Of a DNA stretch of 64,000 nt, positions 1-64,000 are shown piece after piece. The DNA is from Couchioplanes caeruleus (GTDB lineage: Bacteria; Actinomycetota; Actinomycetes; Mycobacteriales; Micromonosporaceae): NCBI RefSeq assembly GCF_003751945.1, contig NZ_RJKL01000001.1:3286001-3350000 (forward strand). The letters run 5' to 3'. A program made the position numbers and the translations under genes. Under the pieces are notes generated by a model. That model made no database searches and was not told the DNA's origin. It was given only the letters and a program-made list of their open reading frames with translations. Numbering within the stretch: position 1 is the stretch's first letter; each line of letters opens with the position of its first letter.

Positions 1-1
1 C

Positions 2-358
2 TTCTACCCCGGCGACGACCACGTCGACTGGACCTGCGTGGACGTGTACGCCGGCAACCTCTTCCAACCGATAGGCCGGCTCATGGGCCCGTTCCTGCAG
101 TGGGCCGCCCAGCGCCCCAAGCCGATCGTCATCGGCGAGTTCGGCGTGGCGAAGGCCTGGGGACCGGACGGGCGGGCGGCCTGGCTGCGCGACGCCCAGC
201 GCACCTTCAAGGCCAACCCGCAGATCAAGGCGGTCGTGTACTTCGAGAGCGATCCCGAGGGCAACGGGCCGAACCAGCAGTTCCAGCTCACCGGGGACCG
301 GCCCGCCTTCCAGGCCTTCGCCCGGCTGACGAAGGACCCCTACTTCAATCCGGAGTGA
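2..358 (+). CDS. C-terminal part of a GH26-type glycoside hydrolase (partial, cut by window start)
   Basis: Open from the first bases to TGA at 356-358; the 5' part lies outside the window. The visible 118 residues resemble the end of family 26 endo-mannanase-like hydrolases: a 'GDDHVDW' segment, then 'PIVIGEFGVAKAW', where Glu of 'GEFG' would be the nucleophile, then 'IKAVVYFES' and a closing helix. Such enzymes are usually secreted and cut beta-mannan or related glycans; secretion cannot be judged here. The 3' end overlaps the end of the convergent TagA-type gene by 14 bp. The neighbours suggest a role in surface or extracellular polysaccharide turnover. The family call is good; the substrate is unknown. 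Confidence 0.7.
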   Translation, partial: FYPGDDHVDWTCVDVYAGNLFQPIGRLMGPFLQWAAQRPKPIVIGEFGVAKAWGPDGRAAWLRDAQRTFKANPQIKAVVYFESDPEGNGPNQQFQLTGDRPAFQAFARLTKDPYFNPE

Positions 359-1142
359 CCTGCGCGCGCCGGCTCGCCTGGGCCAGCAGCCGGAGCGCGT
401 ACGGGGCGTCGTGCTTGAGGTATCTCCCGGCCAGCCGGCGCGGCTCGGTGCCGATCCGGTGCGCCCATTCCAGGCCGGTGCGCTGCATCCAGCGCGGCGC
501 CCGTTCCACGTCGCCGGCCACGAAGTTGACCGCCGCGCCGCAGCCCACGAACCAGGCACGGGGCATGGTCTCCCGCAGCCGGGTGACGACCTCCTCCTGC
601 TTGGGGAAGCCTAGGCCGACGAAGACCAGGTCGGGTTCGGCGCCGGCGATCTTGGCGCACACGTCCGCATATGCCTGCTCGTCGGACTCGAAGCCGAAGG
701 GTGGGCAGAGCGTGCCCGCGACGCGCAGGCCCGCGCATTCGGCGGCGAGCCGGTCCGCAGCCCGGGTGGCGCCGTCCGGAACGCCGTCGTTCTCCGGCCG
801 CCCGCCGACGACGAAGACGGACCGGCGGTCGTGCCCGAGGCCGCGCGACAGCGACCAGATGAGGCTGCTGCCGGCGACCCGTTCGGGCAGCGGCGTGCCG
901 CTCAGCTTGCTGGCCCAGACGAGCGGCATGCCGTCGGCGACGATGAGGTCGGCGTCGTCGAGGTAGCCGCGGACCCGGTCGTCCACCCGCGACTGCCGCA
1001 GGATGTCGACGTTGGGAGTGACGATGCGGCCGCCGCGGCCGGCCGCGATCGCCTCGCGGACCACGGCGACCACCTCGCCCTCGGTCATCGGGTCGAAACC
1101 GGTTCCGTCGAGCTGGACACGGTCGAAAGCGTCGATTGACAA
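345..1142 (-). CDS. WecG/TagA/CpsF family glycosyltransferase
   Basis: 265 residues, the usual size for this family, which adds an N-acetylhexosamine (ManNAc in TagA/WecG) to an undecaprenyl-diphosphate-linked sugar at the inner membrane face. Motifs in order: 'TPNVD' (about 42-46), 'VADGMPLVW' (68-76) with the proposed catalytic Asp at about 70, 'GFPKQE' (178-183), and the basic C-terminal 'RAPRWMQRTGLEW' region that docks to membrane. The start is TTG at 1140-1142, chosen because a perfect AAGGAGG lies 7 nt upstream and no ATG/GTG fits. Divergent from the sulfotransferase; convergent with the hydrolase. Likely part of a surface polysaccharide or teichoic-acid-like cluster. Confidence 0.88.
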   Translation of the reverse strand: MSIDAFDRVQLDGTGFDPMTEGEVVAVVREAIAAGRGGRIVTPNVDILRQSRVDDRVRGYLDDADLIVADGMPLVWASKLSGTPLPERVAGSSLIWSLSRGLGHDRRSVFVVGGRPENDGVPDGATRAADRLAAECAGLRVAGTLCPPFGFESDEQAYADVCAKIAGAEPDLVFVGLGFPKQEEVVTRLRETMPRAWFVGCGAAVNFVAGDVERAPRWMQRTGLEWAHRIGTEPRRLAGRYLKHDAPYALRLLAQASRRAQVTPD

Positions 1143-1171
1143 CGCAACGCCTCCTTCAGGCTTGTTCGCTC

Positions 1172-1177
1172 GTTATA
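1172..1177 (-). promoter_or_regulatory. -10 element of the TagA-type gene
   Basis: TATAAC on the minus strand, about 30 nt upstream of the TTG start, with a weak TGACCG 18 bp further upstream. This predicts a short leader carrying the AAGGAGG site. The same 64-bp divergent gap carries 'GAGCGAAACGAGCGAAGG', related to the bridge-ORF elements seen elsewhere in the window. Confidence 0.5.
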
Positions 1178-1205
1178 GGAGCGAAACGAGCGAAGGCGGT
1201 CAGAA

Positions 1206-2156
1206 GTGGCACACGTCGTCTATCTGGGCGGATTAGGACGAAGCGGCACGACGCTCGTGGAGCGCCTCCTCGGCGAGCTGCCCTCGGTGTGCACGCTGGG
1301 CGAGATCGTCCACCTCTGGCAGCGCGACATTCGGGACAACGAGCGGTGCGGCTGCGGTGCCCGGTTTGCGGCCTGCACCTTCTGGAAGCGGGTCGGCGAG
1401 CGTGCGTACGGCGGATGGCACAATGTGGACGTCGACCGCGTGCACGCGCTGCGCGACACGGTCGAGCGCACCCGCTTCATCCCTCGCCTCGCCGCCACCC
1501 ACCTGCCCCCGGCGCAGCTCGCCGACGTCCGCGAGTACGCAACCTTCTACTCCCGCGTGTACGCGGCCGCGGCCGAGGTCTCCGGCGCGTCGGTGGTCGT
1601 CGACTCGTCCAAGCACAGCGCACTGGCCCACGTGCTGCGCTGGGCGGACGACGTGGACCTGCGGGTCGTGCACGTGGTGCGGGACGCCCGCGGGGTCGCG
1701 TACTCCTGGACCAAGACCGTCACCCGGCCGGAGACCGACGGCGGCGACGAGATGACCCGCTACTCCCCCGGACGCTCCGCCCTGCTCTGGAACGCGCACA
1801 ACGCGGCCTTCGGGCTGCTCGCCCGCCGCGGGGTGCCGGTCCGGCGGATCCGCTACGAACAGTTCCTCACCGATCCCCGGGCGGCGCTGCGCGACCTGGC
1901 CGCCTACGCCGGCGTTCCGGTCGCCGAGGCCGACCTCGGCTTCCTCGGCGACGGGTACGCGGACCTGGGGGTCAGCCACAGCGCCGCCGGCAACCCGATG
2001 CGTTTCACGGTCGGACGGCTGCCGCTGCGCCGCGACGACGCGTGGGTACGCGCCCTGCCCGGCAGCCAGCGACGGCTGGTCGGCGCCGTGTGCGCGCCGA
2101 TGCTGCGCGCGTACGGCTACCCGCTCAACCCCGCAGAAGCCCCCCAGGAGGCGTGA
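1206..2156 (+). CDS. sulfotransferase family protein
   Basis: 316 residues. The N-terminus carries the 5'-phosphosulfate-binding loop of PAPS-dependent sulfotransferases, 'GLGRSGTTLVERLL' (about 9-22). 'VVDSSKHS' and 'LRVVHVVRDARGVAYSW' follow the 3'-phosphate-binding pattern (Ser and Arg). It would move sulfate from PAPS to a glycan or other acceptor in the cytoplasm. GTG start at 1206 with GAAGG about 11 nt upstream. The stop overlaps the ATG of the next gene by one base (TGATG), so the two are translationally coupled. A sulfotransferase next to glycosyltransferases suggests a sulfated surface glycan. The acceptor is unknown. Confidence 0.85.
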   Translation: MAHVVYLGGLGRSGTTLVERLLGELPSVCTLGEIVHLWQRDIRDNERCGCGARFAACTFWKRVGERAYGGWHNVDVDRVHALRDTVERTRFIPRLAATHLPPAQLADVREYATFYSRVYAAAAEVSGASVVVDSSKHSALAHVLRWADDVDLRVVHVVRDARGVAYSWTKTVTRPETDGGDEMTRYSPGRSALLWNAHNAAFGLLARRGVPVRRIRYEQFLTDPRAALRDLAAYAGVPVAEADLGFLGDGYADLGVSHSAAGNPMRFTVGRLPLRRDDAWVRALPGSQRRLVGAVCAPMLRAYGYPLNPAEAPQEA

Positions 2157-3070
2157 TGAACTGGCCGTCCGTCGGCGTCGTGATCCCCACCCGCAACCGC
2201 CCCGAGCTGGTTCGCAAGGCGATCGCGGCGGTCCGCGACCAGCACTACCCGGGCGAGATCAAGGTGGTGGTCGTCTACGACCAGACCGAGCCCGACTACC
2301 TGCTCGCCTCCACCGAGGGCACCCAGGTCCTGGTACTGACCAACTGGCGCACCTCCGGCCTGGCCGGCGCCCGCAACACCGGGATCCTGGCGCTCGACAC
2401 CGAGCTGGTGGCGTTCTGCGACGACGACGACCGCTGGGCACCGGACAAGCTGCGCCGCCAGGTCGCCGCGCTCGTGGCAGAGCCGGATGCCGAGTTCGCC
2501 ACGTGCGCGATCGAGGTGGAATACGAGGGCAAGTGCACGCCCCGGCTGGCCGGGCGCAGCCGGGTCACCATCGACGAGCTGGCCCGTTCCCGGATGGCCA
2601 TGCTGCACTCGTCGTCGTTCCTGGTCCGGCGCGAGGCGCTCGGCACCGACGGCATCGGGCTGGTCGCCGAGGACGCCCCGGGCAGCCAGAACGAGGACTG
2701 GGACCTGCTGCTGCGCGCGTCCCGGCGCCGGCCGATCGTGCACCTCGACGAGCCGCTGGTCCGGGTGTTGTGGGGCCGGACCTCGCATTATGCGTACGAG
2801 TACGCGACGAAGATCTCCTCGCTGCGCTGGATGATGCAACGCCATCCGGAGATCAGCGGCTGCCGGCCCGGCGCGGCCCGCGTCTACGGGCAGCTCGCCT
2901 GCTGGTCGGCGGCGACCGGCAACCGCTCGCAGGCCTGGCAGTTCAGCAAGGAGGCGGTACGGGCGAACTGGAAGGAGCCGCGGACGGCGATCGCGCTGGC
3001 GGCCATGACCGGCGCCGTGAAGGTGGAGAACGTCCTCTCCGCGCTGCACAAACGCGGCCGAGGGATCTAA
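2156..3070 (+). CDS. family 2 glycosyltransferase
   Basis: 304 residues. GT-A fold signature: 'VVIPTRNRP' (8-16), 'GLAGARNTGIL' (68-78) and the metal-binding acidic run 'FCDDDDRW' (87-94). 'NEDWDLLLRA' matches the usual ED/DW acceptor-site motif. Likely transfers a sugar from a nucleotide donor during surface polysaccharide assembly. The ATG overlaps the sulfotransferase stop and GGAGG lies 6 nt upstream, which fixes this start although the frame stays open for about 1 kb upstream. No membrane segment is seen. Donor and acceptor cannot be told from sequence. Confidence 0.87.
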   Translation: MNWPSVGVVIPTRNRPELVRKAIAAVRDQHYPGEIKVVVVYDQTEPDYLLASTEGTQVLVLTNWRTSGLAGARNTGILALDTELVAFCDDDDRWAPDKLRRQVAALVAEPDAEFATCAIEVEYEGKCTPRLAGRSRVTIDELARSRMAMLHSSSFLVRREALGTDGIGLVAEDAPGSQNEDWDLLLRASRRRPIVHLDEPLVRVLWGRTSHYAYEYATKISSLRWMMQRHPEISGCRPGAARVYGQLACWSAATGNRSQAWQFSKEAVRANWKEPRTAIALAAMTGAVKVENVLSALHKRGRGI

Positions 3071-3103
3071 CACACTCTTTCGCGCACACCCGATCGCCGG
3101 GTA

Positions 3104-3120
3104 GTGTTCGCACGTGTTCG
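3104..3120 (+). promoter_or_regulatory. possible DeoR-type direct-repeat operator
   Basis: Two copies of GTGTTCG with a 10-bp period (3104-3110 and 3114-3120), one helical turn apart, 32 bp before the DeoR-family start codon. DeoR-family regulators commonly bind short direct repeats near their own promoter. The assignment as an autoregulatory site is inference. Confidence 0.3.
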
Positions 3121-3151
3121 AAATAGTGCGGTTCAAGCGGGCGGGCCGCTG

Positions 3152-3928
3152 ATGCTCGCCCAGCAGCGCCAAGCGGCGATCCTCGACCGGGTCCGGGCGG
3201 CCGGCGGCGTCCGGGTCAGCGAGCTGGCCGCCGAATACGGCGTGTCCGACATGACCATCCGCCGCGACCTCGAGTCCCTCGCCGACCGGGGCCTTCTCGC
3301 GAAGGTACACGGTGGCGCGACCACGGTGAGCCCGGGTTCGACGCATGAGCCGGGGTTCGCGGCCAAGTCGGTGCGCCAGCGCACCGAGAAGGCCGCCATG
3401 GCGACGCGCGCGGCCGCCATGGTCTCGCCCGGCGACGCGATCGCACTCTCGGCCGGCACCACGACCGCCGGCCTCGCCCAGCGGCTCGTCGACGTGCCGG
3501 ACCTGACCGTGGTCACCAACTCCATTCCGGTCGCGGACGTCTTCTACCGCGCCGGGCGACCCGACCAGACCGTCATCCTGACCGGCGGCACGCGCACGCC
3601 GTCGGACGCCCTGGTCGGGCCCGTGGCGGTCGCGGCCATCGGCAGCCTGCACCTCGACATGCTGTTCCTGGGCGTCCACGGCATGAGCGAGCGGACCGGC
3701 TACACGACGCCCAACCTCATGGAGGCGGACGTCAACCGGGCGCTGGTGGACGCGGCGGAACGGCTCGTGGTGCTGGCCGACCACACCAAGTGGGGCACCG
3801 TCGGCATCTCGTCGATCGTCCCCCTGCACCGCGCCGACGTGGTGATCACCGACGACGAGCTCGACGAGTCCGCCCGCGCGATCCTGTCCGAACAGGTGCG
3901 CGAGCTCGTCGTGGTGAGCGGGTCGTGA
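3152..3928 (+). CDS. DeoR/GlpR family transcriptional regulator
   Basis: 258 residues, the family norm. N-terminal winged helix: 'QRQAAILDRVR', then 'VSELAAEYGVSDMTIRRDLESL' (about 22-43). The C-terminal DeoRC sensor domain carries 'LSAGTTTAGLAQRL', 'VVTNS', 'LTGGTRTPSDALVGP' and 'VVLADHTKWG', which bind phosphorylated sugars. ATG at 3152 is preferred over an upstream GTG because the family begins almost exactly at 'MLAQQRQ'. Its TGA overlaps the galT GTG (GTGA), so it probably controls galT according to a phosphosugar such as galactose-1-phosphate. The effector is inference. Confidence 0.9.
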   Translation: MLAQQRQAAILDRVRAAGGVRVSELAAEYGVSDMTIRRDLESLADRGLLAKVHGGATTVSPGSTHEPGFAAKSVRQRTEKAAMATRAAAMVSPGDAIALSAGTTTAGLAQRLVDVPDLTVVTNSIPVADVFYRAGRPDQTVILTGGTRTPSDALVGPVAVAAIGSLHLDMLFLGVHGMSERTGYTTPNLMEADVNRALVDAAERLVVLADHTKWGTVGISSIVPLHRADVVITDDELDESARAILSEQVRELVVVSGS

Positions 3929-5013
3929 TCGGCAGCCGGACGGTGATCAAGCTGTCGGACGGCCGGGAGTTGATCTACTTCGACGAGGACCCGGTCGCGG
4001 ACCGCACCGACCGGCAGGACACCCGCGATCTGCCGCCCCCGCCGCCGACCTCGCAGTTGCGCTACGACCCGCTCGTCGACGAGTGGGTGGCGGTGGCGGC
4101 CCACCGCCAGACCCGCACGTTCCTGCCACCGACCGACAAGTGTCCGCTGTGTCCGTCCACTGCGGACTTCGCCAGCGAGATCCCGGCGCCCGACTACGAC
4201 GTGGTGGTGTTCGAGAACCAGTTCCCGTCGTTCAGCGACCGGGTCGTGGCGGACGAGACCACGGCACTGACCGACGAGGTCCCGGTCCGGCCGGGGGTGG
4301 GCCGCTGCGAGGTGGTCTGCTTCACCAGCGACCACCACAGCTCCTTCGGTGCGCTCTCTCCCGAACGCGTCCGCACGGTGCTCGACGCGCTGGCGGACCG
4401 TACCGCACAGATGTCGGCCCTGCCGGGCGTGGCGCAGGTCTTCCCGTTCGAGAACCGGGGCGTCGAGATCGGGGTGACCCTGAGCCACCCGCACGGCCAG
4501 ATCTACGCGTACCCGATGGTCCCCCCGCGCACCACGGCCATGCTGACCGCGTCCCGCCGCCATGCCGACCGCACCGGAGGCCGCAACCTCTACGCCGACG
4601 TGCTGGCCGCGGAGCGCCGGGCCGGCACCAGAATCGTCGCCACCAACGAGCACTGGACCGCCTACGTGCCGGCGGCATCCCGCTGGCCCTACGAGGTGCA
4701 GCTCGCCCCGCACCGCCACGTCCCCGACATCCCGGCCCTGACCGCGCCGGAACGAGACGCCTTCGCCCCGCTGTACCTGGACGTCCTCCGCCGCTTCGAC
4801 GCCCTGTTCGACACGCCTCTGCCCTATATCGCCGCCTGGCACCAGGCAGTGACCGGCGAGGGCCGGGATCTGGGTTATCTGCACCTGCAGCTCTTCAGCG
4901 TCCGACGGGCAGCGGACAAGCTGAAGTATCTGGCCGGCTCGGAGTCCGCCATGGGCGCCTTCGTCAACGACGTGGAGCCCGAACGCGCCGCGCAGATCCT
5001 GCGCGAGAAATAG
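3925..5013 (+). CDS. galT: galactose-1-phosphate uridylyltransferase
   Basis: 362 residues. Leloir-pathway enzyme that exchanges UMP between UDP-glucose and galactose-1-phosphate through a uridylyl-histidine. Seen: 'CPLCP' (73-77), a zinc-binding pair; 'FENRGVEIG'; the active-site 'HPHGQIYAYP' with HPH at 188-190 (H190 the nucleophile); and the C-terminal 'HLQLFS'. GTG start overlaps the regulator's stop by 4 bp; a second in-frame GTG at 3943 is possible. galE and galK are not beside it. A strong stem-loop follows 4 nt after the stop. Confidence 0.93.
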   Translation: MIGSRTVIKLSDGRELIYFDEDPVADRTDRQDTRDLPPPPPTSQLRYDPLVDEWVAVAAHRQTRTFLPPTDKCPLCPSTADFASEIPAPDYDVVVFENQFPSFSDRVVADETTALTDEVPVRPGVGRCEVVCFTSDHHSSFGALSPERVRTVLDALADRTAQMSALPGVAQVFPFENRGVEIGVTLSHPHGQIYAYPMVPPRTTAMLTASRRHADRTGGRNLYADVLAAERRAGTRIVATNEHWTAYVPAASRWPYEVQLAPHRHVPDIPALTAPERDAFAPLYLDVLRRFDALFDTPLPYIAAWHQAVTGEGRDLGYLHLQLFSVRRAADKLKYLAGSESAMGAFVNDVEPERAAQILREK

Positions 5014-5016
5014 GGG

Positions 5017-5044
5017 GCGGGGGGCCCGGGACAAGGCCCCCCGC
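5017..5044 (+). terminator. stem-loop terminator after galT
   Basis: Perfect 10-bp stem, GCGGGGGGCC and GGCCCCCCGC, with an 8-nt loop, starting 4 nt after the galT stop. No U-tract follows, as is common for high-GC actinobacterial terminators. Confidence 0.75.
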
Positions 5045-5268
5045 AGGGAAGGGACGGCAGGCTTACGCGCCTACTGGCCACCACCTTCACGAGGAAACCG
5101 ATCGGCGCCCGGGACAAGGCAAGCCGGACCGGCGGGCGACTCCTCGTGCGTGGCGACCGTCATCCGTTCTGTTAGGTGAAACGAGGGCCGCGTTCCCCTA
5201 GTTACGGATCCTAAACATCACATTCCGGTGACGGGCCCGGTTCGGCCGATTCGCTCCCGAATGCACGA
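5045..5268. other. gene-free stretch between galT and icd
   Basis: No credible gene. The only structure noted is a 14-nt copy of GCCCGGGACAAGGC at 5107-5120, repeating 5024-5037 from the terminator loop region, and an AT-richer patch at about 5160-5225 with no recognised signal. Confidence 0.4.
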
Positions 5269-5297
5269 AGGCCCTCCGGCCGTACGCCGGAAGGCCT
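5269..5297 (-). terminator. terminator downstream of icd
   Basis: Inverted repeat 5269-5280 / 5286-5297: AGGCC..TCCGGC pairs with GCCGGA..GGCCT with one mismatch and a 5-nt loop. It lies 17 nt beyond the icd stop and may also stop read-through from galT. Confidence 0.7.
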
Positions 5298-5313
5298 CTG
5301 TGCGGGGCAGCGG

Positions 5314-6531
5314 TCAGGAAGACAGCTTGCGAGCCAGGTTCTCGTCCAGGGCGTTCATGAACTCGTCGGTGGTCAGCCAGGGGGCGTCGCGGCCGATGAG
5401 CAGCGCCAGGTCCTTGGTCATCTGGCCACCCTCGACGGTGGAGACGCACACCTTCTCGAGGGTCTCGGCGAACTCGGTGACCGCCGGGGTGCCGTCGAGC
5501 TTGCCGCGGTGCTTGAGGCCGCCGGTCCAGGCGAAGATCGAGGCGATCGGGTTGGTGGAGGTCTTCTCGCCCTTCTGCCACTGGCGGTAGTGCCGGGTGA
5601 CCGTGCCGTGGGCGGCCTCGGCCTCGACGGTCTTGCCGTCCGGGGTCATCAGGACCGAGGTCATCAGGCCGAGCGAGCCGAAGCCCTGCGCCACCGTGTC
5701 CGACTGCACGTCGCCGTCGTAGTTCTTGCAGGCCCAGACGTAGCCGCCCTCCCACTTCATGGCGGCGGCGACCATGTCGTCGATCAGGCGGTGCTCGTAG
5801 GTGAGGCCGGCCTTCTTGAAGTCCTCGGCGAACTCGGTCTCGAAGATCTCCGCGAACAGGTCCTTGAAGCGCCCGTCGTACGCCTTCAGGATCGTGTTCT
5901 TGGTCGACAGGTAGACCGGGAAGTTGCGGGCCAGGCCGTAGCGGAACGAGGCGCGGGCGAAGTCGCGGATCGACTCGTCGTAGTTGTACATGCCCATGGC
6001 GACGCCGCCGGCCGGGAAGTCACTGACCAGGAATTCCATCGGCTGCGAGCCGTCGGCCGGGGTGAAGGTCATGGTCAGCTTGCCCGCACTGGGCGCCACG
6101 AAGTCGGTCGCCTTGTACTGGTCGCCGTGCGCGTGCCGGCCGATGACGATCGGCTTGGTCCAGCCGGGTACCAGCCGGGGGACGTTCGACATGATGATCG
6201 GCTCGCGGAACACGACGCCGCCGAGGATGTTGCGGATGGTGCCGTTCGGCGACCGCCACATCTTCTTCAGCCCGAACTCGTCGACGCGGGCCTCGTCCGG
6301 GGTGATCGTCGCGCACTTGACGCCGACGCCGTGCCGCTTGATGGCGTTGGCCGCGTCGATGGTCACCTGGTCGTCGGTCTCGTCGCGGTGCTGGATCGAC
6401 AGGTCGTAGTACTCGAGGTCGACGTCGAGGTAGGGCAGGATCAACTGCTCACGGATCTGCTTCCAGATGATCCGGGTCATCTCGTCGCCGTCGAGCTCCA
6501 CGACCGGGTTATTGACCTTGATTTTCGCCAT
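5314..6531 (-). CDS. icd: NADP-dependent isocitrate dehydrogenase
   Basis: 405 residues, the homodimeric eukaryote-like type. Converts isocitrate to 2-oxoglutarate and CO2 with NADPH formation in the TCA cycle. Seen: '[13 protein letters not shown]' at the N-terminus, '[14 protein letters not shown]', '[12 protein letters not shown]' (substrate-binding Ser/Asn/Arg), '[14 protein letters not shown]' with metal-binding Asp, 'YDGDVQSD' and '[10 protein letters not shown]' (cofactor region). ATG at 6529-6531 lies behind GGAGAGGAG about 10 nt upstream. Monocistronic, with its own terminator. A 16-bp palindrome matching the AcnR consensus lies next to its -10 box, suggesting control together with aconitase. 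Confidence 0.96.
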
Positions 6532-6558
6532 CGGCCGGCGCTCCTCTCCCGGGACACA

Positions 6559-6581
6559 TGTTTAGCAGTACGAGCGTACTG
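6559..6581 (-). promoter_or_regulatory. icd promoter with AcnR-like operator
   Basis: TAAACA (minus strand, 6559-6564) is a candidate -10. Immediately upstream lies the palindrome CAGTACGAGCGTACTG (6566-6581), arms of 7 bp around a 2-bp centre. It fits the published AcnR consensus CAGNACnnncGTACTG of corynebacteria at every fixed position. Binding in the -10/-35 spacer would repress. The regulator itself is not in this window. Confidence 0.6.
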
Positions 6582-6642
6582 CCCTTCGGTTGGTGATCGT
6601 CGCCGGGTCCGGGCTGGCACGCGGGTTCTACGCTTGCCCTCG

Positions 6643-6894
6643 ATGACCCACACCGAGCAGCGTGACGAACGGCACCCCCGGCCCCTGACCAGGGTGATCC
6701 TGGTCATGGCGGCGCTGGCGGCGCTGCTCGCCGTCACGATGAACAGCATGCTCCTCGTGGCGGCGGCCGTCGTCCCGGTCGCCGCCTGCGTGCTGCGCGA
6801 GCAGTCGCCGGAACGCGCCGCCACGTCGACGGTCACGATCCTGGCCGCCGGTCTCAGTCTCATCCTGATCGGCCTCGGCGTCGCCCACGCCTAA
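6643..6894 (+). CDS. small membrane protein, DUF3017-like
   Basis: 83 residues with a polar head ('MTHTEQRDERHPRP') and three hydrophobic segments: about 17-33, 36-50 and 62-81. The size, three-pass topology and position beside mdh match the actinobacterial DUF3017 family, whose function is unknown. ATG at 6643 has no Shine-Dalgarno site; TACGCT at 6629-6634 ends 8 nt before it, so a leaderless transcript is likely. Divergent from icd and convergent with mdh. Confidence 0.7.
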   Translation: MTHTEQRDERHPRPLTRVILVMAALAALLAVTMNSMLLVAAAVVPVAACVLREQSPERAATSTVTILAAGLSLILIGLGVAHA

Positions 6895-6896
6895 AA

Positions 6897-6932
6897 CGTG
6901 AAGGCCGGACCGAAAACGGCCCGGCCTTCACG
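6897..6932. terminator. bidirectional terminator between the small membrane protein gene and mdh
   Basis: Perfect 12-bp stem, CGTGAAGGCCGG (6897-6908) and CCGGCCTTCACG (6921-6932), with inner CCG/CGG pairing around an AAAA loop. It lies 2 nt after one stop and 9 nt before the other, so it serves both convergent genes. Confidence 0.85.
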
Positions 6933-6941
6933 CGGAGATGC

Positions 6942-7892
6942 TCAGAGGTCGGCGACGTCCGCCTGCTTGGCGCGGACGGCCTCGGCGGCCTCCTTGAGAC
7001 CGGCCAGCTCGGAGTCGGTCAGGTCGGTGGTCACGACGCGGCGCACGCCGGTCGCGCCGATCTCGGCCTCGACACCCAGGTAGACGCCGGAGATGCCGTA
7101 CTCGCCGTCAACCCAGGCGCAGACCGGCATGACGGCGCCGGAGTCCTCGGCGACGGCCTTGGCCATGCGGGCCGCGGCGGCCGACGGAGCGTAGTACGCG
7201 GAGCCGGTCTTGAGCAGGGCCACGACCTCGGCACCGCCGTTGCGGGTGCGGGTGACCAGCTCCTCGACCTTCTCGGCGGGCAGCAGCTCGGCGAGCGGCT
7301 TGCCGTTGACCGAGGACTTCGAGGGCACCGGCACCATGGTGTCGCCGTGCGAGCCCAGCGTCAGCGTCTTCACGCTGGCGACCGGGACCTTGAGCTCCTC
7401 GGCGACGAAGTTGGTGAAGCGCGCCGAGTCGAGCATGCCCGCCTGGCCGAGGACCCGGTTCTTCGGGAACTGGGTGGCGATCTGGGCGAGCGCGGTCATC
7501 TCGTCGAGCGGGTTCGAGACGACGATCACGACGGCGTTCGGGGCGTACTTCGCGACGTTCTCGGCGACCTGGCGCACGATCTTGGCGTTGACGCCCAGCA
7601 GGTCCATGCGGCTCATGCCCGGCTTGCGCGGCAGGCCGGCGGTGATCACGACGACGTCGGAGCCCTCGATGGCCTCGTAGCCCTCGCCGTTCGGGCCGGT
7701 GGTGGCGCCGATGACCTTGGTCTCGAAGCCCTCGACCGGACGCGACTGATTGAGGTCGAGCGCGAGACCCTCGGGCTTGCCCTCGATGATGTCGGTGAGC
7801 ACCACGGTCTCGAAGATGTCGTACTCGGCCAGACGCTGTGCGGTCGTGGACCCGTAGAACCCGGCGCCTACGACGGTGACCTTCTTGCCCAT
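6942..7892 (-). CDS. mdh: malate dehydrogenase
   Basis: 316 residues, LDH-like malate dehydrogenase that oxidises malate to oxaloacetate in the TCA cycle. Rossmann 'GAGFYGSTTA' (9-18), NAD-selecting Asp34 in 'LTDI', substrate arginines in 'GLPRKPGMSR' (R89, R95), 'SNPLD' (126-130) and catalytic His182 in 'GSHGDT'. ATG with GGGAG about 7 nt upstream. TACGGT (minus strand, 7928-7933) is a possible -10. Shares a bidirectional terminator with the convergent DUF3017-like gene. Confidence 0.95.
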   Translation of the reverse strand: MGKKVTVVGAGFYGSTTAQRLAEYDIFETVVLTDIIEGKPEGLALDLNQSRPVEGFETKVIGATTGPNGEGYEAIEGSDVVVITAGLPRKPGMSRMDLLGVNAKIVRQVAENVAKYAPNAVVIVVSNPLDEMTALAQIATQFPKNRVLGQAGMLDSARFTNFVAEELKVPVASVKTLTLGSHGDTMVPVPSKSSVNGKPLAELLPAEKVEELVTRTRNGGAEVVALLKTGSAYYAPSAAAARMAKAVAEDSGAVMPVCAWVDGEYGISGVYLGVEAEIGATGVRRVVTTDLTDSELAGLKEAAEAVRAKQADVADL

Positions 7893-7995
7893 GCTCTACT
7901 CCCAGTCCGCGGGACGGCTTTTTCCGGACCGTATCAGTCGGTTGACGCCCCGATACCGGGTAGGGCCTCATCGGGCGAGGTAAGCCACTCCCGGC

Positions 7996-8592
7996 TCAAC
8001 CGATGACCGCTCCGTACGCGCGGGCGAACAGCCCGGCTTGGGCGATGTCGATCTTCGCGCCGGTCAAGTCGACGCCGCGCAGGGCCACCCCGTCCAGGTC
8101 CGCCCCGCGCAGGTCGGCGCCCTTGAGGACCGCGTCCTTGAGCCGGGCGGCGGACAGGTCCGCGCCGCGCAGATCGGCCCGGCTCAGGTCGGCGCCCTCG
8201 AGATCCGCCTCGTGCAGGCGCAGGCCGGCCAGGCCGACGGCGGTCAGGTTCGCCCCGCGCAGCGACACGAAGGACCAGTCGCCGCCGTCGACGGTCAAGG
8301 GGCGCAGATCACAGTCGGAGAACTGCGTACCCGTGAGCTTGCAATCGGTCAACGTCGCACCGAAGAGGTTGCACCGCCGCAGCGTCGACTGCAGGATCGC
8401 GCAGGTGCTCAGCTCGGCCGCGTTGAAGCGGACGTTGCCGAACTCGCAGCGGTGGAACGTACAGCCGGTGAGCCGCGCCTCCGACCAGTCGATGTCGTGG
8501 AACGCGCAGTCCTCGTAGACCGCGCGTTCCACCTCGGCGAGCGCCCAGTCCTCCCCGGAGAAGATCTGGCCGCTGACGGGCGTCGCCTCCAC
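7996..8592 (-). CDS. pentapeptide-repeat protein
   Basis: 198 residues made almost wholly of A(D/N)LXX-type pentapeptides. The N-terminal half is irregular ('CTFHRCEFGNVRFNAAEL'); the C-terminal half is regular ('ADLEGADLSRADLRGADL', about 129-146). These fold into a right-handed four-sided beta-helix; MfpA/Qnr relatives mimic B-form DNA and protect gyrase. Cys-rich positions recall the Qnr/McbG group, but no target can be inferred. The GTG start lies one base after the purH stop, so it is probably coupled to purH translation. No separate promoter was found. Confidence 0.85.
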   Translation of the reverse strand: MEATPVSGQIFSGEDWALAEVERAVYEDCAFHDIDWSEARLTGCTFHRCEFGNVRFNAAELSTCAILQSTLRRCNLFGATLTDCKLTGTQFSDCDLRPLTVDGGDWSFVSLRGANLTAVGLAGLRLHEADLEGADLSRADLRGADLSAARLKDAVLKGADLRGADLDGVALRGVDLTGAKIDIAQAGLFARAYGAVIG

Positions 8593-8593
8593 G

Positions 8594-10147
8594 TCAGTGG
8601 TAGAAGTGCCGGGTGCCGGTCAGGTAGACGGTGATCCCCGCCTTCTCGGCCGCCTCGATGACCAGGTTGTCCCGGATCGAGCCGCCCGGCTGCACCACGG
8701 CCTTCACCCCGGCCGCGATCAGCACCTCGAGCCCGTCCGGGAAGGGGAAGAACGCGTCCGAGGCGGCCACGCTGCCGCTCGCCCGCTCCGCGCCGGCCCG
8801 GTTGACCGCGAGGTGCGCGGAGTCGACCCGGTTGACCTGGCCCATCCCGACACCGACGGTGGCGCCGTCGCGGGCGAGCAGGATCGCGTTGCTCTTCACC
8901 GACCGGACGGCGCGCCAGGCGAACGCGAGATCGCGCAGGTCCTCGGGCCCGGCCGCCGGGCCGGTCGCCAGGGTCCAGCCGGCCGGGTCGTCGCCGTCGG
9001 CGTCGATGCGGTCGGCGAGCTGCACCAGAACGCCGCCGCCGATCTGCTTGATCTCCGCGGGGGGCGGCTTCCAGGCCGGCGCGGCGAGCACGCGCAGGTT
9101 CTTCTTCTCGCGGAAGACCGCCAGCGCCTCCGGGTCGAACGACGGCGCGACGATGACCTCGGTGAAGATGCCGTCGAGCTGCTTGGCCAGCTCCGGCGTC
9201 ACCTCTCGGTTGACCGCGATGACACCGCCGAACGCCGACACCGGGTCGCAGGCGTGCGCCTTGCGGTGCGCGTCGGCCACGTCCGTGCCGATCGCGATGC
9301 CGCACGGGTTGGCGTGCTTGATGATCGCGACGCAGGGCTCGGTGAAGTCGTTCGTGCTGCGCCAGGCCGCGTCGGCGTCGACGTAGTTGTTGTACGACAT
9401 CTCCTTGCCGTGCAACTGCTCCGCCTGCGCGAGCCCGGCGGGCGCGTTCGGGTCGGTGTAGAGGGCCGCCTGCTGGTGCGGGTTCTCGCCGTAGCGCAGC
9501 GGGCTCTGCCGCTGCAACGCGAGCCCGGCGAACTCCGGCCACTCCGCAGGCGAGAGGGTGGTGGCGCACCAGTTCGCGACCGCGACGTCGTACTCCGCGA
9601 TGTCGGCGAAGGCGCGAGCGGCGAGCATCTTGCGCTGCGTCAGCGTGAAACCGCCGTCGCGCAGGGCGTCCACGATCAGCGGGTACGCCGCCACGGCCGT
9701 CACCACCGCCACCGACGGGTGGTTCTTCGCCGCCGCCCGTACCATCGCCGGGCCGCCGATGTCGATCTGCTCGACGCACTCGTCCACGCTCGCGCCCGAC
9801 GCCACCGTCTGGGTGAACGGGTACAGGTTGCTCACCAGCAGGTCGAAGGGCGCGATGTCGAGCTCGGCAAGCTGCCGCTCATGGTCCGGCAGGCGCAGGT
9901 CGGCGAGCAGGCCGGCGTGCACGCGCGGGTGCAGGGTCTTGACCCGTCCGTCCAGGCACTCGGGGAAGCCGGTCAGCTCCTCCACCCGGGTCACCGGCAC
10001 GCCGGCGCCCTCGACCGTCGACGCGGTCGAGCCGGTGGAGACGATCTGCACCCCGGCGCCGTGCAGCGCCTGCGCGAGCTCGACGAGGCCGGTCTTGTCG
10101 TACACGCTCAGCAAAGCCCGCTTGATCGGGCGACGCCCCCCGCTCAT
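8594..10147 (-). CDS. purH: bifunctional AICAR formyltransferase / IMP cyclohydrolase
   Basis: 517 residues. Catalyses the last two steps of IMP synthesis. The N-terminal MGS-like cyclohydrolase domain opens with '[17 protein letters not shown]' and 'STGSTAS'. The C-terminal AICAR transformylase domain has 'RYGENPHQ', 'KHANPCG' (catalytic Lys-His) and '[12 protein letters not shown]'. ATG at 10147 overlaps the stop of a 27-codon bridge ORF (ATGA); GGAG for purH lies inside that ORF. The stop is one base before the pentapeptide-repeat start. Part of a purN - bridge - purH - pentapeptide operon. Confidence 0.97.
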
Positions 10148-10227
10148 GCCGGCACTCCGCTTCGCTCCATGCCGTCATGAGGCACGGACGGGCTGAGGCT
10201 GATGATGCCCTCGCTTCGCTCGGTCAT
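10144..10227 (-). CDS. 27-codon bridge ORF between purN and purH
   Basis: Begins '[12 protein letters not shown]' and ends 'MERSGVPA'. Its ATG overlaps the purN TGA (ATGA) and its TGA overlaps the purH ATG (ATGA), so ribosomes can pass purN - peptide - purH without a gap. It resembles the 27-codon ORF before guaA in length and pattern (M-T/S-E-R/Q-S/R-E-x-I-I near the start, V-P in the middle, E-R near the end). Encoded by 'GAGCGAAGCGAG'-like DNA typical of gene junctions here. Whether the peptide or only the coupling matters is unknown. Confidence 0.5.
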
Positions 10228-10841
10228 GGGATGGTGACCTTCCTGTCCGTGATGGTCCAGCCTTCGCGGACCAGCCGGCCGACGTACTCGACGAGCTGCC
10301 GGCGCTCGGCTTCCTTGATCCGCTCGGTCAGCGTCGCCTCCGTGTCGTCGTCGAGCACGGGCACGCTGACCTGGGCGATGATGGGTCCGGTGTCGACACC
10401 GGCGTCGACGAAGAAGAGGGTCGCGCCGGCGATCTTCACGCCGTAGGCCAGCGCGTCGCGGGGTCCGTGGATGCCCGGGAACGCCGGGAGCAGCGCGTTG
10501 TGGGTGTTGACGTAGCGGTCGCCGAACGCGTCGAGGAACTGCTTGCCGACGAGCTTGAGGAAGCCCGCCGAGATCACCAGATCGGGTTCGTACGCCGCGA
10601 CGTGCGCGGTGAGGGCGGCGTCCCAGTCGTCTCGGGTCGGATGGTCCTTCACGGAGTCCACGAACGTGGGAACTCCGGCGGCCGTGGCACGGTCGAGGCC
10701 GGCGATACCGTCCCGGTCGGCACCGACGGCGACGACCTGCGCGCCGTACGCGGGATCCGCGGAGGCGTCGAGAAGTGCCTGCAGGTTGCTGCCGGAGCCG
10801 GAGACGAGGACGACCAGGCGGGAGGGCGCGGGGTCTGTCAC
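10224..10841 (-). CDS. purN: phosphoribosylglycinamide formyltransferase
   Basis: 205 residues. Transfers a formyl group from 10-formyl-THF to GAR, step 3 of purine synthesis. 'VSGSGSNLQALLD' binds the phosphate; 'NTHNALLPAFPG' carries catalytic Asn and His; 'DAGVDTGPII' carries the catalytic Asp. GTG start at 10841; TAGGGT (minus strand) ends 6 nt upstream and no Shine-Dalgarno is visible, so the mRNA may be leaderless. First gene of the purN-purH group. Confidence 0.95.
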   Translation of the reverse strand: MTDPAPSRLVVLVSGSGSNLQALLDASADPAYGAQVVAVGADRDGIAGLDRATAAGVPTFVDSVKDHPTRDDWDAALTAHVAAYEPDLVISAGFLKLVGKQFLDAFGDRYVNTHNALLPAFPGIHGPRDALAYGVKIAGATLFFVDAGVDTGPIIAQVSVPVLDDDTEATLTERIKEAERRQLVEYVGRLVREGWTITDRKVTIP

Positions 10842-10847
10842 GCGAGC

Positions 10848-10853
10848 ACCCTA
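10848..10853 (-). promoter_or_regulatory. -10 element of purN (leaderless)
   Basis: TAGGGT on the minus strand followed by 6 nt and the GTG start. That spacing places the first transcribed base at or next to the start codon. No good -35 is seen. Confidence 0.45.
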
Positions 10854-11006
10854 CCGTCGGACCCGTACGCCACCACAGACGGGTCGAAACGGGGACAGCA
10901 AAACCGCTGATCATCAGTTAGGCTGCGGGCCGCTCGCGTGGCAGCACCGGGCGCGACTGATCTGCACATCACCGCCTGAGGGCGGAGTTAACTGGAGGAT
11001 TCGCCC

Positions 11007-11279
11007 ATGACCCCGCCGCCCTACTACGGACAGCAGCCGCCGGCCGCTCCGGGCAACGACAAGACCACGCTCTGGGGTGTCCTGGGCATCGTCTTCGCCT
11101 TCTGCTGCACGCCGCTCGCCGTCGTCTTCTCGGTGCTGAGCCTGCTGGAGGCCAAGAAGTTCCGCAAGGAGCCCATCCTGGCATACGTGGGCTTCGGCCT
11201 CACGGCTCTGCTCCTGATCCTGCAGATCGTCCTCTACGCCACCACGGACCTGTACAACTTCTCCACGACCACCCGGTAG
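11007..11279 (+). CDS. small DUF4190-like membrane protein
   Basis: 90 residues: a Pro/Tyr/Gln-rich cytosolic head ('MTPPPYYGQQPP') and two hydrophobic segments, about 23-45 and 57-79, separated by a basic turn 'EAKKFRKEP'. This is the layout of the widespread actinobacterial DUF4190-type proteins, whose function is unknown. ATG preceded by TGGAGG at normal spacing; a small CCGCC/GGCGG hairpin lies just upstream of that site. Single gene closed by a strong terminator. Confidence 0.7.
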   Translation: MTPPPYYGQQPPAAPGNDKTTLWGVLGIVFAFCCTPLAVVFSVLSLLEAKKFRKEPILAYVGFGLTALLLILQIVLYATTDLYNFSTTTR

Positions 11280-11292
11280 TCGTAGCGGCACG

Positions 11293-11328
11293 AACGGGCG
11301 CCCCGGCTTCGGCCCGGGCGCCCGTTTT
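11293..11328 (+). terminator. intrinsic terminator of the DUF4190-like gene
   Basis: 11-bp perfect stem, AACGGGCGCCC (11293-11303) and GGGCGCCCGTT (11316-11326), with inner GGC/GCC pairing and a run of T, 14 nt after the stop codon. Confidence 0.85.
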
Positions 11329-11340
11329 CGTTTCCCGAGG

Positions 11341-11420
11341 CCGCTACTTGTTTCCCGGGGCGGCTACTTGCGGGCCGAAGCAGCTACTTGCGGGCCGGGG
11401 CGGCTACTTGTGGACCGGGG
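11341..11420. repeat. four 20-bp tandem repeats carrying in-frame stop codons
   Basis: Four units of exactly 20 bp starting at 11341, 11361, 11381 and 11401, core CGGCTACTTGCGGGCC. On the minus strand every unit reads ..CAAGTAG. The fourth unit holds the last codons and TAG of the PerM-like gene. Because 20 is not a multiple of 3, successive units put TAG in all three frames. Confidence 0.8.
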
Positions 11421-12984
11421 CGCGGAAAGCGCGTCCGGCCGCCGCGCCGATGCCGCTCGACACTGCGACGACCGTGGTCGCGATCAGGGCGACGTGCCAC
11501 GGCACCGGGCCGATCTGCGCCATCCGGCCGTCGCCGAGCGGCCCCCCGGACAGCCAGGCCAGCACGCCCAGCACCAGGCCCGCCACCGGGCCGGCGAGCA
11601 GCGCCGAGCCCAGCACCAGCGACCACGCCGGCTCGGCCGGCAGCGCGTCGCCCGGGCGTACCGCGTGGCGGTTGTCCCGCAGGTGCCCGCCGACGACGTG
11701 GTGCACGCCCATCAGGCGCCGGGTCAGCAGCCAGCCGGCGGCCATCGCGGCCAGGACCGGCACCGCCAGCAGCGCCGCGCCGCTCGCGCCCATGGGTCCG
11801 TCCGGCAGGCCGGCCAGCAGTGGCAGGGTCGGCAGCGGGCCGACGCTCAGCTCGGTCAGGCGTACGGCCGAGTCGGTGCCCAGCAGGAAGCCGGGGCCGA
11901 GCAGATAGGCCGCGGCCCACACCGCGCCGTTGGCCCCGTACCCGAGACTCACCAGGGTGATGCCCGCCTGGCCCACGACGCCGGTGCGGTACGCACCGGT
12001 CATGTCGGCGGCCTGCCCGCCGCCGACCGCGACGGAGAGCCCCGCGAAGGCCGCGCCGGCGGCGAGGATCAGCAGCGCCGCCACCACGCCGGTGCGCAGG
12101 GCGTGCCGCACCGGCGGCGGCAGCCGGCGGGCGATCACGACCAGGGCGTCCGTGCCGCGCAGCGACCCGATGAGCGAACACACGAAGCCGGCGAGGAAGA
12201 GGTGGAACGCGGCGCGCCCCGGCGAGACGTCCGTGCCGCGGCCGTCGACGACGAGGGCGGCCAGCAAGCCGAGGGTTCCGTACGCGGCACCGATCGCGGC
12301 CGCCACCAGCATCGCTGCCCGCGGTGAGCCGCTGCGCCGGGCCCCGACGGCCCGGGTGACGTGCAGGCCCGCCCGGTTGAGCCGCCATCCGGCCAGCAGC
12401 GTGAGCAGCAGGGGGGCCAGGCCCAGCGGACCGATCGACGTGCCGATGGGCACGCCGTGGCCGAGCAGCCATCCCGCGAGCCCGGCGTGCGCGGCGCCGC
12501 TCACTCCGCCCTGGTCCTCGAGGGCCCGGGCCAGCCCGATGACGGCGGCGACCGGCACGTACGAGAGCAGCGCGGCCCACGCGGTGGCGAACGCGGCGGC
12601 CACCGGCAGCGGCGCACGGCCCCGGGAGTCGGCGGGGCGGCGTTGGTCGGGCACGGTGACGGTCGGATGGGTGCTCCGATCGACCGTGACGGTGGGGTGG
12701 TTGCGGGGATCGACCGTGACGGTGGCCCGGTCCTGCTCCCGGCCGGCACGAGGCGAGGCGGGGCCCGGGCGTGCCTCGGCGTGGTCCGGCGCGGCCGGGC
12801 GCACGCCCGCCGCCACCGTGTCCCGCACGATGTCGAAGTCGTCGTCCGGCTCGGGCTCGGCCCGCCCGGGTGGTGTCGGCACCGGGCGGCCCCGCGCGAA
12901 GGCAGCGTCGTCGGCCTCGGCGGCCTCGATCGGGTCCCCCGAGCCGGCGGGTCGACCGTCGGGACGGTCGGGTGTGGTCGGCAT
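11404..12984 (-). CDS. PerM-like polytopic membrane protein (DUF6350 type)
   Basis: 526 residues. The first about 130 are polar and Pro/Asp-rich, with three TVTV units coded by 30-bp DNA repeats. The rest is hydrophobic with about 8-10 membrane segments ('AAFATAWAALLSYVPVAAVI' the first). Its place between sucD and purN/purH matches mycobacterial Rv0955 (PerM), a membrane protein linked to divisome stability and chronic infection. The orthology rests mainly on synteny and topology. ATG at 12984. Separated from sucD by a terminator, so probably its own transcript. The C-terminal codons lie in a tandem repeat. Confidence 0.75.
   Translation of the reverse strand: MPTTPDRPDGRPAGSGDPIEAAEADDAAFARGRPVPTPPGRAEPEPDDDFDIVRDTVAAGVRPAAPDHAEARPGPASPRAGREQDRATVTVDPRNHPTVTVDRSTHPTVTVPDQRRPADSRGRAPLPVAAAFATAWAALLSYVPVAAVIGLARALEDQGGVSGAAHAGLAGWLLGHGVPIGTSIGPLGLAPLLLTLLAGWRLNRAGLHVTRAVGARRSGSPRAAMLVAAAIGAAYGTLGLLAALVVDGRGTDVSPGRAAFHLFLAGFVCSLIGSLRGTDALVVIARRLPPPVRHALRTGVVAALLILAAGAAFAGLSVAVGGGQAADMTGAYRTGVVGQAGITLVSLGYGANGAVWAAAYLLGPGFLLGTDSAVRLTELSVGPLPTLPLLAGLPDGPMGASGAALLAVPVLAAMAAGWLLTRRLMGVHHVVGGHLRDNRHAVRPGDALPAEPAWSLVLGSALLAGPVAGLVLGVLAWLSGGPLGDGRMAQIGPVPWHVALIATTVVAVSSGIGAAAGRAFRAPVHK
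12649..12725 (-). repeat. 30-bp coding repeat in the PerM-like N-terminus
   Basis: The block GATCGACCGTGACGGTGG occurs at 12678 and 12708 with a more diverged copy near 12650, period 30 bp. It encodes three '(H)PTVTV' units of ten residues in the disordered head. Confidence 0.65.
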
Positions 12985-13135
12985 CGCCGCCTACTTTTGC
13001 ACGCCGGACGGCCCGCGGCGACGCAGAACCGGCGACGCGCCGCAGCCGTCCGCCGCGGCGGACGCCCGGACCAGGCCGAATGCGGCAAGCCAGACGAACG
13101 TTCCCGGCCGGCTCCGAGCGCCGGGGAGATACACG

Positions 13136-13180
13136 GGCGCGCCGCGACACGGGCCGGGAAGGTCCGTGCGGCGGCGCGCC
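13136..13180 (-). terminator. terminator after sucD
   Basis: Two-part stem: GGCGCGCCGC (13136-13145) with GCGGCGCGCC (13171-13180), and inner CACGG/CCGTG. It begins 17 nt past the sucD stop and separates sucCD from the PerM-like gene. Confidence 0.8.
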
Positions 13181-13196
13181 TGTGGCCGTACCAAAA

Positions 13197-14078
13197 TCAG
13201 CTCATGACCTCGCGCATGAGCCGGGCGGTCTCGCTCGGGGTCTTCCCGACCTTGACGCCCGCGGCCTCGAGGGCCTCCTTCTTGGCGTCGGCCGTGCCCG
13301 CCGAGCCGGAGATGATCGCGCCCGCGTGGCCCATCGTCTTGCCGGGAGGCGCGGTGAAGCCCGCGATGTAGCCGACGACCGGCTTGGTGACGTTGGCCTT
13401 GATGAACTCGGCCGCCCGCTCCTCGGCGTCGCCACCGATCTCGCCGATCATCACGATCGCGTCGGTGTCGGGGTCCTCCTGGAACGCCTTGAGGGCGTCG
13501 ATGTGGGTGGTACCGATGATCGGGTCACCGCCGATGCCCACACAGGTGGAGAAGCCGAAGTCCCGCAGCTCGTACATGAGCTGGTAGGTCAGCGTGCCGC
13601 TCTTCGAGACCAGGCCGATGCGGCCGGCCGGGGTGATGTCGGCCGGGATGATGCCCGCGTTCGACGCGCCCGGGGACGCGATGCCGGGGCAGTTCGGGCC
13701 GATGATACGGGTCTTCTCGCCCTGCGACACGTTGTACGCCCAGAACGCGGCCGAGTCCTGCACCGGCACGCCCTCGGTGATGACGACCGCGAGCGGGATC
13801 TCCGCGTCGATGGCCTCGAGCACGGCGGCCTTGGTGAACGCCGGCGGCACGAAGATGACCGACACGTCGGCGCCGGTCTCCTTCATGGCCTCCGCCACGC
13901 TCGCGAAGACCGGCAGCGCGGTGCCGTCGAAGTCCACGGTCGTGCCCGCCTTGCGCGGGTTCACGCCGCCGACCACGTTGGTGCCGGCGGCCAGCATGCG
14001 GCGGGTGTGCTTCGAACCCTCCGAGCCGGTCATGCCCTGGACGATGACCTTGGAGTCCTTGGTGAGCCAGATAGCCAT
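13197..14078 (-). CDS. sucD: succinyl-CoA synthetase, alpha subunit
   Basis: 293 residues. With SucC converts succinyl-CoA, phosphate and NDP to succinate, CoA and NTP. N-terminal CoA-binding Rossmann part ('[18 protein letters not shown]'), 'GPNCPG', and the phospho-histidine in 'MGHAGAII' (H251). ATG at 14078 lies 4 nt after the sucC stop behind GGGGAAG, so the pair is coupled; the frame runs on upstream within sucC but that part is not SucD-like. Confidence 0.96.
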
Positions 14079-14082
14079 GTCG

Positions 14083-15261
14083 TCACTTCCCCGCAGCCGC
14101 GAGCTCGGCGGCACGCTCGGCCGCACCGTCCATCGTGTCCACCCGCTGCACCAGCGGGTTGTTGGCCGAGTCCAGGATCGCCCGGCCGGCCTCGGCGTTG
14201 TTGCCGTCGAGGCGGACCACGAGCGGCTTGGTGACGGCCTCGCCGCGCTCGCCGAGCAGGGCGAGGGCCTGGATGATGCCGTTGGCGACCTCGTCACAGG
14301 CGGTGATGCCGCCGAAGACGTTCACGAAGACCGACTTGACCGCCGGGTCACCCAGCACGATCTCGAGGCCGTTCGCCATCACCTGCGCGCTGGCGCCACC
14401 GCCGATGTCGAGGAAGTTGGCCGGCTTGACCCCGCCGTGCTTCTCGCCCGCGTACGCGACCACGTCGAGCGTCGACATGACCAGGCCCGCGCCGTTGCCG
14501 ATGATGCCGACCTCGCCGTCGAGCTTGACGTAGTTGAGGTTCTTGGCCTTGGCGGCCTGCTCCAGCGGGTCGACCGCGGACTGGTCCACCAGCGCCTCGT
14601 GGTCGGGGTGCCGGAACCCGGCGTTCTCGTCCAGCGTGATCTTCGCGTCCAGGCAGAGCACCCGGCCGTCGCCGACCTTGGCGAGCGGGTTGACCTCGAC
14701 CAGGGTGGCGTCCTCGGCGACGAACGCCTGCCACAGCTTCACCGCGATGTCGACGACGTGCTCGGCGACCTCGGCCGGGAACTTCGCGGCGGCGACGATC
14801 TCGCGCGCCTTGGCCTCGTCCACACCCTTGGTCGCGTCGATCGCGATCTTGGCGACCCGCTCCGGGTCCTCCTCGGCGACCGTCTCGATCTCCATGCCGC
14901 CGGCGACGCTGGCGATGCAGAGGAAGGTGCGGTTGGCGCGGTCCAGCAGGTAGGAGAAGTAGTACTCCTCCTTGATGTCCGCGGTCTCCGCGAGCATCAC
15001 CTTGTGCACGGTGTGGCCCTTGATGTCCATCCCGAGGATGTCGGTCGCGCGAGCCTCGGCCTCGTTCGCGTCCGTCGCCAGCTTGACGCCACCGGCCTTG
15101 CCCCGGCCACCGACCTTGACCTGGGCCTTCACGACGACCTTGCCACCGAGGCGCTCGGCGATCGCCCGCGCCTCCTGAGGGGTCTCGGCGACGCCGCCGC
15201 CCAGCACGGGCAGCCCGTGCCGTTCGAACAGGTCGCGCCCCTGATACTCGAACAGGTCCAC
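14083..15261 (-). CDS. sucC: succinyl-CoA synthetase, beta subunit
   Basis: 392 residues. N-terminal ATP-grasp domain ('[16 protein letters not shown]', '[16 protein letters not shown]'); C-terminal ligase domain with '[11 protein letters not shown]', 'LDIGGGA' and 'VFGGITACD'. GTG start with AAAGGAG 4-5 nt upstream. First gene of sucCD. About 230 bp upstream lie a 21-bp near-palindrome and direct repeats that may be regulatory, then a 52-bp minisatellite. Confidence 0.96.
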
Positions 15262-15616
15262 GTGTCTCCTTTCGCTCGCGACGCTTGCCCCGGCAAGCCG
15301 CGTACCTGCGTCCCGACCTTGTGCGCGGCGCGTCGTTGCGTCGCCGCCAGCGTGAGGAATGTCGGCCCCGGTGATGCTCGAGGCCTCGATTCGCAGCCTA
15401 GCCAGTCAGCGGAGTCCAAGGGGTTCGCGGGGGGTTGCTGTGCAAGACGGCACAGGTTTCACGACTTTCACGACGCTCAAGAGCTTGAAGAACCTCAGAA
15501 CCGTTCTCAGGTACGCGGACACGGGCAACCAACCGCGACACCGGGGCTGGACCGCCTTCGGCGGCTACCGCTCCGGACCGTAGCCACTCCAGGCCGTCCG
15601 CCCCCTCCGGCCCACC
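15262..15616. other. gene-free region upstream of sucCD
   Basis: No convincing gene. It holds TTCACGAC twice in tandem (about 15456-15473), TCAAG-AG-CTTGA (about 15478-15489) and the 21-bp near-palindrome at 15492-15512. These sit where a long sucCD promoter region would be. Confidence 0.4.
15492..15512. promoter_or_regulatory. 21-bp near-palindrome upstream of sucCD
   Basis: ACCTCAGAAC, one central C, GTTCTCAGGT: the arms are reverse complements except at one symmetric position. It resembles a dimer operator. The cognate protein is unknown. Confidence 0.4.
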
Positions 15617-15803
15617 GCCTGCCCGCCCCGGCCCACTGCGTGCCCAGCCCGGCCACTGGGTGCCCACCGCCTGCCCGCCCCGGCCCACTGCGTGCCCAGC
15701 CCGGCCACTGGGTGCCCGCCGCCTGCCCGCCCCGGCCCACTGCGTGCCCAGCCCGGCCACTGGGTGCCCGCCGCCTGCCCGCCCCGGCCTACTGTCTGCC
15801 CGG
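15617..15803. repeat. 52-bp minisatellite (three full copies and a partial)
   Basis: The block starting GCCTGCCCGCCCCGGCCC recurs at 15617, 15669, 15721 and 15773, exactly 52 bp apart. The fourth copy decays after about 30 bp. Each unit holds two related half-units built on 'TGCCCnnCCCGGCC..ACTG'. The period is not a multiple of 3, so it is probably not coding. Confidence 0.85.
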
Positions 15804-16055
15804 CTCGGCCGGCGGCGGGGGACGGCCGGGACGCACGACGGCCCGGGCGCGGTAGCCGCCGGAGGCGGTCCGGCCACGTTGTTGCGGTGGGGGGGTGGGG
15901 AGCCGCGTACCAAATCCCAAAGATCTTGATCCTCACTCAGAACACCGCGTAACCCCGCCCCGGAGGCGTCGTTGAGTGTGGTGTCGGAGCGCTGAGCGAC
16001 GACGAAGGCGGCCGATGCCCTGTCGGTCGAGGGGTGGCGGCGGGGCATCGTGCAT
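15804..16055. other. gene-free DNA after the minisatellite
   Basis: GC-rich, with one G-run near 15890-15900. No start/ribosome-site combination, structured RNA or known element was recognised. Confidence 0.35.
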
Positions 16056-16092
16056 GAGAGGCCGGACGTGTGAGGGGTGCGTCCGGCCTCTC
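16056..16092 (-). terminator. terminator after the B12-binding subunit gene
   Basis: Perfect 13-bp stem, GAGAGGCCGGACG (16056-16068) and CGTCCGGCCTCTC (16080-16092), 11-nt loop, about 36 nt beyond the stop of the minus-strand gene. Confidence 0.8.
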
Positions 16093-16127
16093 CCCTTAAC
16101 TCTTCGCAGTTATTTGGTGATTATCCG

Positions 16128-16532
16128 TCAAGAAACGGGGGTCGCCACATTGGCGCGCACCCATTCGATGATGGATGCCGTCGTCGCGCCCGGAGTGAAA
16201 ATGTGGGCGACGCCGATCTTTTCCAACTCGGCGATGTCGTCGGCCGGAATGATGCCTCCGCCGAAAACGACGATGTCGGCTGCATCGCGTTCGGCGAGCA
16301 GTTCCAGGACCCGCTTGAAGAGCGTCATGTGGGCACCCGAGAGCACCGAGAGGCCGATCGCGTCGGCATCCTCCTGGACGGCCGTCTCGACGATCTGCTC
16401 GGGCGTCTGGTGCAGCCCGGTGTAGACCACCTCCATGCCGGCGTCACGCAGGGCCCGGGCCACCACCTTGGCTCCTCTGTCGTGCCCGTCGAGTCCCGGC
16501 TTGGCGACCACGACCCTGATCCGTGCTTGCAT
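16128..16532 (-). CDS. cobalamin-binding small subunit of an acyl-CoA mutase (IcmB-like)
   Basis: 134 residues, a stand-alone B12-binding Rossmann domain. The base-off/His-on motif DxHxxG is D15-G-H17-D-R-G20 in '[10 protein letters not shown]'; 'SVLSGAH' and '[12 protein letters not shown]' complete the cobalamin cradle. Length and sequence match IcmB, the small subunit of isobutyryl-CoA mutase, more than the fused methylmalonyl-CoA mutases. No large subunit is adjacent, so the partner is elsewhere. ATG behind AAGGGG, 8 nt. Single gene with its own terminator. Confidence 0.88.
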
Positions 16533-16947
16533 GTTGCGACCCCTTCGGCGCGCGTCGAGTCAGACCTTAACGAACGGTAACCCGGGCACGTTGAACCCTG
16601 GTAGCCGCCGCTCCGTACTATCCGCCGGCACCGAAGAGGCTCGGGCGCTCCGATGCAAGCACCGTTCATTGTATTCCCCGTCACATTACGTTGTGTTAGT
16701 TACCTAGCTACGGAGGGACAACCCTGCAGCTCCTCAGAAAAGCTGACCAACTCGGACAATCACCGTCGAATGCTCCGACAGAACTGTCAGGGAATTGGCG
16801 CTGCGACTTGTGACCGGCGTTGCGTTTCGTTACCGTGGCTCCCGGCTGTCAACCGGTTAAACCCGGACCTGCGGCTCGGCAAACCACCGTTCAGCACCTG
16901 CTATCCCCCGGTGGCTGCCGCTTATCGTCACCGACGGAGGGTTGTTC
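16533..16947. other. 415-bp leader/promoter region before the first M23 gene
   Basis: No assured gene. A candidate plus-strand promoter is TTGAAC (16591-16596), 19 bp, TACTAT (16616-16621), which would give a leader of about 320 nt. Inside it GGAGG at about 16711 precedes a 29-codon open frame lacking a standard start codon (CTG only). The palindromic core AACCGGTT lies near 16853. No known riboswitch signature was recognised. Confidence 0.4.
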
Positions 16948-17688
16948 GTGCGTCAGCGCTTGTCGTCTGAGCCCGACCGCTATCGCGGCCGTCGCCGCGT
17001 CCCGACTCCTCCGCGCAGCCGCTACGCCGCGGTCGTCACCTCCGCCTTCGTCGGCGCGGGAGTCGTCGCCCTCGGATCGGCGTCGCAGTTGCCCGACGCC
17101 AAGGCCGTCAACCCGACGGTCCTGCAGAACCTCGAAGAGGCCGCCACCGCCCAGGAGGCCCTGGCGGAGCGCTCGGCAGACTCCGGCGACCGCGCCTCCC
17201 GCGGCGAGGAGCGCACCGTCGCCGCCACCGCCCCGGTCAGCGAGGAGGAGGCCGCCGCTCAGGCCTGGCACCTGCCCCTCGAGGACTACGAGTTCACCGC
17301 CCCCTACGGCATCCGCTTCGGCAAGCTCCACGCCGGCATCGACCTGGCAGCCCCGGAGGGAACGCCCTACAAGGCGGTCCACGGCGGCGAGGTGACCTCG
17401 GCCGGCTACAACGGCGGCTACGGCTACTCGATCACCGTCAAGCACGACGACGGCACCGAGATGATCTACGCTCACTCCCGCCGCCTGCTGGTGCAGGCCG
17501 GAGACCAGGTGCAGGCCGGACAGATCATCGGCGAGGTCGGCAACACCGGATATTCGTACGGCACCCACCTGCACCTCGAGGTGCACGTCGACGGCTCCCC
17601 GACCGACCCGATCGGCTTCCTGAGGGACCACGGCGTCGACATCAAGCTCAAGATCGATTCCGTCCTCGGGACGCTCGCGGCCTCCTGA
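16948..17688 (+). CDS. M23 family peptidoglycan endopeptidase
   Basis: 246 residues. Basic N-terminus, one hydrophobic segment (about 27-45, signal or anchor), an Ala/Glu-rich linker, then a lysostaphin-type LytM domain. Zinc ligands and catalytic residues are visible: H128-x3-D132 in 'HAGIDLA' and H207-L-H209 in 'THLHLEV'. Would cleave peptide cross-links in the wall. GTG at 16948 is chosen over the TTG two codons upstream because GGAGGG sits 6 nt before it. Followed by a second M23 gene ending in a similar 'HGVDI' segment. Confidence 0.87.
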   Translation: MRQRLSSEPDRYRGRRRVPTPPRSRYAAVVTSAFVGAGVVALGSASQLPDAKAVNPTVLQNLEEAATAQEALAERSADSGDRASRGEERTVAATAPVSEEEAAAQAWHLPLEDYEFTAPYGIRFGKLHAGIDLAAPEGTPYKAVHGGEVTSAGYNGGYGYSITVKHDDGTEMIYAHSRRLLVQAGDQVQAGQIIGEVGNTGYSYGTHLHLEVHVDGSPTDPIGFLRDHGVDIKLKIDSVLGTLAAS

Positions 17689-18050
17689 GCCGCTCCCCCT
17701 CCCTCCCCGAGCGACCCGGCCGCTTTCCGCGGCCACCGGGGCCCGCTGGCCACTACCTCACCGCGCCATCTCCCCCGCGGCCACACGGCTCCCACGCCAC
17801 CCTTCCTCCGCGGCCACCCTCTTCTTCCGCGGCCACAGGACTTCCCCGCCCGCCCCTCCTCCTGTCGCGCCGCGCCCACCCTTTTTCTGTGGCTGCATGT
17901 GCGTCCGTGCCGTCTCTTCCTCCCGCGACCGCTCTCCTCTGCGGTTCCACCGCTTGCCGCGCCACCGCCCGCGTTCCGTGCGCCGGTCGCCGCTGTGCGT
18001 CGCTGCCTGACGATCTTCCGGACCGGCCTGCCGCGCCGTCATCGAGATGG
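17689..18050. other. gene-free GC-rich spacer between the two M23 genes
   Basis: No gene supported. Contains four exact copies of CCGCGGCCAC (17727, 17775, 17808, 17827) with shrinking spacing, in C/T-rich DNA. Confidence 0.4.
17727..17836. repeat. four dispersed CCGCGGCCAC repeats
   Basis: Identical 10-mers at 17727-17736, 17775-17784, 17808-17817 and 17827-17836, all in one orientation, separated by 38, 23 and 9 bp. Confidence 0.6.
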
Positions 18051-18084
18051 AGTCCGTCCGGTGGACCGCCGAGCCCCACACCCG

Positions 18085-18245
18085 ACCCGCCGCCGCTGAG
18101 GCCGGCGTTTCCCGGCGACGACGGCCGATTCCGGCCACTCCGCAACCGGCCGGCAACCGGGGCGGTAGCACGTCGGCGGGCCCACTCAGGGCCCCCCGGC
18201 CCGGTGCCGACAGGCAGGTGTCGGACCGACGTCGGAGCCTGGAGG
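18085..18245 (+). ncRNA. structured 5' leader with mutually exclusive stems, possible riboswitch
   Basis: GTCGGC (18172-18177) can pair with GCCGAC (18206-18211) around an inner GGGCCC-ACTCA-GGGCCC hairpin (18178-18194). The same CCGACA (18207-18212) can instead pair with TGTCGG (18219-18224), and CCGACGTCGG (18226-18235) adds a further option just before the GGAGG of the M23 gene. Cell-wall hydrolase genes of actinobacteria are often under c-di-AMP (ydaO) riboswitches, but I could not match that consensus. Regulatory RNA is inference. Confidence 0.4.
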
Positions 18246-18256
18246 ATCAACCCACC

Positions 18257-19081
18257 GTGCAGCATCGAGCCCCACGGAACGCGCCCGGCCGGCACCGCAG
18301 GACCATCCCGCTGCACAGCCACCGTGCCCCGCGCGAGCCGATCGCCGAGAAGGGCCGCTACGCCGTGGCCGCGGCCCTCGTCGCGGGCGTGGGCGTCACC
18401 GGGGTCGCCGCCGCGAGCGACGGCAGCACGCCGGCCAGAGCGGTGGCACGGGCGAACAGCCAGGCGAGCGTGACCCCTTCCCCCAGCCTCACGTCGTCCC
18501 CGTCCCCGGCGACCAGCGTCGCCCCGACGGCGGCGACCAGCGCGACCCCGTCGGCGGCCGGCCTGACCCAGAAGGCGGCGGCCAGCGTGGCCTCGGCGGT
18601 GGCCGCGGGCGCCGAGCCGGACGGTCAGCCGTTCGTCGCCCAGCGCCGCAAGGTCAAGCCGCTTCCGCAGTGGGTGCATCCCATGCCGGAAGGCACGGTC
18701 ACGTCCTGCTTCGGCCAGCGCTGGGGACGCCTGCACGCGGGCCTCGATCTCGCCGCGCCCACGGGTACCCCCATCCGCGCCGTGGGCAAGGGCGTCGTGG
18801 TCTCCGCGGGTCCCGCCGAGGGGTACGGCAACGCGGTGCTGATCGACCACGGCAACGGTTACCTCACCCACTACGGCCACCTGTCGGTGATCACTGCCAC
18901 GGTCGGCCAGCGGGTCGAGGCGGGCGACCAGATCGGCGGGGAGGGCTCCACGGGTCACTCGACCGGTCCGCACCTGCACTTCGAGGTGCACGAGGGCAGC
19001 TACCAGAACCCGATCGAGCCCACCCGGTGGATGCACGAGCACGGCGTCGACATCGCCGGCTGCGCGACGTTCGAGGCCTGA
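18257..19081 (+). CDS. M23 family metallopeptidase with Ser/Thr/Pro linker
   Basis: 274 residues from GTG at 18257, chosen for GGAGG at 18241-18245; the frame is open further upstream. Basic head, a hydrophobic segment ('GRYAVAAALVAGVGVTGVAA'), a Ser/Thr/Ala/Pro linker, then the LytM domain with H160-x3-D164 ('HAGLD') and H239-L-H241 ('PHLHFEV'). Secreted or anchored peptidoglycan hydrolase. A structured leader precedes it. Its last codons are partly duplicated just downstream (19111-19157), and its domain is paralogous to the preceding M23 gene. Confidence 0.85.
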   Translation: MQHRAPRNAPGRHRRTIPLHSHRAPREPIAEKGRYAVAAALVAGVGVTGVAAASDGSTPARAVARANSQASVTPSPSLTSSPSPATSVAPTAATSATPSAAGLTQKAAASVASAVAAGAEPDGQPFVAQRRKVKPLPQWVHPMPEGTVTSCFGQRWGRLHAGLDLAAPTGTPIRAVGKGVVVSAGPAEGYGNAVLIDHGNGYLTHYGHLSVITATVGQRVEAGDQIGGEGSTGHSTGPHLHFEVHEGSYQNPIEPTRWMHEHGVDIAGCATFEA

Positions 19082-19157
19082 CCGGAAGCCGACCGACGCC
19101 TGCCACACAGGCACGCTGTCGACATCGCCGGCTGCGCGACGTTCAAGAACTGACCGG
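19039..19157 (+). repeat. direct repeat of an M23 3' end (47 bp, 72 bp apart)
   Basis: 19039-19085 and 19111-19157 match at 42 of 47 positions. The first copy ends the M23 gene ('HGVDIAGCATFEA', stop). The second reads 'HAVDIAGCATFKN', stop, in the same frame but after the first stop. Looks like the tail of a lost paralogue. Confidence 0.75.
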
Positions 19158-19172
19158 GGGCGGTCCGGGCGG

Positions 19173-21644
19173 TTACAGCTTCTCGATGGGCGCGTGCCGC
19201 AGGATCAGCCACATGACCTGGTCGCCGAAGTCGATCTGGGCGCGGGCGCCCGGACCCTGACCCTCCACGGTCACCACCCGGCCCAGCCCGTACCGCTGGT
19301 GGTTGACGCGGTCGCCGGCCGCCACCTTCGGGGGCTGCTTCATCTCGCTGGCCGTGGTCAGCTTGCTGGCGTCCACCCCGAGTCGCTCGGCGAGGCGTTG
19401 CGCCTTGGGCGTTCCCCCGGCGAAGCCACCACCGCGGCCGAAGCCACGCCCCGAGTCGCCGCCACGCCCGAGGTCGCCGCCGCGGCCGCCCACGCCGCCG
19501 CCGGTACCCGACCATGACGTGTACGAGCCGGCCGTACGCTCCCAGCGCACCAACTCCGGCGGAAGCTCGTCGGTGAACCGGGACGGCGGATTGTACTGCG
19601 GCTGTCCCCACGCCGAGCGGGTCACCGCGCGGGACAGGTAGAGCCGCTGGCGGGCGCGGGTGATGCCGACGTAGGCGAGCCGCCGCTCCTCTTCCAGCTC
19701 GGTGTTGTCGCCGAGGGCGCGCATGTGCGGGAAGACGCCGTCCTCGAGCCCGGTGAGAAAGACCACCGGGAACTCCAGGCCCTTCGCCGTGTGCAGCGTC
19801 ATGAGGGTGACCACGCCCTGGTGGTCCGGGTCGTCGCTGGGGATCTGGTCGGCGTCGGCGACGAGTGCGACCTGCTCGAGGAAGCCGGCCAGGGTGGCGG
19901 CCTGCGCGTCCTCCTCCTCGGCCTGCGCCTCGACGCGTTCGGTGTACTCGCGGGCGACGCTGACGAGCTCCTGGAGGTTCTCCACGCGGCCCTGGTCCTG
20001 CGGATCGAGGCTCTCCTCCAATTCGGACAACAGGCCGGAGCGCTGGAGCACGGCCTCCAGCACCTCCTCCGGGGGTGCCGTCCGGGACAGCTCCCGCAGG
20101 TCGTCGAGGAGCTGGACGAAGTCCGCGATGCTGTTGGCGGCCCGGGTGGAGATGCCCGGCGCGTTCCGGGCGTGGCGCAGGGCCTGACCGAAGGAGATGC
20201 GGTCGCGAGTGGACAGTGCCTCGACGCATGCCTCGGCGCGGTCGCCGATGCCCCGCTTCGGGGTGTTGAGGACCCGGCGGATGCTCACCGTGTCGTCGTC
20301 GTTGACCACAGAGCGCAGGTAGGCGAGCGCGTCGCGCACCTCCTTGCGCTCGTAGAAGCGCACGCCGCCGACAACCTTGTAGGGCAGGCCGACGCGGATG
20401 AAGACCTCTTCGAAAACCCGGGACTGCGCGTTCGTACGGTAGAACACGGCCACATCCCCCGGCCGCACCTCGTGGCTGTCGCCCAACCGGTCGATCTCCC
20501 GCGCGACCCAGTCGGCCTCGGCGTGCTCGGTGTCGGCCACATAGCCGACGATCTGCTCGCCGGCACCCTGGTCGCTCCAGAGCCGCTTGGGCTTGCGGCT
20601 GGTGTTGCGGTCGATGACGGCATTCGCCGCGGACAGGATCGTCTGGGTGGAGCGGTAGTTCTGCTCCAGCAGGATCGTGCGCGCGTCGGGGTAGTCGCGC
20701 TCGAACTCCAGGATGTTGCGGATCGTCGCGCCACGGAACGCGTAGATCGACTGGTCGGCGTCGCCGACCACGCACAGCTCGGCCGGGGGGACCTCGCCGC
20801 CCTGGGTGCCGACGAGCTCCTTGACCAGCATGTACTGCGCGTGGTTGGTGTCCTGGTATTCGTCGACGAGCACGTGCCGGAAGCGCCGGCGGTAGGCCTC
20901 GGCGACGTGCGGGTGCGACTGGAACAGGTGCACGGTGGCCATGATGATGTCGTCGAAGTCGAGCGCGTGCGCCTCGAGGAGGCGACGCTGATAGAGCTCG
21001 TACGCCTCGGCGACGGCCCGCTCGTTGGGCCCCTTGGCCTTCTCCTTGAACGCGGCCGGGTCGATCAGCTCGTTCTTGAGGTTGGACACCTGGGCGGCGA
21101 GGCCGCGCGCGGTGTAGCGCTTGGGGTCGAGGTCGAGCTCGCGGGCGACGAGCTGCATCAGGCGCCGCGAGTCGTCGGCGTCGTAGATCGAGAAGGTGCT
21201 CTTGAGCCCGGCGTGCTCGTGCTCGGCCCGCAGGATGCGCACGCAGGCCGAGTGGAAGGTCGAAACCCACATCAACCGGGCGCGCGGGCCGACGATGGCG
21301 GCAACCCGTTCCTTCATCTCGCCGGCGGCCTTGTTGGTGAAGGTGATCGCGATGATCTGGCCGGGATGCACGTCCCGCTCGGCGAGCAGATGAGCGATCC
21401 GGTGGGTCAGCACCCGGGTCTTGCCCGATCCCGCACCGGCGACGATGAGCAGCGGCGAGCCGGCGTGGGTGACCGCGTCGCGCTGCGGCCCGTTGAGGCC
21501 GGCCAGCAGCGCCTCCGGATCGAGGCGCCGGGGCGCGGCCCGCCGCGGCTCGCCTGGGGAGGCCGGGGAGGCCGGGTGCTGGCTCGGCGGCTTAACCGCG
21601 GGCATCGCGAACAGGGGCTGCGTATTTTCGGGAAGGGCTCGCAT
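19173..21644 (-). CDS. pcrA: ATP-dependent DNA helicase PcrA/UvrD
   Basis: 823 residues from ATG at 21644. SF1A 3'-5' helicase acting in nucleotide excision repair and removal of protein blocks. Seen: 'LNGPQRDAVTH' Q-motif, Walker A 'VAGAGSGKTRVLTHR', 'VDEYQDTNHAQY' (motif II), 'GDADQSIYAFRGA' (III), 'LEQNYRSTQTIL' (IV), 'TLHTAKGLEFPVV' (V) and 'EEERRLAYVGITRAR' (VI). The Gly/Arg-rich stretch near the C-terminus and final 'VNHQRYGLGRVV' Tudor-like domain are typical. An alternative ATG at 21719 exists; 21644 is preferred because TAGACT lies 10 nt upstream of it. Confidence 0.93.
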   Translation of the reverse strand: MRALPENTQPLFAMPAVKPPSQHPASPASPGEPRRAAPRRLDPEALLAGLNGPQRDAVTHAGSPLLIVAGAGSGKTRVLTHRIAHLLAERDVHPGQIIAITFTNKAAGEMKERVAAIVGPRARLMWVSTFHSACVRILRAEHEHAGLKSTFSIYDADDSRRLMQLVARELDLDPKRYTARGLAAQVSNLKNELIDPAAFKEKAKGPNERAVAEAYELYQRRLLEAHALDFDDIIMATVHLFQSHPHVAEAYRRRFRHVLVDEYQDTNHAQYMLVKELVGTQGGEVPPAELCVVGDADQSIYAFRGATIRNILEFERDYPDARTILLEQNYRSTQTILSAANAVIDRNTSRKPKRLWSDQGAGEQIVGYVADTEHAEADWVAREIDRLGDSHEVRPGDVAVFYRTNAQSRVFEEVFIRVGLPYKVVGGVRFYERKEVRDALAYLRSVVNDDDTVSIRRVLNTPKRGIGDRAEACVEALSTRDRISFGQALRHARNAPGISTRAANSIADFVQLLDDLRELSRTAPPEEVLEAVLQRSGLLSELEESLDPQDQGRVENLQELVSVAREYTERVEAQAEEEDAQAATLAGFLEQVALVADADQIPSDDPDHQGVVTLMTLHTAKGLEFPVVFLTGLEDGVFPHMRALGDNTELEEERRLAYVGITRARQRLYLSRAVTRSAWGQPQYNPPSRFTDELPPELVRWERTAGSYTSWSGTGGGVGGRGGDLGRGGDSGRGFGRGGGFAGGTPKAQRLAERLGVDASKLTTASEMKQPPKVAAGDRVNHQRYGLGRVVTVEGQGPGARAQIDFGDQVMWLILRHAPIEKL

Positions 21645-21842
21645 CGCGCGGACAAGTCTATGCCCGGGGTCCGACAATCTTTGCGGGACCCGGGGGCGCA
21701 CCGAGGGCGGAAACGCCACGAAAAGGTTGCGCGACCGGCGCTCGCAACCAACCTGTCATCCGGAAGTAGTAGCGCTGACCAGCGTCGATGCACCAGGCTG
21801 TCGAGGTTGATTGATCTCACCCCGACCGGGAGACCACATACT

Positions 21843-23699
21843 ATGAACCACCCCCGCCGTCGCGGCTGGGCTGTGCTGCGTCACCTCGCCGTACCCGCCC
21901 TCGCACTGGCCGTCGTCGCCACGCTGCCGACGACCCGCTCCGAGGACGCCCCCGCCGCCCCCGAGTATCTGGCCGGCCTCGCACCGATCAGCGTCAACTA
22001 CGGGCTTCCGTACGGACCGACCGTCAAGGGCCAGTTCCTCAGCTACAACGACTTCCACGGCGCCATCGACCCGCCCGCCGGGTCCGGGGCGGTCGTCAAC
22101 GGCGTCCCCGCGGGCGGCGTCGAATACCTGGCCACCTACCTGAAGAAGCTGCGGGCCGAGGCGGCCCAGGACGGCCGGCAGACGCTCACCGTCGGCGCCG
22201 GCGACCTCATCGGCGGCACGCCGCTGGTCAGCGCCGCGTTCCACGACGAGCCGACGATCGAGCTCATGAACGAGGTCGGCCTGCAGGTCTCGTCGGTCGG
22301 CAACCACGAGTTCGACGAGGGCGTCGACGAGCTGATCCGCATCCAGCGCGGCGGCTGCCACCCGGTCGACGGGTGCCAGGACGGCGACGGATACCGCGGG
22401 GCGAAGTTCACCTACCTCGCCGCCAACACCATCAGCAAGAAGACCGGCCTGCCGATCCTGCCCCCGATCGACATCAAGTTCGTTCAGGGACAGCCGGTCG
22501 CCTTCGTCGGCCTGACCCTCGAGGGCACCCCCGGCATCGTCAACCCGGCCGGCATCAAGAACGTGCGGTTCGCCAACGAGATCCAGACTGCCAACAAGTG
22601 GGGCAGCCTGCTAAAGCTGTTCGGCATCAAGGCGCAGGTGCTGCTCCTGCACCAGGGCGGCACGCAGAAGGGCTCCGAGGACAACCCGGTGCCCGGCGTC
22701 TCCGACTGCAACGACTTCGGCGGCCCGGTCGTCGACATCGTCAAGGGCCTCAACCCCGAGTTCAGCCTGGTGGTCTCCGGGCACACGCACAAGTTCTACT
22801 CGTGCGAGCTGCCCAACGCGAAGGGCACCTCGGTGGTGACCAGCGCCGGCAACAACGGACAGGTCGTCACCGACATCGACTACACCATCGACCGGCGCAC
22901 CGGCCGGTTCGCCGAGGTCACGGCGAAGAACGTGGTCGTCGAGAACGGCGTGCCGGACGGCAACGGCGGCTGGAAGAAGGACCCCGCCACCGGCGCCTTC
23001 CTGAAGAACCCCGACACGGTGGACGCCAAGGCCAAGAAGGTCGCCGACAAGTACCGTACGGCGGTCGCGCCGATCGCCAACAAGGTCGTCGGCACCATCA
23101 CGGGCGACATCGTGCGTACGGTGGGCGCCAACGGCGAGTCGCCGCTCGGTGACGTCATCGCGGACGGCCAGCTCGCCTGGACCAAGAACGACGGCGCCCA
23201 GCTCGCGCTCATGAACCCGGGCGGCATCCGCGCCGACTTCGACGCCGAGGGGTCCGCGGGCGGCGAGCCCGACGGCAAGGTGACGTACGGCGAGGCGTTC
23301 ACGGTCCAGCCGTTCAACAACCTCGTGGTGACCCAGACCCTCACCGGCGCGCAGCTCAAGGACGTGCTGGAGCAGCAGTTCGTCGGCTTCGGCGGCCAGA
23401 CCACCCAGCGCATCCTGCAGGTGTCGGCCGGCGTGACCTACACCTGGAACAGCACCGCGGCGCCCGGCTCGAAGGTGTCCGAGCTGAAGCTGAACGGCAC
23501 GCCGATCGATCCGGCGGCGTCGTACCGGGTGACGACGAACGACTTCCTCGCGAACGGCGGCGACGGGTTCACGAACCTGGCCCTCGGCACCAACCGGACC
23601 ACGGCGGCGGGCTTCGACATCGACGCCCTCATCGGCTACCTCAGCGCCGGCGACCCGATCGCGCCGGGCCCGGCCAACCGCATCACCAAGGCCGGCTGA
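21843..23699 (+). CDS. secreted bifunctional metallophosphatase / 5'-nucleotidase (UshA-like)
   Basis: 618 residues. Signal peptide ('HLAVPALALAVVATLP' h-region). N-terminal metallophosphatase domain with 'YNDFHGAID', 'GAGDLIGG', 'VGNHEFDEG' and 'VVSGHTHKFY' for the dinuclear metal site. C-terminal 5'-nucleotidase domain with 'SPLGDVIADGQL', 'NPGGIRADF' and 'YGEAFTVQPFNN'. Extracellular hydrolysis of nucleotides for phosphate and nucleoside salvage. ATG at 21843 with GGGAG 10 nt upstream; the frame is open far upstream in the antisense of pcrA, which is not coding. Divergent from pcrA. Confidence 0.92.
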   Translation: MNHPRRRGWAVLRHLAVPALALAVVATLPTTRSEDAPAAPEYLAGLAPISVNYGLPYGPTVKGQFLSYNDFHGAIDPPAGSGAVVNGVPAGGVEYLATYLKKLRAEAAQDGRQTLTVGAGDLIGGTPLVSAAFHDEPTIELMNEVGLQVSSVGNHEFDEGVDELIRIQRGGCHPVDGCQDGDGYRGAKFTYLAANTISKKTGLPILPPIDIKFVQGQPVAFVGLTLEGTPGIVNPAGIKNVRFANEIQTANKWGSLLKLFGIKAQVLLLHQGGTQKGSEDNPVPGVSDCNDFGGPVVDIVKGLNPEFSLVVSGHTHKFYSCELPNAKGTSVVTSAGNNGQVVTDIDYTIDRRTGRFAEVTAKNVVVENGVPDGNGGWKKDPATGAFLKNPDTVDAKAKKVADKYRTAVAPIANKVVGTITGDIVRTVGANGESPLGDVIADGQLAWTKNDGAQLALMNPGGIRADFDAEGSAGGEPDGKVTYGEAFTVQPFNNLVVTQTLTGAQLKDVLEQQFVGFGGQTTQRILQVSAGVTYTWNSTAAPGSKVSELKLNGTPIDPAASYRVTTNDFLANGGDGFTNLALGTNRTTAAGFDIDALIGYLSAGDPIAPGPANRITKAG

Positions 23700-23742
23700 G
23701 CAAGGCCCGCCAGAGCGTCATCCCACGCTTCGGGCCGTTTCC

Positions 23743-23772
23743 TTGCGGGGCGGCCCGGACCGGGGGCATACT
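23743..23772 (+). promoter_or_regulatory. promoter of the chorismate mutase leader
   Basis: -35 TTGCGG (23743-23748), 18-bp spacer, -10 CATACT (23767-23772). Six nt separate it from the GTG of the leader peptide, so transcription would start on or next to the start codon (leaderless). Confidence 0.6.
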
Positions 23773-23778
23773 CGCTTC

Positions 23779-23844
23779 GTGATTCAGCGCGCTTCGTATT
23801 TTTACTACGGCACCGGAGGTCCGGCGACCGTAGGACGCGTCTGA
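23779..23844 (+). CDS. leader peptide with Tyr-Phe-Tyr-Tyr run (putative attenuator)
   Basis: 21 codons, starting 'MIQRASYFYYGTGG', GTG start, TGA at 23842-23844. Four consecutive aromatic codons (TAT TTT TAC TAC, 23797-23808) sit just before a long stem-loop and the gene for chorismate mutase, the branch-point enzyme for Phe and Tyr. This is the layout of ribosome-mediated attenuation: slow translation at YFYY when aminoacyl-tRNAs are scarce would change the fold of the RNA downstream. Classical TrpL/PheL leaders use the same logic. The antiterminator pairing is not obvious. Confidence 0.65.
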   Translation: MIQRASYFYYGTGGPATVGRV

Positions 23845-23856
23845 ACGACATGCCTA

Positions 23857-23892
23857 CATCAAGCCCCGGGCTTCCCAGCCCGGGGCTTGATG
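23857..23892 (+). terminator. 16-bp stem-loop (putative attenuator) before chorismate mutase
   Basis: Perfect inverted repeat CATCAAGCCCCGGGCT / AGCCCGGGGCTTGATG with a 4-nt loop, 12 nt after the leader stop. The right arm (23877-23884) can alternatively pair with CCCGGGCT at 23896-23903. No U-tract follows. It lies 35 nt before the GAGGAG ribosome site. Confidence 0.7.
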
Positions 23893-23939
23893 CTGCCCGG
23901 GCTGGGCCGACCGCGGCCTCAGCACCCGAGGAGCAGGAC

Positions 23940-24272
23940 ATGACCGCAGACCTGATCGACCAGCCCGAAACCGCGGCCACCGCCGGGCACGATGCCGCCG
24001 GCCAGCCGACCGGCACCAGCGACCAGCTCGCGGCCGACGAGATCCACGCGATCCGCGAGCGCATCGACGCGATCGATCAGGCGCTGATCGACCTCTGGCT
24101 GGAACGATCGCACCTGTCGCAGCAGGTCGGACGCACCCGCATGGCCTCCGGCGGCACCCGCCTGGTGCTGTCGCGCGAACGTGAGATCGTCGAGCGGTTC
24201 CGCGAGGCTCTGGGCCCCGACGGCACCCAGGTGGCGCTCCTCCTGCTCCGCGCCGGCCGCGGGCCCCTCTGA
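23940..24272 (+). CDS. chorismate mutase (AroQ type)
   Basis: 110 residues. All-helical AroQ fold: 'EIHAIRERIDAIDQALIDLWLER' (about 36-58) supplies the arginine and 'R..ID..L' pattern; 'QQVGRTRMASGGTRL' supplies the second basic cluster. Converts chorismate to prephenate for Phe/Tyr synthesis. ATG at 23940 behind GAGGAG; an upstream in-frame ATG at 23850 would run through the stem-loop and is rejected. A leader peptide and stem-loop upstream suggest attenuation by Tyr/Phe supply. The first about 30 residues are an acidic, disordered extension. Confidence 0.88.
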   Translation: MTADLIDQPETAATAGHDAAGQPTGTSDQLAADEIHAIRERIDAIDQALIDLWLERSHLSQQVGRTRMASGGTRLVLSREREIVERFREALGPDGTQVALLLLRAGRGPL

Positions 24273-24450
24273 CCGCCCTCGCGGGTTTGATCTTCGGGTG
24301 AAGCTCAGCCACTCACGCACGTGGCAGGGTGCGGGCGGCCGCTCAGGAGCCGCCAGGCGACTGGGCGCCCGCGCCCGGTCTCTGGCGGGAGCGACGTCTC
24401 GGACCACGACGAACCCGAGTCATCCAGAATGTGATCTGCACACAAGCGAA

Positions 24451-24478
24451 AGGGGCCCGCCCACCCGGACGGACCCCT
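24451..24478 (-). terminator. terminator of the opp operon
   Basis: Minus-strand stem AGGGGTCCGTCC / GGGCGGGCCCCT (two G-U pairs) with a short loop and TTTC following, about 20 nt after the oppF stop. Confidence 0.7.
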
Positions 24479-24497
24479 CAACGCCGAAAGCCGACAT

Positions 24498-25514
24498 TCA
24501 CACCGCGTGAACCACGTCCCGCGGCTCTGCGAAGTGGCAGGCGCTCGGGTGCGGCGAGCGCTCCCGAATCTGCAGCAGCGGCTCCTGCTCGGCGCAGACC
24601 GGCTGGGCCTTCCAGCACCGCGTGCGGAACCGGCAGCCCGAAGGGGGGTTCGCCGGCGACGGCACGTCGCCCTCCAGAACGATCTGGTCGCGGTGACCGC
24701 GCAGCCTCGGGTCCGGCACGGGTACTGCCGACAGCAGAGCCTGCGTGTACGGGTGCGTCGGGTTCTCGTAGATCTGCTCGTCGCCGCCGATCTCGACAAC
24801 CTTGCCGAGGTACATGACCGCGACCCGGTCCGAGATGTGGCGGACCACGGACAGGTCGTGGGCGATGAAGATGTACGAGAGGCCGAAGTCGCGCTGCAGC
24901 CCCTCCAGCAGGTTGATCACCTGTGCCTGGATCGACACGTCGAGCGCGGAGACCGGCTCGTCGCAGACGATGATCTCGGGCTTGAGCGCGAGCGCCCGGG
25001 CGATGCCGATGCGCTGGCGCTGGCCGCCGGAGAACTGGTGCGGATAGCGGTTGACGTGGTCGGGGTTGAGGCCGACCGTGTCCAGCAGGTCCTGCACGGC
25101 CTTCTCGCGCCCCTTGCGAGGGGTCACCTCGGGGTGGATCTCGAACGGTTCGCCGATGATGTCGCCGACCGTCATGCGCGGGTTGAGCGACGTGTACGGG
25201 TCCTGCAGCACCATCTGGATGTTGCGGCGGGCTCTGCGGAGCATGCCGCCCTTGAGCTTGACCATGTCCTGGCCGCGGACGTTGATCGAGCCCGCGGTCG
25301 GCTTCTCCAGCCCGACGAGCAGCTTGGCCAGCGTCGATTTGCCGCAGCCGGACTCGCCCACCACGCCGAGCGTCTCGCCGCGGCGCAACTGGAGGTCCAC
25401 GCCGTCGACCGCCCGCACGGCGCCGACCTTCGACTGGAAGACGATGCCCTGGGTGATCGGGAAGTGCTTCTTGAGACCTCGGGTCTCGAGCACCACGTCG
25501 TTGCGGTCGCTCAT
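24498..25514 (-). CDS. oligopeptide/dipeptide ABC transporter ATP-binding protein (OppF-like)
   Basis: 338 residues. Walker A '[14 protein letters not shown]', signature '[15 protein letters not shown]', Walker B '[13 protein letters not shown]', H-loop 'FIAHDLSVV', then the oligopeptide C-terminal extension with '[10 protein letters not shown]' (Cys motif that can hold an Fe-S cluster). Start at 25514: ATG overlaps the stop of a 26-codon bridge ORF and GGGGAGG lies 7 nt upstream inside it; the more distal ATG at 25559 falls inside the bridge DNA. Last gene of the operon. Confidence 0.92.
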
Positions 25515-25591
25515 ACCATCGCCTCCCCTGGCGCTCCGGCGATGGCCTCGGCCATGCACTCACTCACTGATTCGCACGTACGCTCGCTCAT
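25511..25591 (-). CDS. 26-codon bridge ORF between oppD and oppF
   Basis: Begins '[12 protein letters not shown]' and ends 'GAPGEAMV'. Its ATG overlaps the oppD TGA (ATGA) and its TGA overlaps the oppF ATG (ATGA), as in the purN/purH bridge. It contains the strong GGGGAGG for oppF. The 'MSER' opening matches the other bridge ORFs, the rest less so. Function as peptide unknown; coupling is the simplest reading. Confidence 0.45.
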
Positions 25592-26631
25592 TCGCCGACC
25601 ACGTCCCGCCAGAAGTGGCACCGGGAGGTACGCCCCGGCGCGACGACGTACGGCGGTGGCGGCGGGTCCTGCCGGCACACGTCCTGGACGTAGGCGCAGC
25701 GCGGGTTGAAGGCGCAGCCCTTCGGGATGGCGGTCAGCGCCGGCGGCAGGCCCCGGATGACGTTGAGCTGCTGACCCTTCATGTCGAGGCGGGGGATCGA
25801 CTCGAGCAGGGCCTTCGCGTACGGGTGAGACGGGCGCGCGTAGATGTCGTAGACCGGCGCCTCCTCGACGACCTTGCCCGCGTACATCACGGAGATGCGG
25901 TCCGCGACGTCCGCCACCACGCCCATGTCGTGCGTGATGAGGATGAGGCCCATGTTGCGCTGCTGCTGGAGCTCCGCGAGCAGGCCCATGATCTGGGCCT
26001 GCACGGTCACGTCGAGCGCCGTGGTGGGCTCGTCGGCGATGAGCACCTCGGGGTCCAGCGCCAGCGCCATCGCGATCATCACGCGCTGCCGCATACCGCC
26101 GGAGAACTGGTGCGGGTAGTCGCCGATCCGAGCCCGGGCGGCCGGGATCTTGACCTGGTCGAGCAGCTCGATCGCGCGCTTCTTGGCATCGGCCCGGGAC
26201 ATGCCCCGGTGCTTCCGGAAGAGCTCGCTGAGCTGGTATCCGACCGTGAACACCGGGTTCAGGGCCGACAGCGCGTCCTGGAAGATCATCGCGATCTGAT
26301 TGGCACGCACCTTGCGGCGCTGCTTCTCCGGCAGCTTCAGCAGGTCGAGGCCGCGGTACTTGACCTCGCCCTTGGTGATGTAGCCGGGCGGGCTGTCCAG
26401 GATGCCCATGATCGCCTGCGCGGTCACGGACTTGCCGCAGCCGGACTCGCCGAGGATGGCGAGGGTCTCACCGGGCGACAGCGCGAAGTTGGCACCGTTG
26501 ACGGCGTGGGCGACGCCGTACTGGGTGCGGAACTCCACGTGCAGGTCGTTCACTTCGAGCAGCGGGGCGTGCGGGTCCAGGCCCGGCAGCACGTCGATCT
26601 GCGCCTTGATGTCGGTCATGTCTGCGGTCAC
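25588..26631 (-). CDS. oligopeptide/dipeptide ABC transporter ATP-binding protein (OppD-like)
   Basis: 347 residues. Walker A '[14 protein letters not shown]', signature 'FSGGMRQRVMIAMAL', Walker B 'EVLIADEPTTALD', H-loop 'LITHDMGVV', and a C-terminal 'KGCAFNPRCAYVQDVC' Cys motif. Works as a heterodimer with OppF to energise the OppBC channel. GTG start at 26631 overlaps the oppC stop (GTGA). Confidence 0.93.
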   Translation of the reverse strand: MTADMTDIKAQIDVLPGLDPHAPLLEVNDLHVEFRTQYGVAHAVNGANFALSPGETLAILGESGCGKSVTAQAIMGILDSPPGYITKGEVKYRGLDLLKLPEKQRRKVRANQIAMIFQDALSALNPVFTVGYQLSELFRKHRGMSRADAKKRAIELLDQVKIPAARARIGDYPHQFSGGMRQRVMIAMALALDPEVLIADEPTTALDVTVQAQIMGLLAELQQQRNMGLILITHDMGVVADVADRISVMYAGKVVEEAPVYDIYARPSHPYAKALLESIPRLDMKGQQLNVIRGLPPALTAIPKGCAFNPRCAYVQDVCRQDPPPPPYVVAPGRTSRCHFWRDVVGE

Positions 26632-27569
26632 CGCAACTTCGGGTCGAAGGCGTCGCGGACGGCGTCGCCGAGCATGATGAAAGCCAGCACCGTGGCCGCG
26701 AGGAAGACGGACGGCCAGATCAGCGGGCCGGGCTCGACCCGGGCCAACGGACCCGCCTCGGCGATCGAGATGCCCCAGGAAATGGCGTCGTTCTTGAGGC
26801 CGATGCCGAGGTACGACAGCGTCGCCTCGCTGGCGATGTTGGTGCCCAGCAACAGGGTCAGCACCACGATGAAGGACGCGGTCGAGTTCGGCAGGATGTG
26901 CCGCATCATCAGCCGCGCCGGGCCGGAGCCGAGCATTCGGGCCGCCGCCACGTAGTCCTGGTTCTTGGAGGCGATGACCGAGGAGCGCATGATGCGCGCC
27001 GCCGTCGTCCAGCCGAGGAAGCCGAGGGTCAGGGTCACCGCCATGACGCCGTCGCTGGACGGGTCGGCCGAGAGGCGCTTGGCCAGCACGATCGCGGCGA
27101 GCAGGAACGGGATGCCGAGGACGACGTCGATGAAACGCGACAGCACAGCGTCCACCCAGCCGCCGAAGTAGCCGGCGCCGAGCCCGAAGATCAGGCCGAT
27201 GATGCCGGCGAGCAGAGTCGCCACGATGCTCACCTGCAGCGAGTTGCGCGCGCCGTAGATGGTCTTCGCGTAGATGTCACAGCCCTGGTAGTCGAAGCCG
27301 AAGAAGGCGTTACCGGTGGGGCCGTCGTGCTGGCGCGACAGGTTGCAGTCGCGCGGGTCGCCGGCGCCGAACAACCCGGGCCATACCGCCATCAGCGTGA
27401 TGATGACGACCAGCACCGCCGCGAACCAGAAAATTTTGCTCTTGCGGAGGTCGATCCAGGCGTCGGCGGCAAGGCTGCGCGGCTTGTCCTTCTTGCTGGC
27501 GTGCCGGGGTTCGGTCGGCGCCTCACCGCCGGGGCCCGCGGCGGAGACTACGGCGTCGATGTCACTCAT
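26628..27569 (-). CDS. oligopeptide/dipeptide ABC transporter permease (OppC-like)
   Basis: 313 residues. Long polar N-terminus, OppC_N helix ('FWFAAVLVVIITLMAVWPGL'), then a five-helix permease core. The EAA loop, which meets the ATPases, is near 'AARMLGSGPARLMMRHILPN'. An 8-bp overlap with the end of oppB and a GTGA overlap with oppD indicate tight coupling. Confidence 0.92.
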   Translation of the reverse strand: MSDIDAVVSAAGPGGEAPTEPRHASKKDKPRSLAADAWIDLRKSKIFWFAAVLVVIITLMAVWPGLFGAGDPRDCNLSRQHDGPTGNAFFGFDYQGCDIYAKTIYGARNSLQVSIVATLLAGIIGLIFGLGAGYFGGWVDAVLSRFIDVVLGIPFLLAAIVLAKRLSADPSSDGVMAVTLTLGFLGWTTAARIMRSSVIASKNQDYVAAARMLGSGPARLMMRHILPNSTASFIVVLTLLLGTNIASEATLSYLGIGLKNDAISWGISIAEAGPLARVEPGPLIWPSVFLAATVLAFIMLGDAVRDAFDPKLR

Positions 27570-28488
27570 AACGAATCCTTGGGTCGAGGGCGGCGTACAA
27601 CAGGTCGACCAGCAGGTTCACGACCAGGAAGACGATCACGAGGATGCTGACGAACCCGACCACGAGCGGACCGTCCTCGGTCCGGATGCCGCGGAAGAGG
27701 TTGAAGCCAACCCCCGGGATGTTGAAGACGCCTTCGGTCACGATCGCGCCGGACATGAGGCCACCGATGTCGACGCCGATGAGCGTCACGACCGGGATGA
27801 GCGAGTTGCGAAGCACGTGCACGCCGATCACCCGCTTGCGGGACAGACCCTTCGCGCGAGCCGTGCGAACGTAGTCGGAGCGCAGGTTCTCGGCGACGGA
27901 GGCGCGGGTCACCCGCAGCTCGGTCGCCAATACCAGGCTGCCCAGCACGACAGCGGGCATCAACAGGGCGTAGAAGGTGGGATTCGCGCCCGCGGTGGGA
28001 GGGAACCAGCCGAGCTTGATGCCGAAGATGAGCTGGGTCAGCGGGGCGAGCACGATGATCGGCAGCGACAGGATGATCAGAGTGATCACCAGCGTCACGT
28101 TGTCGAACAGGCCGCCACGGCGGATGCCGGAGATGACGCCGGCGGTGATGGCCACGACGGCGACGATGACGATGGACATCAGCGCGAGCTTGATGGTGAT
28201 CGGCCAGGCCGTCGCCATCATGTCGCTGATCTGGCGACCGGTCAGCGACTGGCCGAAGTCACCGGTCAGCAGGCCCTTCATGTAGTACCAGTACTGCATG
28301 AGGAAGGGCTCGTTGAGGTGGTATCGCTCAGTGAGCGCCAGACGGACGTTCTCGGAGATGGGTCGTTCGCCCGCCAACGCCTGGAGGGGGTCGTCCTGGT
28401 TGGCGAACATCAGCGCGTACACGATGAAGGTGGCCCCGAAGAACGTCAGGACCATCTGTAGTAGGCGCCGCACGATGTAGCGGAACAT
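27562..28488 (-). CDS. oligopeptide/dipeptide ABC transporter permease (OppB-like)
   Basis: 308 residues, six membrane segments. N-terminal 'MFRYIVRRLLQMVLTFFGAT' is typical of OppB/DppB; the EAA loop is 'YVRTARAKGLSRKRVIGVHV'. Inner-membrane half of the peptide channel. ATG behind AGAGG. A 16-bp stem-loop in the 133-bp gap to oppA probably lowers its expression relative to the binding protein. Confidence 0.93.
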   Translation of the reverse strand: MFRYIVRRLLQMVLTFFGATFIVYALMFANQDDPLQALAGERPISENVRLALTERYHLNEPFLMQYWYYMKGLLTGDFGQSLTGRQISDMMATAWPITIKLALMSIVIVAVVAITAGVISGIRRGGLFDNVTLVITLIILSLPIIVLAPLTQLIFGIKLGWFPPTAGANPTFYALLMPAVVLGSLVLATELRVTRASVAENLRSDYVRTARAKGLSRKRVIGVHVLRNSLIPVVTLIGVDIGGLMSGAIVTEGVFNIPGVGFNLFRGIRTEDGPLVVGFVSILVIVFLVVNLLVDLLYAALDPRIRYE

Positions 28489-28565
28489 ACGGATTTAGCC
28501 TCTTCCGCGGAAGATGCGCCGCCCGGCCTCGTGGGCCGCGCGGCTGATAGGAGGGGAGACACAGC

Positions 28566-28602
28566 GGTGGCGTCACGGTTTCACAAAAACCGTGACGCCA
28601 CC
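28566..28602 (-). terminator. intercistronic stem-loop between oppA and oppB
   Basis: Perfect 16-bp inverted repeat GGTGGCGTCACGGTTT / AAACCGTGACGCCACC, 5-nt loop, about 20 nt past the oppA stop. Such elements often allow partial termination so that the binding protein is made in excess. Confidence 0.75.
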
Positions 28603-28621
28603 ACTGCACGAACGGCTTAGA

Positions 28622-30253
28622 TCACTTCTTCACTTCGATCTTGTAGAGGTTCACCTTAGTGAAGATGTCCACCTCTACGTTGGTCACCTTCTCCGAGTGG
28701 CCGAAGTTGTTCTGGCCGAAGCGGAGCGGGATGACGGGCATGTCCTTGGCGAGGATGTCCTCGGCGGCCTGCCACTTGGCGACGGCCTCCTCGGTCGTCT
28801 TCGCCGCGGAGCCTTCCTTCACCAGGTTGTCGAACGCCGGGTTGCTGTAGCCGTAGTAGTTCGAGGAACCACCGGTGGCGTACAGCGGGCCGAGGTAGTT
28901 CTCCATCAGCGGGTAGTCCATGACCCAGCCGAGGCGGATCAGGCCGACCGGCTGCTTCTTCTCGACCTTGGTCAGCAGGTCGGCGAACTTGGGCTCGCCG
29001 ACACCGGTGCAGTCGATCTGCAACGCCTGCTTGATCTGGTTGCACATCGCGTCGACCCAGGCCTTGTGGCCACCGTCGGCGTTGTAGGTGATCTGGACCT
29101 TAGCCGGGCCGTTGTTCTCCGTCCAGAGTTTCTTGGCCTCGGTGGGGTTGTACTCGCAGCTGGCACCACAGGTGTTCTCGCGGTAGCCCGCGACGGCGGG
29201 CGACACGAAGCTGGCGGCCGGGGTCTGCGAGCCGAGGAAGATCTGGTCGGTGATCTCCTTGCGGTTGACCGCCATGGAGAGGGCCTTACGCACGTTGACG
29301 TTCGAGAACGACTTGTCGAACGTCGGGAAGCCGACGAACTGGAAGGTCGAGGCCGGGCTCTTCTTGAAGCGCTCGCCCAGGTCGCCCGGCGCGGACGCCA
29401 GGCTCTCGATCGGGATCTGGGTCTGCACGTCGTCGTTGCCGGCGACGAGGTCGGCGTACTCGGCCTTCGCGTCCTGGTAGATCTTGAAGGTCACGCCGTC
29501 GATCTTCGGTACCTCGCCCTTGAAGCCCTGGACCTTCTCGACCTCGATCTTCGAGTCGTGCTGCCAGGTGCCCTTCATCTTGAAGGGACCGTTACCGATG
29601 ATCGCGTCCTCGAAGCCGTCGGCGATCTTGCCGGGAGCGGAGAACGCGGCCTTGGGCAGCGGGTGGAAGGCGGTGTAGCCCATGACGGACTTCCAGCCGG
29701 CGAACGGCGCGGAGAGCGTCACGGTGAAGGTCGAGTCGTCGATCTTCTTCAGACCGGTCAGGGTCTTGGCCTTCGGCTCGGGGGCCTTCTGCGGGCCCTC
29801 CTCGCCGTCCGGGTCCTTGGACTGGAGGTCCGCGTAACCCTCGATGCGCTCGTAGAAGTAGGAGGCACCCTGGGCGTTGGGGCCGTAGGCGCCGTAGTTC
29901 CACGCGTCGATGTAGTTGTCGGCGACAACCTGCTCGCCGTTGTGGAAGGTGAAGCCCGGCTTCAGCTTCACCGTCCAGACCTTGTTGTCGTCCGAGGTGA
30001 CCGACTCGGCGGCAACCTCAAAGGGCTTGTTCTCCGCGTCGAAGTCGATGAGCGGGTAGAAAAGTGCGGCAAGGACCTGCGCACCACCGCTTTCCGTCGT
30101 GTTCGACGGGATCAGGTGCTGCGGTTCAGCGATTCCGATGACGATGCTGTTGGACGCGGAGTCAGCTTCCTCCGACCCGCCTCCGCAGCCTGCAGCGAAC
30201 AAGGCGATGGCGGTCGCGCCGACCGCCATCTTCCATGGGCGATTCCCAAACAT
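28622..30253 (-). CDS. oligopeptide ABC transporter substrate-binding lipoprotein (OppA/DppA-like)
   Basis: 543 residues. Lipoprotein signal: 'ATAIALFAAGC' with acylated Cys23. SBP_bac_5 family: 'PQHLIPSNT', 'WTVKLKPGFTFHNGEQV', 'ALSMAVNRKEI', 'KKLWTENNG'. Binds peptides outside the membrane and hands them to OppBC. ATG at 30253 is chosen over an upstream in-frame start at 30280 because AAGGAGG lies 7 nt before it and the signal peptide begins correctly. First gene of the operon, with its own promoter upstream. Confidence 0.93.
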   Translation of the reverse strand: MFGNRPWKMAVGATAIALFAAGCGGGSEEADSASNSIVIGIAEPQHLIPSNTTESGGAQVLAALFYPLIDFDAENKPFEVAAESVTSDDNKVWTVKLKPGFTFHNGEQVVADNYIDAWNYGAYGPNAQGASYFYERIEGYADLQSKDPDGEEGPQKAPEPKAKTLTGLKKIDDSTFTVTLSAPFAGWKSVMGYTAFHPLPKAAFSAPGKIADGFEDAIIGNGPFKMKGTWQHDSKIEVEKVQGFKGEVPKIDGVTFKIYQDAKAEYADLVAGNDDVQTQIPIESLASAPGDLGERFKKSPASTFQFVGFPTFDKSFSNVNVRKALSMAVNRKEITDQIFLGSQTPAASFVSPAVAGYRENTCGASCEYNPTEAKKLWTENNGPAKVQITYNADGGHKAWVDAMCNQIKQALQIDCTGVGEPKFADLLTKVEKKQPVGLIRLGWVMDYPLMENYLGPLYATGGSSNYYGYSNPAFDNLVKEGSAAKTTEEAVAKWQAAEDILAKDMPVIPLRFGQNNFGHSEKVTNVEVDIFTKVNLYKIEVKK

Positions 30254-30317
30254 GGGAGTGCCTCCTTCAGGGGCGCTCACGAGGGGTTGTGTGAGTAGGT
30301 GCCACCTTTACACAGCG

Positions 30318-30346
30318 GCCCTAGTCCTTGAGGCCGCCGTTATCAA
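30318..30346 (-). promoter_or_regulatory. candidate promoter of the opp operon
   Basis: Minus strand TTGATA (30341-30346), 17 bp, TAGGGC (30318-30323), about 65 nt before the oppA start. Good -35 and spacing, moderate -10. Confidence 0.5.
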
Positions 30347-30522
30347 CCCGATATTCGCCCGTTGGGCCTCGGCCGTCTCCGAAGGCTCGTACTTTCGGTC
30401 AACGACAAGGCGCTGACCAGCGGTTACCCGTCAGTCGTAATGGTCTGACAGCGATCCGTAAGCGCAATGTCGGGTTTCGCCCGTGGCGCGTCGAAAAGTC
30501 CCCGCCGGATGGATGAGGCCGG

Positions 30523-31188
30523 CTAGACGAGCCGACGATCCGCCGCCCATCTGGACAGTTCATAGCGGTTGGACATCTGCAGTTTCCGCAACACGTTCGA
30601 CACATGCGTCTCCACCGTCTTGATGGAGATGTACAGCTCCTTGGCGATCTCCTTGTACGCGTACCCACGCGCCAGCAACCGCAGCACCTCCCGCTCACGG
30701 TTGGTGAGCTGATCGAGCTCCGGATCGGCCACCGGGACGTCCGGGCGCGCGGCGAAGGCGTCCAGCACGAAGCCGGCCAACCGCGGGCTGAACACCGCGT
30801 CGCCGTCGGCCACCCGCCGGACCGCCGCGGCCAGCTCGTCGGGCGAGATGGTCTTGGTGACGTAGCCGCGCGCGCCGGCCCGGATCAGACCGATCACGTC
30901 CTCGGCGGCGTCGGACACCGACAGCGCCAGAAACTTGACCTGTGGGTGCGTACGCCGCATCGCGTCCAGCACGGCCCGGCCCCCGCCGTCGGGCATGTGC
31001 ACGTCGAGCAGCACGACGTCGGGCTCGGTGGCGGCGATGCGGGCGACCGCCTCGGCCACGGAGCTGGCCTCCCCCACCACGTCGACGTGCACGCCCAGCT
31101 CGGCGCGGACGCCGGCCCGGAACATCGCGTGGTCGTCCACGAGGAAGACGGTGAGGCGGCGGCCCTCCTCGGCGGCGGTCTCGGTCAT
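30523..31188 (-). CDS. NarL/LuxR-family response regulator
   Basis: 221 residues. Receiver domain with acidic pair D18-D19 ('LVDDH'), phosphoacceptor D62 ('VVLLDVHMP') and the conserved Lys in 'GYVTKTIS'. C-terminal LuxR HTH: 'LTNREREVLRLLARGYAYKEIAKELYIS'. ATG overlaps the stop of the upstream kinase (ATGA), so the two form a two-component pair. Likely controls the divergent PspC/LiaF-like operon and itself, by analogy with LiaSR-type envelope-stress systems. Confidence 0.93.
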   Translation of the reverse strand: MTETAAEEGRRLTVFLVDDHAMFRAGVRAELGVHVDVVGEASSVAEAVARIAATEPDVVLLDVHMPDGGGRAVLDAMRRTHPQVKFLALSVSDAAEDVIGLIRAGARGYVTKTISPDELAAAVRRVADGDAVFSPRLAGFVLDAFAARPDVPVADPELDQLTNREREVLRLLARGYAYKEIAKELYISIKTVETHVSNVLRKLQMSNRYELSRWAADRRLV

Positions 31189-32462
31189 CGTGCGTTCTCC
31201 TTTCCGGCGGCGACGCTGTCGCGCGAGGCGGGCAGTGTCAGGCGGACCTCCGTGCCGTCCCCGGGTTCGCTGCGGATCACGGCCTTGCCGCCGTGCCGCT
31301 GCATACGTCCGATGATCGAGCCGCGTACGCCATGGCGGGTATCTTCCACCGCGTTCAGATCGAAGCCGGCGCCGCGGTCGCGGACGAAGACGCTGAGCTC
31401 GTCGTCCTCGACTTCCGCGTACAGCGAGACGGTCCGTACGCCCGCGTGCCGGGCGGCGTTGACCAGGGCCTCGCGCGCGGCCGCGACCAGGGCGGCGACC
31501 CGCTCGTCACACTGCGTGTCGCCGACCACGACGGTCTCGACCGAGATCGCGTACGTGTCCTCGACCTCGGCGGCGGCCTGTTCCAGGGCGGCCGAGAACC
31601 GCTCGGTCGGCGACGCGGCCGGTTTGTAGAGCCAGTTGCGCAGCGAGCGTTCCTGACCTCGGGCGAGCCGCTGCACCTCTTTGATGTCGGTGGAGTTGCG
31701 CTGAATGAGGGCGAGCGTGTGCAGCACCTGGTCGTGAATCATGGCGGCGACCTCGGCGCGCTCCTGCTCGCGGATGCGCCCCTCCCGCTCGGAGCGGAGC
31801 TGGCTGAACGTGCGCCACAGCAGCGGCGCCACCACCACGCCGACCCCGAGCAGCCCGACCAGAGCGAAGATCACGCCGTTGAAGACCGTGGTGAGGTTGC
31901 CCTTGGGCAGGAAGACCGCCAGCACGCCGATGACGCCGACCGCGACCAGCACGCCGCCGCCGATGAAGCGGAACACGAAGGACCGGCGGTCACTCTCGGC
32001 TACCACGGCGGCAAGCCACGGGGTCTGCGAGGCGCCGTCCGTCCACTGGCTGCGCCGGGTGGGATCGGACTGATGCCAGATCACACCGGCGCCGACCGCG
32101 ATGACCGCGACCAGCCAGCCGACCGTCCCGGCCACGCCGTTGTCGCTCGAGACCAGCGCCTGCAGCAGCACCACGCCCAGGCCGATGGCGCCGAACGGCA
32201 ACAGCAGCACCAGGTCGCGCCGGGGGGTCACCCCGGTCGGCGCCTGCAGCGGCAGCACCGCCCAGAAGACGGCGTACAGCAGCAGGCCCAGGCCGTTGAA
32301 GCCGAGCAGCAGGACCAGGGCGATGCGGACCGCTGTGACGGATATGCCGAGGTGGCGCGCGATGCCGGCCGCGACACCGGCGATGACGCGGTGCTCGCGC
32401 GGCCGATAGAGGCGGCGCGTCGGTGGCGGTACGGCGGTGGCGGTGATCGCTGCGCTCCTCAC
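31185..32462 (-). CDS. PspC-domain sensor histidine kinase (LiaS/DesK type)
   Basis: About 425 residues from GTG at 32462 (a GTG at 32519 would add 19 residues). N-terminal PspC domain: 'RRLYRPREHRVIAGVAAGIA' and its membrane helix. Then about four more membrane segments, a HisKA_3 helix with phosphoacceptor His in 'AAMIHDQVLHTLALIQ', and an HATPase domain ('EALVNAARHAG', 'RDRGAGFD', 'GIIGRM'-like 'GSIIGRM'). Fusing PspC to the kinase lets it sense membrane stress or PspC partners directly. Coupled to the response regulator. Confidence 0.88.
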   Translation of the reverse strand: MRSAAITATAVPPPTRRLYRPREHRVIAGVAAGIARHLGISVTAVRIALVLLLGFNGLGLLLYAVFWAVLPLQAPTGVTPRRDLVLLLPFGAIGLGVVLLQALVSSDNGVAGTVGWLVAVIAVGAGVIWHQSDPTRRSQWTDGASQTPWLAAVVAESDRRSFVFRFIGGGVLVAVGVIGVLAVFLPKGNLTTVFNGVIFALVGLLGVGVVVAPLLWRTFSQLRSEREGRIREQERAEVAAMIHDQVLHTLALIQRNSTDIKEVQRLARGQERSLRNWLYKPAASPTERFSAALEQAAAEVEDTYAISVETVVVGDTQCDERVAALVAAAREALVNAARHAGVRTVSLYAEVEDDELSVFVRDRGAGFDLNAVEDTRHGVRGSIIGRMQRHGGKAVIRSEPGDGTEVRLTLPASRDSVAAGKENAR

Positions 32463-32617
32463 GGGCGGGTGCGGAAGGTGACCTGTTCGATCGTCACACG
32501 TCCGGCAGGCCGGGGCCACGGGGAACTTCCCCCATGACGGGTACCCCCGGATCTCAGGGTGGTGTCAGGGTCGCCGCCTGAGGCGAGCCGGGCGGCCCGG
32601 GCGCCAGTATCGAAGCC

Positions 32618-34318
32618 ATGACCGACGAAGCTGCCCAGTCCCGCGAAGCTGCCGGGTCGTCGCAGGACGCTCCGGCACCTTCCGCCGTTCCCCCCTCCCC
32701 TTCCGGCACGTTCACCACCCCGGAGGACGGGCAGGCGGATTCGTCCGGTTACGAGTCCGCTGCCGCGTCTGAGCCGCCGCCGGCCGAGACGCCCCCGGCC
32801 GCCGGTCCGCCGCCTCCCCCTCCGCCGCCTCCCGGCGGGAACGCGCCTCCGTGGTTCAGCGCTCCGGACGGCCCCAGCTTCTCTCGCGAGAAGCTCGTCC
32901 GTCCCGCCCGGGGCCGCTACATCGCCGGCGTGTGCGCCGCGATAGCCCGCGCCACCAACACCGATCCGGTGCTGTGGCGGGTGCTCCTCGCCGTCCTGGG
33001 CTTCTTCGGCGGCGTCGGCGTGCTCGTCTACCTGATCGGCTGGCTGCTGATCGCGGCCGAGGGCGACACCGCCTCTCCGGTCGAGTCGCTGCTCGGCCGC
33101 GGCCGCTCGGCGATGGCCCCGCTCTCGGTGGTCCTGCTCGGCGCCACGACGATGCTGACCTTCGCGTTCATCGTGCGGGACGGCTTCCGCGCCACGTTGC
33201 TGGCGGCCGCGGTGCTGCTGTGCGGCGCCCTCGTGCTCAAGAAGTCCTCCAGGTCGACGGGTTCCGGGACGGTTCCGGGGGCCGCGGCGGGCGATCCGTG
33301 GGCCGCGGCCGCCACGTTTCCCACGGCGCCGACCGCCGCTCCGACGCCGGCCCCGACGCCGGATGACGATCCGACGACCGCGTTCGCGCCCGCCGGCGGT
33401 CCGGCGCCCGCCCCGGCACCGGCCGGCGAACCGGTGACCGCGCCACTGCCGGCGATGCCGCCGTTCACCCCCGCGGCCGGAGCCACCTCGGCCGGGACCA
33501 CCGCGGCCGGGACCACCTCGGCCACGGCGGCGGCGCCGCATCAGGCGCCGGCGCCGCCGAAGTTCGGGCCGCCGTCCGGGGGCTTCCGACCGCCGTTCGC
33601 ACCGCACGGGCCGTGGGCGCAGGGCTCGGGACAGCCGCCGCACGGTCCCTGGACGCAGCCGGGGCAGCCGCCGTACGCCCCGCCGCAGCCCACCAGGCCG
33701 CCGAAGCCCCCGAAGCCGCCGCGCGAACGCTCGAAGCTGGGCCGGATCACCTTCTCCAGCGTCGTGGTCGTGATGGGCGTCCTGACGGTGTTCGACCTGG
33801 CCGGTGCCGCGGTGCCGGTGTCCGGGTACTTCGCGGGCGCCCTGGCCACGATCGCCCTGGGTCTTATCGTCGGCGCCTGGTTCGGCCGGGCCCGCGGGCT
33901 GATCTTCCTCGCCATCCTGGCCACGCTCGGCCTGTCCATCTCCTCCGGCGCGGAGACCTTCGGCGGCCAGTTCGCCAACAATTCGTACCGGCCGCAGAGC
34001 CTCGCGGCGGTGGCCGACCGCTACGACTTCTCGGTGGGCACCGCCACCCTCGACCTGCGTGCGCTGGACTTCACGGGACACGACCAGGCGGTCACGGTGA
34101 CCATGAGGTTGGGCCACGTCAAGGTGTTGCTGCCGGACAAGGTCGACGCCAGCACGAGTATCTCCATGGACGACGGCCGGGCGGTGGTCTACGGCCGGGA
34201 GACGACCGGCAAGCTCGATATGCAGGGCGCCACTGATCTCGGCCCGGACGGCAAGGGCGGCGGCAACCTGCAACTGACGATCCAGATGGACGCGGGCAAC
34301 GTGGAGGTGACCCGGTGA
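32618..34318 (+). CDS. PspC-domain membrane protein with LiaF-like C-terminus
   Basis: 566 residues: disordered Pro/Ser/Ala head with a Pro run (about 64-72), PspC domain ('RYIAGVCAAIARATNTDPVLWR'-type segment, about 100-145), two or more membrane helices, a second long Pro/Ala linker, three or four further helices, then a soluble beta-rich end resembling LiaF/'toastrack' (DUF2154/DUF4097) domains ('VTVTMRLGHVKVLLPDKV'). Presumably senses or buffers envelope stress with the divergent kinase. Overlaps the next gene by GTGA. Confidence 0.8.
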   Translation: MTDEAAQSREAAGSSQDAPAPSAVPPSPSGTFTTPEDGQADSSGYESAAASEPPPAETPPAAGPPPPPPPPPGGNAPPWFSAPDGPSFSREKLVRPARGRYIAGVCAAIARATNTDPVLWRVLLAVLGFFGGVGVLVYLIGWLLIAAEGDTASPVESLLGRGRSAMAPLSVVLLGATTMLTFAFIVRDGFRATLLAAAVLLCGALVLKKSSRSTGSGTVPGAAAGDPWAAAATFPTAPTAAPTPAPTPDDDPTTAFAPAGGPAPAPAPAGEPVTAPLPAMPPFTPAAGATSAGTTAAGTTSATAAAPHQAPAPPKFGPPSGGFRPPFAPHGPWAQGSGQPPHGPWTQPGQPPYAPPQPTRPPKPPKPPRERSKLGRITFSSVVVVMGVLTVFDLAGAAVPVSGYFAGALATIALGLIVGAWFGRARGLIFLAILATLGLSISSGAETFGGQFANNSYRPQSLAAVADRYDFSVGTATLDLRALDFTGHDQAVTVTMRLGHVKVLLPDKVDASTSISMDDGRAVVYGRETTGKLDMQGATDLGPDGKGGGNLQLTIQMDAGNVEVTR

Positions 34319-34869
34319 AGCCGCACCGTACGGACGGCATTTCGCTCAGTTTCGGCTTGATATTCCTGCTGGCGGCGTTCTGGTGGGCGGTCGCGAAGAT
34401 CGTCACCGTGCCGCTGCCACAGCCGGGCTGGCTGGTCGCCGGCGTCCTGATCCTCTTCGGCACGATCGGACTGCTCGGCGCGATCCGGGGTGGCCGCCGG
34501 GCCGAGGTGCCCGCGCCGGTGGCGGCGGAGGCCGAGGTGGAGACGCCCGGCGACCTGCCGCCGGAGATGCACGCCGACATCGTGCGGGAGCTGCTGAGCG
34601 ACCCGGTCCACCGGATCGACCTTGTCCCGGACCCGACCGCCGCCCAGCCCGTCCCGTCCGCCCCGCCCGTGGCCCAAGGAGGACCGGCGGTGGCTCCCGG
34701 AGGGCCGGCGGTGGCTCCCGGAGGGCCGGCGGTCGCCCCCGGAGGACCGACAGCGGCCCAGGGAGGGCCGTCGGTGGCCTCCGGGAACTCGGAGGCGAGC
34801 TTGGAGGCGGGCTCGGGCGAGGGCGCGGGCGGGGATACGCGGCCGGACCTTTTCCGGCGGCAGGACTGA
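34315..34869 (+). CDS. two-helix membrane protein with Gly-Gly-Pro repeats
   Basis: 184 residues. Two membrane segments ('ISLSFGLIFLLAAFWWAVA' and 'GWLVAGVLILFGTIGLLGAI'), then a soluble tail with five 7-residue units of the type GGPAVAP coded by 21-bp repeats (34678-34782). GTG start overlaps the preceding PspC gene, so both belong to one operon and likely one complex. No known domain; possibly a small accessory of the PspC/LiaF-like system. Confidence 0.75.
   Translation: MKPHRTDGISLSFGLIFLLAAFWWAVAKIVTVPLPQPGWLVAGVLILFGTIGLLGAIRGGRRAEVPAPVAAEAEVETPGDLPPEMHADIVRELLSDPVHRIDLVPDPTAAQPVPSAPPVAQGGPAVAPGGPAVAPGGPAVAPGGPTAAQGGPSVASGNSEASLEAGSGEGAGGDTRPDLFRRQD
34678..34782 (+). repeat. five 21-bp coding repeats
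   Basis: GGAGGnCCGGCGGTGGCTCCC-type units at 34678, 34699, 34720, 34741 and 34762; the first three are nearly identical, the last two diverged. Length changes by whole units would keep the frame. Confidence 0.85.
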
Positions 34870-34922
34870 GCGGACGGACCGGGCGCGGGTCACACCAAGA
34901 GGTGGGACCCGCGACCGCGCAA

Positions 34923-34928
34923 TATGCT
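34923..34928 (+). promoter_or_regulatory. -10 element of psd (leaderless)
   Basis: TATGCT followed by 7 nt and the ATG at 34936, with no Shine-Dalgarno site. The spacing fits a transcript starting at the start codon. Confidence 0.45.
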
Positions 34929-34935
34929 CTAGCCC

Positions 34936-36177
34936 ATGACGTTTCCCTCCGTGTCCGCCGCGCCCGTGACCGCCGTCGGCCCCCGCGCCGCACGCAGCCT
35001 CACCGCCGAGTTCGCCCGCCAGAACGCGGCGACGACGGCGCTCGTGATCGGCGCCGACCACGCGTCAGCCGTGGTGGCCGCGGCGCTCGAGGCCCTGCTT
35101 CCCGGCGACACCCTCATCCTGGTCGCAAGCGAGCGGAGCACCGTCGGCCTGCTGCGCGACCACATCACCGGGTTGGGGAGCTGGATCGCCGAGCGGGTGC
35201 GGATCGTCGAGTCGCTCGCCGAGGCGGAGCCCGCCGACGTGGTCATCCTCGGCGAGCCGCTGACCGGCACGGCCGAGGAGACCCGCGCCGTCCTCGACGG
35301 CCTGAGCAAATACCTCACCGACGGCGCGGTGGTCTCGGTCGCGACGCCGGCGACCCCCGGGCGGACGGACGGAGCGGCCGCCGAGCTGTTCCGGCAGAGC
35401 GCCCTCTTCGGGGTGGGTTCCGACCTCGTGCTGCGCAACCAGCCGCCGCTGCGCGTCCACAAGCTGCGCTTCACGCCGGCGGACACCGCGAAGGCGGCGA
35501 CGCTGGCACCGGCGTACCGGCCGTCCAGCGTGCCGGTGACCCGGAGCATGCATCTCGACTCCAACGGCGTGGCCGCGGCGGGCATCGCCCTGGGTCTGGC
35601 CGCCCTGGCGCGCCGGGCCCGCCCGGCGTCGAAGTTGTGGCTGCTCCCCGCGCTGGCGGCGGCGCCCGTGGCGGCCTTCTTCCGCGACCCGGAGCGCGAC
35701 GTCCCGGGCGATCCCGCCGCCGTGGTGGCGGCCAGTGACGGCAAGGTCCTGTCGGTGGAAAGGCTGACCGACGAGCGCCTCGGCGACGGCGAGTTCCTGC
35801 GCATCGCGGTCTTCCTGTCGGTGTTGGACGTGCACGTCAACCGCGTCCCGGTCGCGGGCCGGGTGACCGACTACTTCGTGATCGACGGCGGCTACGCCAA
35901 CGCCATGACGGCCGCGGCGGAGCACAACGTGGCGGCGTACACGGTCCTGGACACCGATCGCGGGACCGTGGCGGTCGCCCAGCGGACGGGCCTGATCGCC
36001 CGCCGCATCGTCCAGCGCATCCCGGTGGGCACCCTGGTGGCCCGGGGCGAGCGCATGGGCCTGATCCGCTTCGGCTCCCGCACCGACGTCTACCTCCCGG
36101 CGGACCGGGCCGAGGCGACGGTCGCCGTAGGCGACAAGGTCCGCGGAGGCACCTCGGTGATCGCCCGCTGGATCTGA
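34936..36177 (+). CDS. psd: phosphatidylserine decarboxylase with N-terminal methyltransferase-like domain
   Basis: 413 residues, about 200 longer than the short-type enzyme. Residues from about 190 to the end are a complete short-type decarboxylase: hydrophobic hairpin ('LWLLPALAAAPVAAFF'), 'RDPERDVP', 'VFLSVLDVHVNRVPVAG', and the self-cleavage motif 'RFGSR' (G380-S381) that yields the pyruvoyl group. The first about 180 residues look like a Rossmann SAM-methyltransferase fold ('ALVIGADHASAVVAAAL', 'PADVVILGEPL') with a degenerate glycine motif. Converts phosphatidylserine made by pssA, which lies convergently downstream. Confidence 0.88.
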   Translation: MTFPSVSAAPVTAVGPRAARSLTAEFARQNAATTALVIGADHASAVVAAALEALLPGDTLILVASERSTVGLLRDHITGLGSWIAERVRIVESLAEAEPADVVILGEPLTGTAEETRAVLDGLSKYLTDGAVVSVATPATPGRTDGAAAELFRQSALFGVGSDLVLRNQPPLRVHKLRFTPADTAKAATLAPAYRPSSVPVTRSMHLDSNGVAAAGIALGLAALARRARPASKLWLLPALAAAPVAAFFRDPERDVPGDPAAVVAASDGKVLSVERLTDERLGDGEFLRIAVFLSVLDVHVNRVPVAGRVTDYFVIDGGYANAMTAAAEHNVAAYTVLDTDRGTVAVAQRTGLIARRIVQRIPVGTLVARGERMGLIRFGSRTDVYLPADRAEATVAVGDKVRGGTSVIARWI

Positions 36178-36184
36178 CTCCGGC

Positions 36185-36299
36185 AGCAAGCTGGATCCAG
36201 CTCCAGCAGCAAGCTGGATCCAGCTCTCGCAGCAAGCTGGATCCAGCTCTCGCAGCAAGCTGGATCCAGCTCTCGCAACGAGCTGGATCCAGCTCTCGC
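36185..36299. repeat. five 23-bp units, each with a 14-bp palindrome
   Basis: Units start at 36185, 36208, 36231, 36254 and 36277. Each contains the perfect palindrome AGCTGGATCCAGCT followed by a 9-bp spacer. The period is not a multiple of 3. It sits between convergent psd and pssA, just before their shared terminator. Confidence 0.9.
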
Positions 36300-36306
36300 G
36301 ACGCGC

Positions 36307-36338
36307 AAAAGGCCCACCCGCAAGCGGGTGGGCCTTTT
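36307..36338. terminator. bidirectional intrinsic terminator between psd and pssA
   Basis: 15-bp perfect stem AAAAGGCCCACCCGC / GCGGGTGGGCCTTTT around AA, with A and T tracts that serve both strands. Confidence 0.93.
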
Positions 36339-36350
36339 CATGAGGTTTCG

Positions 36351-37340
36351 TCAGGCGCGGCGGACCCGCACCCACATGACCGGGCCGCTGAGCAGGTAGG
36401 CACCGACCACCATCACGAACGTCAGTCGGGCGTCCACCAGCGCGCCCACGACCGGAAGCAGCCAGAGCCACGGCGGCAGCTTCACGATCCGGGCAAGCTT
36501 CGCGTACGGGAAGCTGGAGACCATCGCGAACGCCAGCAGGGCCACCCCGCCGAGTACCACGATCCCCGGCAGCGGCAGGCCGATGAGCACCGTCAAGGCG
36601 AGCACCGCCGCGGCCATCGTCGTCGGCACGCCGGAGAAGAACTTCCCGTCCTTGGGCGACACGTTGAACCGGGCCAGCCGGATCGCGGCACAGCCCGCGA
36701 CGAGCACGCACGCCACCCCGGCCGCGGCCGTCGGCACCGTGTGCGCGAGCGAGGCGTAGACCACCACGGGCGCCGCGAGCCCGAACGAGCACATGTCGGC
36801 CAGGGAGTCCATCTGCGCGCCGAACGGGCTGGAGACCCCGAGCCGCCGGGCCAGGGCACCGTCGAGCCCGTCGAAGGCCACGCAGGCCACCAGGCAGGCG
36901 GCGGCGAAGCGGGTCTCGCCCTGCATGGCGAGGAAGATGGCGAGCAGGCCGAGGCCGAGGCTCGCCAGGGTGCACAAGTTGACCAGCGCGAAGCTGATGC
37001 GGCGGCGGACCGTGTGCTCGCCGGGGAGCAGCGCCCCCGACTCGGCCTCGATCGTGGCCGGCTGGGCCATGGCGACCGCGCCGTGGCTGCCCGAGGTGGC
37101 CACCGTGCGGCCACGACCGGCGACCGACACGAGCTCCGTGCCGGTGTAGATGACTTCCGCCCGGGTGGCGGTGGCGGCGCGGCGCGCTTCCGCGGATCGG
37201 CCTCCCACTCGCACCAGCAGGGCCTGCCGGGCGAGACTTCCGCCGCGGCGCAGCCGGCCTGCCCAACGACGCCCGGCGGGACGGGGACTATCCGTCGTTC
37301 GACGCCGGCGCCACGGGGTTCTCGGCACGTGCTCCTCCAT
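36351..37340 (-). CDS. pssA: CDP-diacylglycerol--serine O-phosphatidyltransferase
   Basis: 329 residues. CDP-alcohol phosphatidyltransferase motif D-G-x2-A-R-x8-G-x3-D-x3-D is complete at D160-D182 ('DGALARRLGVSSPFGAQ', then M-D-S-L-A-D). Six to eight membrane segments. Makes phosphatidylserine for psd. The first about 90 residues are Arg-rich and not part of the family core, so the true start may be ATG at 37070; neither start has a good Shine-Dalgarno. Faces psd across a palindrome array and a bidirectional terminator. Confidence 0.9.
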   Translation of the reverse strand: MEEHVPRTPWRRRRTTDSPRPAGRRWAGRLRRGGSLARQALLVRVGGRSAEARRAATATRAEVIYTGTELVSVAGRGRTVATSGSHGAVAMAQPATIEAESGALLPGEHTVRRRISFALVNLCTLASLGLGLLAIFLAMQGETRFAAACLVACVAFDGLDGALARRLGVSSPFGAQMDSLADMCSFGLAAPVVVYASLAHTVPTAAAGVACVLVAGCAAIRLARFNVSPKDGKFFSGVPTTMAAAVLALTVLIGLPLPGIVVLGGVALLAFAMVSSFPYAKLARIVKLPPWLWLLPVVGALVDARLTFVMVVGAYLLSGPVMWVRVRRA

Positions 37341-37578
37341 CTGGGGTCGGTATGCCCGCCGGCTGCGGCCGTCGCGGGGTGCTGCCCATCGCCCGTACGT
37401 CTACGGACCGTCACTAAAGCGGGTTACACAATCGCACAGCCGGGCCCTCTTGGCGAGGGACGAATCGACCGTCCTGTGCAACGACGTTCTCTGGAGTTTT
37501 GATTTCCCCTCCGGTGGGCGAAGAGGCATGCGCACTGCCGGGCCCTGTGACGAGTCTAACCGAGGGCCCGCAACCCGA

Positions 37579-38475
37579 TCACCTGTGAGCGCTTTCCTCC
37601 GCGAGCCGGCGCAGCGCCGACGCGGCGACTTCGGTCAAGGGAAGATCACGCGCCGTAACCTGATCGAACCAGGCCGCCGCCGCCGTGGATCCGCCCGCCT
37701 CCTCCATCACCACTGGTTCTGTCGGCCGGTCGACGGAAACCCTGAACAGGACACGGACCACATGCCAGTCCACGGGTACGCCTTCCGGGCCCATCGCCGC
37801 GGGATCGTGCCGGTGTGAGGTGCCGACCAGGCCTGTCACCCGTCCCTCCTGCCCGGTCTCCTCGATCAGCTCGCGGGTCAGCGCGGCCTCCGGCAGCTCG
37901 CCGTGGTCCGTTCCGCCGCCGGGCAGGTGCCAGAGCCCGGCGCCCGGATATCCGGCCGCGATCCGGGTGAGCAGGATCCGGCCGCCGGGGTCCGTCACGA
38001 TCCCGTACGCCCCGAAGCGCTGGTTGGTGCGCACCTGAGGCTCCGCGGGGTCCGGTGGCACCTCGGAGGGCGAGACGGGCAGCCCCAGCGCGCCAGCCGT
38101 GAAGGGCATCAGCGGCAGCTCGCCCGGAGTCACCCAGGCGACGCGATCGGTCGTGCCGGAGGCCTCGTCGCAAAGGTCCCCACCGACGATTTCGACGTCG
38201 TAAATGATCCGATCGGTGTGTTCCCACGTATCGGTGTGTGGTAGCCGGAAAACGTCGGAGGTCACCGAGTGAAGTCCCACGATGCGCACGCGAAGGCCGG
38301 TCTCCTCGGCGAACTCCCGGACGACGGTGTCGTCGGGATCTTCGCCCTGCTCGACCCCGCCCCCGGGGAGGGTCCAGAGCCCGGGGTAAGCGGACAGCCG
38401 CGAGTTGTGCGCCAGCAGCGCACGCCCGGCGACGTCGCGGCAGAGACCGTACGCTCCGATTCGTCTGACCTTCAC
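37579..38475 (-). CDS. tandem two-domain Nudix hydrolase
   Basis: 298 residues with two full Nudix domains. Box 1 '[23 protein letters not shown]' (split here: G-x5-E and REFAEETGL, about 38-61). Box 2 has GGGTDHGE and RELIEETGQ (about 186-209). All metal-binding glutamates are present in both. Nudix enzymes cleave nucleoside diphosphates linked to another group; the substrate cannot be predicted. GTG start with TAGCCT 6 nt upstream suggests leaderless expression; the GTG also overlaps the stop of a short bridge-like ORF from the paralogous gene upstream. Confidence 0.85.
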
Positions 38476-38576
38476 CCGCCCAGGCTATCCGGGCGGAGCG
38501 TCGCGGCACCCTCCCCGCTGCACCGCCGCGATGATCTCCGCTCGTCTCGCCGCACCATGGGACCTCGCTGCGTCAT
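38472..38576 (-). CDS. 34-codon bridge-like ORF between the two Nudix genes
   Basis: Begins '[13 protein letters not shown]' and ends 'RPDSLGG'. Its ATG overlaps the upstream Nudix stop (TGATG) and its TGA overlaps the downstream GTG (GTGA). DNA contains 'GACGAGCGGAGATCATC', like the core of the other bridge elements, but the peptide is not clearly related and a separate -10 for the downstream gene lies inside. Weak candidate. Confidence 0.25.
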
Positions 38577-39532
38577 CAGAGCAGGCCGGCGGCCCGGAGA
38601 GCATCGGCGGTGACCTCGGTGAGCTGATCGGAGGGCAGGGCCGCGACGTCCGTGAGCGCCATCCAGCGCGCCTCGGAGGTGGAGCCGCCGACGTCCCCGA
38701 CCGCCACCTCGGTGGGCGCGTCGACGGCGACCCGGTAGAAGGCGCGGACGCCGTGCCAGTCGATCGGATAGCCCTCGGGACCCAGCGAGGCCGCGTCGCG
38801 GTGGCTGGCCACGCCGAGCAGCTCGACCAGGCGGCCCTGCTGCCCGGTCTCCTCGACGAGCTCGCGGATCAGGGCGGTGCCGGGCTGCTCGCCGTAGTCC
38901 GTCCCGCCGCCGGGCAGGTGCCAGCAGCCCTCGCCCGGGTAGCCCGGGGCCACGCGGGTCAGCAGCAGACGGTTCCGCGGGTCGGTCGCGATCGCGTACG
39001 CGGCGAAGCGCTGCGCGCGGTGCAGTCCGTCCGGCCCCGGATAGGCGTAGAACGACGGGAAGTCGGGAACTTCCTCGGGCCGCAGGTCGGCGCTGGCGGC
39101 GGGCAGCCCCAGCGCGGCGGCGGTGAACGGGCGCAGCCGCAGCTCCTGCGCCTCCTCGAGGGTGTGCCACCGGGCCATGTCGGTCGGCTGGCCCACCCGG
39201 TCGATGAGGTTGCCGCCGCGCACCGAGACCTCGTAGATGAGGCGATCGGTATGGATCGTGACGCCGCGGTGCGGCAGCGAGCGCATGTCGGCCAGAACGT
39301 CGCGCAAGCCGGTGACGGCGACCGACAGTCCGGTCTCCGCAGCGGTCTCCCGGACGACGGTGTGGTTCGGGTCCTCGCCGTGGTCGACGGCGCCGCCGGG
39401 CAGGGACCAGATGCCGGGCGTGCCGGAGCGGGCCGAGGCCCGGACGAGAAGGACGCGGCCGTGGGGATCGGTCGCGACGGCGTATGCCGCAATCCTGCGG
39501 AGCGGCTCCAGTGCGGGGGTCACGGGCGGCAT
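38576..39532 (-). CDS. tandem two-domain Nudix hydrolase, first box degenerate
   Basis: 318 residues, paralogue of the downstream gene with the same double layout. Domain 1 box: GGAVDHGE then RETAAETGL, where the first of the paired glutamates (EE) is Ala, so metal binding may be weakened. Domain 2 box: GGGTDYGE then RELVEETGQ, intact. Both genes share 'HRDAASLGPEGYPIDWHGVR'-type segments in domain 2. Start ATG at 39532; TAAACC lies 7 nt upstream (possibly leaderless). Substrate unknown. Confidence 0.85.
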   Translation of the reverse strand: MPPVTPALEPLRRIAAYAVATDPHGRVLLVRASARSGTPGIWSLPGGAVDHGEDPNHTVVRETAAETGLSVAVTGLRDVLADMRSLPHRGVTIHTDRLIYEVSVRGGNLIDRVGQPTDMARWHTLEEAQELRLRPFTAAALGLPAASADLRPEEVPDFPSFYAYPGPDGLHRAQRFAAYAIATDPRNRLLLTRVAPGYPGEGCWHLPGGGTDYGEQPGTALIRELVEETGQQGRLVELLGVASHRDAASLGPEGYPIDWHGVRAFYRVAVDAPTEVAVGDVGGSTSEARWMALTDVAALPSDQLTEVTADALRAAGLL

Positions 39533-39761
39533 CTTGCCCGGTTTATGTTAACTCTGGGGAACATCTGTCGGATTCCTGACAGGGCGATAGCCCTCAGTAA
39601 TCGCAGTTCAGGGAGGTTCTCCGCACCAAGCGCAACGAGTGCGTAACAGACAGCAATGCCCCCAGACCACCCCCTCCCGGGACGACCCCGGGCGAGGATT
39701 CAGGGTCGGACTCGGGGCGTTCACCGAGGCCGCCGGGCGGGCGACGGCCCACTCTGGAGAC

Positions 39762-40136
39762 ATGACTGATCCGACCGTCGCTCCGTACAAGCAACTTCGC
39801 CGCCCCCTCGACGACCGCATCGTCGCCGGCGTGTGCAGCGGCCTCGGCCGCTACCTGTCCGTCGACCCCGTGCTCGTCCGCGTCGGCTTCGCCGCACTGG
39901 CGGTGCTGACCTGGGGTACCGCGGTGCTCGCCTACCCGATCGCCTGGTTCCTGATGCCGGAGGAGCCCGCCCCGGCCCCCCAGGACTGGCTCGATCCCGC
40001 GCACCCCTCGTGGGGACAACCCCCGGTCCCTCCCGCCGCCCCGCCGGCGAGCGGCCTGGCAGACCCCACCCCGGCGAGCCCGGCACACTCCACCCCGGCG
40101 AGCGTCGCACCGACGAGCACCCCGCCCGCCGCATGA
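39762..40136 (+). CDS. small PspC-domain membrane protein
   Basis: 124 residues. PspC domain 'QLRRPLDDRIVAGVCSGLG' (about 10-28), then 'SVDPVLVRVGFAALAVLTWG' and 'AYPIAWFLMPEEP', a two-helix hairpin, and a Pro/Ala/Ser-rich tail. PspC proteins take part in envelope-stress responses. Third PspC protein within 9 kb, but apart from the kinase operon. ATG at 39762 has GGAG only 2 nt upstream; initiation may be weak or leaderless. An in-frame ATG at 39639 has no support. Confidence 0.82.
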   Translation: MTDPTVAPYKQLRRPLDDRIVAGVCSGLGRYLSVDPVLVRVGFAALAVLTWGTAVLAYPIAWFLMPEEPAPAPQDWLDPAHPSWGQPPVPPAAPPASGLADPTPASPAHSTPASVAPTSTPPAA

Positions 40137-40257
40137 CAGCCCGAGCCGGCGGCCGTCCCACCGGCGCACGTGACCGACCGGGCCGGATTCTTGCGATCAG
40201 CCACCCGGCCCGCTCCGGCCCGTCGCCTGACCGGCCGGGGCGGGGCTCAGTACAGCA

Positions 40258-40293
40258 GCAAGGGCCGCGGCCGAGGTCGGCGGCGGCCCTTGC
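40258..40293 (-). terminator. terminator after guaA
   Basis: 11-bp stem GCAAGGGCCGC (40258-40268) and GCGGCCCTTGC (40283-40293) about 40 nt beyond the guaA stop. Also placed to stop transcription from the convergent PspC gene. Confidence 0.75.
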
Positions 40294-40333
40294 GGGGTCG
40301 GGGTGACGAGGGCGGCTCAGGCGCCGCCGCGGG

Positions 40334-41887
40334 TCACTCCCACTCGATCGTGCCCGGCGGCTTGCTGGTGACGTCGAGGACGACCCGGTTGACCTCGGGA
40401 ACCTCGTTCGTGATCCGCGTGGAGATCTTGGCGATGACCTCGTACGGCAGCCGCGACCAGTCCGCCGTCATCGCGTCCTCGCTGGAGACCGGCCGCAACA
40501 CCACCGGGTGCCCGTAGGTGCGGCCGTCGCCCTGGACGCCGACGCTGCGGACGTCCGCGAGCAGCACCACCGGGAACTGCCACACGTCGCGGTCCAGGCC
40601 CGCCGCCGTCAGCTCCTCGCGGGCGATCAGGTCGGCCGCGCGCAGGATGTCGAGGCGGTGCCGGTCGACCGCGCCGATGATGCGGATCGCCAGGCCGGGA
40701 CCCGGGAACGGATGGCGGTGGACCATCTCGTCGGGCAGGCCCAGCTCCGCGCCGAGCGCGCGTACCTCGTCCTTGAAGAGGGTGCGCAGCGGCTCGACCA
40801 GGGCGAACTGGAGGTCGTCCGGGAGGCCGCCCACGTTGTGGTGGGACTTGATGTTGGCGGTGCCCGTGCCGCCGCCGGACTCCACGACGTCCGGGTAGAG
40901 GGTGCCCTGCACCAGGAACTCGATGTGGCGTTCGGCGTCGAGCTCGCGGGCGGCCTGTTCGAACGTACGGATGAACTCCCGGCCGATGATCTTGCGCTTC
41001 TGCTCCGGGTCGGTGACCCCGGCGAGGTGGCCGAGGAAGACGTCCGAGGCCTCGACGACCTTGAGCCGGATGCCCGTCGCCGCGACGTAGTCCTTCTCGA
41101 CCTGCTCGGCCTCACCGGCGCGCAGCAGGCCGTGGTCGACGAAGACGCAGGTGAGCTGGTCGCCGACCGCCTTGTGCACGAGCGCCGCCGCGACCGCCGA
41201 GTCGACGCCGCCGGAGAGGCCGCAGATGACCTGCTTGTCGCCGACCTGGGCGCGGATCGCGGCGACCTGGTCCTCGATGATGTTCGTCGGGGTCCAGGTG
41301 GGCTCGAGGCCGGCGATGTCATAGAGGAAGCGCTGAAGCATCTCCTGGCCCTGCTGGGTGTGCGCCACCTCGGGGTGGAACTGCACGCCCGCACGCCGGG
41401 TGGTGAGGTCCTCGAACGCCGCCACCGGCGCGCCGGCCGAGGAGGCGGTCACCGCGAAGCCGGCCGGGGCCTCGGTGACCGAGTCGCCGTGCGACATCCA
41501 GACCGGCAGGTCGGCCGGCAGCTCGCGGAGCAGGGTTCCGGCCTCGGAGCTCGGGGAGAGCGCGGTACGCCCGTACTCGCGCGAACCGGTGTGCGCCACG
41601 GTGCCGCCGAGCGCCTGCGCCATGGCCTGGAACCCGTAGCAGATGCCGAAGACGGGCACGTCGCTGGCGAACAGCGTGGGATCGAGCACCGGGGCGCCCG
41701 GCTCGTACACACTGGACGGTCCGCCGGACAGGATGATCGCGGCCGGGTTCTTCGCGAGCATCTCCGCGACCGGCATCGAGTGCGGCACGATCTCCGAGTA
41801 GACCCGCGCCTCGCGGACCCGGCGGGCGATCAGCTGGGCGTACTGGGCGCCGAAGTCGACAACGAGAACCGGACGCGGTGTGCTCAC
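40334..41887 (-). CDS. guaA: GMP synthase (glutamine-hydrolysing)
   Basis: 517 residues. N-terminal class I amidotransferase with nucleophile Cys in '[12 protein letters not shown]' and His-Glu in 'VQFHPEV'; ATP-pyrophosphatase domain '[16 protein letters not shown]' (PP-loop); C-terminal dimerisation domain ending 'KPPGTIEWE'. Converts XMP to GMP. GTG at 41887 overlaps the stop of a 27-codon ORF (GTGA); GAGG for guaA lies 7 nt upstream, inside that ORF. Its partner guaB is about 7 kb away on the same strand. Confidence 0.97.
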
Positions 41888-41967
41888 GCCGTCGCCTCGT
41901 TTCGCTCCGCGACGACGCGAGGCACGAGTGCGCTGTATTGGATGATTCGCTCGCGTTGCTCGCTCAT
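41884..41967 (-). CDS. 27-codon leader ORF coupled to guaA
   Basis: Begins '[16 protein letters not shown]' and ends 'VAERNEATA'. Its stop overlaps the guaA GTG. TAAACT ends 8 nt before its ATG and no Shine-Dalgarno exists, so it is probably read from a leaderless mRNA, with guaA then translated by coupling. It aligns over its whole length with the bridge ORF before purH (same 27 codons, shared M-x-E, I-I, S, V-P, E-R positions). Confidence 0.55.
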
Positions 41968-41975
41968 GAGCCCCG

Positions 41976-41981
41976 AGTTTA
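41976..41981 (-). promoter_or_regulatory. -10 element for the guaA leader ORF
   Basis: TAAACT on the minus strand, 8 nt before the leader ATG at 41967. No clear -35. The position implies a leaderless transcript. Confidence 0.5.
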
Positions 41982-42083
41982 CCGGCGACGGAGGCATGCC
42001 CCCGGTGCCGGGGGCCGCCGCTGAGGCTGGAGTCACCGGTACCGCGGCGGTCCGTTGATCCGCGCCGGCGGGGCGGCCGGGCG

Positions 42084-43823
42084 TCAGCGATACCAGGTGC
42101 GGGTGGCGGTGTTCGAGACGTTGCCGGCCCGGTCGATCGCGCGTACGCGGATCTTGAGGGTCTTGCCGAATTTCCACGTCTGCACCGCGAACGTGCGGCG
42201 CGTCCCGGTGGAGCGCTGCACCACCTTGCCGTTGACGAGCAGTTCGAGGCGTCGGATGCCATTGCGGTCGGCGGCCTGCGCGGTCACGTACTTCGTCTTG
42301 CGGACGTTGCGGGTCCCGCTCGCGGGCCCGGAGGTGATCTTGGCGGTCGGGCCCCAGTTGTCGACCACGACGCGGCGGGCCGCGCTGGTCACGTTGCCGC
42401 CGCGGTCGTACGCCCGCAGCCCCAGCGTCACGGTCCCGCCCCGGACGGCCGTGCGCCACGGCAGCGAGTACGGCGCGGAGCGGTCGACGATCACGACGAC
42501 CCCGTTGGCGAGCAGCTCCACCTTGGCGATCCCGAGATTGTCGGTGACCCTGGCGGAGACCTGTACCGTGCCGCGCACCAGCGCCCCGCCGCCCGGCGTG
42601 ACGAACGCCGCGGCGGGCGGGACCTCATCCTGCACGAGCGCGTCCTGCGCGGCCCGGAGCGAAGCCAGCGCGGCGGCCGCGTCGACCCGTCCCCCGGACG
42701 GGTCGACCCAGGCGCCGGGAAGCTTGTCGGCGGAGGAGACCAGCGCCGAGCGGATCATGGCGGCGGTCGGCATCGGGCTGGTCGAGGCGAGCAGCGCCGC
42801 GACGCCGGCGGCGAACGGCGTGGCCGACGACGTGCCGCAGAACTGGCTCACGGCGCCGTTCAACCCCTGGGCCAGGTTGCAGCCGGGCGCCGCGATGTCC
42901 ACCCAGCCGCCGTAGTTGGACCAGGAGTAGCGCAGGTCGCCAGGCGTGGAGCCGCCGACCGCGATGGCGGACGGGATCGCGGCAGGGTAGTGCGGCTTCG
43001 AGTGGCCCAGGTTGCCGGCCGCGGCGAGCACCATGGCGCCCTTGCCGCCGGCGTATGCGACGGCGTCCCGCAGCAGTTGGCTGTCTTCGGTCCCGCTCAG
43101 CGACAGGTTGATGATGTCGGCGCCCTTGTCGGCGGCCCAGCGGATGCCCCGCGCGATGTCGGAGTAGGTGCCGTAGCCCTTCGAGTTCAGCACCTTCACC
43201 GGCATGATCTTGCAGAACCAGCAGATCCCTGCGGCGCCGACCGCGTTGTTGCCGGCCGCGGCGATCACGCCGGCGGTCATCGTGCCGTGGCCCTGGTCGT
43301 CGGCGGCGTTGGTGTCGTCGTTGACGAAGTCGTACCCGGCGAGCAGGCGGCCGGAGAGGTCGGGCACGGCCTTCACCCCGGTGTCGACCACCGCGACGAC
43401 GACGCCGCCGCGCCCGCGGGTGGTGTCCCAGGCGGTGCCGACGCCGGCCCGCTTGATGCCCCACTGGCTGACGAAGGAGGGATCGTTGGGCACGGTCGCC
43501 GCGATCCCGGCGATGTGGTCCCGCTCGACGTAGGCGACGGCCGGGTCGGCCCGCAGCGCCGCGGCGGCCTCGGCGGCCTGGTCCGCGGGGACGTCCACGG
43601 CGACGGCCGCGTCGAGCGGCTCACTGCCGACGACGTCGACGCTCTCCTCGAGCTTGTCGACGACGTCGGCGCCGCGCTCGTCCGGTTCCGCGTCCGCGCG
43701 CAGCCCCACGACCAGCGAGACCGGGGCCTGCGCCGCGCCGGAGGCCAGCACCGGCGCCGACGGGAACCCCAGCACACCAGCCATCACGCTCAGAGCCAGT
43801 CCAGATACCGCGCGCGCCCTCAT
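42084..43823 (-). CDS. secreted S8 (subtilisin-like) serine protease with Ig-like repeats
   Basis: 579 residues from ATG at 43823. Signal peptide, an inhibitor-like propeptide, then the peptidase S8 domain with Asp in 'VVAVVDTGV', His in '[14 protein letters not shown]' and Ser in '[16 protein letters not shown]'. C-terminal two bacterial Ig-like (Big-type) modules ('[17 protein letters not shown]', '[17 protein letters not shown]'). Extracellular protease. Paralogue of the gene just upstream on the same strand; the frame is open into that gene but the real start is at the new signal peptide. Confidence 0.9.
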
Positions 43824-43888
43824 GATCCCACCGTCGGCGGGACCGGTCGGAAACGTCGGACCGCTCCGGGTGCAGTTCGGGTGCCGCG

Positions 43889-45679
43889 TCAGCGCTTGTA
43901 GGTGCGCGCTTTCTCGGCCTTGACGTTTCCGGCCGTGTCGACCGCCCGGATCTGGACCTTCATGCCCGAGCGGTAGCTGGACGCCTTGAAACTGAACTTG
44001 TACGGCGACGCGGTGTCCGTCTGCCTGACCTTGCCGTTGATCAGCATCTCGACGCGGCGGACCCCGCCGGCGTCCGAGGCGGTGGCGGAGAGCCTGACCG
44101 TGCCGGAGACCCGGGCGTTGTGAGCCGGCCCGCTGGTGATCCTCAGTTTCGGAGCGGTGTTGTCGGCGATGACCGAGCGCTCGACGTCGGTCCGGTTGCC
44201 GGCCTTGTCGAAGACCCTGATCTGCAGCGCGACCTTGCCGTTGCGGCCGGCGGTGTCGTACGGCAGCTCGTACGGCGCGATGTTGTCCTGACCCTTGTAC
44301 CTGCCGTCGGCGTACAGGACGACGTTGCGGATTCCGGAGAAGGCGTCGGCGGCACCCGAGGTCTTGATCATGATCTTTCCGCGTACGCGCGCGTTCTGTG
44401 CCGGGGTCACGCCGGCGATCGTCGGCGGGGTGGCGTCCGTGGTGATGGTCAGCGCCTTGGCCGCGTCGAGCATGCCGTGCTTGACCCAGCCGTTGCCGCC
44501 GATGGGGCGGGCCGAGCGCAGCAGCGCCCGCTGCAACGACCAGCCGGTGTAGCTCGGGTGCGCGCTCTTGATCAGGCCGGCCACGCCGGCCACCATCGGC
44601 GCCGCGAAGGACGTGCCCTGCTGACCGGTGTGGTAGTCGCCGAAGCGGTCCATGCCGACGACGTCGCCGGGGGCCGCGATGTCGACCCAGTCGTCGCCGG
44701 GCTTGTTGAAGCTGGAGAAATCGGCGCGGGTCTGCGAGTTGCGGGCGGTGGCACCCACCGCCACGACGTCGGGGTACGCGGCCGGATACTGCTTGACGTT
44801 CCGCAGCCTGCTGCTCCGGCCGTCGTTGCCCGCCGCCGCGACGACCAGCACACCCTTGACGTTGGCATAGGCGACCGCGTCGGCGAGCACCTTGCTGCTC
44901 TGCGTGCCGCCCAGCGACAGGTTGATGATCTTCGCGCCCGCGTTGGTGGCGTACACGATGCCCTTGGCGACGGTGCTGTCGTGTCCCATGCCGTTCCGGT
45001 CGAGCACCTTGACCGGCATGATGGTGCAGCTCCAGCAGCCGCCGGCCATGCCGGCGCCGTTGTTGCCGCGGCCCGCGATCAGGGAGGCGACGGTGGTGCC
45101 GTGGCCGGCGTCGTCCGTCGTGTTGGTGTTGTTGCCGACGTAGTTGTATCCGCCGACGAGCGCGTTCGCGAGGTCGCCGGTCTTCGTGACGCCGCTGTCC
45201 AGCACGGCGATCTTCACGGCGGAACCGGTGGTGGTCTCCCACGCGGCGGGCAGCCGGACCTGGTCCACCTCCGACTGCAGCCGGACTCCGTCGGCGTCGA
45301 GCGTGGTGTACATCGGGTCGTCCGGGGTGACGTCGAAGGCCTTGCGGACGTGGTCGACCTCGACGTACGCGACGTTCGGGTCCTTCTTCAGCGCCTCGAC
45401 GACCCGCGCCCGGCGGGCCGCGGACACCTCGACCGTCCGGGCCCGGAGAGCCGTCATGGCCTCCTCCGCGGGGCCGGCGGTGTCCATCGCGCGGACGCCC
45501 ATCGCGGAGGCCGTGCGCATCGGCGCGGCCGTGTCGGCGTTGCGCTTCATGCCGACGACGAGCCGGACCGGCCCCTCGGGTGTCTCCTCCGCGAGGGCCC
45601 AGGTGGTGACTCCGGCCATGGCGGCGACCACCGCGGTGGACAGCGCTCCGACGACGACGCGCCGTGAGACGAGCTTCAT
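43889..45679 (-). CDS. secreted S8 (subtilisin-like) serine protease with Ig-like repeats
   Basis: 596 residues. Signal peptide ('VVVGALSTAVVAAMAG'), propeptide with 'VAYVEVDHV', catalytic Asp in 'IAVLDSGV', His in 'DDAGHGTTVASLIAG', Ser in 'QGTSFAAPMVAGVAGL'. C-terminal two Ig-like modules ('AFSGIRNVVLYADGR', 'DAGGVRRVEMLINGK'). Same architecture as the next gene; the 65-bp gap suggests tandem duplication and co-transcription. An extracellular nutritional or developmental protease is likely; the substrate is unknown. Confidence 0.9.
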   Translation of the reverse strand: MKLVSRRVVVGALSTAVVAAMAGVTTWALAEETPEGPVRLVVGMKRNADTAAPMRTASAMGVRAMDTAGPAEEAMTALRARTVEVSAARRARVVEALKKDPNVAYVEVDHVRKAFDVTPDDPMYTTLDADGVRLQSEVDQVRLPAAWETTTGSAVKIAVLDSGVTKTGDLANALVGGYNYVGNNTNTTDDAGHGTTVASLIAGRGNNGAGMAGGCWSCTIMPVKVLDRNGMGHDSTVAKGIVYATNAGAKIINLSLGGTQSSKVLADAVAYANVKGVLVVAAAGNDGRSSRLRNVKQYPAAYPDVVAVGATARNSQTRADFSSFNKPGDDWVDIAAPGDVVGMDRFGDYHTGQQGTSFAAPMVAGVAGLIKSAHPSYTGWSLQRALLRSARPIGGNGWVKHGMLDAAKALTITTDATPPTIAGVTPAQNARVRGKIMIKTSGAADAFSGIRNVVLYADGRYKGQDNIAPYELPYDTAGRNGKVALQIRVFDKAGNRTDVERSVIADNTAPKLRITSGPAHNARVSGTVRLSATASDAGGVRRVEMLINGKVRQTDTASPYKFSFKASSYRSGMKVQIRAVDTAGNVKAEKARTYKR

Positions 45680-45790
45680 GTAGGACGTGCCTTCCCCTCA
45701 TCGACCACCGTCGGGCCGAATCGCCGGGCTAGCGTACGGGTGATCTTGAGTTCGCCCATCCCCCGTTCCACCTAACGAGAACTCGGGCTA

Positions 45791-45820
45791 TTGAGCAGTA
45801 TCACCGGCTCCACATACTGT
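45791..45820 (+). promoter_or_regulatory. promoter of the eroded LCP gene
   Basis: TTGAGC (45791-45796), 18 bp, TACTGT (45815-45820), then 6 nt to ATG at 45827. A well-formed leaderless promoter in front of a gene that appears broken. Confidence 0.55.
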
Positions 45821-45826
45821 TCCAGC

Positions 45827-46557
45827 ATGCGGACCAGCAGGGCCGCGACGATCATCACGGCCGTCGTCGTCGTGCTGATGGCCGCCGGCGCCGGGATCTG
45901 GGCGTTGCGCGGCAACGCCCAGGAGCCCGAGCGCGCGGCGGCGCCCGGCACGTCCGCACCGGCGCCGTCGCCGGCCCGCCCCGCCCCGCCGCCGGACTCA
46001 GCCGCCTGACCGACGCGCTCGGCGGCGTGACCATGACGATCGACCAGCGGGTCGTCTCCCAGCACCGCCGCCCGGACGGCAGCGCCCGCGCCCTGCGGCC
46101 GGGTGGCGGCGGATACGTGGGCCCGCAGGCCACCTACCTCCCGGGCACTCGTCGGCTGGTCGGCTGGCAGGCCATCGACTACGCCCGCCAGCGATACACC
46201 GTCGGCGGCGACTACACCCGGCAGCGCCACCAGCGGCAGCTCGTGGAGGCGCTGCTGACCCGCGCCGGGAACGCCGGTCTCGCCACCGACCGGGTCAAGC
46301 TCGAGCAGGTGCTCGCCGCGCTGGGCGACACCCTGGTCTTCTCCGGCGAGCGCACCGCGATCGAGTACGCGTACGCGCTGCGAAACCTGACGCCGCCGGC
46401 CCTGACCCGGGTGGAGCTGCCCGGCCGGTCGGTCTACGCCGGGGGCGGCTACATCGGCGAGCAACTCGACGCCGCCGGACGCGGATTCCTCAGGGCCGTC
46501 GCGGCCGGCGAGCCGGACGCCTACCTGAGCACGCACCCGGCGCTGATCGACGACTAG
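45827..46557 (+). pseudogene. LytR-CpsA-Psr (LCP) family protein, internally deleted and frameshifted
   Basis: The first frame gives an LCP-like start: short basic head, membrane helix ('ATIITAVVVVLMAAGAGI') and Pro/Ala linker, then a stop at 46007-46009. The second half of an LCP domain follows in another frame: 'LTDALGGVTMTIDQRVV', 'LPGTRRLVGWQAIDYARQR', 'DYTRQRHQRQLVEAL'. The first half of the catalytic domain, with the phosphate-binding Arg/Asp, is missing. LCP enzymes attach glycopolymers to the wall. The parts from 46006 on could still be expressed alone. The stop abuts the stop of the convergent M1 peptidase gene. Confidence 0.65.
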
Positions 46558-47994
46558 CTAGGGCTTCGGCTGTGCGGTCTCGCCGAAGAGCCAGCCCTGG
46601 AAGAACGCGTCGAGGTCCTTGCCGGACGCTTTCTCGGCGGCCGCGATGAACTGCTCCGTGGTCGCATTGCCGTCGCGGTGCTCGGCCGGCCACGACTGGA
46701 CGAGCGCGAAGAACGGCCCGTCGCCGATCGTCCGGCGCAGCGCGTGCACCAGCAGCGCGCCGCGGTCGTAGACGGCATCGTCGAAGATGCGCGCCGGGCC
46801 CGGATCACCGATCGGCACCTCCCAGTCGATGCCGCCGTAGGACCGGTCGAACGTCTGCTGGACGGTCGGGCCACCCTTGTGTTCCTGCCAGAGCCATTCC
46901 GCGTACCTGGCGAAGCCCTCGTTGAGCCAGATGTCCTGCCAGCGGGTGATCGCGACGCTGTTGCCGAACCACTGGTGGGCGAGTTCGTGCGCGACGACCA
47001 TGGTGTCGGGCTTGGTCTCGAAGAAGACGCTGCCGTAGACCGGGCGGGACTGGGTCTCCAGCGCGTACGGGACCCGGGGATCGTCGATGACCACGCCGCC
47101 GTACGAGTCGAACGGGTACGGCCCGAACTTCGTGGCCAGGAAGTCGGCAACCTCGCCGGTCAGCGCCAGCGACTGGTCGGCCGGGCCGTTCTCGGCAAGC
47201 GTCTCCGGGATCGCGACGACCATCGGCTTGCCGGCATGGGTGGTGTTCTGCACCCGGTACTGACCGATGGCCACCGTGGTGAGGTAGCTCGCCATCGGCT
47301 TCGACTCGGTCCACGTCCAGGTGGTCCAGCCGCCGGCGGTACGGCGCGGGCCGGGCACGCCGTTGCTGAGAGCCTCCACGCCGTCGGGAACGGTCATCTC
47401 GAGTTTGAAGGTCGCCTTGTCCTTCGGGTGGTCGTTGACCGGGAACCAGGTGCTCGCCGACTCGGGCTGGCCCACGGCGAACCCACCGTCCTTGGTCCGC
47501 TGCCAGCCGCCCGCGCCCAGGTCCTTGTTGACCAGCGCCTCGGGCACCCCGGCGTACTCGACCACCACGGTGAACCCACGGTCCTTCACGATGCCCGCCG
47601 ACGGCGTCACGACCAGCTCGTTCTTCTCCGCCCTGGCGGTCGCGGCCTTTCCGTCCACCGTGACCCGGCTCGCGGTGAGGTGGGCCAGGTCGAAGTGGAG
47701 ACTCGACAGATCCTGCGTCGCGGTGGCGGAGATCGTCGCGGTGCCCTGCAGGCGCCCGGTCGCGGTGTCGTACTTCAGCTTCAGGTCGTATCCGGCGACG
47801 TCGTAGCCGCCGTTGCCGTAGGTCGGGAAGTACCGGTCACCGGCCCCGGCCGCACCGGGCGCATAGCTCGGTGCGGTGCCGGAGGGGACGCCGGAGGCGG
47901 CGCTGGCACTCGTCCCTGCCTGTGGCTGCGTGTCCCCCGTGCATCCAGCCAACGCCAGCGCGGCGACGAAGACCGCCGCGATTCCTGCCCGCAT
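46558..47994 (-). CDS. M1 family metallopeptidase lipoprotein
   Basis: 478 residues. Lipobox 'ALALAGC' (Cys18) followed by a Ser/Ala linker. Aminopeptidase N-like beta domain, then the gluzincin site 'VVAHELAHQWFG' with the third ligand in 'LNEGFARYAEW'. It is shorter than classical PepN because the C-terminal helical domain is absent, as in other secreted M1 peptidases. 'YGGVVIDDPRV' replaces the usual GAMEN exopeptidase motif, so aminopeptidase activity is uncertain. Acts at the outer membrane face. Confidence 0.9.
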   Translation of the reverse strand: MRAGIAAVFVAALALAGCTGDTQPQAGTSASAASGVPSGTAPSYAPGAAGAGDRYFPTYGNGGYDVAGYDLKLKYDTATGRLQGTATISATATQDLSSLHFDLAHLTASRVTVDGKAATARAEKNELVVTPSAGIVKDRGFTVVVEYAGVPEALVNKDLGAGGWQRTKDGGFAVGQPESASTWFPVNDHPKDKATFKLEMTVPDGVEALSNGVPGPRRTAGGWTTWTWTESKPMASYLTTVAIGQYRVQNTTHAGKPMVVAIPETLAENGPADQSLALTGEVADFLATKFGPYPFDSYGGVVIDDPRVPYALETQSRPVYGSVFFETKPDTMVVAHELAHQWFGNSVAITRWQDIWLNEGFARYAEWLWQEHKGGPTVQQTFDRSYGGIDWEVPIGDPGPARIFDDAVYDRGALLVHALRRTIGDGPFFALVQSWPAEHRDGNATTEQFIAAAEKASGKDLDAFFQGWLFGETAQPKP

Positions 47995-48045
47995 TCCTAC
48001 TCCCCCATGTCGCGTCCTGACCGACCCTACGCGGGGGATGCCACC

Positions 48046-49164
48046 TCACCGGTCGAGGACGAGGCTGACCTTCTGGAATTCCTTGAGGTCGCGGTATCCG
48101 CACTTGGCCATCGCGCGGCGCAGGCCGCCGAAGAGGTTGAGCTGGCCGTCGGGACGGTCGGCGGGACCATAGAGGATCTCCTCCAGCGTGCCGTCCGGCT
48201 CGCCGGCGATGCAGAAGCCGCCGCGGGGCAGATTCGGGTGGCTGGCCGCCGAGTGCCACCAGGCGCCGCCGGCCGGGGCGCCCTCGGCCAGCGAGAGCGG
48301 CTCGCCGAGCATCACCGCGTCGGCGCCGCAGCCGATCGCCTTGGCGATGTCGCCGGAGGTCTGGATGCCGCCGTCGGCGATCAGGTGGACGTAGCGGCCA
48401 CCCGTCTCGTCGAGGTAGTCGCGCCGGGCCGCCGCCGCGTCCGCGATCGCCGTAGCCATCGGCACCCGGATGCCGAGCACCGTGTCCGTCGTGGACCACT
48501 CGTCGGCGCCGACGCCGACGATGACGCCGGCTGCGCCCGTACGCATCAGATGCAGCGCGGTCTTGTAGTCCGTGCAGCCGCCGACGATGACCGGCAGGTC
48601 GAGGTCGGCGATGAACTCCTTGAGGTTCAGCGGCTCGTCCGTGGTGGACACGTGCTCCGCACTGACCAGCGTGCCCTGGATGACCAGCAGGTCGACGCCC
48701 GCGTCGAGGAGCACCGGGGCGAGCGCGAGGGTGTGCTGCGGCGACACCCGCACGGCGACGGTGACACCACCGTCGCGGACGGCCTTGACCCGCGCGGCGA
48801 TCAGTTCAGGACGGATCGGCTCGGCGTAGACCTCCTGGAGCCGCTTGGTGGCGTCGGCCTCCTCATCGAGCGAGGCCAGCTCCTCGAGGATCTTGGTGGG
48901 ATCCTCGTACCGGGTCCAGAGGCCCTCGGCGTTGAGCACACCCAGGCCGCCGAGGCGGCCCAGGGCGACGGCCGAGGCCGGGCTCATGGTGGCGTCCGAC
49001 GGATGCGCGACGCAGGGGATCTTGAACGGGTACGCGTCGACCTTCCAGTCGGTGGACACGTCGTCCACGTCCCGGGTGCGGCGGCTCGGGACGATCGCGA
49101 TGTCGTCCAGGTGATACCCGCGCTGAGCGGTCTTGCCGAGACCGATCTCCACAACGTCACGCAT
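48046..49164 (-). CDS. GuaB3-family IMP dehydrogenase-related protein
   Basis: 372 residues, the size of the actinobacterial GuaB3 group. TIM barrel with 'DDIAIVPSRRTRDVDDVST' (compare the IMPDH opening), 'VIVGGCTDYKTALHLMR', '[27 protein letters not shown]'-type phosphate site. No CBS domains, and the catalytic Cys loop of true IMPDH is absent ('GVGADEWSTTD' in its place), so IMP oxidation is unlikely; some GuaB3 proteins act as GMP reductases. Lies 49 bp downstream of guaB in the same orientation; probably an operon. Confidence 0.9.
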   Translation of the reverse strand: MRDVVEIGLGKTAQRGYHLDDIAIVPSRRTRDVDDVSTDWKVDAYPFKIPCVAHPSDATMSPASAVALGRLGGLGVLNAEGLWTRYEDPTKILEELASLDEEADATKRLQEVYAEPIRPELIAARVKAVRDGGVTVAVRVSPQHTLALAPVLLDAGVDLLVIQGTLVSAEHVSTTDEPLNLKEFIADLDLPVIVGGCTDYKTALHLMRTGAAGVIVGVGADEWSTTDTVLGIRVPMATAIADAAAARRDYLDETGGRYVHLIADGGIQTSGDIAKAIGCGADAVMLGEPLSLAEGAPAGGAWWHSAASHPNLPRGGFCIAGEPDGTLEEILYGPADRPDGQLNLFGGLRRAMAKCGYRDLKEFQKVSLVLDR

Positions 49165-49213
49165 GACTCAGCCTTCAGTCCTTCTTCGGGTGGCGGGTGG
49201 GTGGTAGGACGGC

Positions 49214-50704
<1,491 letters not shown>

Positions 50705-50809
50705 TCATCCCTAGCGAAGAGGCGGAGTGTTACATCGTACTCATCGAGCGGGGCGCCCCTGACGGGGCGGACAGCAGGTGCGGGCCAGCACACAGTGCCT
50801 CTTCATGGG

Positions 50810-50815
50810 TACGGT
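50810..50815 (+). promoter_or_regulatory. -10 element of the DUF5319 gene (leaderless)
   Basis: TACGGT followed by 7 nt and GTG at 50823; no Shine-Dalgarno site. Supports GTG 50823 rather than the ATG at 50805 as the start. Confidence 0.45.
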
Positions 50816-50822
50816 ATACACC

Positions 50823-51224
50823 GTGCAAGAAGAGCCGATCGACCCGTTCAACGGCGACCCCGCCGATCCGGCCGCGGGACTCGACGACCTCACCGAGGAC
50901 GCCGAGCAGGACCCGCTGACCGAGGCGGAGCGGCAGGACGTGCTCGAAGACCTGTCTGACCTGGAGATCTACCAGGCGCTGCTGAGTCCGACGGGGATCC
51001 GTGGGCTGGTGATCGAGTGTGAGGACTGCCACGAGCCGCACTACTTCGACTGGGATCTGCTCCGGGGGAATCTGCGCCATCTGCTGTCGAGCGGACGGCC
51101 GCGAGTGCACGAGCCCGCCTACGATCCGGATCCGGATCACTACGTGACATGGGAGTACGCCCGAGGTTACGCAGATGGCGTACACGACACATTGACGGAC
51201 GGCTCGGATGACGAGCAGTCCTGA
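50823..51224 (+). CDS. DUF5319 family protein
   Basis: 133 residues, acidic. Opens 'VQEEPIDPFNGDPADPAAG' and contains 'GLVIECEDCHEPHYFDWDLL' (a Cys-x2-Cys pair that may bind metal), then 'YVTWEYARGYADG'. Conserved across actinobacteria beside guaB and bldM; function unknown. Soluble, with no membrane segment. The GTG start agrees with the family N-terminus. Divergent from guaB. Confidence 0.85.
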   Translation: MQEEPIDPFNGDPADPAAGLDDLTEDAEQDPLTEAERQDVLEDLSDLEIYQALLSPTGIRGLVIECEDCHEPHYFDWDLLRGNLRHLLSSGRPRVHEPAYDPDPDHYVTWEYARGYADGVHDTLTDGSDDEQS

Positions 51225-51666
51225 GCCGAGCGCAGTGTCACCCGACGGGCCGCCTGTTTTGCGGCTCGTTGCTTCGTCTCTACGGCCTTGATCCGCTCAC
51301 AGCTCCACCCCGCCGCTTCACGGCCTTCGACCTGATGCCGCCTCGCGGCCATGTACCGCCTGCCGGCCATCTACCGCCTTCCGGCCGTGTTCTGCTGACT
51401 GTCCAGATCCGCTGACGGGCCGCTTGCCGCATGTTTCTCTTACCGCGCGGGGCCTTTTCCTCGGCATGCCCGTGGAGCCGCGTGACCTTGGGAACGCGTG
51501 ACCCTTTGAGGCGTGTGACTTCTCAAGGCCTGTGACTCTTGGAGGCGCGTGACCTTCTGGGGCCCGTAGCTTCTTGACGGCGCGTGGCGTGTGCCGCGGG
51601 CGGCGATCTCTGTCGGGCACGGTGGATCCGGGCACTCTGCCGTGCCCGGATCCCTCCGGCCGTCGG
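51225..51666. other. 440-bp gene-free gap between DUF5319 and bldM
   Basis: Convergent 3' ends with no credible gene between. Holds about two 18-bp copies of GCCATnTACCGCCTnCCG (51348-51384) and a run of seven degenerate 17-bp units (51481-51590). No clean terminator was identified. Confidence 0.45.
51481..51590. repeat. degenerate 17-bp tandem repeats
   Basis: CGTGACCTTnTnGAGGC-like units at 51481, 51497, 51514, 51531, 51548, 51565 and 51583, spacing 16-18 bp, moderately diverged. Confidence 0.65.
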
Positions 51667-52512
51667 TCAGGCTACGAGACCCGCACGGAAGCCCGCGGCG
51701 ACGGCGTGGGCCCGGTCGCGGGCGCCAAGCTTGCGGAAGAGCCGCCGGGCGTGGGTCTTGACGGTGTCCTCGGAGACGAACAGCTCCCGGCCGATCTCCG
51801 CGTTGCTCTTGCCGTCGGCCATCCCGCGCAGGACCTGGAGCTCCCGCTCGGTGAGGGTCAGCCGGCGTCCGGCCGGTGCCGCCTCGCCGGCCCGGGACTC
51901 GTTGCCGGGCCAGACGAACGGGCGCCCGGTCGCCGGGTCGATCTCCGAGCCGTCCCCACGCTGCGACGGAACCATCGGGGAGTTCGGCAGCATCGCCGGG
52001 ATGCCCGCCGAGTTCGGGGTGCCGGCCATGGCCATGCCGTCCCGATGCAGGCCACGGGCCGTGGCCGAGTTGTTGTTGCGCCCCGCTCCGCCGACCGCCG
52101 CCGGCTGGGCGTTCGCGCCGTTGATCGGCAGCCCCTGGGGGCGGGCCGGCAGCAGCAGGAGCAGAAGGGCCTTGGCGACGACGCTGACCAGGTCGTGCTC
52201 GACACCACGGATGACGCCGCGGGCGCCGGCGGCGACCGTGGCGGCGGCGACCCGGGGGTCTTCCGCGCCGAAGAGGACCACCTGCGCCTGCGGGGCGCGG
52301 GCGAGGACGCGCCGGGTGAAGCCGACGCTGTCGGGACGAGTCACGGCGGTGTCGGCCAGAACGACCTCGGCCGGCCTTTCAGCCAGACGGATCATGGCTT
52401 CGGTCTCGCTCACCGCTGTCCGCACCACCCCGGTCATGCCGAGCCGGGCCGCGGTGGACGCGACGGTCTGGGCCGCCAGTGGGGTACGGACGCACACGAG
52501 GACGGTACGCAC
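51667..52512 (-). CDS. bldM: atypical response regulator BldM
   Basis: 281 residues. The C-terminal LuxR HTH 'LTERELQVLRGMADGKSNAE', then 'GRELFVSEDTVKTHARRLF', is nearly identical to Streptomyces BldM, and the locus (guaB, DUF5319, bldM, whiD) is syntenic. The N-terminal receiver keeps D54 ('VLADTAV') but has lost the acidic pair ('VCVRTPLA') and the conserved Lys, so normal phosphorylation is unlikely. About 80 extra residues, Asn/Gly/Pro-rich, separate the domains. Controls aerial growth and sporulation genes, alone or with WhiI. GTG start behind AAGGAGG. Divergent from whiD. Confidence 0.88.
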   Translation of the reverse strand: MRTVLVCVRTPLAAQTVASTAARLGMTGVVRTAVSETEAMIRLAERPAEVVLADTAVTRPDSVGFTRRVLARAPQAQVVLFGAEDPRVAAATVAAGARGVIRGVEHDLVSVVAKALLLLLLPARPQGLPINGANAQPAAVGGAGRNNNSATARGLHRDGMAMAGTPNSAGIPAMLPNSPMVPSQRGDGSEIDPATGRPFVWPGNESRAGEAAPAGRRLTLTERELQVLRGMADGKSNAEIGRELFVSEDTVKTHARRLFRKLGARDRAHAVAAGFRAGLVA

Positions 52513-52742
52513 AGTGATCCTCCTTCTCTCTCAGAGGAGATCACGCGAGGGCCGCAGCATTACGCGCTTTAGATGGAAAAAATGGGAAAGATCGGCACGA
52601 TTTTCGGCACCGGTGAGATACGACCGGCGAAGACATCGACGAGTCGTGTGTGATCCGGCGTGTGCCGGGGTACACGGGCGGCAGGCCTGAGCCAGGCCCC
52701 TCATGACAACACTCCGCGGTGCCGCGCGGGAGGAGGGTGTTG

Positions 52743-53132
52743 ATGTCGAACGTTCGCAGACTGCCCGGGCCCATCGCCGACCTGTGGGACTGGCAGCGAC
52801 TCGGCCTGTGCAGGGGGCGCGACAGCGCTCAGTTCTTCCACCCCGACGGCGAACGCGGGTCTTCCCGCAACCGCCGCGAGGCGAAGGCCAAGGCGATGTG
52901 TGGCGCGTGCCCGGTCCGGGCGGAATGCGCCGCGCACGCGCTGGCTGTCCGTGAGCCGTACGGCGTCTGGGGAGGTTTCAGCGAAGCGGAGCGGCTGCGG
53001 CTGCTCGCGGTCGGCTGGGAGGACCTTGCCGATCGGCATCACGGACGGGTCGACCTCGTCCGGCTCGAGGCACGCCTCGGCCGACCCCACAAGTCCACGG
53101 TGCCGGCACAACGGCAGGCGCCGGCGGCGTGA
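52743..53132 (+). CDS. whiD: WhiB-family iron-sulfur transcription factor WhiD
   Basis: 129 residues. Four [4Fe-4S] ligands C23, C53, C56 and C62 (C-x29-C-x2-C-x5-C); 'RLPGPIADLWDWQ' and 'ECAAHALAVREPYGVWGG' match WhiD closely; 'GVWGG' (74-78) is the sigma-factor contact turn. A basic C-terminal tail could bind DNA. WhiD is needed for late spore maturation in Streptomyces. ATG behind GGAGGAGGG. Divergent from bldM, as in Streptomyces. Confidence 0.9.
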   Translation: MSNVRRLPGPIADLWDWQRLGLCRGRDSAQFFHPDGERGSSRNRREAKAKAMCGACPVRAECAAHALAVREPYGVWGGFSEAERLRLLAVGWEDLADRHHGRVDLVRLEARLGRPHKSTVPAQRQAPAA

Positions 53133-53166
53133 CGCCGCCCGACACGCGGCACGACCACACACCTGA

Positions 53167-53196
53167 CGACACGGTTCCCCCCGGGGAGCCGCGTCG
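53167..53196 (+). terminator. terminator after whiD
   Basis: 14-bp stem CGACACGGTTCCCC / GGGGAGCCGCGTCG with one mismatch and one G-U pair, about 35 nt after the whiD stop. Confidence 0.7.
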
Positions 53197-53659
53197 GCGT
53201 CTGTAACGGCATGTCAGCCGCATCGGTGAACATGCAAGCCACCGTATGAGCGAACTTGCCCTTGACGTCGGACGAAAAGTGCGGCTTTCGCGTGACACCC
53301 GTTTCACTCACACGCCTCATCCACCACGCCCCGCACCACCGGTCTACATTTCCCACGGAACCGCGGACGGCCACCGCCGCCGTCGGCACGACGGTGACCA
53401 ACGGTGCGCGGCCGTCGGCGCGACGGTGACCAACGGTGCACGCGGCCGTCGGCACGACGGTGACCAACAGTGCACGCGGCCGTCGGCACGACGGTGACCA
53501 ACAGTGCACGCGGCCGTCGGCACGACAGTGACCACGGCGCTGCTGTGGCGCAACCGCTATCGGGACCGGGATCGGCCGGGCTCGCCGGGTGCCGCGCGTC
53601 CGGGACGACCCGAGACGCTGGTCCATCACGCGGTCGTGACCGAGACGTTGCCTGGTTCT
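53197..53659. other. gene-free region with tandem repeats between whiD and the SRPBCC gene
   Basis: No gene supported. The middle is a 34-bp tandem repeat array (53379-53534); the flanks show no recognised signals. Confidence 0.45.
53379..53534. repeat. 34-bp tandem repeat, five copies
   Basis: GCCGTCGG recurs at 53379, 53411, 53445, 53479 and 53513. The last three intervals are exactly 34 bp and the units nearly identical (GCCGTCGGCACGACGGTGAC then CAACAGTGCACGCG). Confidence 0.85.
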
Positions 53660-54088
53660 CTACGTGGTCGAGGTCTCGGCGGCCCTCTTGATCGAGGCGG
53701 CCTCCGTCTCGACGTACTTCTCGGTCAGCGACCGCGTCATCAGCCAGCCGATCCCGGACAGCGGACCGGACACGGTCAGGGCGAGGGTGAGCCGGCTTCC
53801 GTCGGGGTGCGGCTCGACGACGTGTGCGGCGGTGACGGTGACGCCGGGCGAGCTCGACGTCCAGGTGTACGACGACCCGTCGGCCAGCTCGGTGACCGTC
53901 CACACCGCTGTGGGCAGCCCGGGCTGCTGCAACCGGGTTCGGGAGCCGACGGCAAGTGGTCCGGCGTCGAGACGCTCCACGGCGTCGACCGTCGGGATCC
54001 GCGCGGGCCAGCGCTCGACGTCGACGACCACCGCCCAGACCCGCTCGGGCGGGGCCGCGATGGTGGCGGTGTGCTGCAGGCCGGGCAT
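53660..54088 (-). CDS. SRPBCC family protein (polyketide cyclase/dehydrase-like)
   Basis: 142 residues from ATG at 54088 (an upstream GTG at 54136 would add 16). START/Bet v1-like fold: 'HTATIAAPPERVWAVVVDVERWP' at the start, 'GSRTRLQQPGLPTAVWTVTE', and a long C-terminal helix ending 'TEAASIKRAAE'. Such proteins bind hydrophobic ligands; the specific role is unknown. No operon partner is evident; the histidine phosphatase gene upstream ends 65 bp away on the same strand. Confidence 0.8.
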   Translation of the reverse strand: MPGLQHTATIAAPPERVWAVVVDVERWPARIPTVDAVERLDAGPLAVGSRTRLQQPGLPTAVWTVTELADGSSYTWTSSSPGVTVTAAHVVEPHPDGSRLTLALTVSGPLSGIGWLMTRSLTEKYVETEAASIKRAAETSTT

Positions 54089-54152
54089 GCGCCGGGTGTA
54101 TGACGCCGCCTCCCGTGACCGAGGCCACCGGTACACAGCACCAGACCGTGCT

Positions 54153-54746
54153 TCAGACGTGCAGTTCGGGCGGGAAGCCCGTCCAGCGCAGGTCTGGTGG
54201 TAGGTGGCTGGTGTCGTTGAAGCTGATCAGCGTCGGCGGACGGTGCGGGCGGTAGAGGATGACGGTCAGGGCGCAGTTGGCGGCGTTGAGGCCGAGCCAG
54301 CGTGCGTCGGGGGCGTCGAGGGCATGGCGCACGAACCAGGCGATCAGGAAACTGTGCGTGATGATCAGCTCGTGGGTGTCCGTGGTGGTGGGCGCCGCGT
54401 GTTGTGCGAGGGCGGCGGCGGCCAGGGTGGCTCCGGCGGCGTACTCGTCGGCGTTGACGCCGTCGAGGAACCGGGCGTAGACCTCGGGCAGGGCTCGGAG
54501 GTCCGGCACGGGCGGGACGTAGTCACCGACGACCTGCGAACAGTGCATCGGGACATCGGGAAGATGCCGACTGATCACGTCGGCGGTCTGCGTGGCCCGT
54601 GGGAGCGGGCCGTGGTGGACGGCCGTCAGGGGCACGGTGGCCAGGCGCTGGCCGAGTAGGTCGGCTTGCTGCCGGCCGCGGGTGCTGAGGTCGCCGTCGT
54701 CGATGGCTTCGCCGTGTCGGGCCAGGTACAGCAGCCGGTTGGCCAC
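54153..54746 (-). CDS. histidine phosphatase family protein
   Basis: 197 residues. Phosphoglycerate-mutase-like RHG motif 'YLARHGEA' at the N-terminus, 'HGPLPRATQTADVI' (second Arg), and the distal His in 'ELIITHSFLIAW'. Phosphatase on small molecules or phosphoproteins; substrate unknown. GTG at 54746 with GGAG 4 nt upstream is preferred to a start 23 codons earlier, since the family begins just before RHG. Next to an IS remnant. Confidence 0.85.
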   Translation of the reverse strand: MANRLLYLARHGEAIDDGDLSTRGRQQADLLGQRLATVPLTAVHHGPLPRATQTADVISRHLPDVPMHCSQVVGDYVPPVPDLRALPEVYARFLDGVNADEYAAGATLAAAALAQHAAPTTTDTHELIITHSFLIAWFVRHALDAPDARWLGLNAANCALTVILYRPHRPPTLISFNDTSHLPPDLRWTGFPPELHV

Positions 54747-54833
54747 GGTGCTCCGTTCGTAGTAAGTGTCGTCATGATCGCTGCAGGTGTAGGCGAGGCT
54801 GCCACAACGCGGCAAGGGCGATCCCTGGACGGC

Positions 54834-55023
54834 TTATAGCCAGATACTGATCGCGACGACGGTCACCGTGGCGGTGTAGCGGACCGCGAGTTCGTCGAAC
54901 CGCGTAGCCACGGCGCGATGCTGTCTCAGCAGGGTGCTGCCGCACTCCACGGCATGACGCAGCCGGTAGGAGTCGGCGTTCAACACGAGAGGTCGCCCAC
55001 CCGCCGAACCTTCAGCGCGGCAG
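54834..55023 (-). mobile_element. remnant of an IS5-like transposase (3' end only)
   Basis: Minus-strand translation gives 'GSAGGRPLVLNADSYRLRH', then 'AVECGSTLLRQHRAVATRFD', then 'ELAVRYTATVTVVAISIWL' and a stop. This is the C-terminal DDE region typical of actinobacterial IS5-group transposases (R-H-A-V-E-C-G; R-A-V-A-T-R-x-D-x-L-A-V-R-Y). The rest of the gene is gone, replaced upstream by a tandem repeat. Inactive relic. Confidence 0.75.
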
Positions 55024-55026
55024 TGC

Positions 55027-55128
55027 CGGGAACAGCATCACCGGACCGGGAACCACACCGCCGGGCCGGGAACCGCACCACCAGGCCGAGAACCGCACCA
55101 CCGGGCCCGGGAACCGCACCGCCGGGCC
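55027..55128. repeat. 20-bp tandem repeat, five copies
   Basis: CGGGAACCGCACCACC-type units at 55027, 55047, 55067, 55087 and 55108. It adjoins the truncated end of the IS remnant. Confidence 0.75.
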
Positions 55129-55147
55129 GGAGCGCTGCCGCCATCGG

Positions 55148-56755
55148 CTATTCGACGGTGACCCGCACGGAGTGCCAGCCGGTGGCGCCGTTCGGGGCGA
55201 CCGGGGTTTGCTGGCTTGTCTGCATTTCTCCGTCCGCGTCGGTGGCTCGCACCCGGATCGTGTGGCTGCCGCGGGTGGCCTCCCAGCGGTAGGACCATTG
55301 CACCCAGGTGTCGGCCGAGACCGTCGGGGCGAGGCTCGCCTCGGTCCAGGGGCCGGCGTCCACCTGGATCTCCACCCTCGTGACGCCGCGGTGCTGGGCC
55401 CAGGCCACACCCGCCACCGTCCCCGCACCTGCCTTGCGGGTGGTGCCGTCGCGGGGGGTGTCGATGCGGGACTGGGTCTTGATCGGGCCCTGGGCCGACC
55501 AGCCCCTCGGCACCCAGTAGGCGTCGAAATCCGTGAAGCGGGTCAGCTCGATCTCGGTGATCCACTTGCACGCGGAGACGTAGCCGTACAGGCCGGGGAC
55601 GACCATGCGGGCCGGGAAGCCGTGGCCGACCGGGAGCGGGCGGCCGTTCATGCCGATGGCGAGCAGGGCGTCGCGGCCGTCCCGCAGGACCGCGGTGGGG
55701 CTGCCGCAGGTCCAGCCGTCGGCCGAGCGGGACACGAGCTGGTCGGCCTCGGGCAGGGGCTGGACCTCGTCGAGCAACTCTCTGACGGGCACGCCGAGCC
55801 AGAGCGCGTTACCGACGAGGTTGCCGCCCACCTCGTTGGAGACGCAGGCGAGGGTGACGTAGCGCGCGATCATGGGCCGGCGCAGCAGTTGCTCCCAGGT
55901 GAGGGTCAGGGGGTTACGGACCATGCCGTGGATGCGCAGTTGCCACGTCGACGGGTCGATCTGAGGTGGGTACAGCGCGGTGTCGATGCGGTAGAACTCG
56001 GCATTCGAGGTGACCCACGCCGTCGCGCCCTCGGCCTGGACGCCGGGCGGGATCGTCGGCGCCGGCTGGACCGGTGGCGGCAGGACGACGGCGGCGCGGG
56101 CCGCGGTGACCGCGCGCCGCCCACCCAGGAGCCGGCCGCCGACGCCGGTGACGATGCCGGCCGCGGCGGCCGCTCCGACGCCGATGAGGAAGCGCCGACG
56201 GCCGCGCGCCGCCGATGGCAGATCCGGGGCTGACATCGGGGTCTCGGCCGCGTGCGATGACCCCAGCGCGACCGGGGATGCCGCGGTAGAGGCGGCGAGG
56301 GTGGTGAGAAGGCGAAGGGTGATGGCGGCGACCACTCCGGCGACGATCGAGGGGATGCCGGCGGTGAGATCGGCGGCGTGCCGGGTCAGGGCGGCCACGA
56401 GGCCGATTGCGGTGAAGAGGGTTATGCCGGCGAGGGCCAGGCGCCAGGAGCGGAGGGCGGCTATGCCGACGGGAGCCGCATAGGTGGCGAGAAGCAAGAG
56501 CGTGCCCGTGATGAGGGCGGTCTTGTCGTGGGTGCCGAAGACCGCGATGCCGAAGTCCTTGACCGGGCCGGGGACGGTGTCGACCACCAGCGCGCCGACC
56601 GCGAGGAGCGGGGACGACATCGGGCCGGTCCACACGGCGACGAGCTCGGCGGCGCCGAGCGCCGCCCCTGCGGCCGCGATGCCGGCGAGAGCCGCCCGGA
56701 GAACGGCCGCTCGCGGAGGCATCGCCGGAGTTGGCGAGGGCTTCACGCGACCCAT
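55148..56755 (-). CDS. molybdopterin-dependent oxidoreductase (sulfite oxidase-like) with membrane domain
   Basis: 535 residues. About four membrane segments in the first 170 residues, a second signal/anchor-like stretch after a basic run ('GRRRFLIGVGAAAAAGIV'), then the sulfite-oxidase-type Moco domain: 'LTWEQLLRRP', Mo-ligand Cys in 'TLACVSNEVGG', 'HGFPARMVVPGLYGY', and a C-terminal Ig-like dimerisation domain ('RVEIQVDAGPW', 'HTIRVRATDADG'). Probably periplasm-facing; may act on sulfite, protein methionine sulfoxide or an unknown substrate. No haem partner is adjacent. Confidence 0.88.
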   Translation of the reverse strand: MGRVKPSPTPAMPPRAAVLRAALAGIAAAGAALGAAELVAVWTGPMSSPLLAVGALVVDTVPGPVKDFGIAVFGTHDKTALITGTLLLLATYAAPVGIAALRSWRLALAGITLFTAIGLVAALTRHAADLTAGIPSIVAGVVAAITLRLLTTLAASTAASPVALGSSHAAETPMSAPDLPSAARGRRRFLIGVGAAAAAGIVTGVGGRLLGGRRAVTAARAAVVLPPPVQPAPTIPPGVQAEGATAWVTSNAEFYRIDTALYPPQIDPSTWQLRIHGMVRNPLTLTWEQLLRRPMIARYVTLACVSNEVGGNLVGNALWLGVPVRELLDEVQPLPEADQLVSRSADGWTCGSPTAVLRDGRDALLAIGMNGRPLPVGHGFPARMVVPGLYGYVSACKWITEIELTRFTDFDAYWVPRGWSAQGPIKTQSRIDTPRDGTTRKAGAGTVAGVAWAQHRGVTRVEIQVDAGPWTEASLAPTVSADTWVQWSYRWEATRGSHTIRVRATDADGEMQTSQQTPVAPNGATGWHSVRVTVE

Positions 56756-56806
56756 CCTGCCCCGCCCAGGCTCGATCGCTCCTGACGAAGTTATGACGGA
56801 ATCTGG

Positions 56807-57427
56807 CTACGAGATCGTGACGGGCAGGCGCAGCGGTGGCAACGCGGCGACCAGTGCGTCGAGGACCTCCACCGCGCACCGGTCGGCGCGGGGTTCCGGC
56901 AGCGCCGGCATGCCCGCGACCGGCAGCTCCCACACCACCCGCCCCGGCGACAGACTCTCCAGTGCCGCGTACCAATGCTGCAGCGGCTCTCTGAGCTGGA
57001 CGTGCGCCGCGAAATTGCGCCGCCGCCGGGTCTGATCCTCATCGCGGCGCCGTTGCAGCGTCGCCGTGTCGGGCAGGCTCACGAGGACCGCGTCGGCGAA
57101 GCCGAGCCGGCCGCTGCGGAACGCCTCGCGGGTCACCGCCAGTTCCCGGTCGAACTGGGCCCGGGGCGCGAGACCGAGCGCCGCCATCCCCCAGGCGTAG
57201 TGCAGCTTCACCGGGTCGGTGTCGCAGAACGCGATACCGTCCTCGCGCTCCAGGTCGAGCGCCGCGGACCAGCGCTGCACGCCCGCGCGCACCCAGTGCC
57301 GGGCCAGCGCCACCGCGTCCGTCGGTTCGCGGCCGGTCATCCTGTGCTCGGCGACGGATCTACCCACGTACCGGCGGCACCAGGAGGTTTTCCCGGCCGC
57401 CGTGGGGCCCTCCACGACGACGATCAT
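56807..57427 (-). CDS. P-loop kinase-like ATP-binding protein
   Basis: 206 residues. Walker A 'VEGPTAAGKTSWCRRY' (about 5-20) and 'RRRDEDQTRRRRNF', an Arg-rich lid-like segment, as in nucleoside/shikimate kinase-type AAA_33 proteins. 'AFCDTDPVKLHYAW' may be the Walker B region. Substrate unknown. ATG behind GGGAAGGG. Downstream of groEL1 on the same strand but separated by a terminator. Confidence 0.75.
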   Translation of the reverse strand: MIVVVEGPTAAGKTSWCRRYVGRSVAEHRMTGREPTDAVALARHWVRAGVQRWSAALDLEREDGIAFCDTDPVKLHYAWGMAALGLAPRAQFDRELAVTREAFRSGRLGFADAVLVSLPDTATLQRRRDEDQTRRRRNFAAHVQLREPLQHWYAALESLSPGRVVWELPVAGMPALPEPRADRCAVEVLDALVAALPPLRLPVTIS

Positions 57428-57469
57428 CTACGCACCCTTCCCCCGGTGAAGCTTGCATCACACACGAGA

Positions 57470-57499
57470 AAGGGCGCGCCGCGGAAGCGACGCGCCCTT
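57470..57499 (-). terminator. terminator after groEL1
   Basis: AAGGGCGCG (57470-57478) and CGCGCCCTT (57491-57499), with inner CGC/GCG and a GGAA tetraloop, about 29 nt after the groEL stop. Confidence 0.8.
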
Positions 57500-57527
57500 C
57501 ACCCGTTGTCGGGCAAAGCCCGTCCGG

Positions 57528-59189
<1,662 letters not shown>

Positions 59190-59247
59190 TCACGCACCAC
59201 CGCCCTGACCCGAGACGCGGGCCAGGGCGGGAAGCACTGTCAGTAGG

Positions 59248-59562
59248 TCACTTCTCGATGACCGCGAGGACGTCACGGGCGGAGAGCACCAGGTACTCCT
59301 CGCCGGCGTACTTGACCTCGGTGCCGCCGTACTTCGAGTAGAGGACGGTCTCGCCGACCTTCACGTCGATCGGGACGCGGTTACCCTTGTCGTCGATCCG
59401 GCCGGGGCCGACGGCGAGGACGGTGCCCTCCTGCGGCTTCTCCTTGGCGGTGTCGGGGATCACGAGGCCGGAAGCCGTCGTGGTCTCGGCCTCGTTCGCC
59501 TGGACCACGATGCGGTCCTCGAGCGGCTTGATCGCAACCTTGGTCGCGGTAGTCACGGGCAT
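59248..59562 (-). CDS. groES: co-chaperonin GroES
   Basis: 104 residues. '[29 protein letters not shown]'-type mobile loop region and '[19 protein letters not shown]' near the end. Caps the GroEL ring. ATG with GGAGGG upstream. About 150-nt leader from a TTGACG-N17-TAATCT promoter flanked by two CIRCE elements, so HrcA regulation is expected. Confidence 0.97.
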
Positions 59563-59688
59563 ACCCTCCTGGGTACAGGTTTCGCCGGCCAGCGTCGGCC
59601 GATCTCATGCCTCATGCCACCGGGCGGGGCCGTCGTCGCGGGTGCCGGTCCGCCTGGCGCAAGCGCACTCCCCCGGTCGGGGCGCGCG

Positions 59689-59715
59689 CTGGCACCCTCA
59701 GGTTGAGAGTGCTAA
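59689..59715 (-). promoter_or_regulatory. CIRCE element 1 (HrcA operator), one half degenerate
   Basis: CTGGCACCC-N9-GAGTGCTAA on the plus strand: the right half is perfect against TTAGCACTC-N9-GAGTGCTAA, the left matches 6 of 9. It covers the expected groES transcription start. Confidence 0.75.
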
Positions 59716-59719
59716 TCGG

Positions 59720-59748
59720 AGATTATGCCGGAACTAGCACTCCGTCAA
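59720..59748 (-). promoter_or_regulatory. groESL promoter
   Basis: Minus strand TTGACG (59743-59748), 17 bp, TAATCT (59720-59725). Near-consensus housekeeping promoter lying between and overlapping the two CIRCE elements. Confidence 0.85.
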
Positions 59749-59760
59749 GGAGAGTGCCAA
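59734..59760. promoter_or_regulatory. CIRCE element 2 (HrcA operator)
   Basis: CTAGCACTC-N9-GAGTGCCAA, 8 of 9 matches in each half. The -35 box lies in its N9 spacer. It ends 19 bp before the divergent methyltransferase GTG, so it may also affect that gene. Confidence 0.88.
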
Positions 59761-59779
59761 CACGGCAGAATGACTCCGC

Positions 59780-60946
59780 GTGGACTTGGAACTGCTCGCC
59801 TCCCTGCGTACCCCGGAAGGGTCCGCGGCGCTCGCGGCCGCGGCCGGGGTGACCGGCACCGACCCGCTCGCCGCGGCCTCGGCCCTGCGCGCCCGTGGCA
59901 TCGCGGCGCCGCTCGCCGCCGCCGCGCTCACCCAGGCCGACCTGCGACGACGCGCCGAGGGCAAGTTCGGCGCGGACGCGGCCGCGATGTTCTTCACCCG
60001 GGCCGGCTTCGAGCAGGCGACCCGGGCCGTGGTGGCGGAGCGCCGCGCCGCGCGGCTGCGCGCGGCGGGCGTCGCCACCCTCGCCGACCTGGGCTGCGGG
60101 CTGGGCTCCGACGCGCTGGCGGCGGCCCGCCAGGGCATCCGGGTGTACGCGGTCGACGCCGACCCGCTGACCGCCGCCCTCGCCGAGGCGAACGCGGCCG
60201 CCGCCGGCCTCGCCGAAATGGTGACCGTGGAGTGCGCCGATGCGACCTCCGTCGAGGTGGAGAGGTTCGACGCGGTCTTCGCCGACCCGGCCCGCCGGCG
60301 GGCCGGACGCGGCCGGGTCATGGATCCCCGGGCGTGGTCGCCCCCGTGGGACTTCGTCGCCGCGCTGCCCGGCCGCGTGCCGCGGACGGTGCTGAAGCTG
60401 GCGCCCGGCATCGACCACGCCCTGCTGCCCGCGGGGGCCGAGGGCGAGTGGGTCAGCGTCGACGGCGATCTGGTGGAGGCGGCGTTCTGGTGCGGGCCGC
60501 TCGCGGAGTTCCCGCGGCGGGCGGTGCTCCTGCCAGGGGGAGGCACGCTGCACGGCTCCGGCGAGCAGGCCGCGCCGGTCGGCACGGTCGGGCGATTCCT
60601 GTACGACCCGGACCCGGCCGTGGTCCGCTCGCATCTGGTCGCCGAGTTCGCGGCCGGGATCGGGGGGCGGCTGGCCGACCCGCAGATCGCGTACGTCTAC
60701 ACCGACGAAAGCGTCGACACCGCGTTCGCCCGCCGGCTGGAGGTCACCGACGTGCTGCCGTTCTCGCTCAAGCGGCTGCGCGCGCTGCTGCGGGAGCGCG
60801 GCGTGGGCCGGGTCGAGATCCGCAAGCGGGGTTCCGCGCTGGAGCCCGAGCAGTTGCGCCGCGACCTGCGGCTGCGCGGCGACGCATCGGCGTCGGTGGT
60901 GCTGACCCGGGTGGCGGGTGCACCGACCGTGGTGCTCTGCCGATAG
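59780..60946 (+). CDS. class I SAM-dependent methyltransferase with THUMP-like C-terminus
   Basis: 388 residues. All-helical N-terminus, then a Rossmann methyltransferase with 'LADLGCGLGSDALAAA' (motif I, about 109-124), 'YAVDADPLT' (motif II) and 'AVFADPARR' in place of the NPPY-type motif IV. The C-terminal about 80 residues ('VEIRKRGSALEPEQLRRDL') match the THUMP-like domain of this conserved family. Target unknown, perhaps RNA. GTG at 59780, no Shine-Dalgarno. Divergent from groES. Confidence 0.82.
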   Translation: MDLELLASLRTPEGSAALAAAAGVTGTDPLAAASALRARGIAAPLAAAALTQADLRRRAEGKFGADAAAMFFTRAGFEQATRAVVAERRAARLRAAGVATLADLGCGLGSDALAAARQGIRVYAVDADPLTAALAEANAAAAGLAEMVTVECADATSVEVERFDAVFADPARRRAGRGRVMDPRAWSPPWDFVAALPGRVPRTVLKLAPGIDHALLPAGAEGEWVSVDGDLVEAAFWCGPLAEFPRRAVLLPGGGTLHGSGEQAAPVGTVGRFLYDPDPAVVRSHLVAEFAAGIGGRLADPQIAYVYTDESVDTAFARRLEVTDVLPFSLKRLRALLRERGVGRVEIRKRGSALEPEQLRRDLRLRGDASASVVLTRVAGAPTVVLCR

Positions 60947-60957
60947 CCTCGCTGGTC

Positions 60958-61440
60958 ATGGCCAAGAAGGCGGCCGGGACGCCGGCGACCGTACTGCTGT
61001 CCGCGGAGAAGGTGCCGCACGAGCTGCACCCGTACGACGTCTCGCCGGAGGCGCCGAACTACGGCGCGCTGGTCGCCGAGGCGCTGGGGGTGCCGCCGGA
61101 GTCGCTGTTCAAGACGCTGATCGCCGAGGTCGACGGCGCGCTGACGGTGGCCGTCGTGCCGGTGGCCGGCGAGGTGGATCTCAAGGCCCTGGCCGGTGCG
61201 GCCGGCGGGAAGCGGGCGACGCTCGCCGACCGGGCGGCCGCGGAGCGCAGCAGCGGCTATGTGCGCGGCGGCATCAGCCCGCTGGGACAGCGCAGACGTC
61301 TACCCACGGTGATCGACGACTCGGCGCTGGAGTTGCCGCGGATGTACGTCTCGGCCGGCCGCCGCGGTCTGCAGGTGTCGCTGGCGCCGGAAGACCTGGT
61401 CCGGCTGACCGGCGCCCACACCGCCCGCATCCGGGGCTGA
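60958..61440 (+). CDS. YbaK/ProX-type aminoacyl-tRNA deacylase
   Basis: 160 residues. 'ELHPYDVSPEAPNYGALVAEALGVPPESLFKTL' spans the start of the fold; the key Lys is in 'FKTLIAEVDG' and 'GYVRGGISPLGQRRRLPT' carries the conserved GGISP loop. Hydrolyses mischarged Cys-tRNA(Pro) or similar. ATG 11 nt after the methyltransferase stop; TAGCCT, including that stop, ends 8 nt before it and might act as a -10. Probably co-transcribed with the methyltransferase. Confidence 0.9.
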   Translation: MAKKAAGTPATVLLSAEKVPHELHPYDVSPEAPNYGALVAEALGVPPESLFKTLIAEVDGALTVAVVPVAGEVDLKALAGAAGGKRATLADRAAAERSSGYVRGGISPLGQRRRLPTVIDDSALELPRMYVSAGRRGLQVSLAPEDLVRLTGAHTARIRG

Positions 61441-61481
61441 GGGCGGGCGAAACCGGAAAAGTACCAGATTCGGAGCGCAAC

Positions 61482-61496
61482 GTGACCTAGCGTCAC
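61482..61496 (+). promoter_or_regulatory. BldD-like operator before the sugar ABC operon
   Basis: GTGAC-CTAGC-GTCAC, an exact inverted repeat. Against the published BldD pattern TNACNC(A/T)GNGTNAN it misses one fixed position. It lies about 130 bp before the lipoprotein start. Binding is inference. Confidence 0.45.
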
Positions 61497-61624
61497 TTTG
61501 CGGAGTACCGGAGGCTGACCGGTTGTGCCGCACCGAGTCACGGGAATACGTTGCCCGACACAACAAACATTTTTCTTGGAGCGGCGATCCCGACTGCGCG
61601 CCTGACGAGGAGAGGACACGAGGA

Positions 61625-62710
61625 ATGCGTAGGGGAATCTTCGCCCTTGCCGTGACGGGCCTGCTGGCCGGCGGGGTGGCCGCATGCGGCGACGACGGCG
61701 GATCCGGCACCACGGGCGACGGATCCGTGGGCAAGGTCGGCATCATTCTGCCCGACACCGCGAGCTCCCAGCGCTGGGGTTCGGACGACCCGAAGTTCCT
61801 GAAGGCGGCCTTCGACGCGGCCGGCGTGCCGGCCGACATCCAGAACGCGCAGGGTGACAAGAGCTCGTTCCAGACGATCGCGGACGGCATGATCTCCAGC
61901 GGGGTCCGGGTGCTGATGATCGTGAACCTGGACTCCGGCACCGGCAAGGCGGTCCTGGACAAGGCGAAGAAGGCCGGGATCGCCACGATCGACTACGACC
62001 GGCTCACGCTCAGTGGCGGCGCCGACTACTACGTCAGTTTCGACAATGTGGCGGTCGGCAAGTTGCAGGGCGAGGGTCTGGTGAAGTGCCTGACCGACAT
62101 GCGGTACGCCAAGCCGGTGGTGGCCGAGCTCAACGGTGCGCCGACCGACAACAATTCCACGCTGTTCAAGCAGGGGTACGACTCGGTGTTGCAGCCGAAG
62201 TTCGACTCGGGTGAGTACGTGAAGGGTCCGGACCAGTCGGTGCCGGATTGGGACAATGCGCAGGCCGGCACGATGTTCGAGCAGATGCTGACGCAGAGTA
62301 GGGACATCAAGGGGGTCCTCGCGGCCAACGACGGCCTGGGCAACGCCGTCATCTCCGTACTGAAGAAGAACAAGCTGAACGGCAAGGTGCCGGTGACCGG
62401 GCAGGACGCCACCGTGCAGGGGCTGCAGAACATCCTCGCCGGCGACCAGTGCATGACCGTCTACAAGGCGATCAAGCAGGTGGCCGACGCCGCCGCCGAC
62501 CTCGCCATCTCGCTCGCCAAGGGCGAGAAGAAGACGGTCTCCCAGAGCATCAAGGACCCGGAGTCCGGCAAGGACGTCCCGGCCGTTCTGATCAGTCCGA
62601 AGGCGATCTTCAAGGAGAACGTCAAGGACGTCGTCGCCGACGGCTTCGTGACCAAGGCTCAGCTCTGCACCGGCGACTTCGCGAAACTGTGCACCGAGAA
62701 CGGCGTGTGA
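61625..62710 (+). CDS. sugar ABC transporter substrate-binding lipoprotein (XylF-like)
   Basis: 361 residues. Lipobox 'AGGVAAC' (Cys21). Periplasmic-binding type 1 fold: 'GIILPDTASSQRWGSDDPKF', 'VLMIVNLDSGTGKAVLDKA', 'ATIDYDRLT', 'GVLAANDGLGNAVISVLKK', 'VTGQDATVQGLQNI'. The 'YDRL' and 'GQDA' segments are typical of xylose/pentose binders. ATG at 61625 directly after GAGG; upstream frame is open but lacks a signal peptide. First gene of an SBP-ATPase-permease operon; a 12-bp stem-loop follows it. Confidence 0.9.
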   Translation: MRRGIFALAVTGLLAGGVAACGDDGGSGTTGDGSVGKVGIILPDTASSQRWGSDDPKFLKAAFDAAGVPADIQNAQGDKSSFQTIADGMISSGVRVLMIVNLDSGTGKAVLDKAKKAGIATIDYDRLTLSGGADYYVSFDNVAVGKLQGEGLVKCLTDMRYAKPVVAELNGAPTDNNSTLFKQGYDSVLQPKFDSGEYVKGPDQSVPDWDNAQAGTMFEQMLTQSRDIKGVLAANDGLGNAVISVLKKNKLNGKVPVTGQDATVQGLQNILAGDQCMTVYKAIKQVADAAADLAISLAKGEKKTVSQSIKDPESGKDVPAVLISPKAIFKENVKDVVADGFVTKAQLCTGDFAKLCTENGV

Positions 62711-62741
62711 GCTGACCCCGGGACGACGCCGCAGCACGCCA

Positions 62742-62770
62742 CCGCCCACGCCCGGCCGGGGCGTGGGCGG
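62742..62770 (+). terminator. intercistronic stem-loop after the sugar-binding protein gene
   Basis: Perfect 12-bp stem CCGCCCACGCCC / GGGCGTGGGCGG with a 5-nt loop, 31 nt past the stop and 27 nt before the ATPase start. Likely partial terminator or 3' stabiliser that favours binding-protein expression. Confidence 0.75.
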
Positions 62771-62797
62771 CGCCGCACCGAAGAAGGAGAACCATCC

Positions 62798-63610
62798 GTG
62801 GCCGCGACACCCCTGCTGGAGGTGCGCGGGATCGACAAGAGCTTCGGTCCCGTGCAGGTGCTCCACGACGTCGGAATGAACGTCTATCCCGGCGAGGTCA
62901 CCGCGCTCGTCGGCGACAACGGCGCCGGCAAGTCGACCCTGGTCAAGTGCGTCAGCGGCATCTACACCATGGACGCGGGCACGGTGACCTTCGACGGCGA
63001 ACAGGTGGCCATCCACAGTCCCCGCGACGCCGCGGCGCTGGGCATCGAGGTCGTCTACCAGGACCTCGCGCTCTGCGACAATCTGGACATCGTCCAGAAC
63101 ATGTTCCTCGGCCGCGAGCGGGTACGCGGCATCGTGCTCGACGAACCCACCATGGAACAGATGGCCAGCGACACGCTCGCCAGCCTCTCCGTGCGTACGG
63201 TCAAATCCCTGCGCCAGCTCGTCGCCAGCCTCTCCGGCGGCCAGCGGCAGACCGTGGCGATCGCCAAGGCCGTGCTGTGGAACAGCCGGATCGTCATCCT
63301 GGACGAGCCGACCGCGGCGCTCGGCGTGGCACAGACCGCCCAGGTGCTCGAGCTCGTCCGTCGCATGGCCGACAACGGGCTCGGCGTGGTGCTCATCTCG
63401 CACAACATGAACGACGTGTTCGCCGTCTCGGACCGCATCGTCGCGCTCTACCTCGGCCGGACCGCCGCCCAGGTGAAGACCACGGACGTCACCCACTCCC
63501 AGATCGTCGAGTTGATCACCTCGGGCCGCAGCGGAAACCTCGGCCTGCCCCCCGAGAGGCCGGCCGCCGCGGGCTTCATCGACATCACCCCTCCGGGAGC
63601 CCACGCATGA
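62798..63610 (+). CDS. sugar ABC transporter ATP-binding protein (single-domain, XylG-like)
   Basis: 270 residues. One ABC domain: Walker A 'GDNGAGKSTLVKCV', Q-loop 'VVYQDLAL', signature 'LSGGQRQTVAIAKAV', Walker B 'IVILDEPTAALG', H-loop 'LISHNMNDV'. Only half the length of the double-domain XylG/RbsA proteins, as is usual for this actinobacterial subgroup; it would act as a homodimer. GTG behind AAGGAG. Its TGA overlaps the permease ATG (ATGA). Confidence 0.92.
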   Translation: MAATPLLEVRGIDKSFGPVQVLHDVGMNVYPGEVTALVGDNGAGKSTLVKCVSGIYTMDAGTVTFDGEQVAIHSPRDAAALGIEVVYQDLALCDNLDIVQNMFLGRERVRGIVLDEPTMEQMASDTLASLSVRTVKSLRQLVASLSGGQRQTVAIAKAVLWNSRIVILDEPTAALGVAQTAQVLELVRRMADNGLGVVLISHNMNDVFAVSDRIVALYLGRTAAQVKTTDVTHSQIVELITSGRSGNLGLPPERPAAAGFIDITPPGAHA

Positions 63611-64000
63611 CGACCGCGTACTCATCCCCGATGCGGGTGGCCGAGCCCACGGTCGCCGGCCACCTGCACGACTACTGGGGGCGCGTCCGCGGCGGGGACA
63701 TCGGCAGTCTCCCCGCGATCCTGGGGCTCATCGTGCTCTGCCTGATCTTCGGGATCGCCCGGCCGACGTTCTTCAGCGCCGTCAACTTCGCGAATCTCTT
63801 CTCGCAGGGCGCGGCCGTCATCTTCATCGCCATGGGTCTGGTGTTCGTCCTGCTGCTGGGCGAGATCGACCTGTCCGCCGGTTTCGCGAGCGGCGTCTGC
63901 GGCGCGGTCATGGCCATCCTGCTCACCGACCAGGGCTGGCACTGGTACTCGGCCATCCCGGTCGCCCTGGCGACGGGCCTGGCCATCGGCTTCACCCTCG
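63607..64000 (+). CDS. sugar ABC transporter permease (XylH-like), cut by window end
   Basis: 131 residues visible. Polar head ('MTTAYSSPMRVAEPTVAG'), then membrane segments 'LPAILGLIVLCLIFGIA', 'GAAVIFIAMGLVFVLLL' followed by 'GEIDLSAGF', the conserved EIDLS loop of ribose/xylose permeases, and the start of further helices. ATG overlaps the ATPase stop. The remainder lies beyond the window. Confidence 0.9.
   Translation, partial: MTTAYSSPMRVAEPTVAGHLHDYWGRVRGGDIGSLPAILGLIVLCLIFGIARPTFFSAVNFANLFSQGAAVIFIAMGLVFVLLLGEIDLSAGFASGVCGAVMAILLTDQGWHWYSAIPVALATGLAIGFTL

Follow-up and report, generated by a model that had tools for sequence, protein, structure and literature searches.

What decides when Couchioplanes caeruleus makes chorismate mutase, and does the RNA ahead of the gene take part in that decision? 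The gene lies at 23940-24272 on the forward (+) strand of the 64,000-nucleotide stretch of DNA that we analysed (the window), behind a short ORF with a run of aromatic codons and a long stem-loop. We propose that it is controlled by a ribosome-mediated transcription attenuator, built on a leaderless leader peptide and set by the supply of Tyr- and Phe-tRNA, and we put the probability of this reading at roughly 0.84. Under such control chorismate mutase is very probably made only when Tyr/Phe run short, both here and in many related actinobacteria.

The controlled gene of this model matches PF01817 (chorismate mutase type II) at 6.5e-10, with 39.5 bits against a cut-off of 27, as the preliminary description of this DNA had anticipated, and its start at 23940 was deduced from an RBS-like GAGGAGC at 23928-23934. 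Its upstream neighbour on the same strand is a 5'-nucleotidase gene, and its downstream neighbours are parts of an oligopeptide ABC transporter on the opposite strand. The leader elements named in that description are all present on the + strand. A -35-like TTGCGG (23743-23748) is followed after 18 nt by a -10-like CATACT (23767-23772), which stands 6 nt before the GTG at 23779; this GTG opens a presumably leaderless 21-codon ORF (23779-23844; VIQRASYFYYGTGGPATVGRV) that ends in UGA at 23842-23844 and holds the putative control codons TAT TTT TAC TAC (Tyr Phe Tyr Tyr) at 23797-23808. Behind it lies a terminator-like hairpin, 3:4 (23857-23892), with a perfect 16-bp stem and a TCCC loop and without a U-tract. 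A plain consensus scan of 23650-24000 detected no sigma-70 promoter and no U-tract terminator. The RNA from 23779 to 23940 folds to -90.2 kcal/mol, compared with -63.0 kcal/mol (sd 4.1) for 200 shuffles (z -6.7).

Between the control codons and this stem, two further pairings are available. Hairpin 1:2 (23805-23833), whose 5' arm includes the last Tyr codon, consists of an outer helix, CTACGG 23805-23810 with CCGTAG 23828-23833, and an inner helix, CCGG 23813-23816 with CCGG 23821-23824. If 1:2 is blocked, region 2 (23815-23834; GGAGGTCCGG at 23815-23824 and GTAGG at 23830-23834) can pair with region 3 (23853-23875; CCTAC at 23853-23857 and CCGGGCTTCC at 23866-23875, forming the left arm and loop of the terminator), and the UGA is positioned between regions 2 and 3. 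The preliminary description had seen no obvious antiterminator with the left arm, but 23815-23824 with 23866-23875 and 23830-23834 with 23853-23857 supply one.

We evaluated how widely this arrangement is kept among genomes drawn from the Micromonosporaceae, in which chorismate mutase was present in 148 of 150. Since L103 and L104 duplicate L008 and L016, the 110 upstream regions fetched represent 108 distinct places, and a leader was found in 104 of the regions, or 102 of the distinct places. Three of these 104 loci, including L103 and L104, were omitted from the alignment as their first 110 nt repeat another, leaving 101 distinct family leaders. In the family search, four genomes had no leader at their second gene copy (L083, L089, L098, L099) and one further genome had none at either copy (L086, L090); these last two gave weaker RNA-model matches of 23.8 and 31.0 bits, and L086 has, by eye, an ORF with Tyr, Phe and Tyr. 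Counting L171 as well, the leader is absent at the second chorismate mutase genes of five genomes (L083, L089, L098, L099, L171), as if only one copy per genome were under leader control. A covariance model of the family leaders identified one strong copy in the C. caeruleus genome, at 100 bits; the next independent match in that genome reached 29 bits.

As a fixed criterion we required an ORF that opens with ATG or GTG immediately after a -10-like box, spans 14-32 codons and has its aromatic codons clustered. Such an ORF lies upstream of chorismate mutase in 79 of the best 80 named relatives listed, which comprise Couchioplanes, Actinoplanes, Micromonospora, Salinispora, Dactylosporangium and others, and the 80th (L261) has a leader by eye, with GATACT. 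The same criterion selected none of 800 dinucleotide shuffles of these regions and none of the 80 opposite strands, so that a leader ORF behind a -10-like box is more than chance. The closest named record among the matches listed, Couchioplanes caeruleus subsp. azureus, is 98% identical over 91 residues and has an identical leader peptide.

Of the 101 family leaders, 96 start with GTG and 5 with ATG, and a box of the loose form NANNNT stands 5-7 nt before the start codon in every case; in 88 this box is CATACT. The -35-like TTGCGG is weakly conserved, since TTGN occurs in the corresponding 12-nt stretch in 69/101 leaders of the family, 10/53 of the order set and 0/13 of the class set. An SD-like sequence was found in the 20 nt upstream of the leader start in one leader of 101. 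From this spacing, the transcript is presumed to start at the leader start codon. All 101 leaders contain both Phe and Tyr codons, with 3-6 aromatic codons each, and Trp occurs in only 1/101 chorismate mutase leaders of the family, 2/53 of the order and 2/13 of the class. The chorismate mutase branch leads to Phe and Tyr as its end products; what precedes this biosynthetic gene is thus a short ORF with codons for the end products of its pathway, as expected of an attenuator. The rare Phe codon is favoured in these ORFs, with 153 TTT to 47 TTC in the family leaders, whereas TTT makes up 2 of the 79 Phe codons in six genes of the window; TTT control codons may slow decoding or serve the RNA.

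The three alternative helices were next compared column by column across the family. Hairpin 1:2 is paired in 99.2% of cells in its outer helix and 91.1% in its inner helix over the 101 sequences, and its column pair 14-37 changes from CG to UA in five of them. The terminator helix 3:4 reaches 97.7% paired cells, and changes occur in both of its arms. The antiterminator joins GTAGG(TC) with (GA)CCTAC and AGTCCGG with CCGGGCT, of which GGAGGTCCGG and CCGGGCTTCC are the window versions; pairing holds in 93.5% of its cells and falls to 20.5-46.6% when the partners are slid by 1-3 columns, and its columns 24-87 exchange AU, CG, UA and GC. Compensatory changes therefore occur in all three helices within the Micromonosporaceae, which answers the proposal that the stem be examined for covariation. 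In column shuffles, two of five summary measures for the antiterminator were no better than chance expectation, being reached by 183 and 166 of 500 shuffles. When synonymous codons were resampled from the usage of six window genes, the three helix sets, observed at 0.959, 0.936 and 0.935, exceeded both the means (0.789, 0.724 and 0.713) and the maxima (0.820, 0.756 and 0.770) of 300 resamples. Mutually exclusive 1:2, 2:3 and 3:4 pairings, control codons and a stop between regions 2 and 3 are thus found together within the family. The preliminary description had named as damaging to an aromatic attenuator any orthologues in which the stem is kept and either the short ORF or its aromatic codons are lost. 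The family does not bear out this objection, as stem, ORF, aromatic codons and -10 spacing travel together in it; the interpretation as a whole is largely supported.

A further pairing partner lies behind the stem. CCCGGGCT, at 23896-23903 on the + strand, had been noted as an alternative partner of the right terminator arm, and it is borne out by the relatives: in a count covering 93 of the 101 family leaders, 75 carry a CCCGGG-like motif behind the hairpin, where about 37 would be expected from shuffles. In many leaders the motif stands some 10 nt past the hairpin, and it is able to pair with the right arm of the terminator.

We propose the following mechanism. Transcription would begin at the GTG at 23779, or just beside it, and a ribosome would load on the 5' end of the RNA. 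When Tyr- or Phe-tRNA is scarce, the ribosome would stall at 23797-23808 and cover the 5' arm of hairpin 1:2. Pairing of the freed region 2 (23815-23834) with region 3 (23853-23875) would then keep the terminator hairpin from forming, and chorismate mutase would be transcribed. When charged tRNAs are plentiful, the ribosome would reach the UGA at 23842 and cover region 2, so that the 16-bp hairpin would form and transcription would stop.

Folding calculations bear on this model in part. We simulated stalling with the last aromatic codon in the A site, the 9 nt behind that codon assumed to be covered, and the left terminator arm just made. The stalled-state minimum contained at least one antiterminator helix in 99 of the 101 family leaders and both in 81. 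In the full RNA without a ribosome the terminator formed in 98/101, accompanied by hairpin 1:2 in 50/101. When the left terminator arm had just been made, hairpin 1:2 was in the minimum without a ribosome in 39/101, a frequency so low that the order of synthesis would have to matter. For the window's own sequence, GTAGG:CCTAC is the only antiterminator helix in the stalled-state minimum, and an unoptimised structure that contains both is weaker than this minimum by 7.5 kcal/mol.

Tests over a broader set of leaders gave smaller differences. Folds with at least 5 tail-terminator pairs do not discriminate, being found in 160/170 leaders and in a mean fraction of 0.82 of synonymous controls. Over 167 leaders, from which L208, L209 and L216 were left out as doubtful ORFs (as they were from the codon counts), tail-terminator pairs (9.3 vs 7.4) and stalled-state energy (-24.3 vs -22.6 kcal/mol) were slightly better than in controls. 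In a helix-score test, 2:3 lay in the top tenth of its own resamples in 46% and 1:2 in 53% of these 167 leaders; for the 66 outside the family the values were 29% and 64%. By the same test, hairpin 1:2 stands out in families f2, f8, f12, f13 and f15, and the 2:3 helix is no better than resamples in f2, f3, f8, f12, f13, f16 and f33. Family f15 has an antiterminator of its own, the 9-bp helix GGACTCCGG:CCGGAGTCC, and this is an independent sign of selection for antiterminator pairing. As the broad folding tests barely separate real leaders from controls, the antiterminator rests on the position-specific comparison within the family together with f15.

The explanation that comes closest to attenuation by termination keeps the same sensor and changes the output: stalling would alter translation of chorismate mutase, through RBS exposure or reinitiation, or would alter access of Rho, with no role for intrinsic termination. 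The hairpin in the window has no U-tract, in the computed minimum another hairpin, placed between the terminator stem and the start codon, extends to the RBS region, and the CCCGGG-like motif is enriched behind the stem, all of which speak for such an output. However, a T-run follows the same hairpin in many relatives of other genera (for example L018 and L026), 35 nt separate the end of the 16-bp hairpin from the RBS-like sequence, and actinobacterial attenuators without a typical U-run have been described (PMC8079986). We consider this alternative unlikely as a general account, though in Couchioplanes, whose hairpin has no U-run, the output could be translational or Rho-dependent.

A nascent leader peptide that senses a metabolite and itself stalls the ribosome is considerably less probable. 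It would account for the strong conservation of the tail behind the aromatic codons, which reads G[TS]GSPAAVGRA or a near variant in most family leaders. The tails differ widely outside the family, however, and synonymous resampling indicates that the RNA is conserved beyond coding need. In 13 of the 101 family leaders the tail is read in another frame (GTGCPGRRSR, GTDRPSRRSSR and similar), with further frame changes in L056, L074 and the named relatives L247, L250, L264 and L303, while the outer 1:2 helix has 5 unpaired cells of 606 over all 101 sequences. Since the tails shift frame and this pairing is kept, RNA pairing, not the peptide, constrains the tail, and the reading frame before it appears to be maintained by the aromatic codons. 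On these grounds an arrest peptide was rejected. Still more improbable is that the stem merely terminates the upstream 5'-nucleotidase gene and that the ORF is incidental: the stem does sit between two genes of the same direction, but before chorismate mutase the stem is conserved jointly with the ORF, its frame, its aromatic codons and the -10 spacing, and this explanation was rejected on the absence of any such leader from the 800 shuffles. Least probable of all, with hardly any weight, is a metabolite-binding riboswitch independent of translation, which would suit a strongly structured, conserved 5' RNA but not a conserved frame with Phe and Tyr codons, and which was rejected as no Rfam 15 family matched at threshold anywhere in the window, the best sub-threshold match at the leader locus scoring 29 bits against a cut-off of 112.

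The proposed attenuator is also wider in distribution than the preliminary description could know. A search in other actinobacteria, suggested there, shows that similar leaders recur in other families. Within the order, the covariance model gave matches at E 0.01, anywhere in the genome, in 204 of 249 genomes, 42 of them from the leader's own family, and several of the best matches lie directly upstream of chorismate mutase (for example G183, G266, G277, G287 and G358). An aromatic ORF behind a -10-like box was found in 53 of 60 chorismate mutase upstream regions from ten other families of the order, examples being VLSWQRRFFYGYRSAVPVGI, MRRHAKRFFYGIRTPAPVIA and VLATVSFYYGHRDPVSVTAG, and 52 of these 53 contain both Phe and Tyr. 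No leader was found in the remaining seven regions, of which six belong to f8 and the seventh is a second gene copy. In the class outside the order, the covariance model matched 76 of 197 genomes at E 0.001 and the chorismate mutase protein 67 of 197; of 20 upstream regions, 13 were clear cases, 3 doubtful and 4 not counted. Among the clear cases are 8/8 regions of f33 (for example MLTHPTFLFTYGDRPTGCHGRAA). Because the leaders of the order and class sets were picked by pattern plus eye, the counts for these two sets are less objective than the family count. In f32, four loci (L208-L211) have short ORFs ending in FYGDRARSPLHR, FFYGGRARSPLCR, FYGGRVRSPLGR and HFYQGPGLAPGLPRD, with ill-defined starts, which are perhaps a diverged form of the same leader.

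The family f8, with its six regions lacking a chorismate mutase leader, carries aromatic ORFs elsewhere. Class I DAHP synthase is encoded in 7 of 8 f8 genomes, and in 6 of these 7 an aromatic ORF behind a -10-like box lies upstream, about 310-360 nt before the matched stretch (L319-L324; MRMWRFYFSKAPEAETS, VQRVYFWFSKPARGG..., ...YWRFTEAPGG...). All six ORFs contain Trp, Phe and Tyr. Five of the six genomes have no chorismate mutase leader (L319, L320, L322, L323, L324) and one has it (L321); a seventh (L325) has the chorismate mutase leader and a DAHP synthase without such an ORF, and the eighth has neither element. With Trp, Phe and Tyr at DAHP synthase and Trp nearly absent at chorismate mutase, codon content fits the pathway step. 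We tentatively suggest, at somewhat less than even odds, that a single ancestral leaderless Phe/Tyr attenuator at the chorismate mutase branch point predates the split of the Actinomycetes families; its antiterminator pairs would have been rebuilt lineage by lineage while the aromatic codons were kept, and where it was lost, aromatic leader control would sit at DAHP synthase with Trp added, codon content tracking the enzyme's place in the pathway.

The f8 DAHP synthase ORFs look like wider relatives of aroR. The original study of aroR is reportedly that of Neshat 2014, and Wolf 2017 is said to be an RNA-seq study of Actinoplanes. In the literature searched we found no report of a chorismate mutase attenuator in actinobacteria; these two papers, D'Halluin 2023 and Canestrari 2020 could hold related observations. 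As described in PMC4046766 and PMC11802643, the C. glutamicum aroR leader (Phe-Tyr-Phe) precedes aroF, which encodes a DAHP synthase, and acts by ribosome-mediated attenuation, on which Tyr availability is stated to have no effect (PMC11802643). It resembles the present element as an actinobacterial leader peptide with Phe and Tyr codons before an aromatic pathway gene. However, aroR stands upstream of aroF, at the first common step, whereas the gene behind the leader here is chorismate mutase, so that this leader does not count as an aroR. The E. coli pheL-pheA system is described as a leader peptide with Phe codons that controls CM-PDT by attenuation (PMC11802643), and is alike in placing an enzyme with chorismate mutase activity under leader peptide control. 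It differs in sensing Phe only and in its fused enzyme, whereas the present ORF is presumably leaderless, has codons for Tyr as well as Phe and precedes a chorismate mutase that is a separate enzyme. The pheL leader is an ordinary Shine-Dalgarno one.

Leaderless leader peptides as such are not new in actinobacteria, according to the account in PMC8079986. RNA-seq of S. lividans, as given there, identified eight leader peptides, including ilvL, trpL and leuL, most of them described as leaderless; none of the eight is assigned to Phe or Tyr, and the word 'chorismate' is absent from the main text of that paper (PMC8079986). Cys-rich leaderless ORFs are described from mycobacteria (PMC4633059; Canestrari 2020 as cited in PMC13236596). 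These leaders share with ours an ORF at the 5' end of the transcript and amino-acid-specific control (both presumed here) and, in some cases, hairpins without a U-run. For the Phe or Tyr operons of actinobacteria, Seliverstov 2005 had reported no conserved upstream RNA structure (PMC1262725).

An attenuator of this kind would fill a gap at the point where the routes to Trp and to Phe/Tyr separate. It would also be a compact example of leaderless attenuation, open to direct testing. Actinomycetes make many products derived from aromatic precursors, and the element would provide a handle on Phe/Tyr flux in producer strains.
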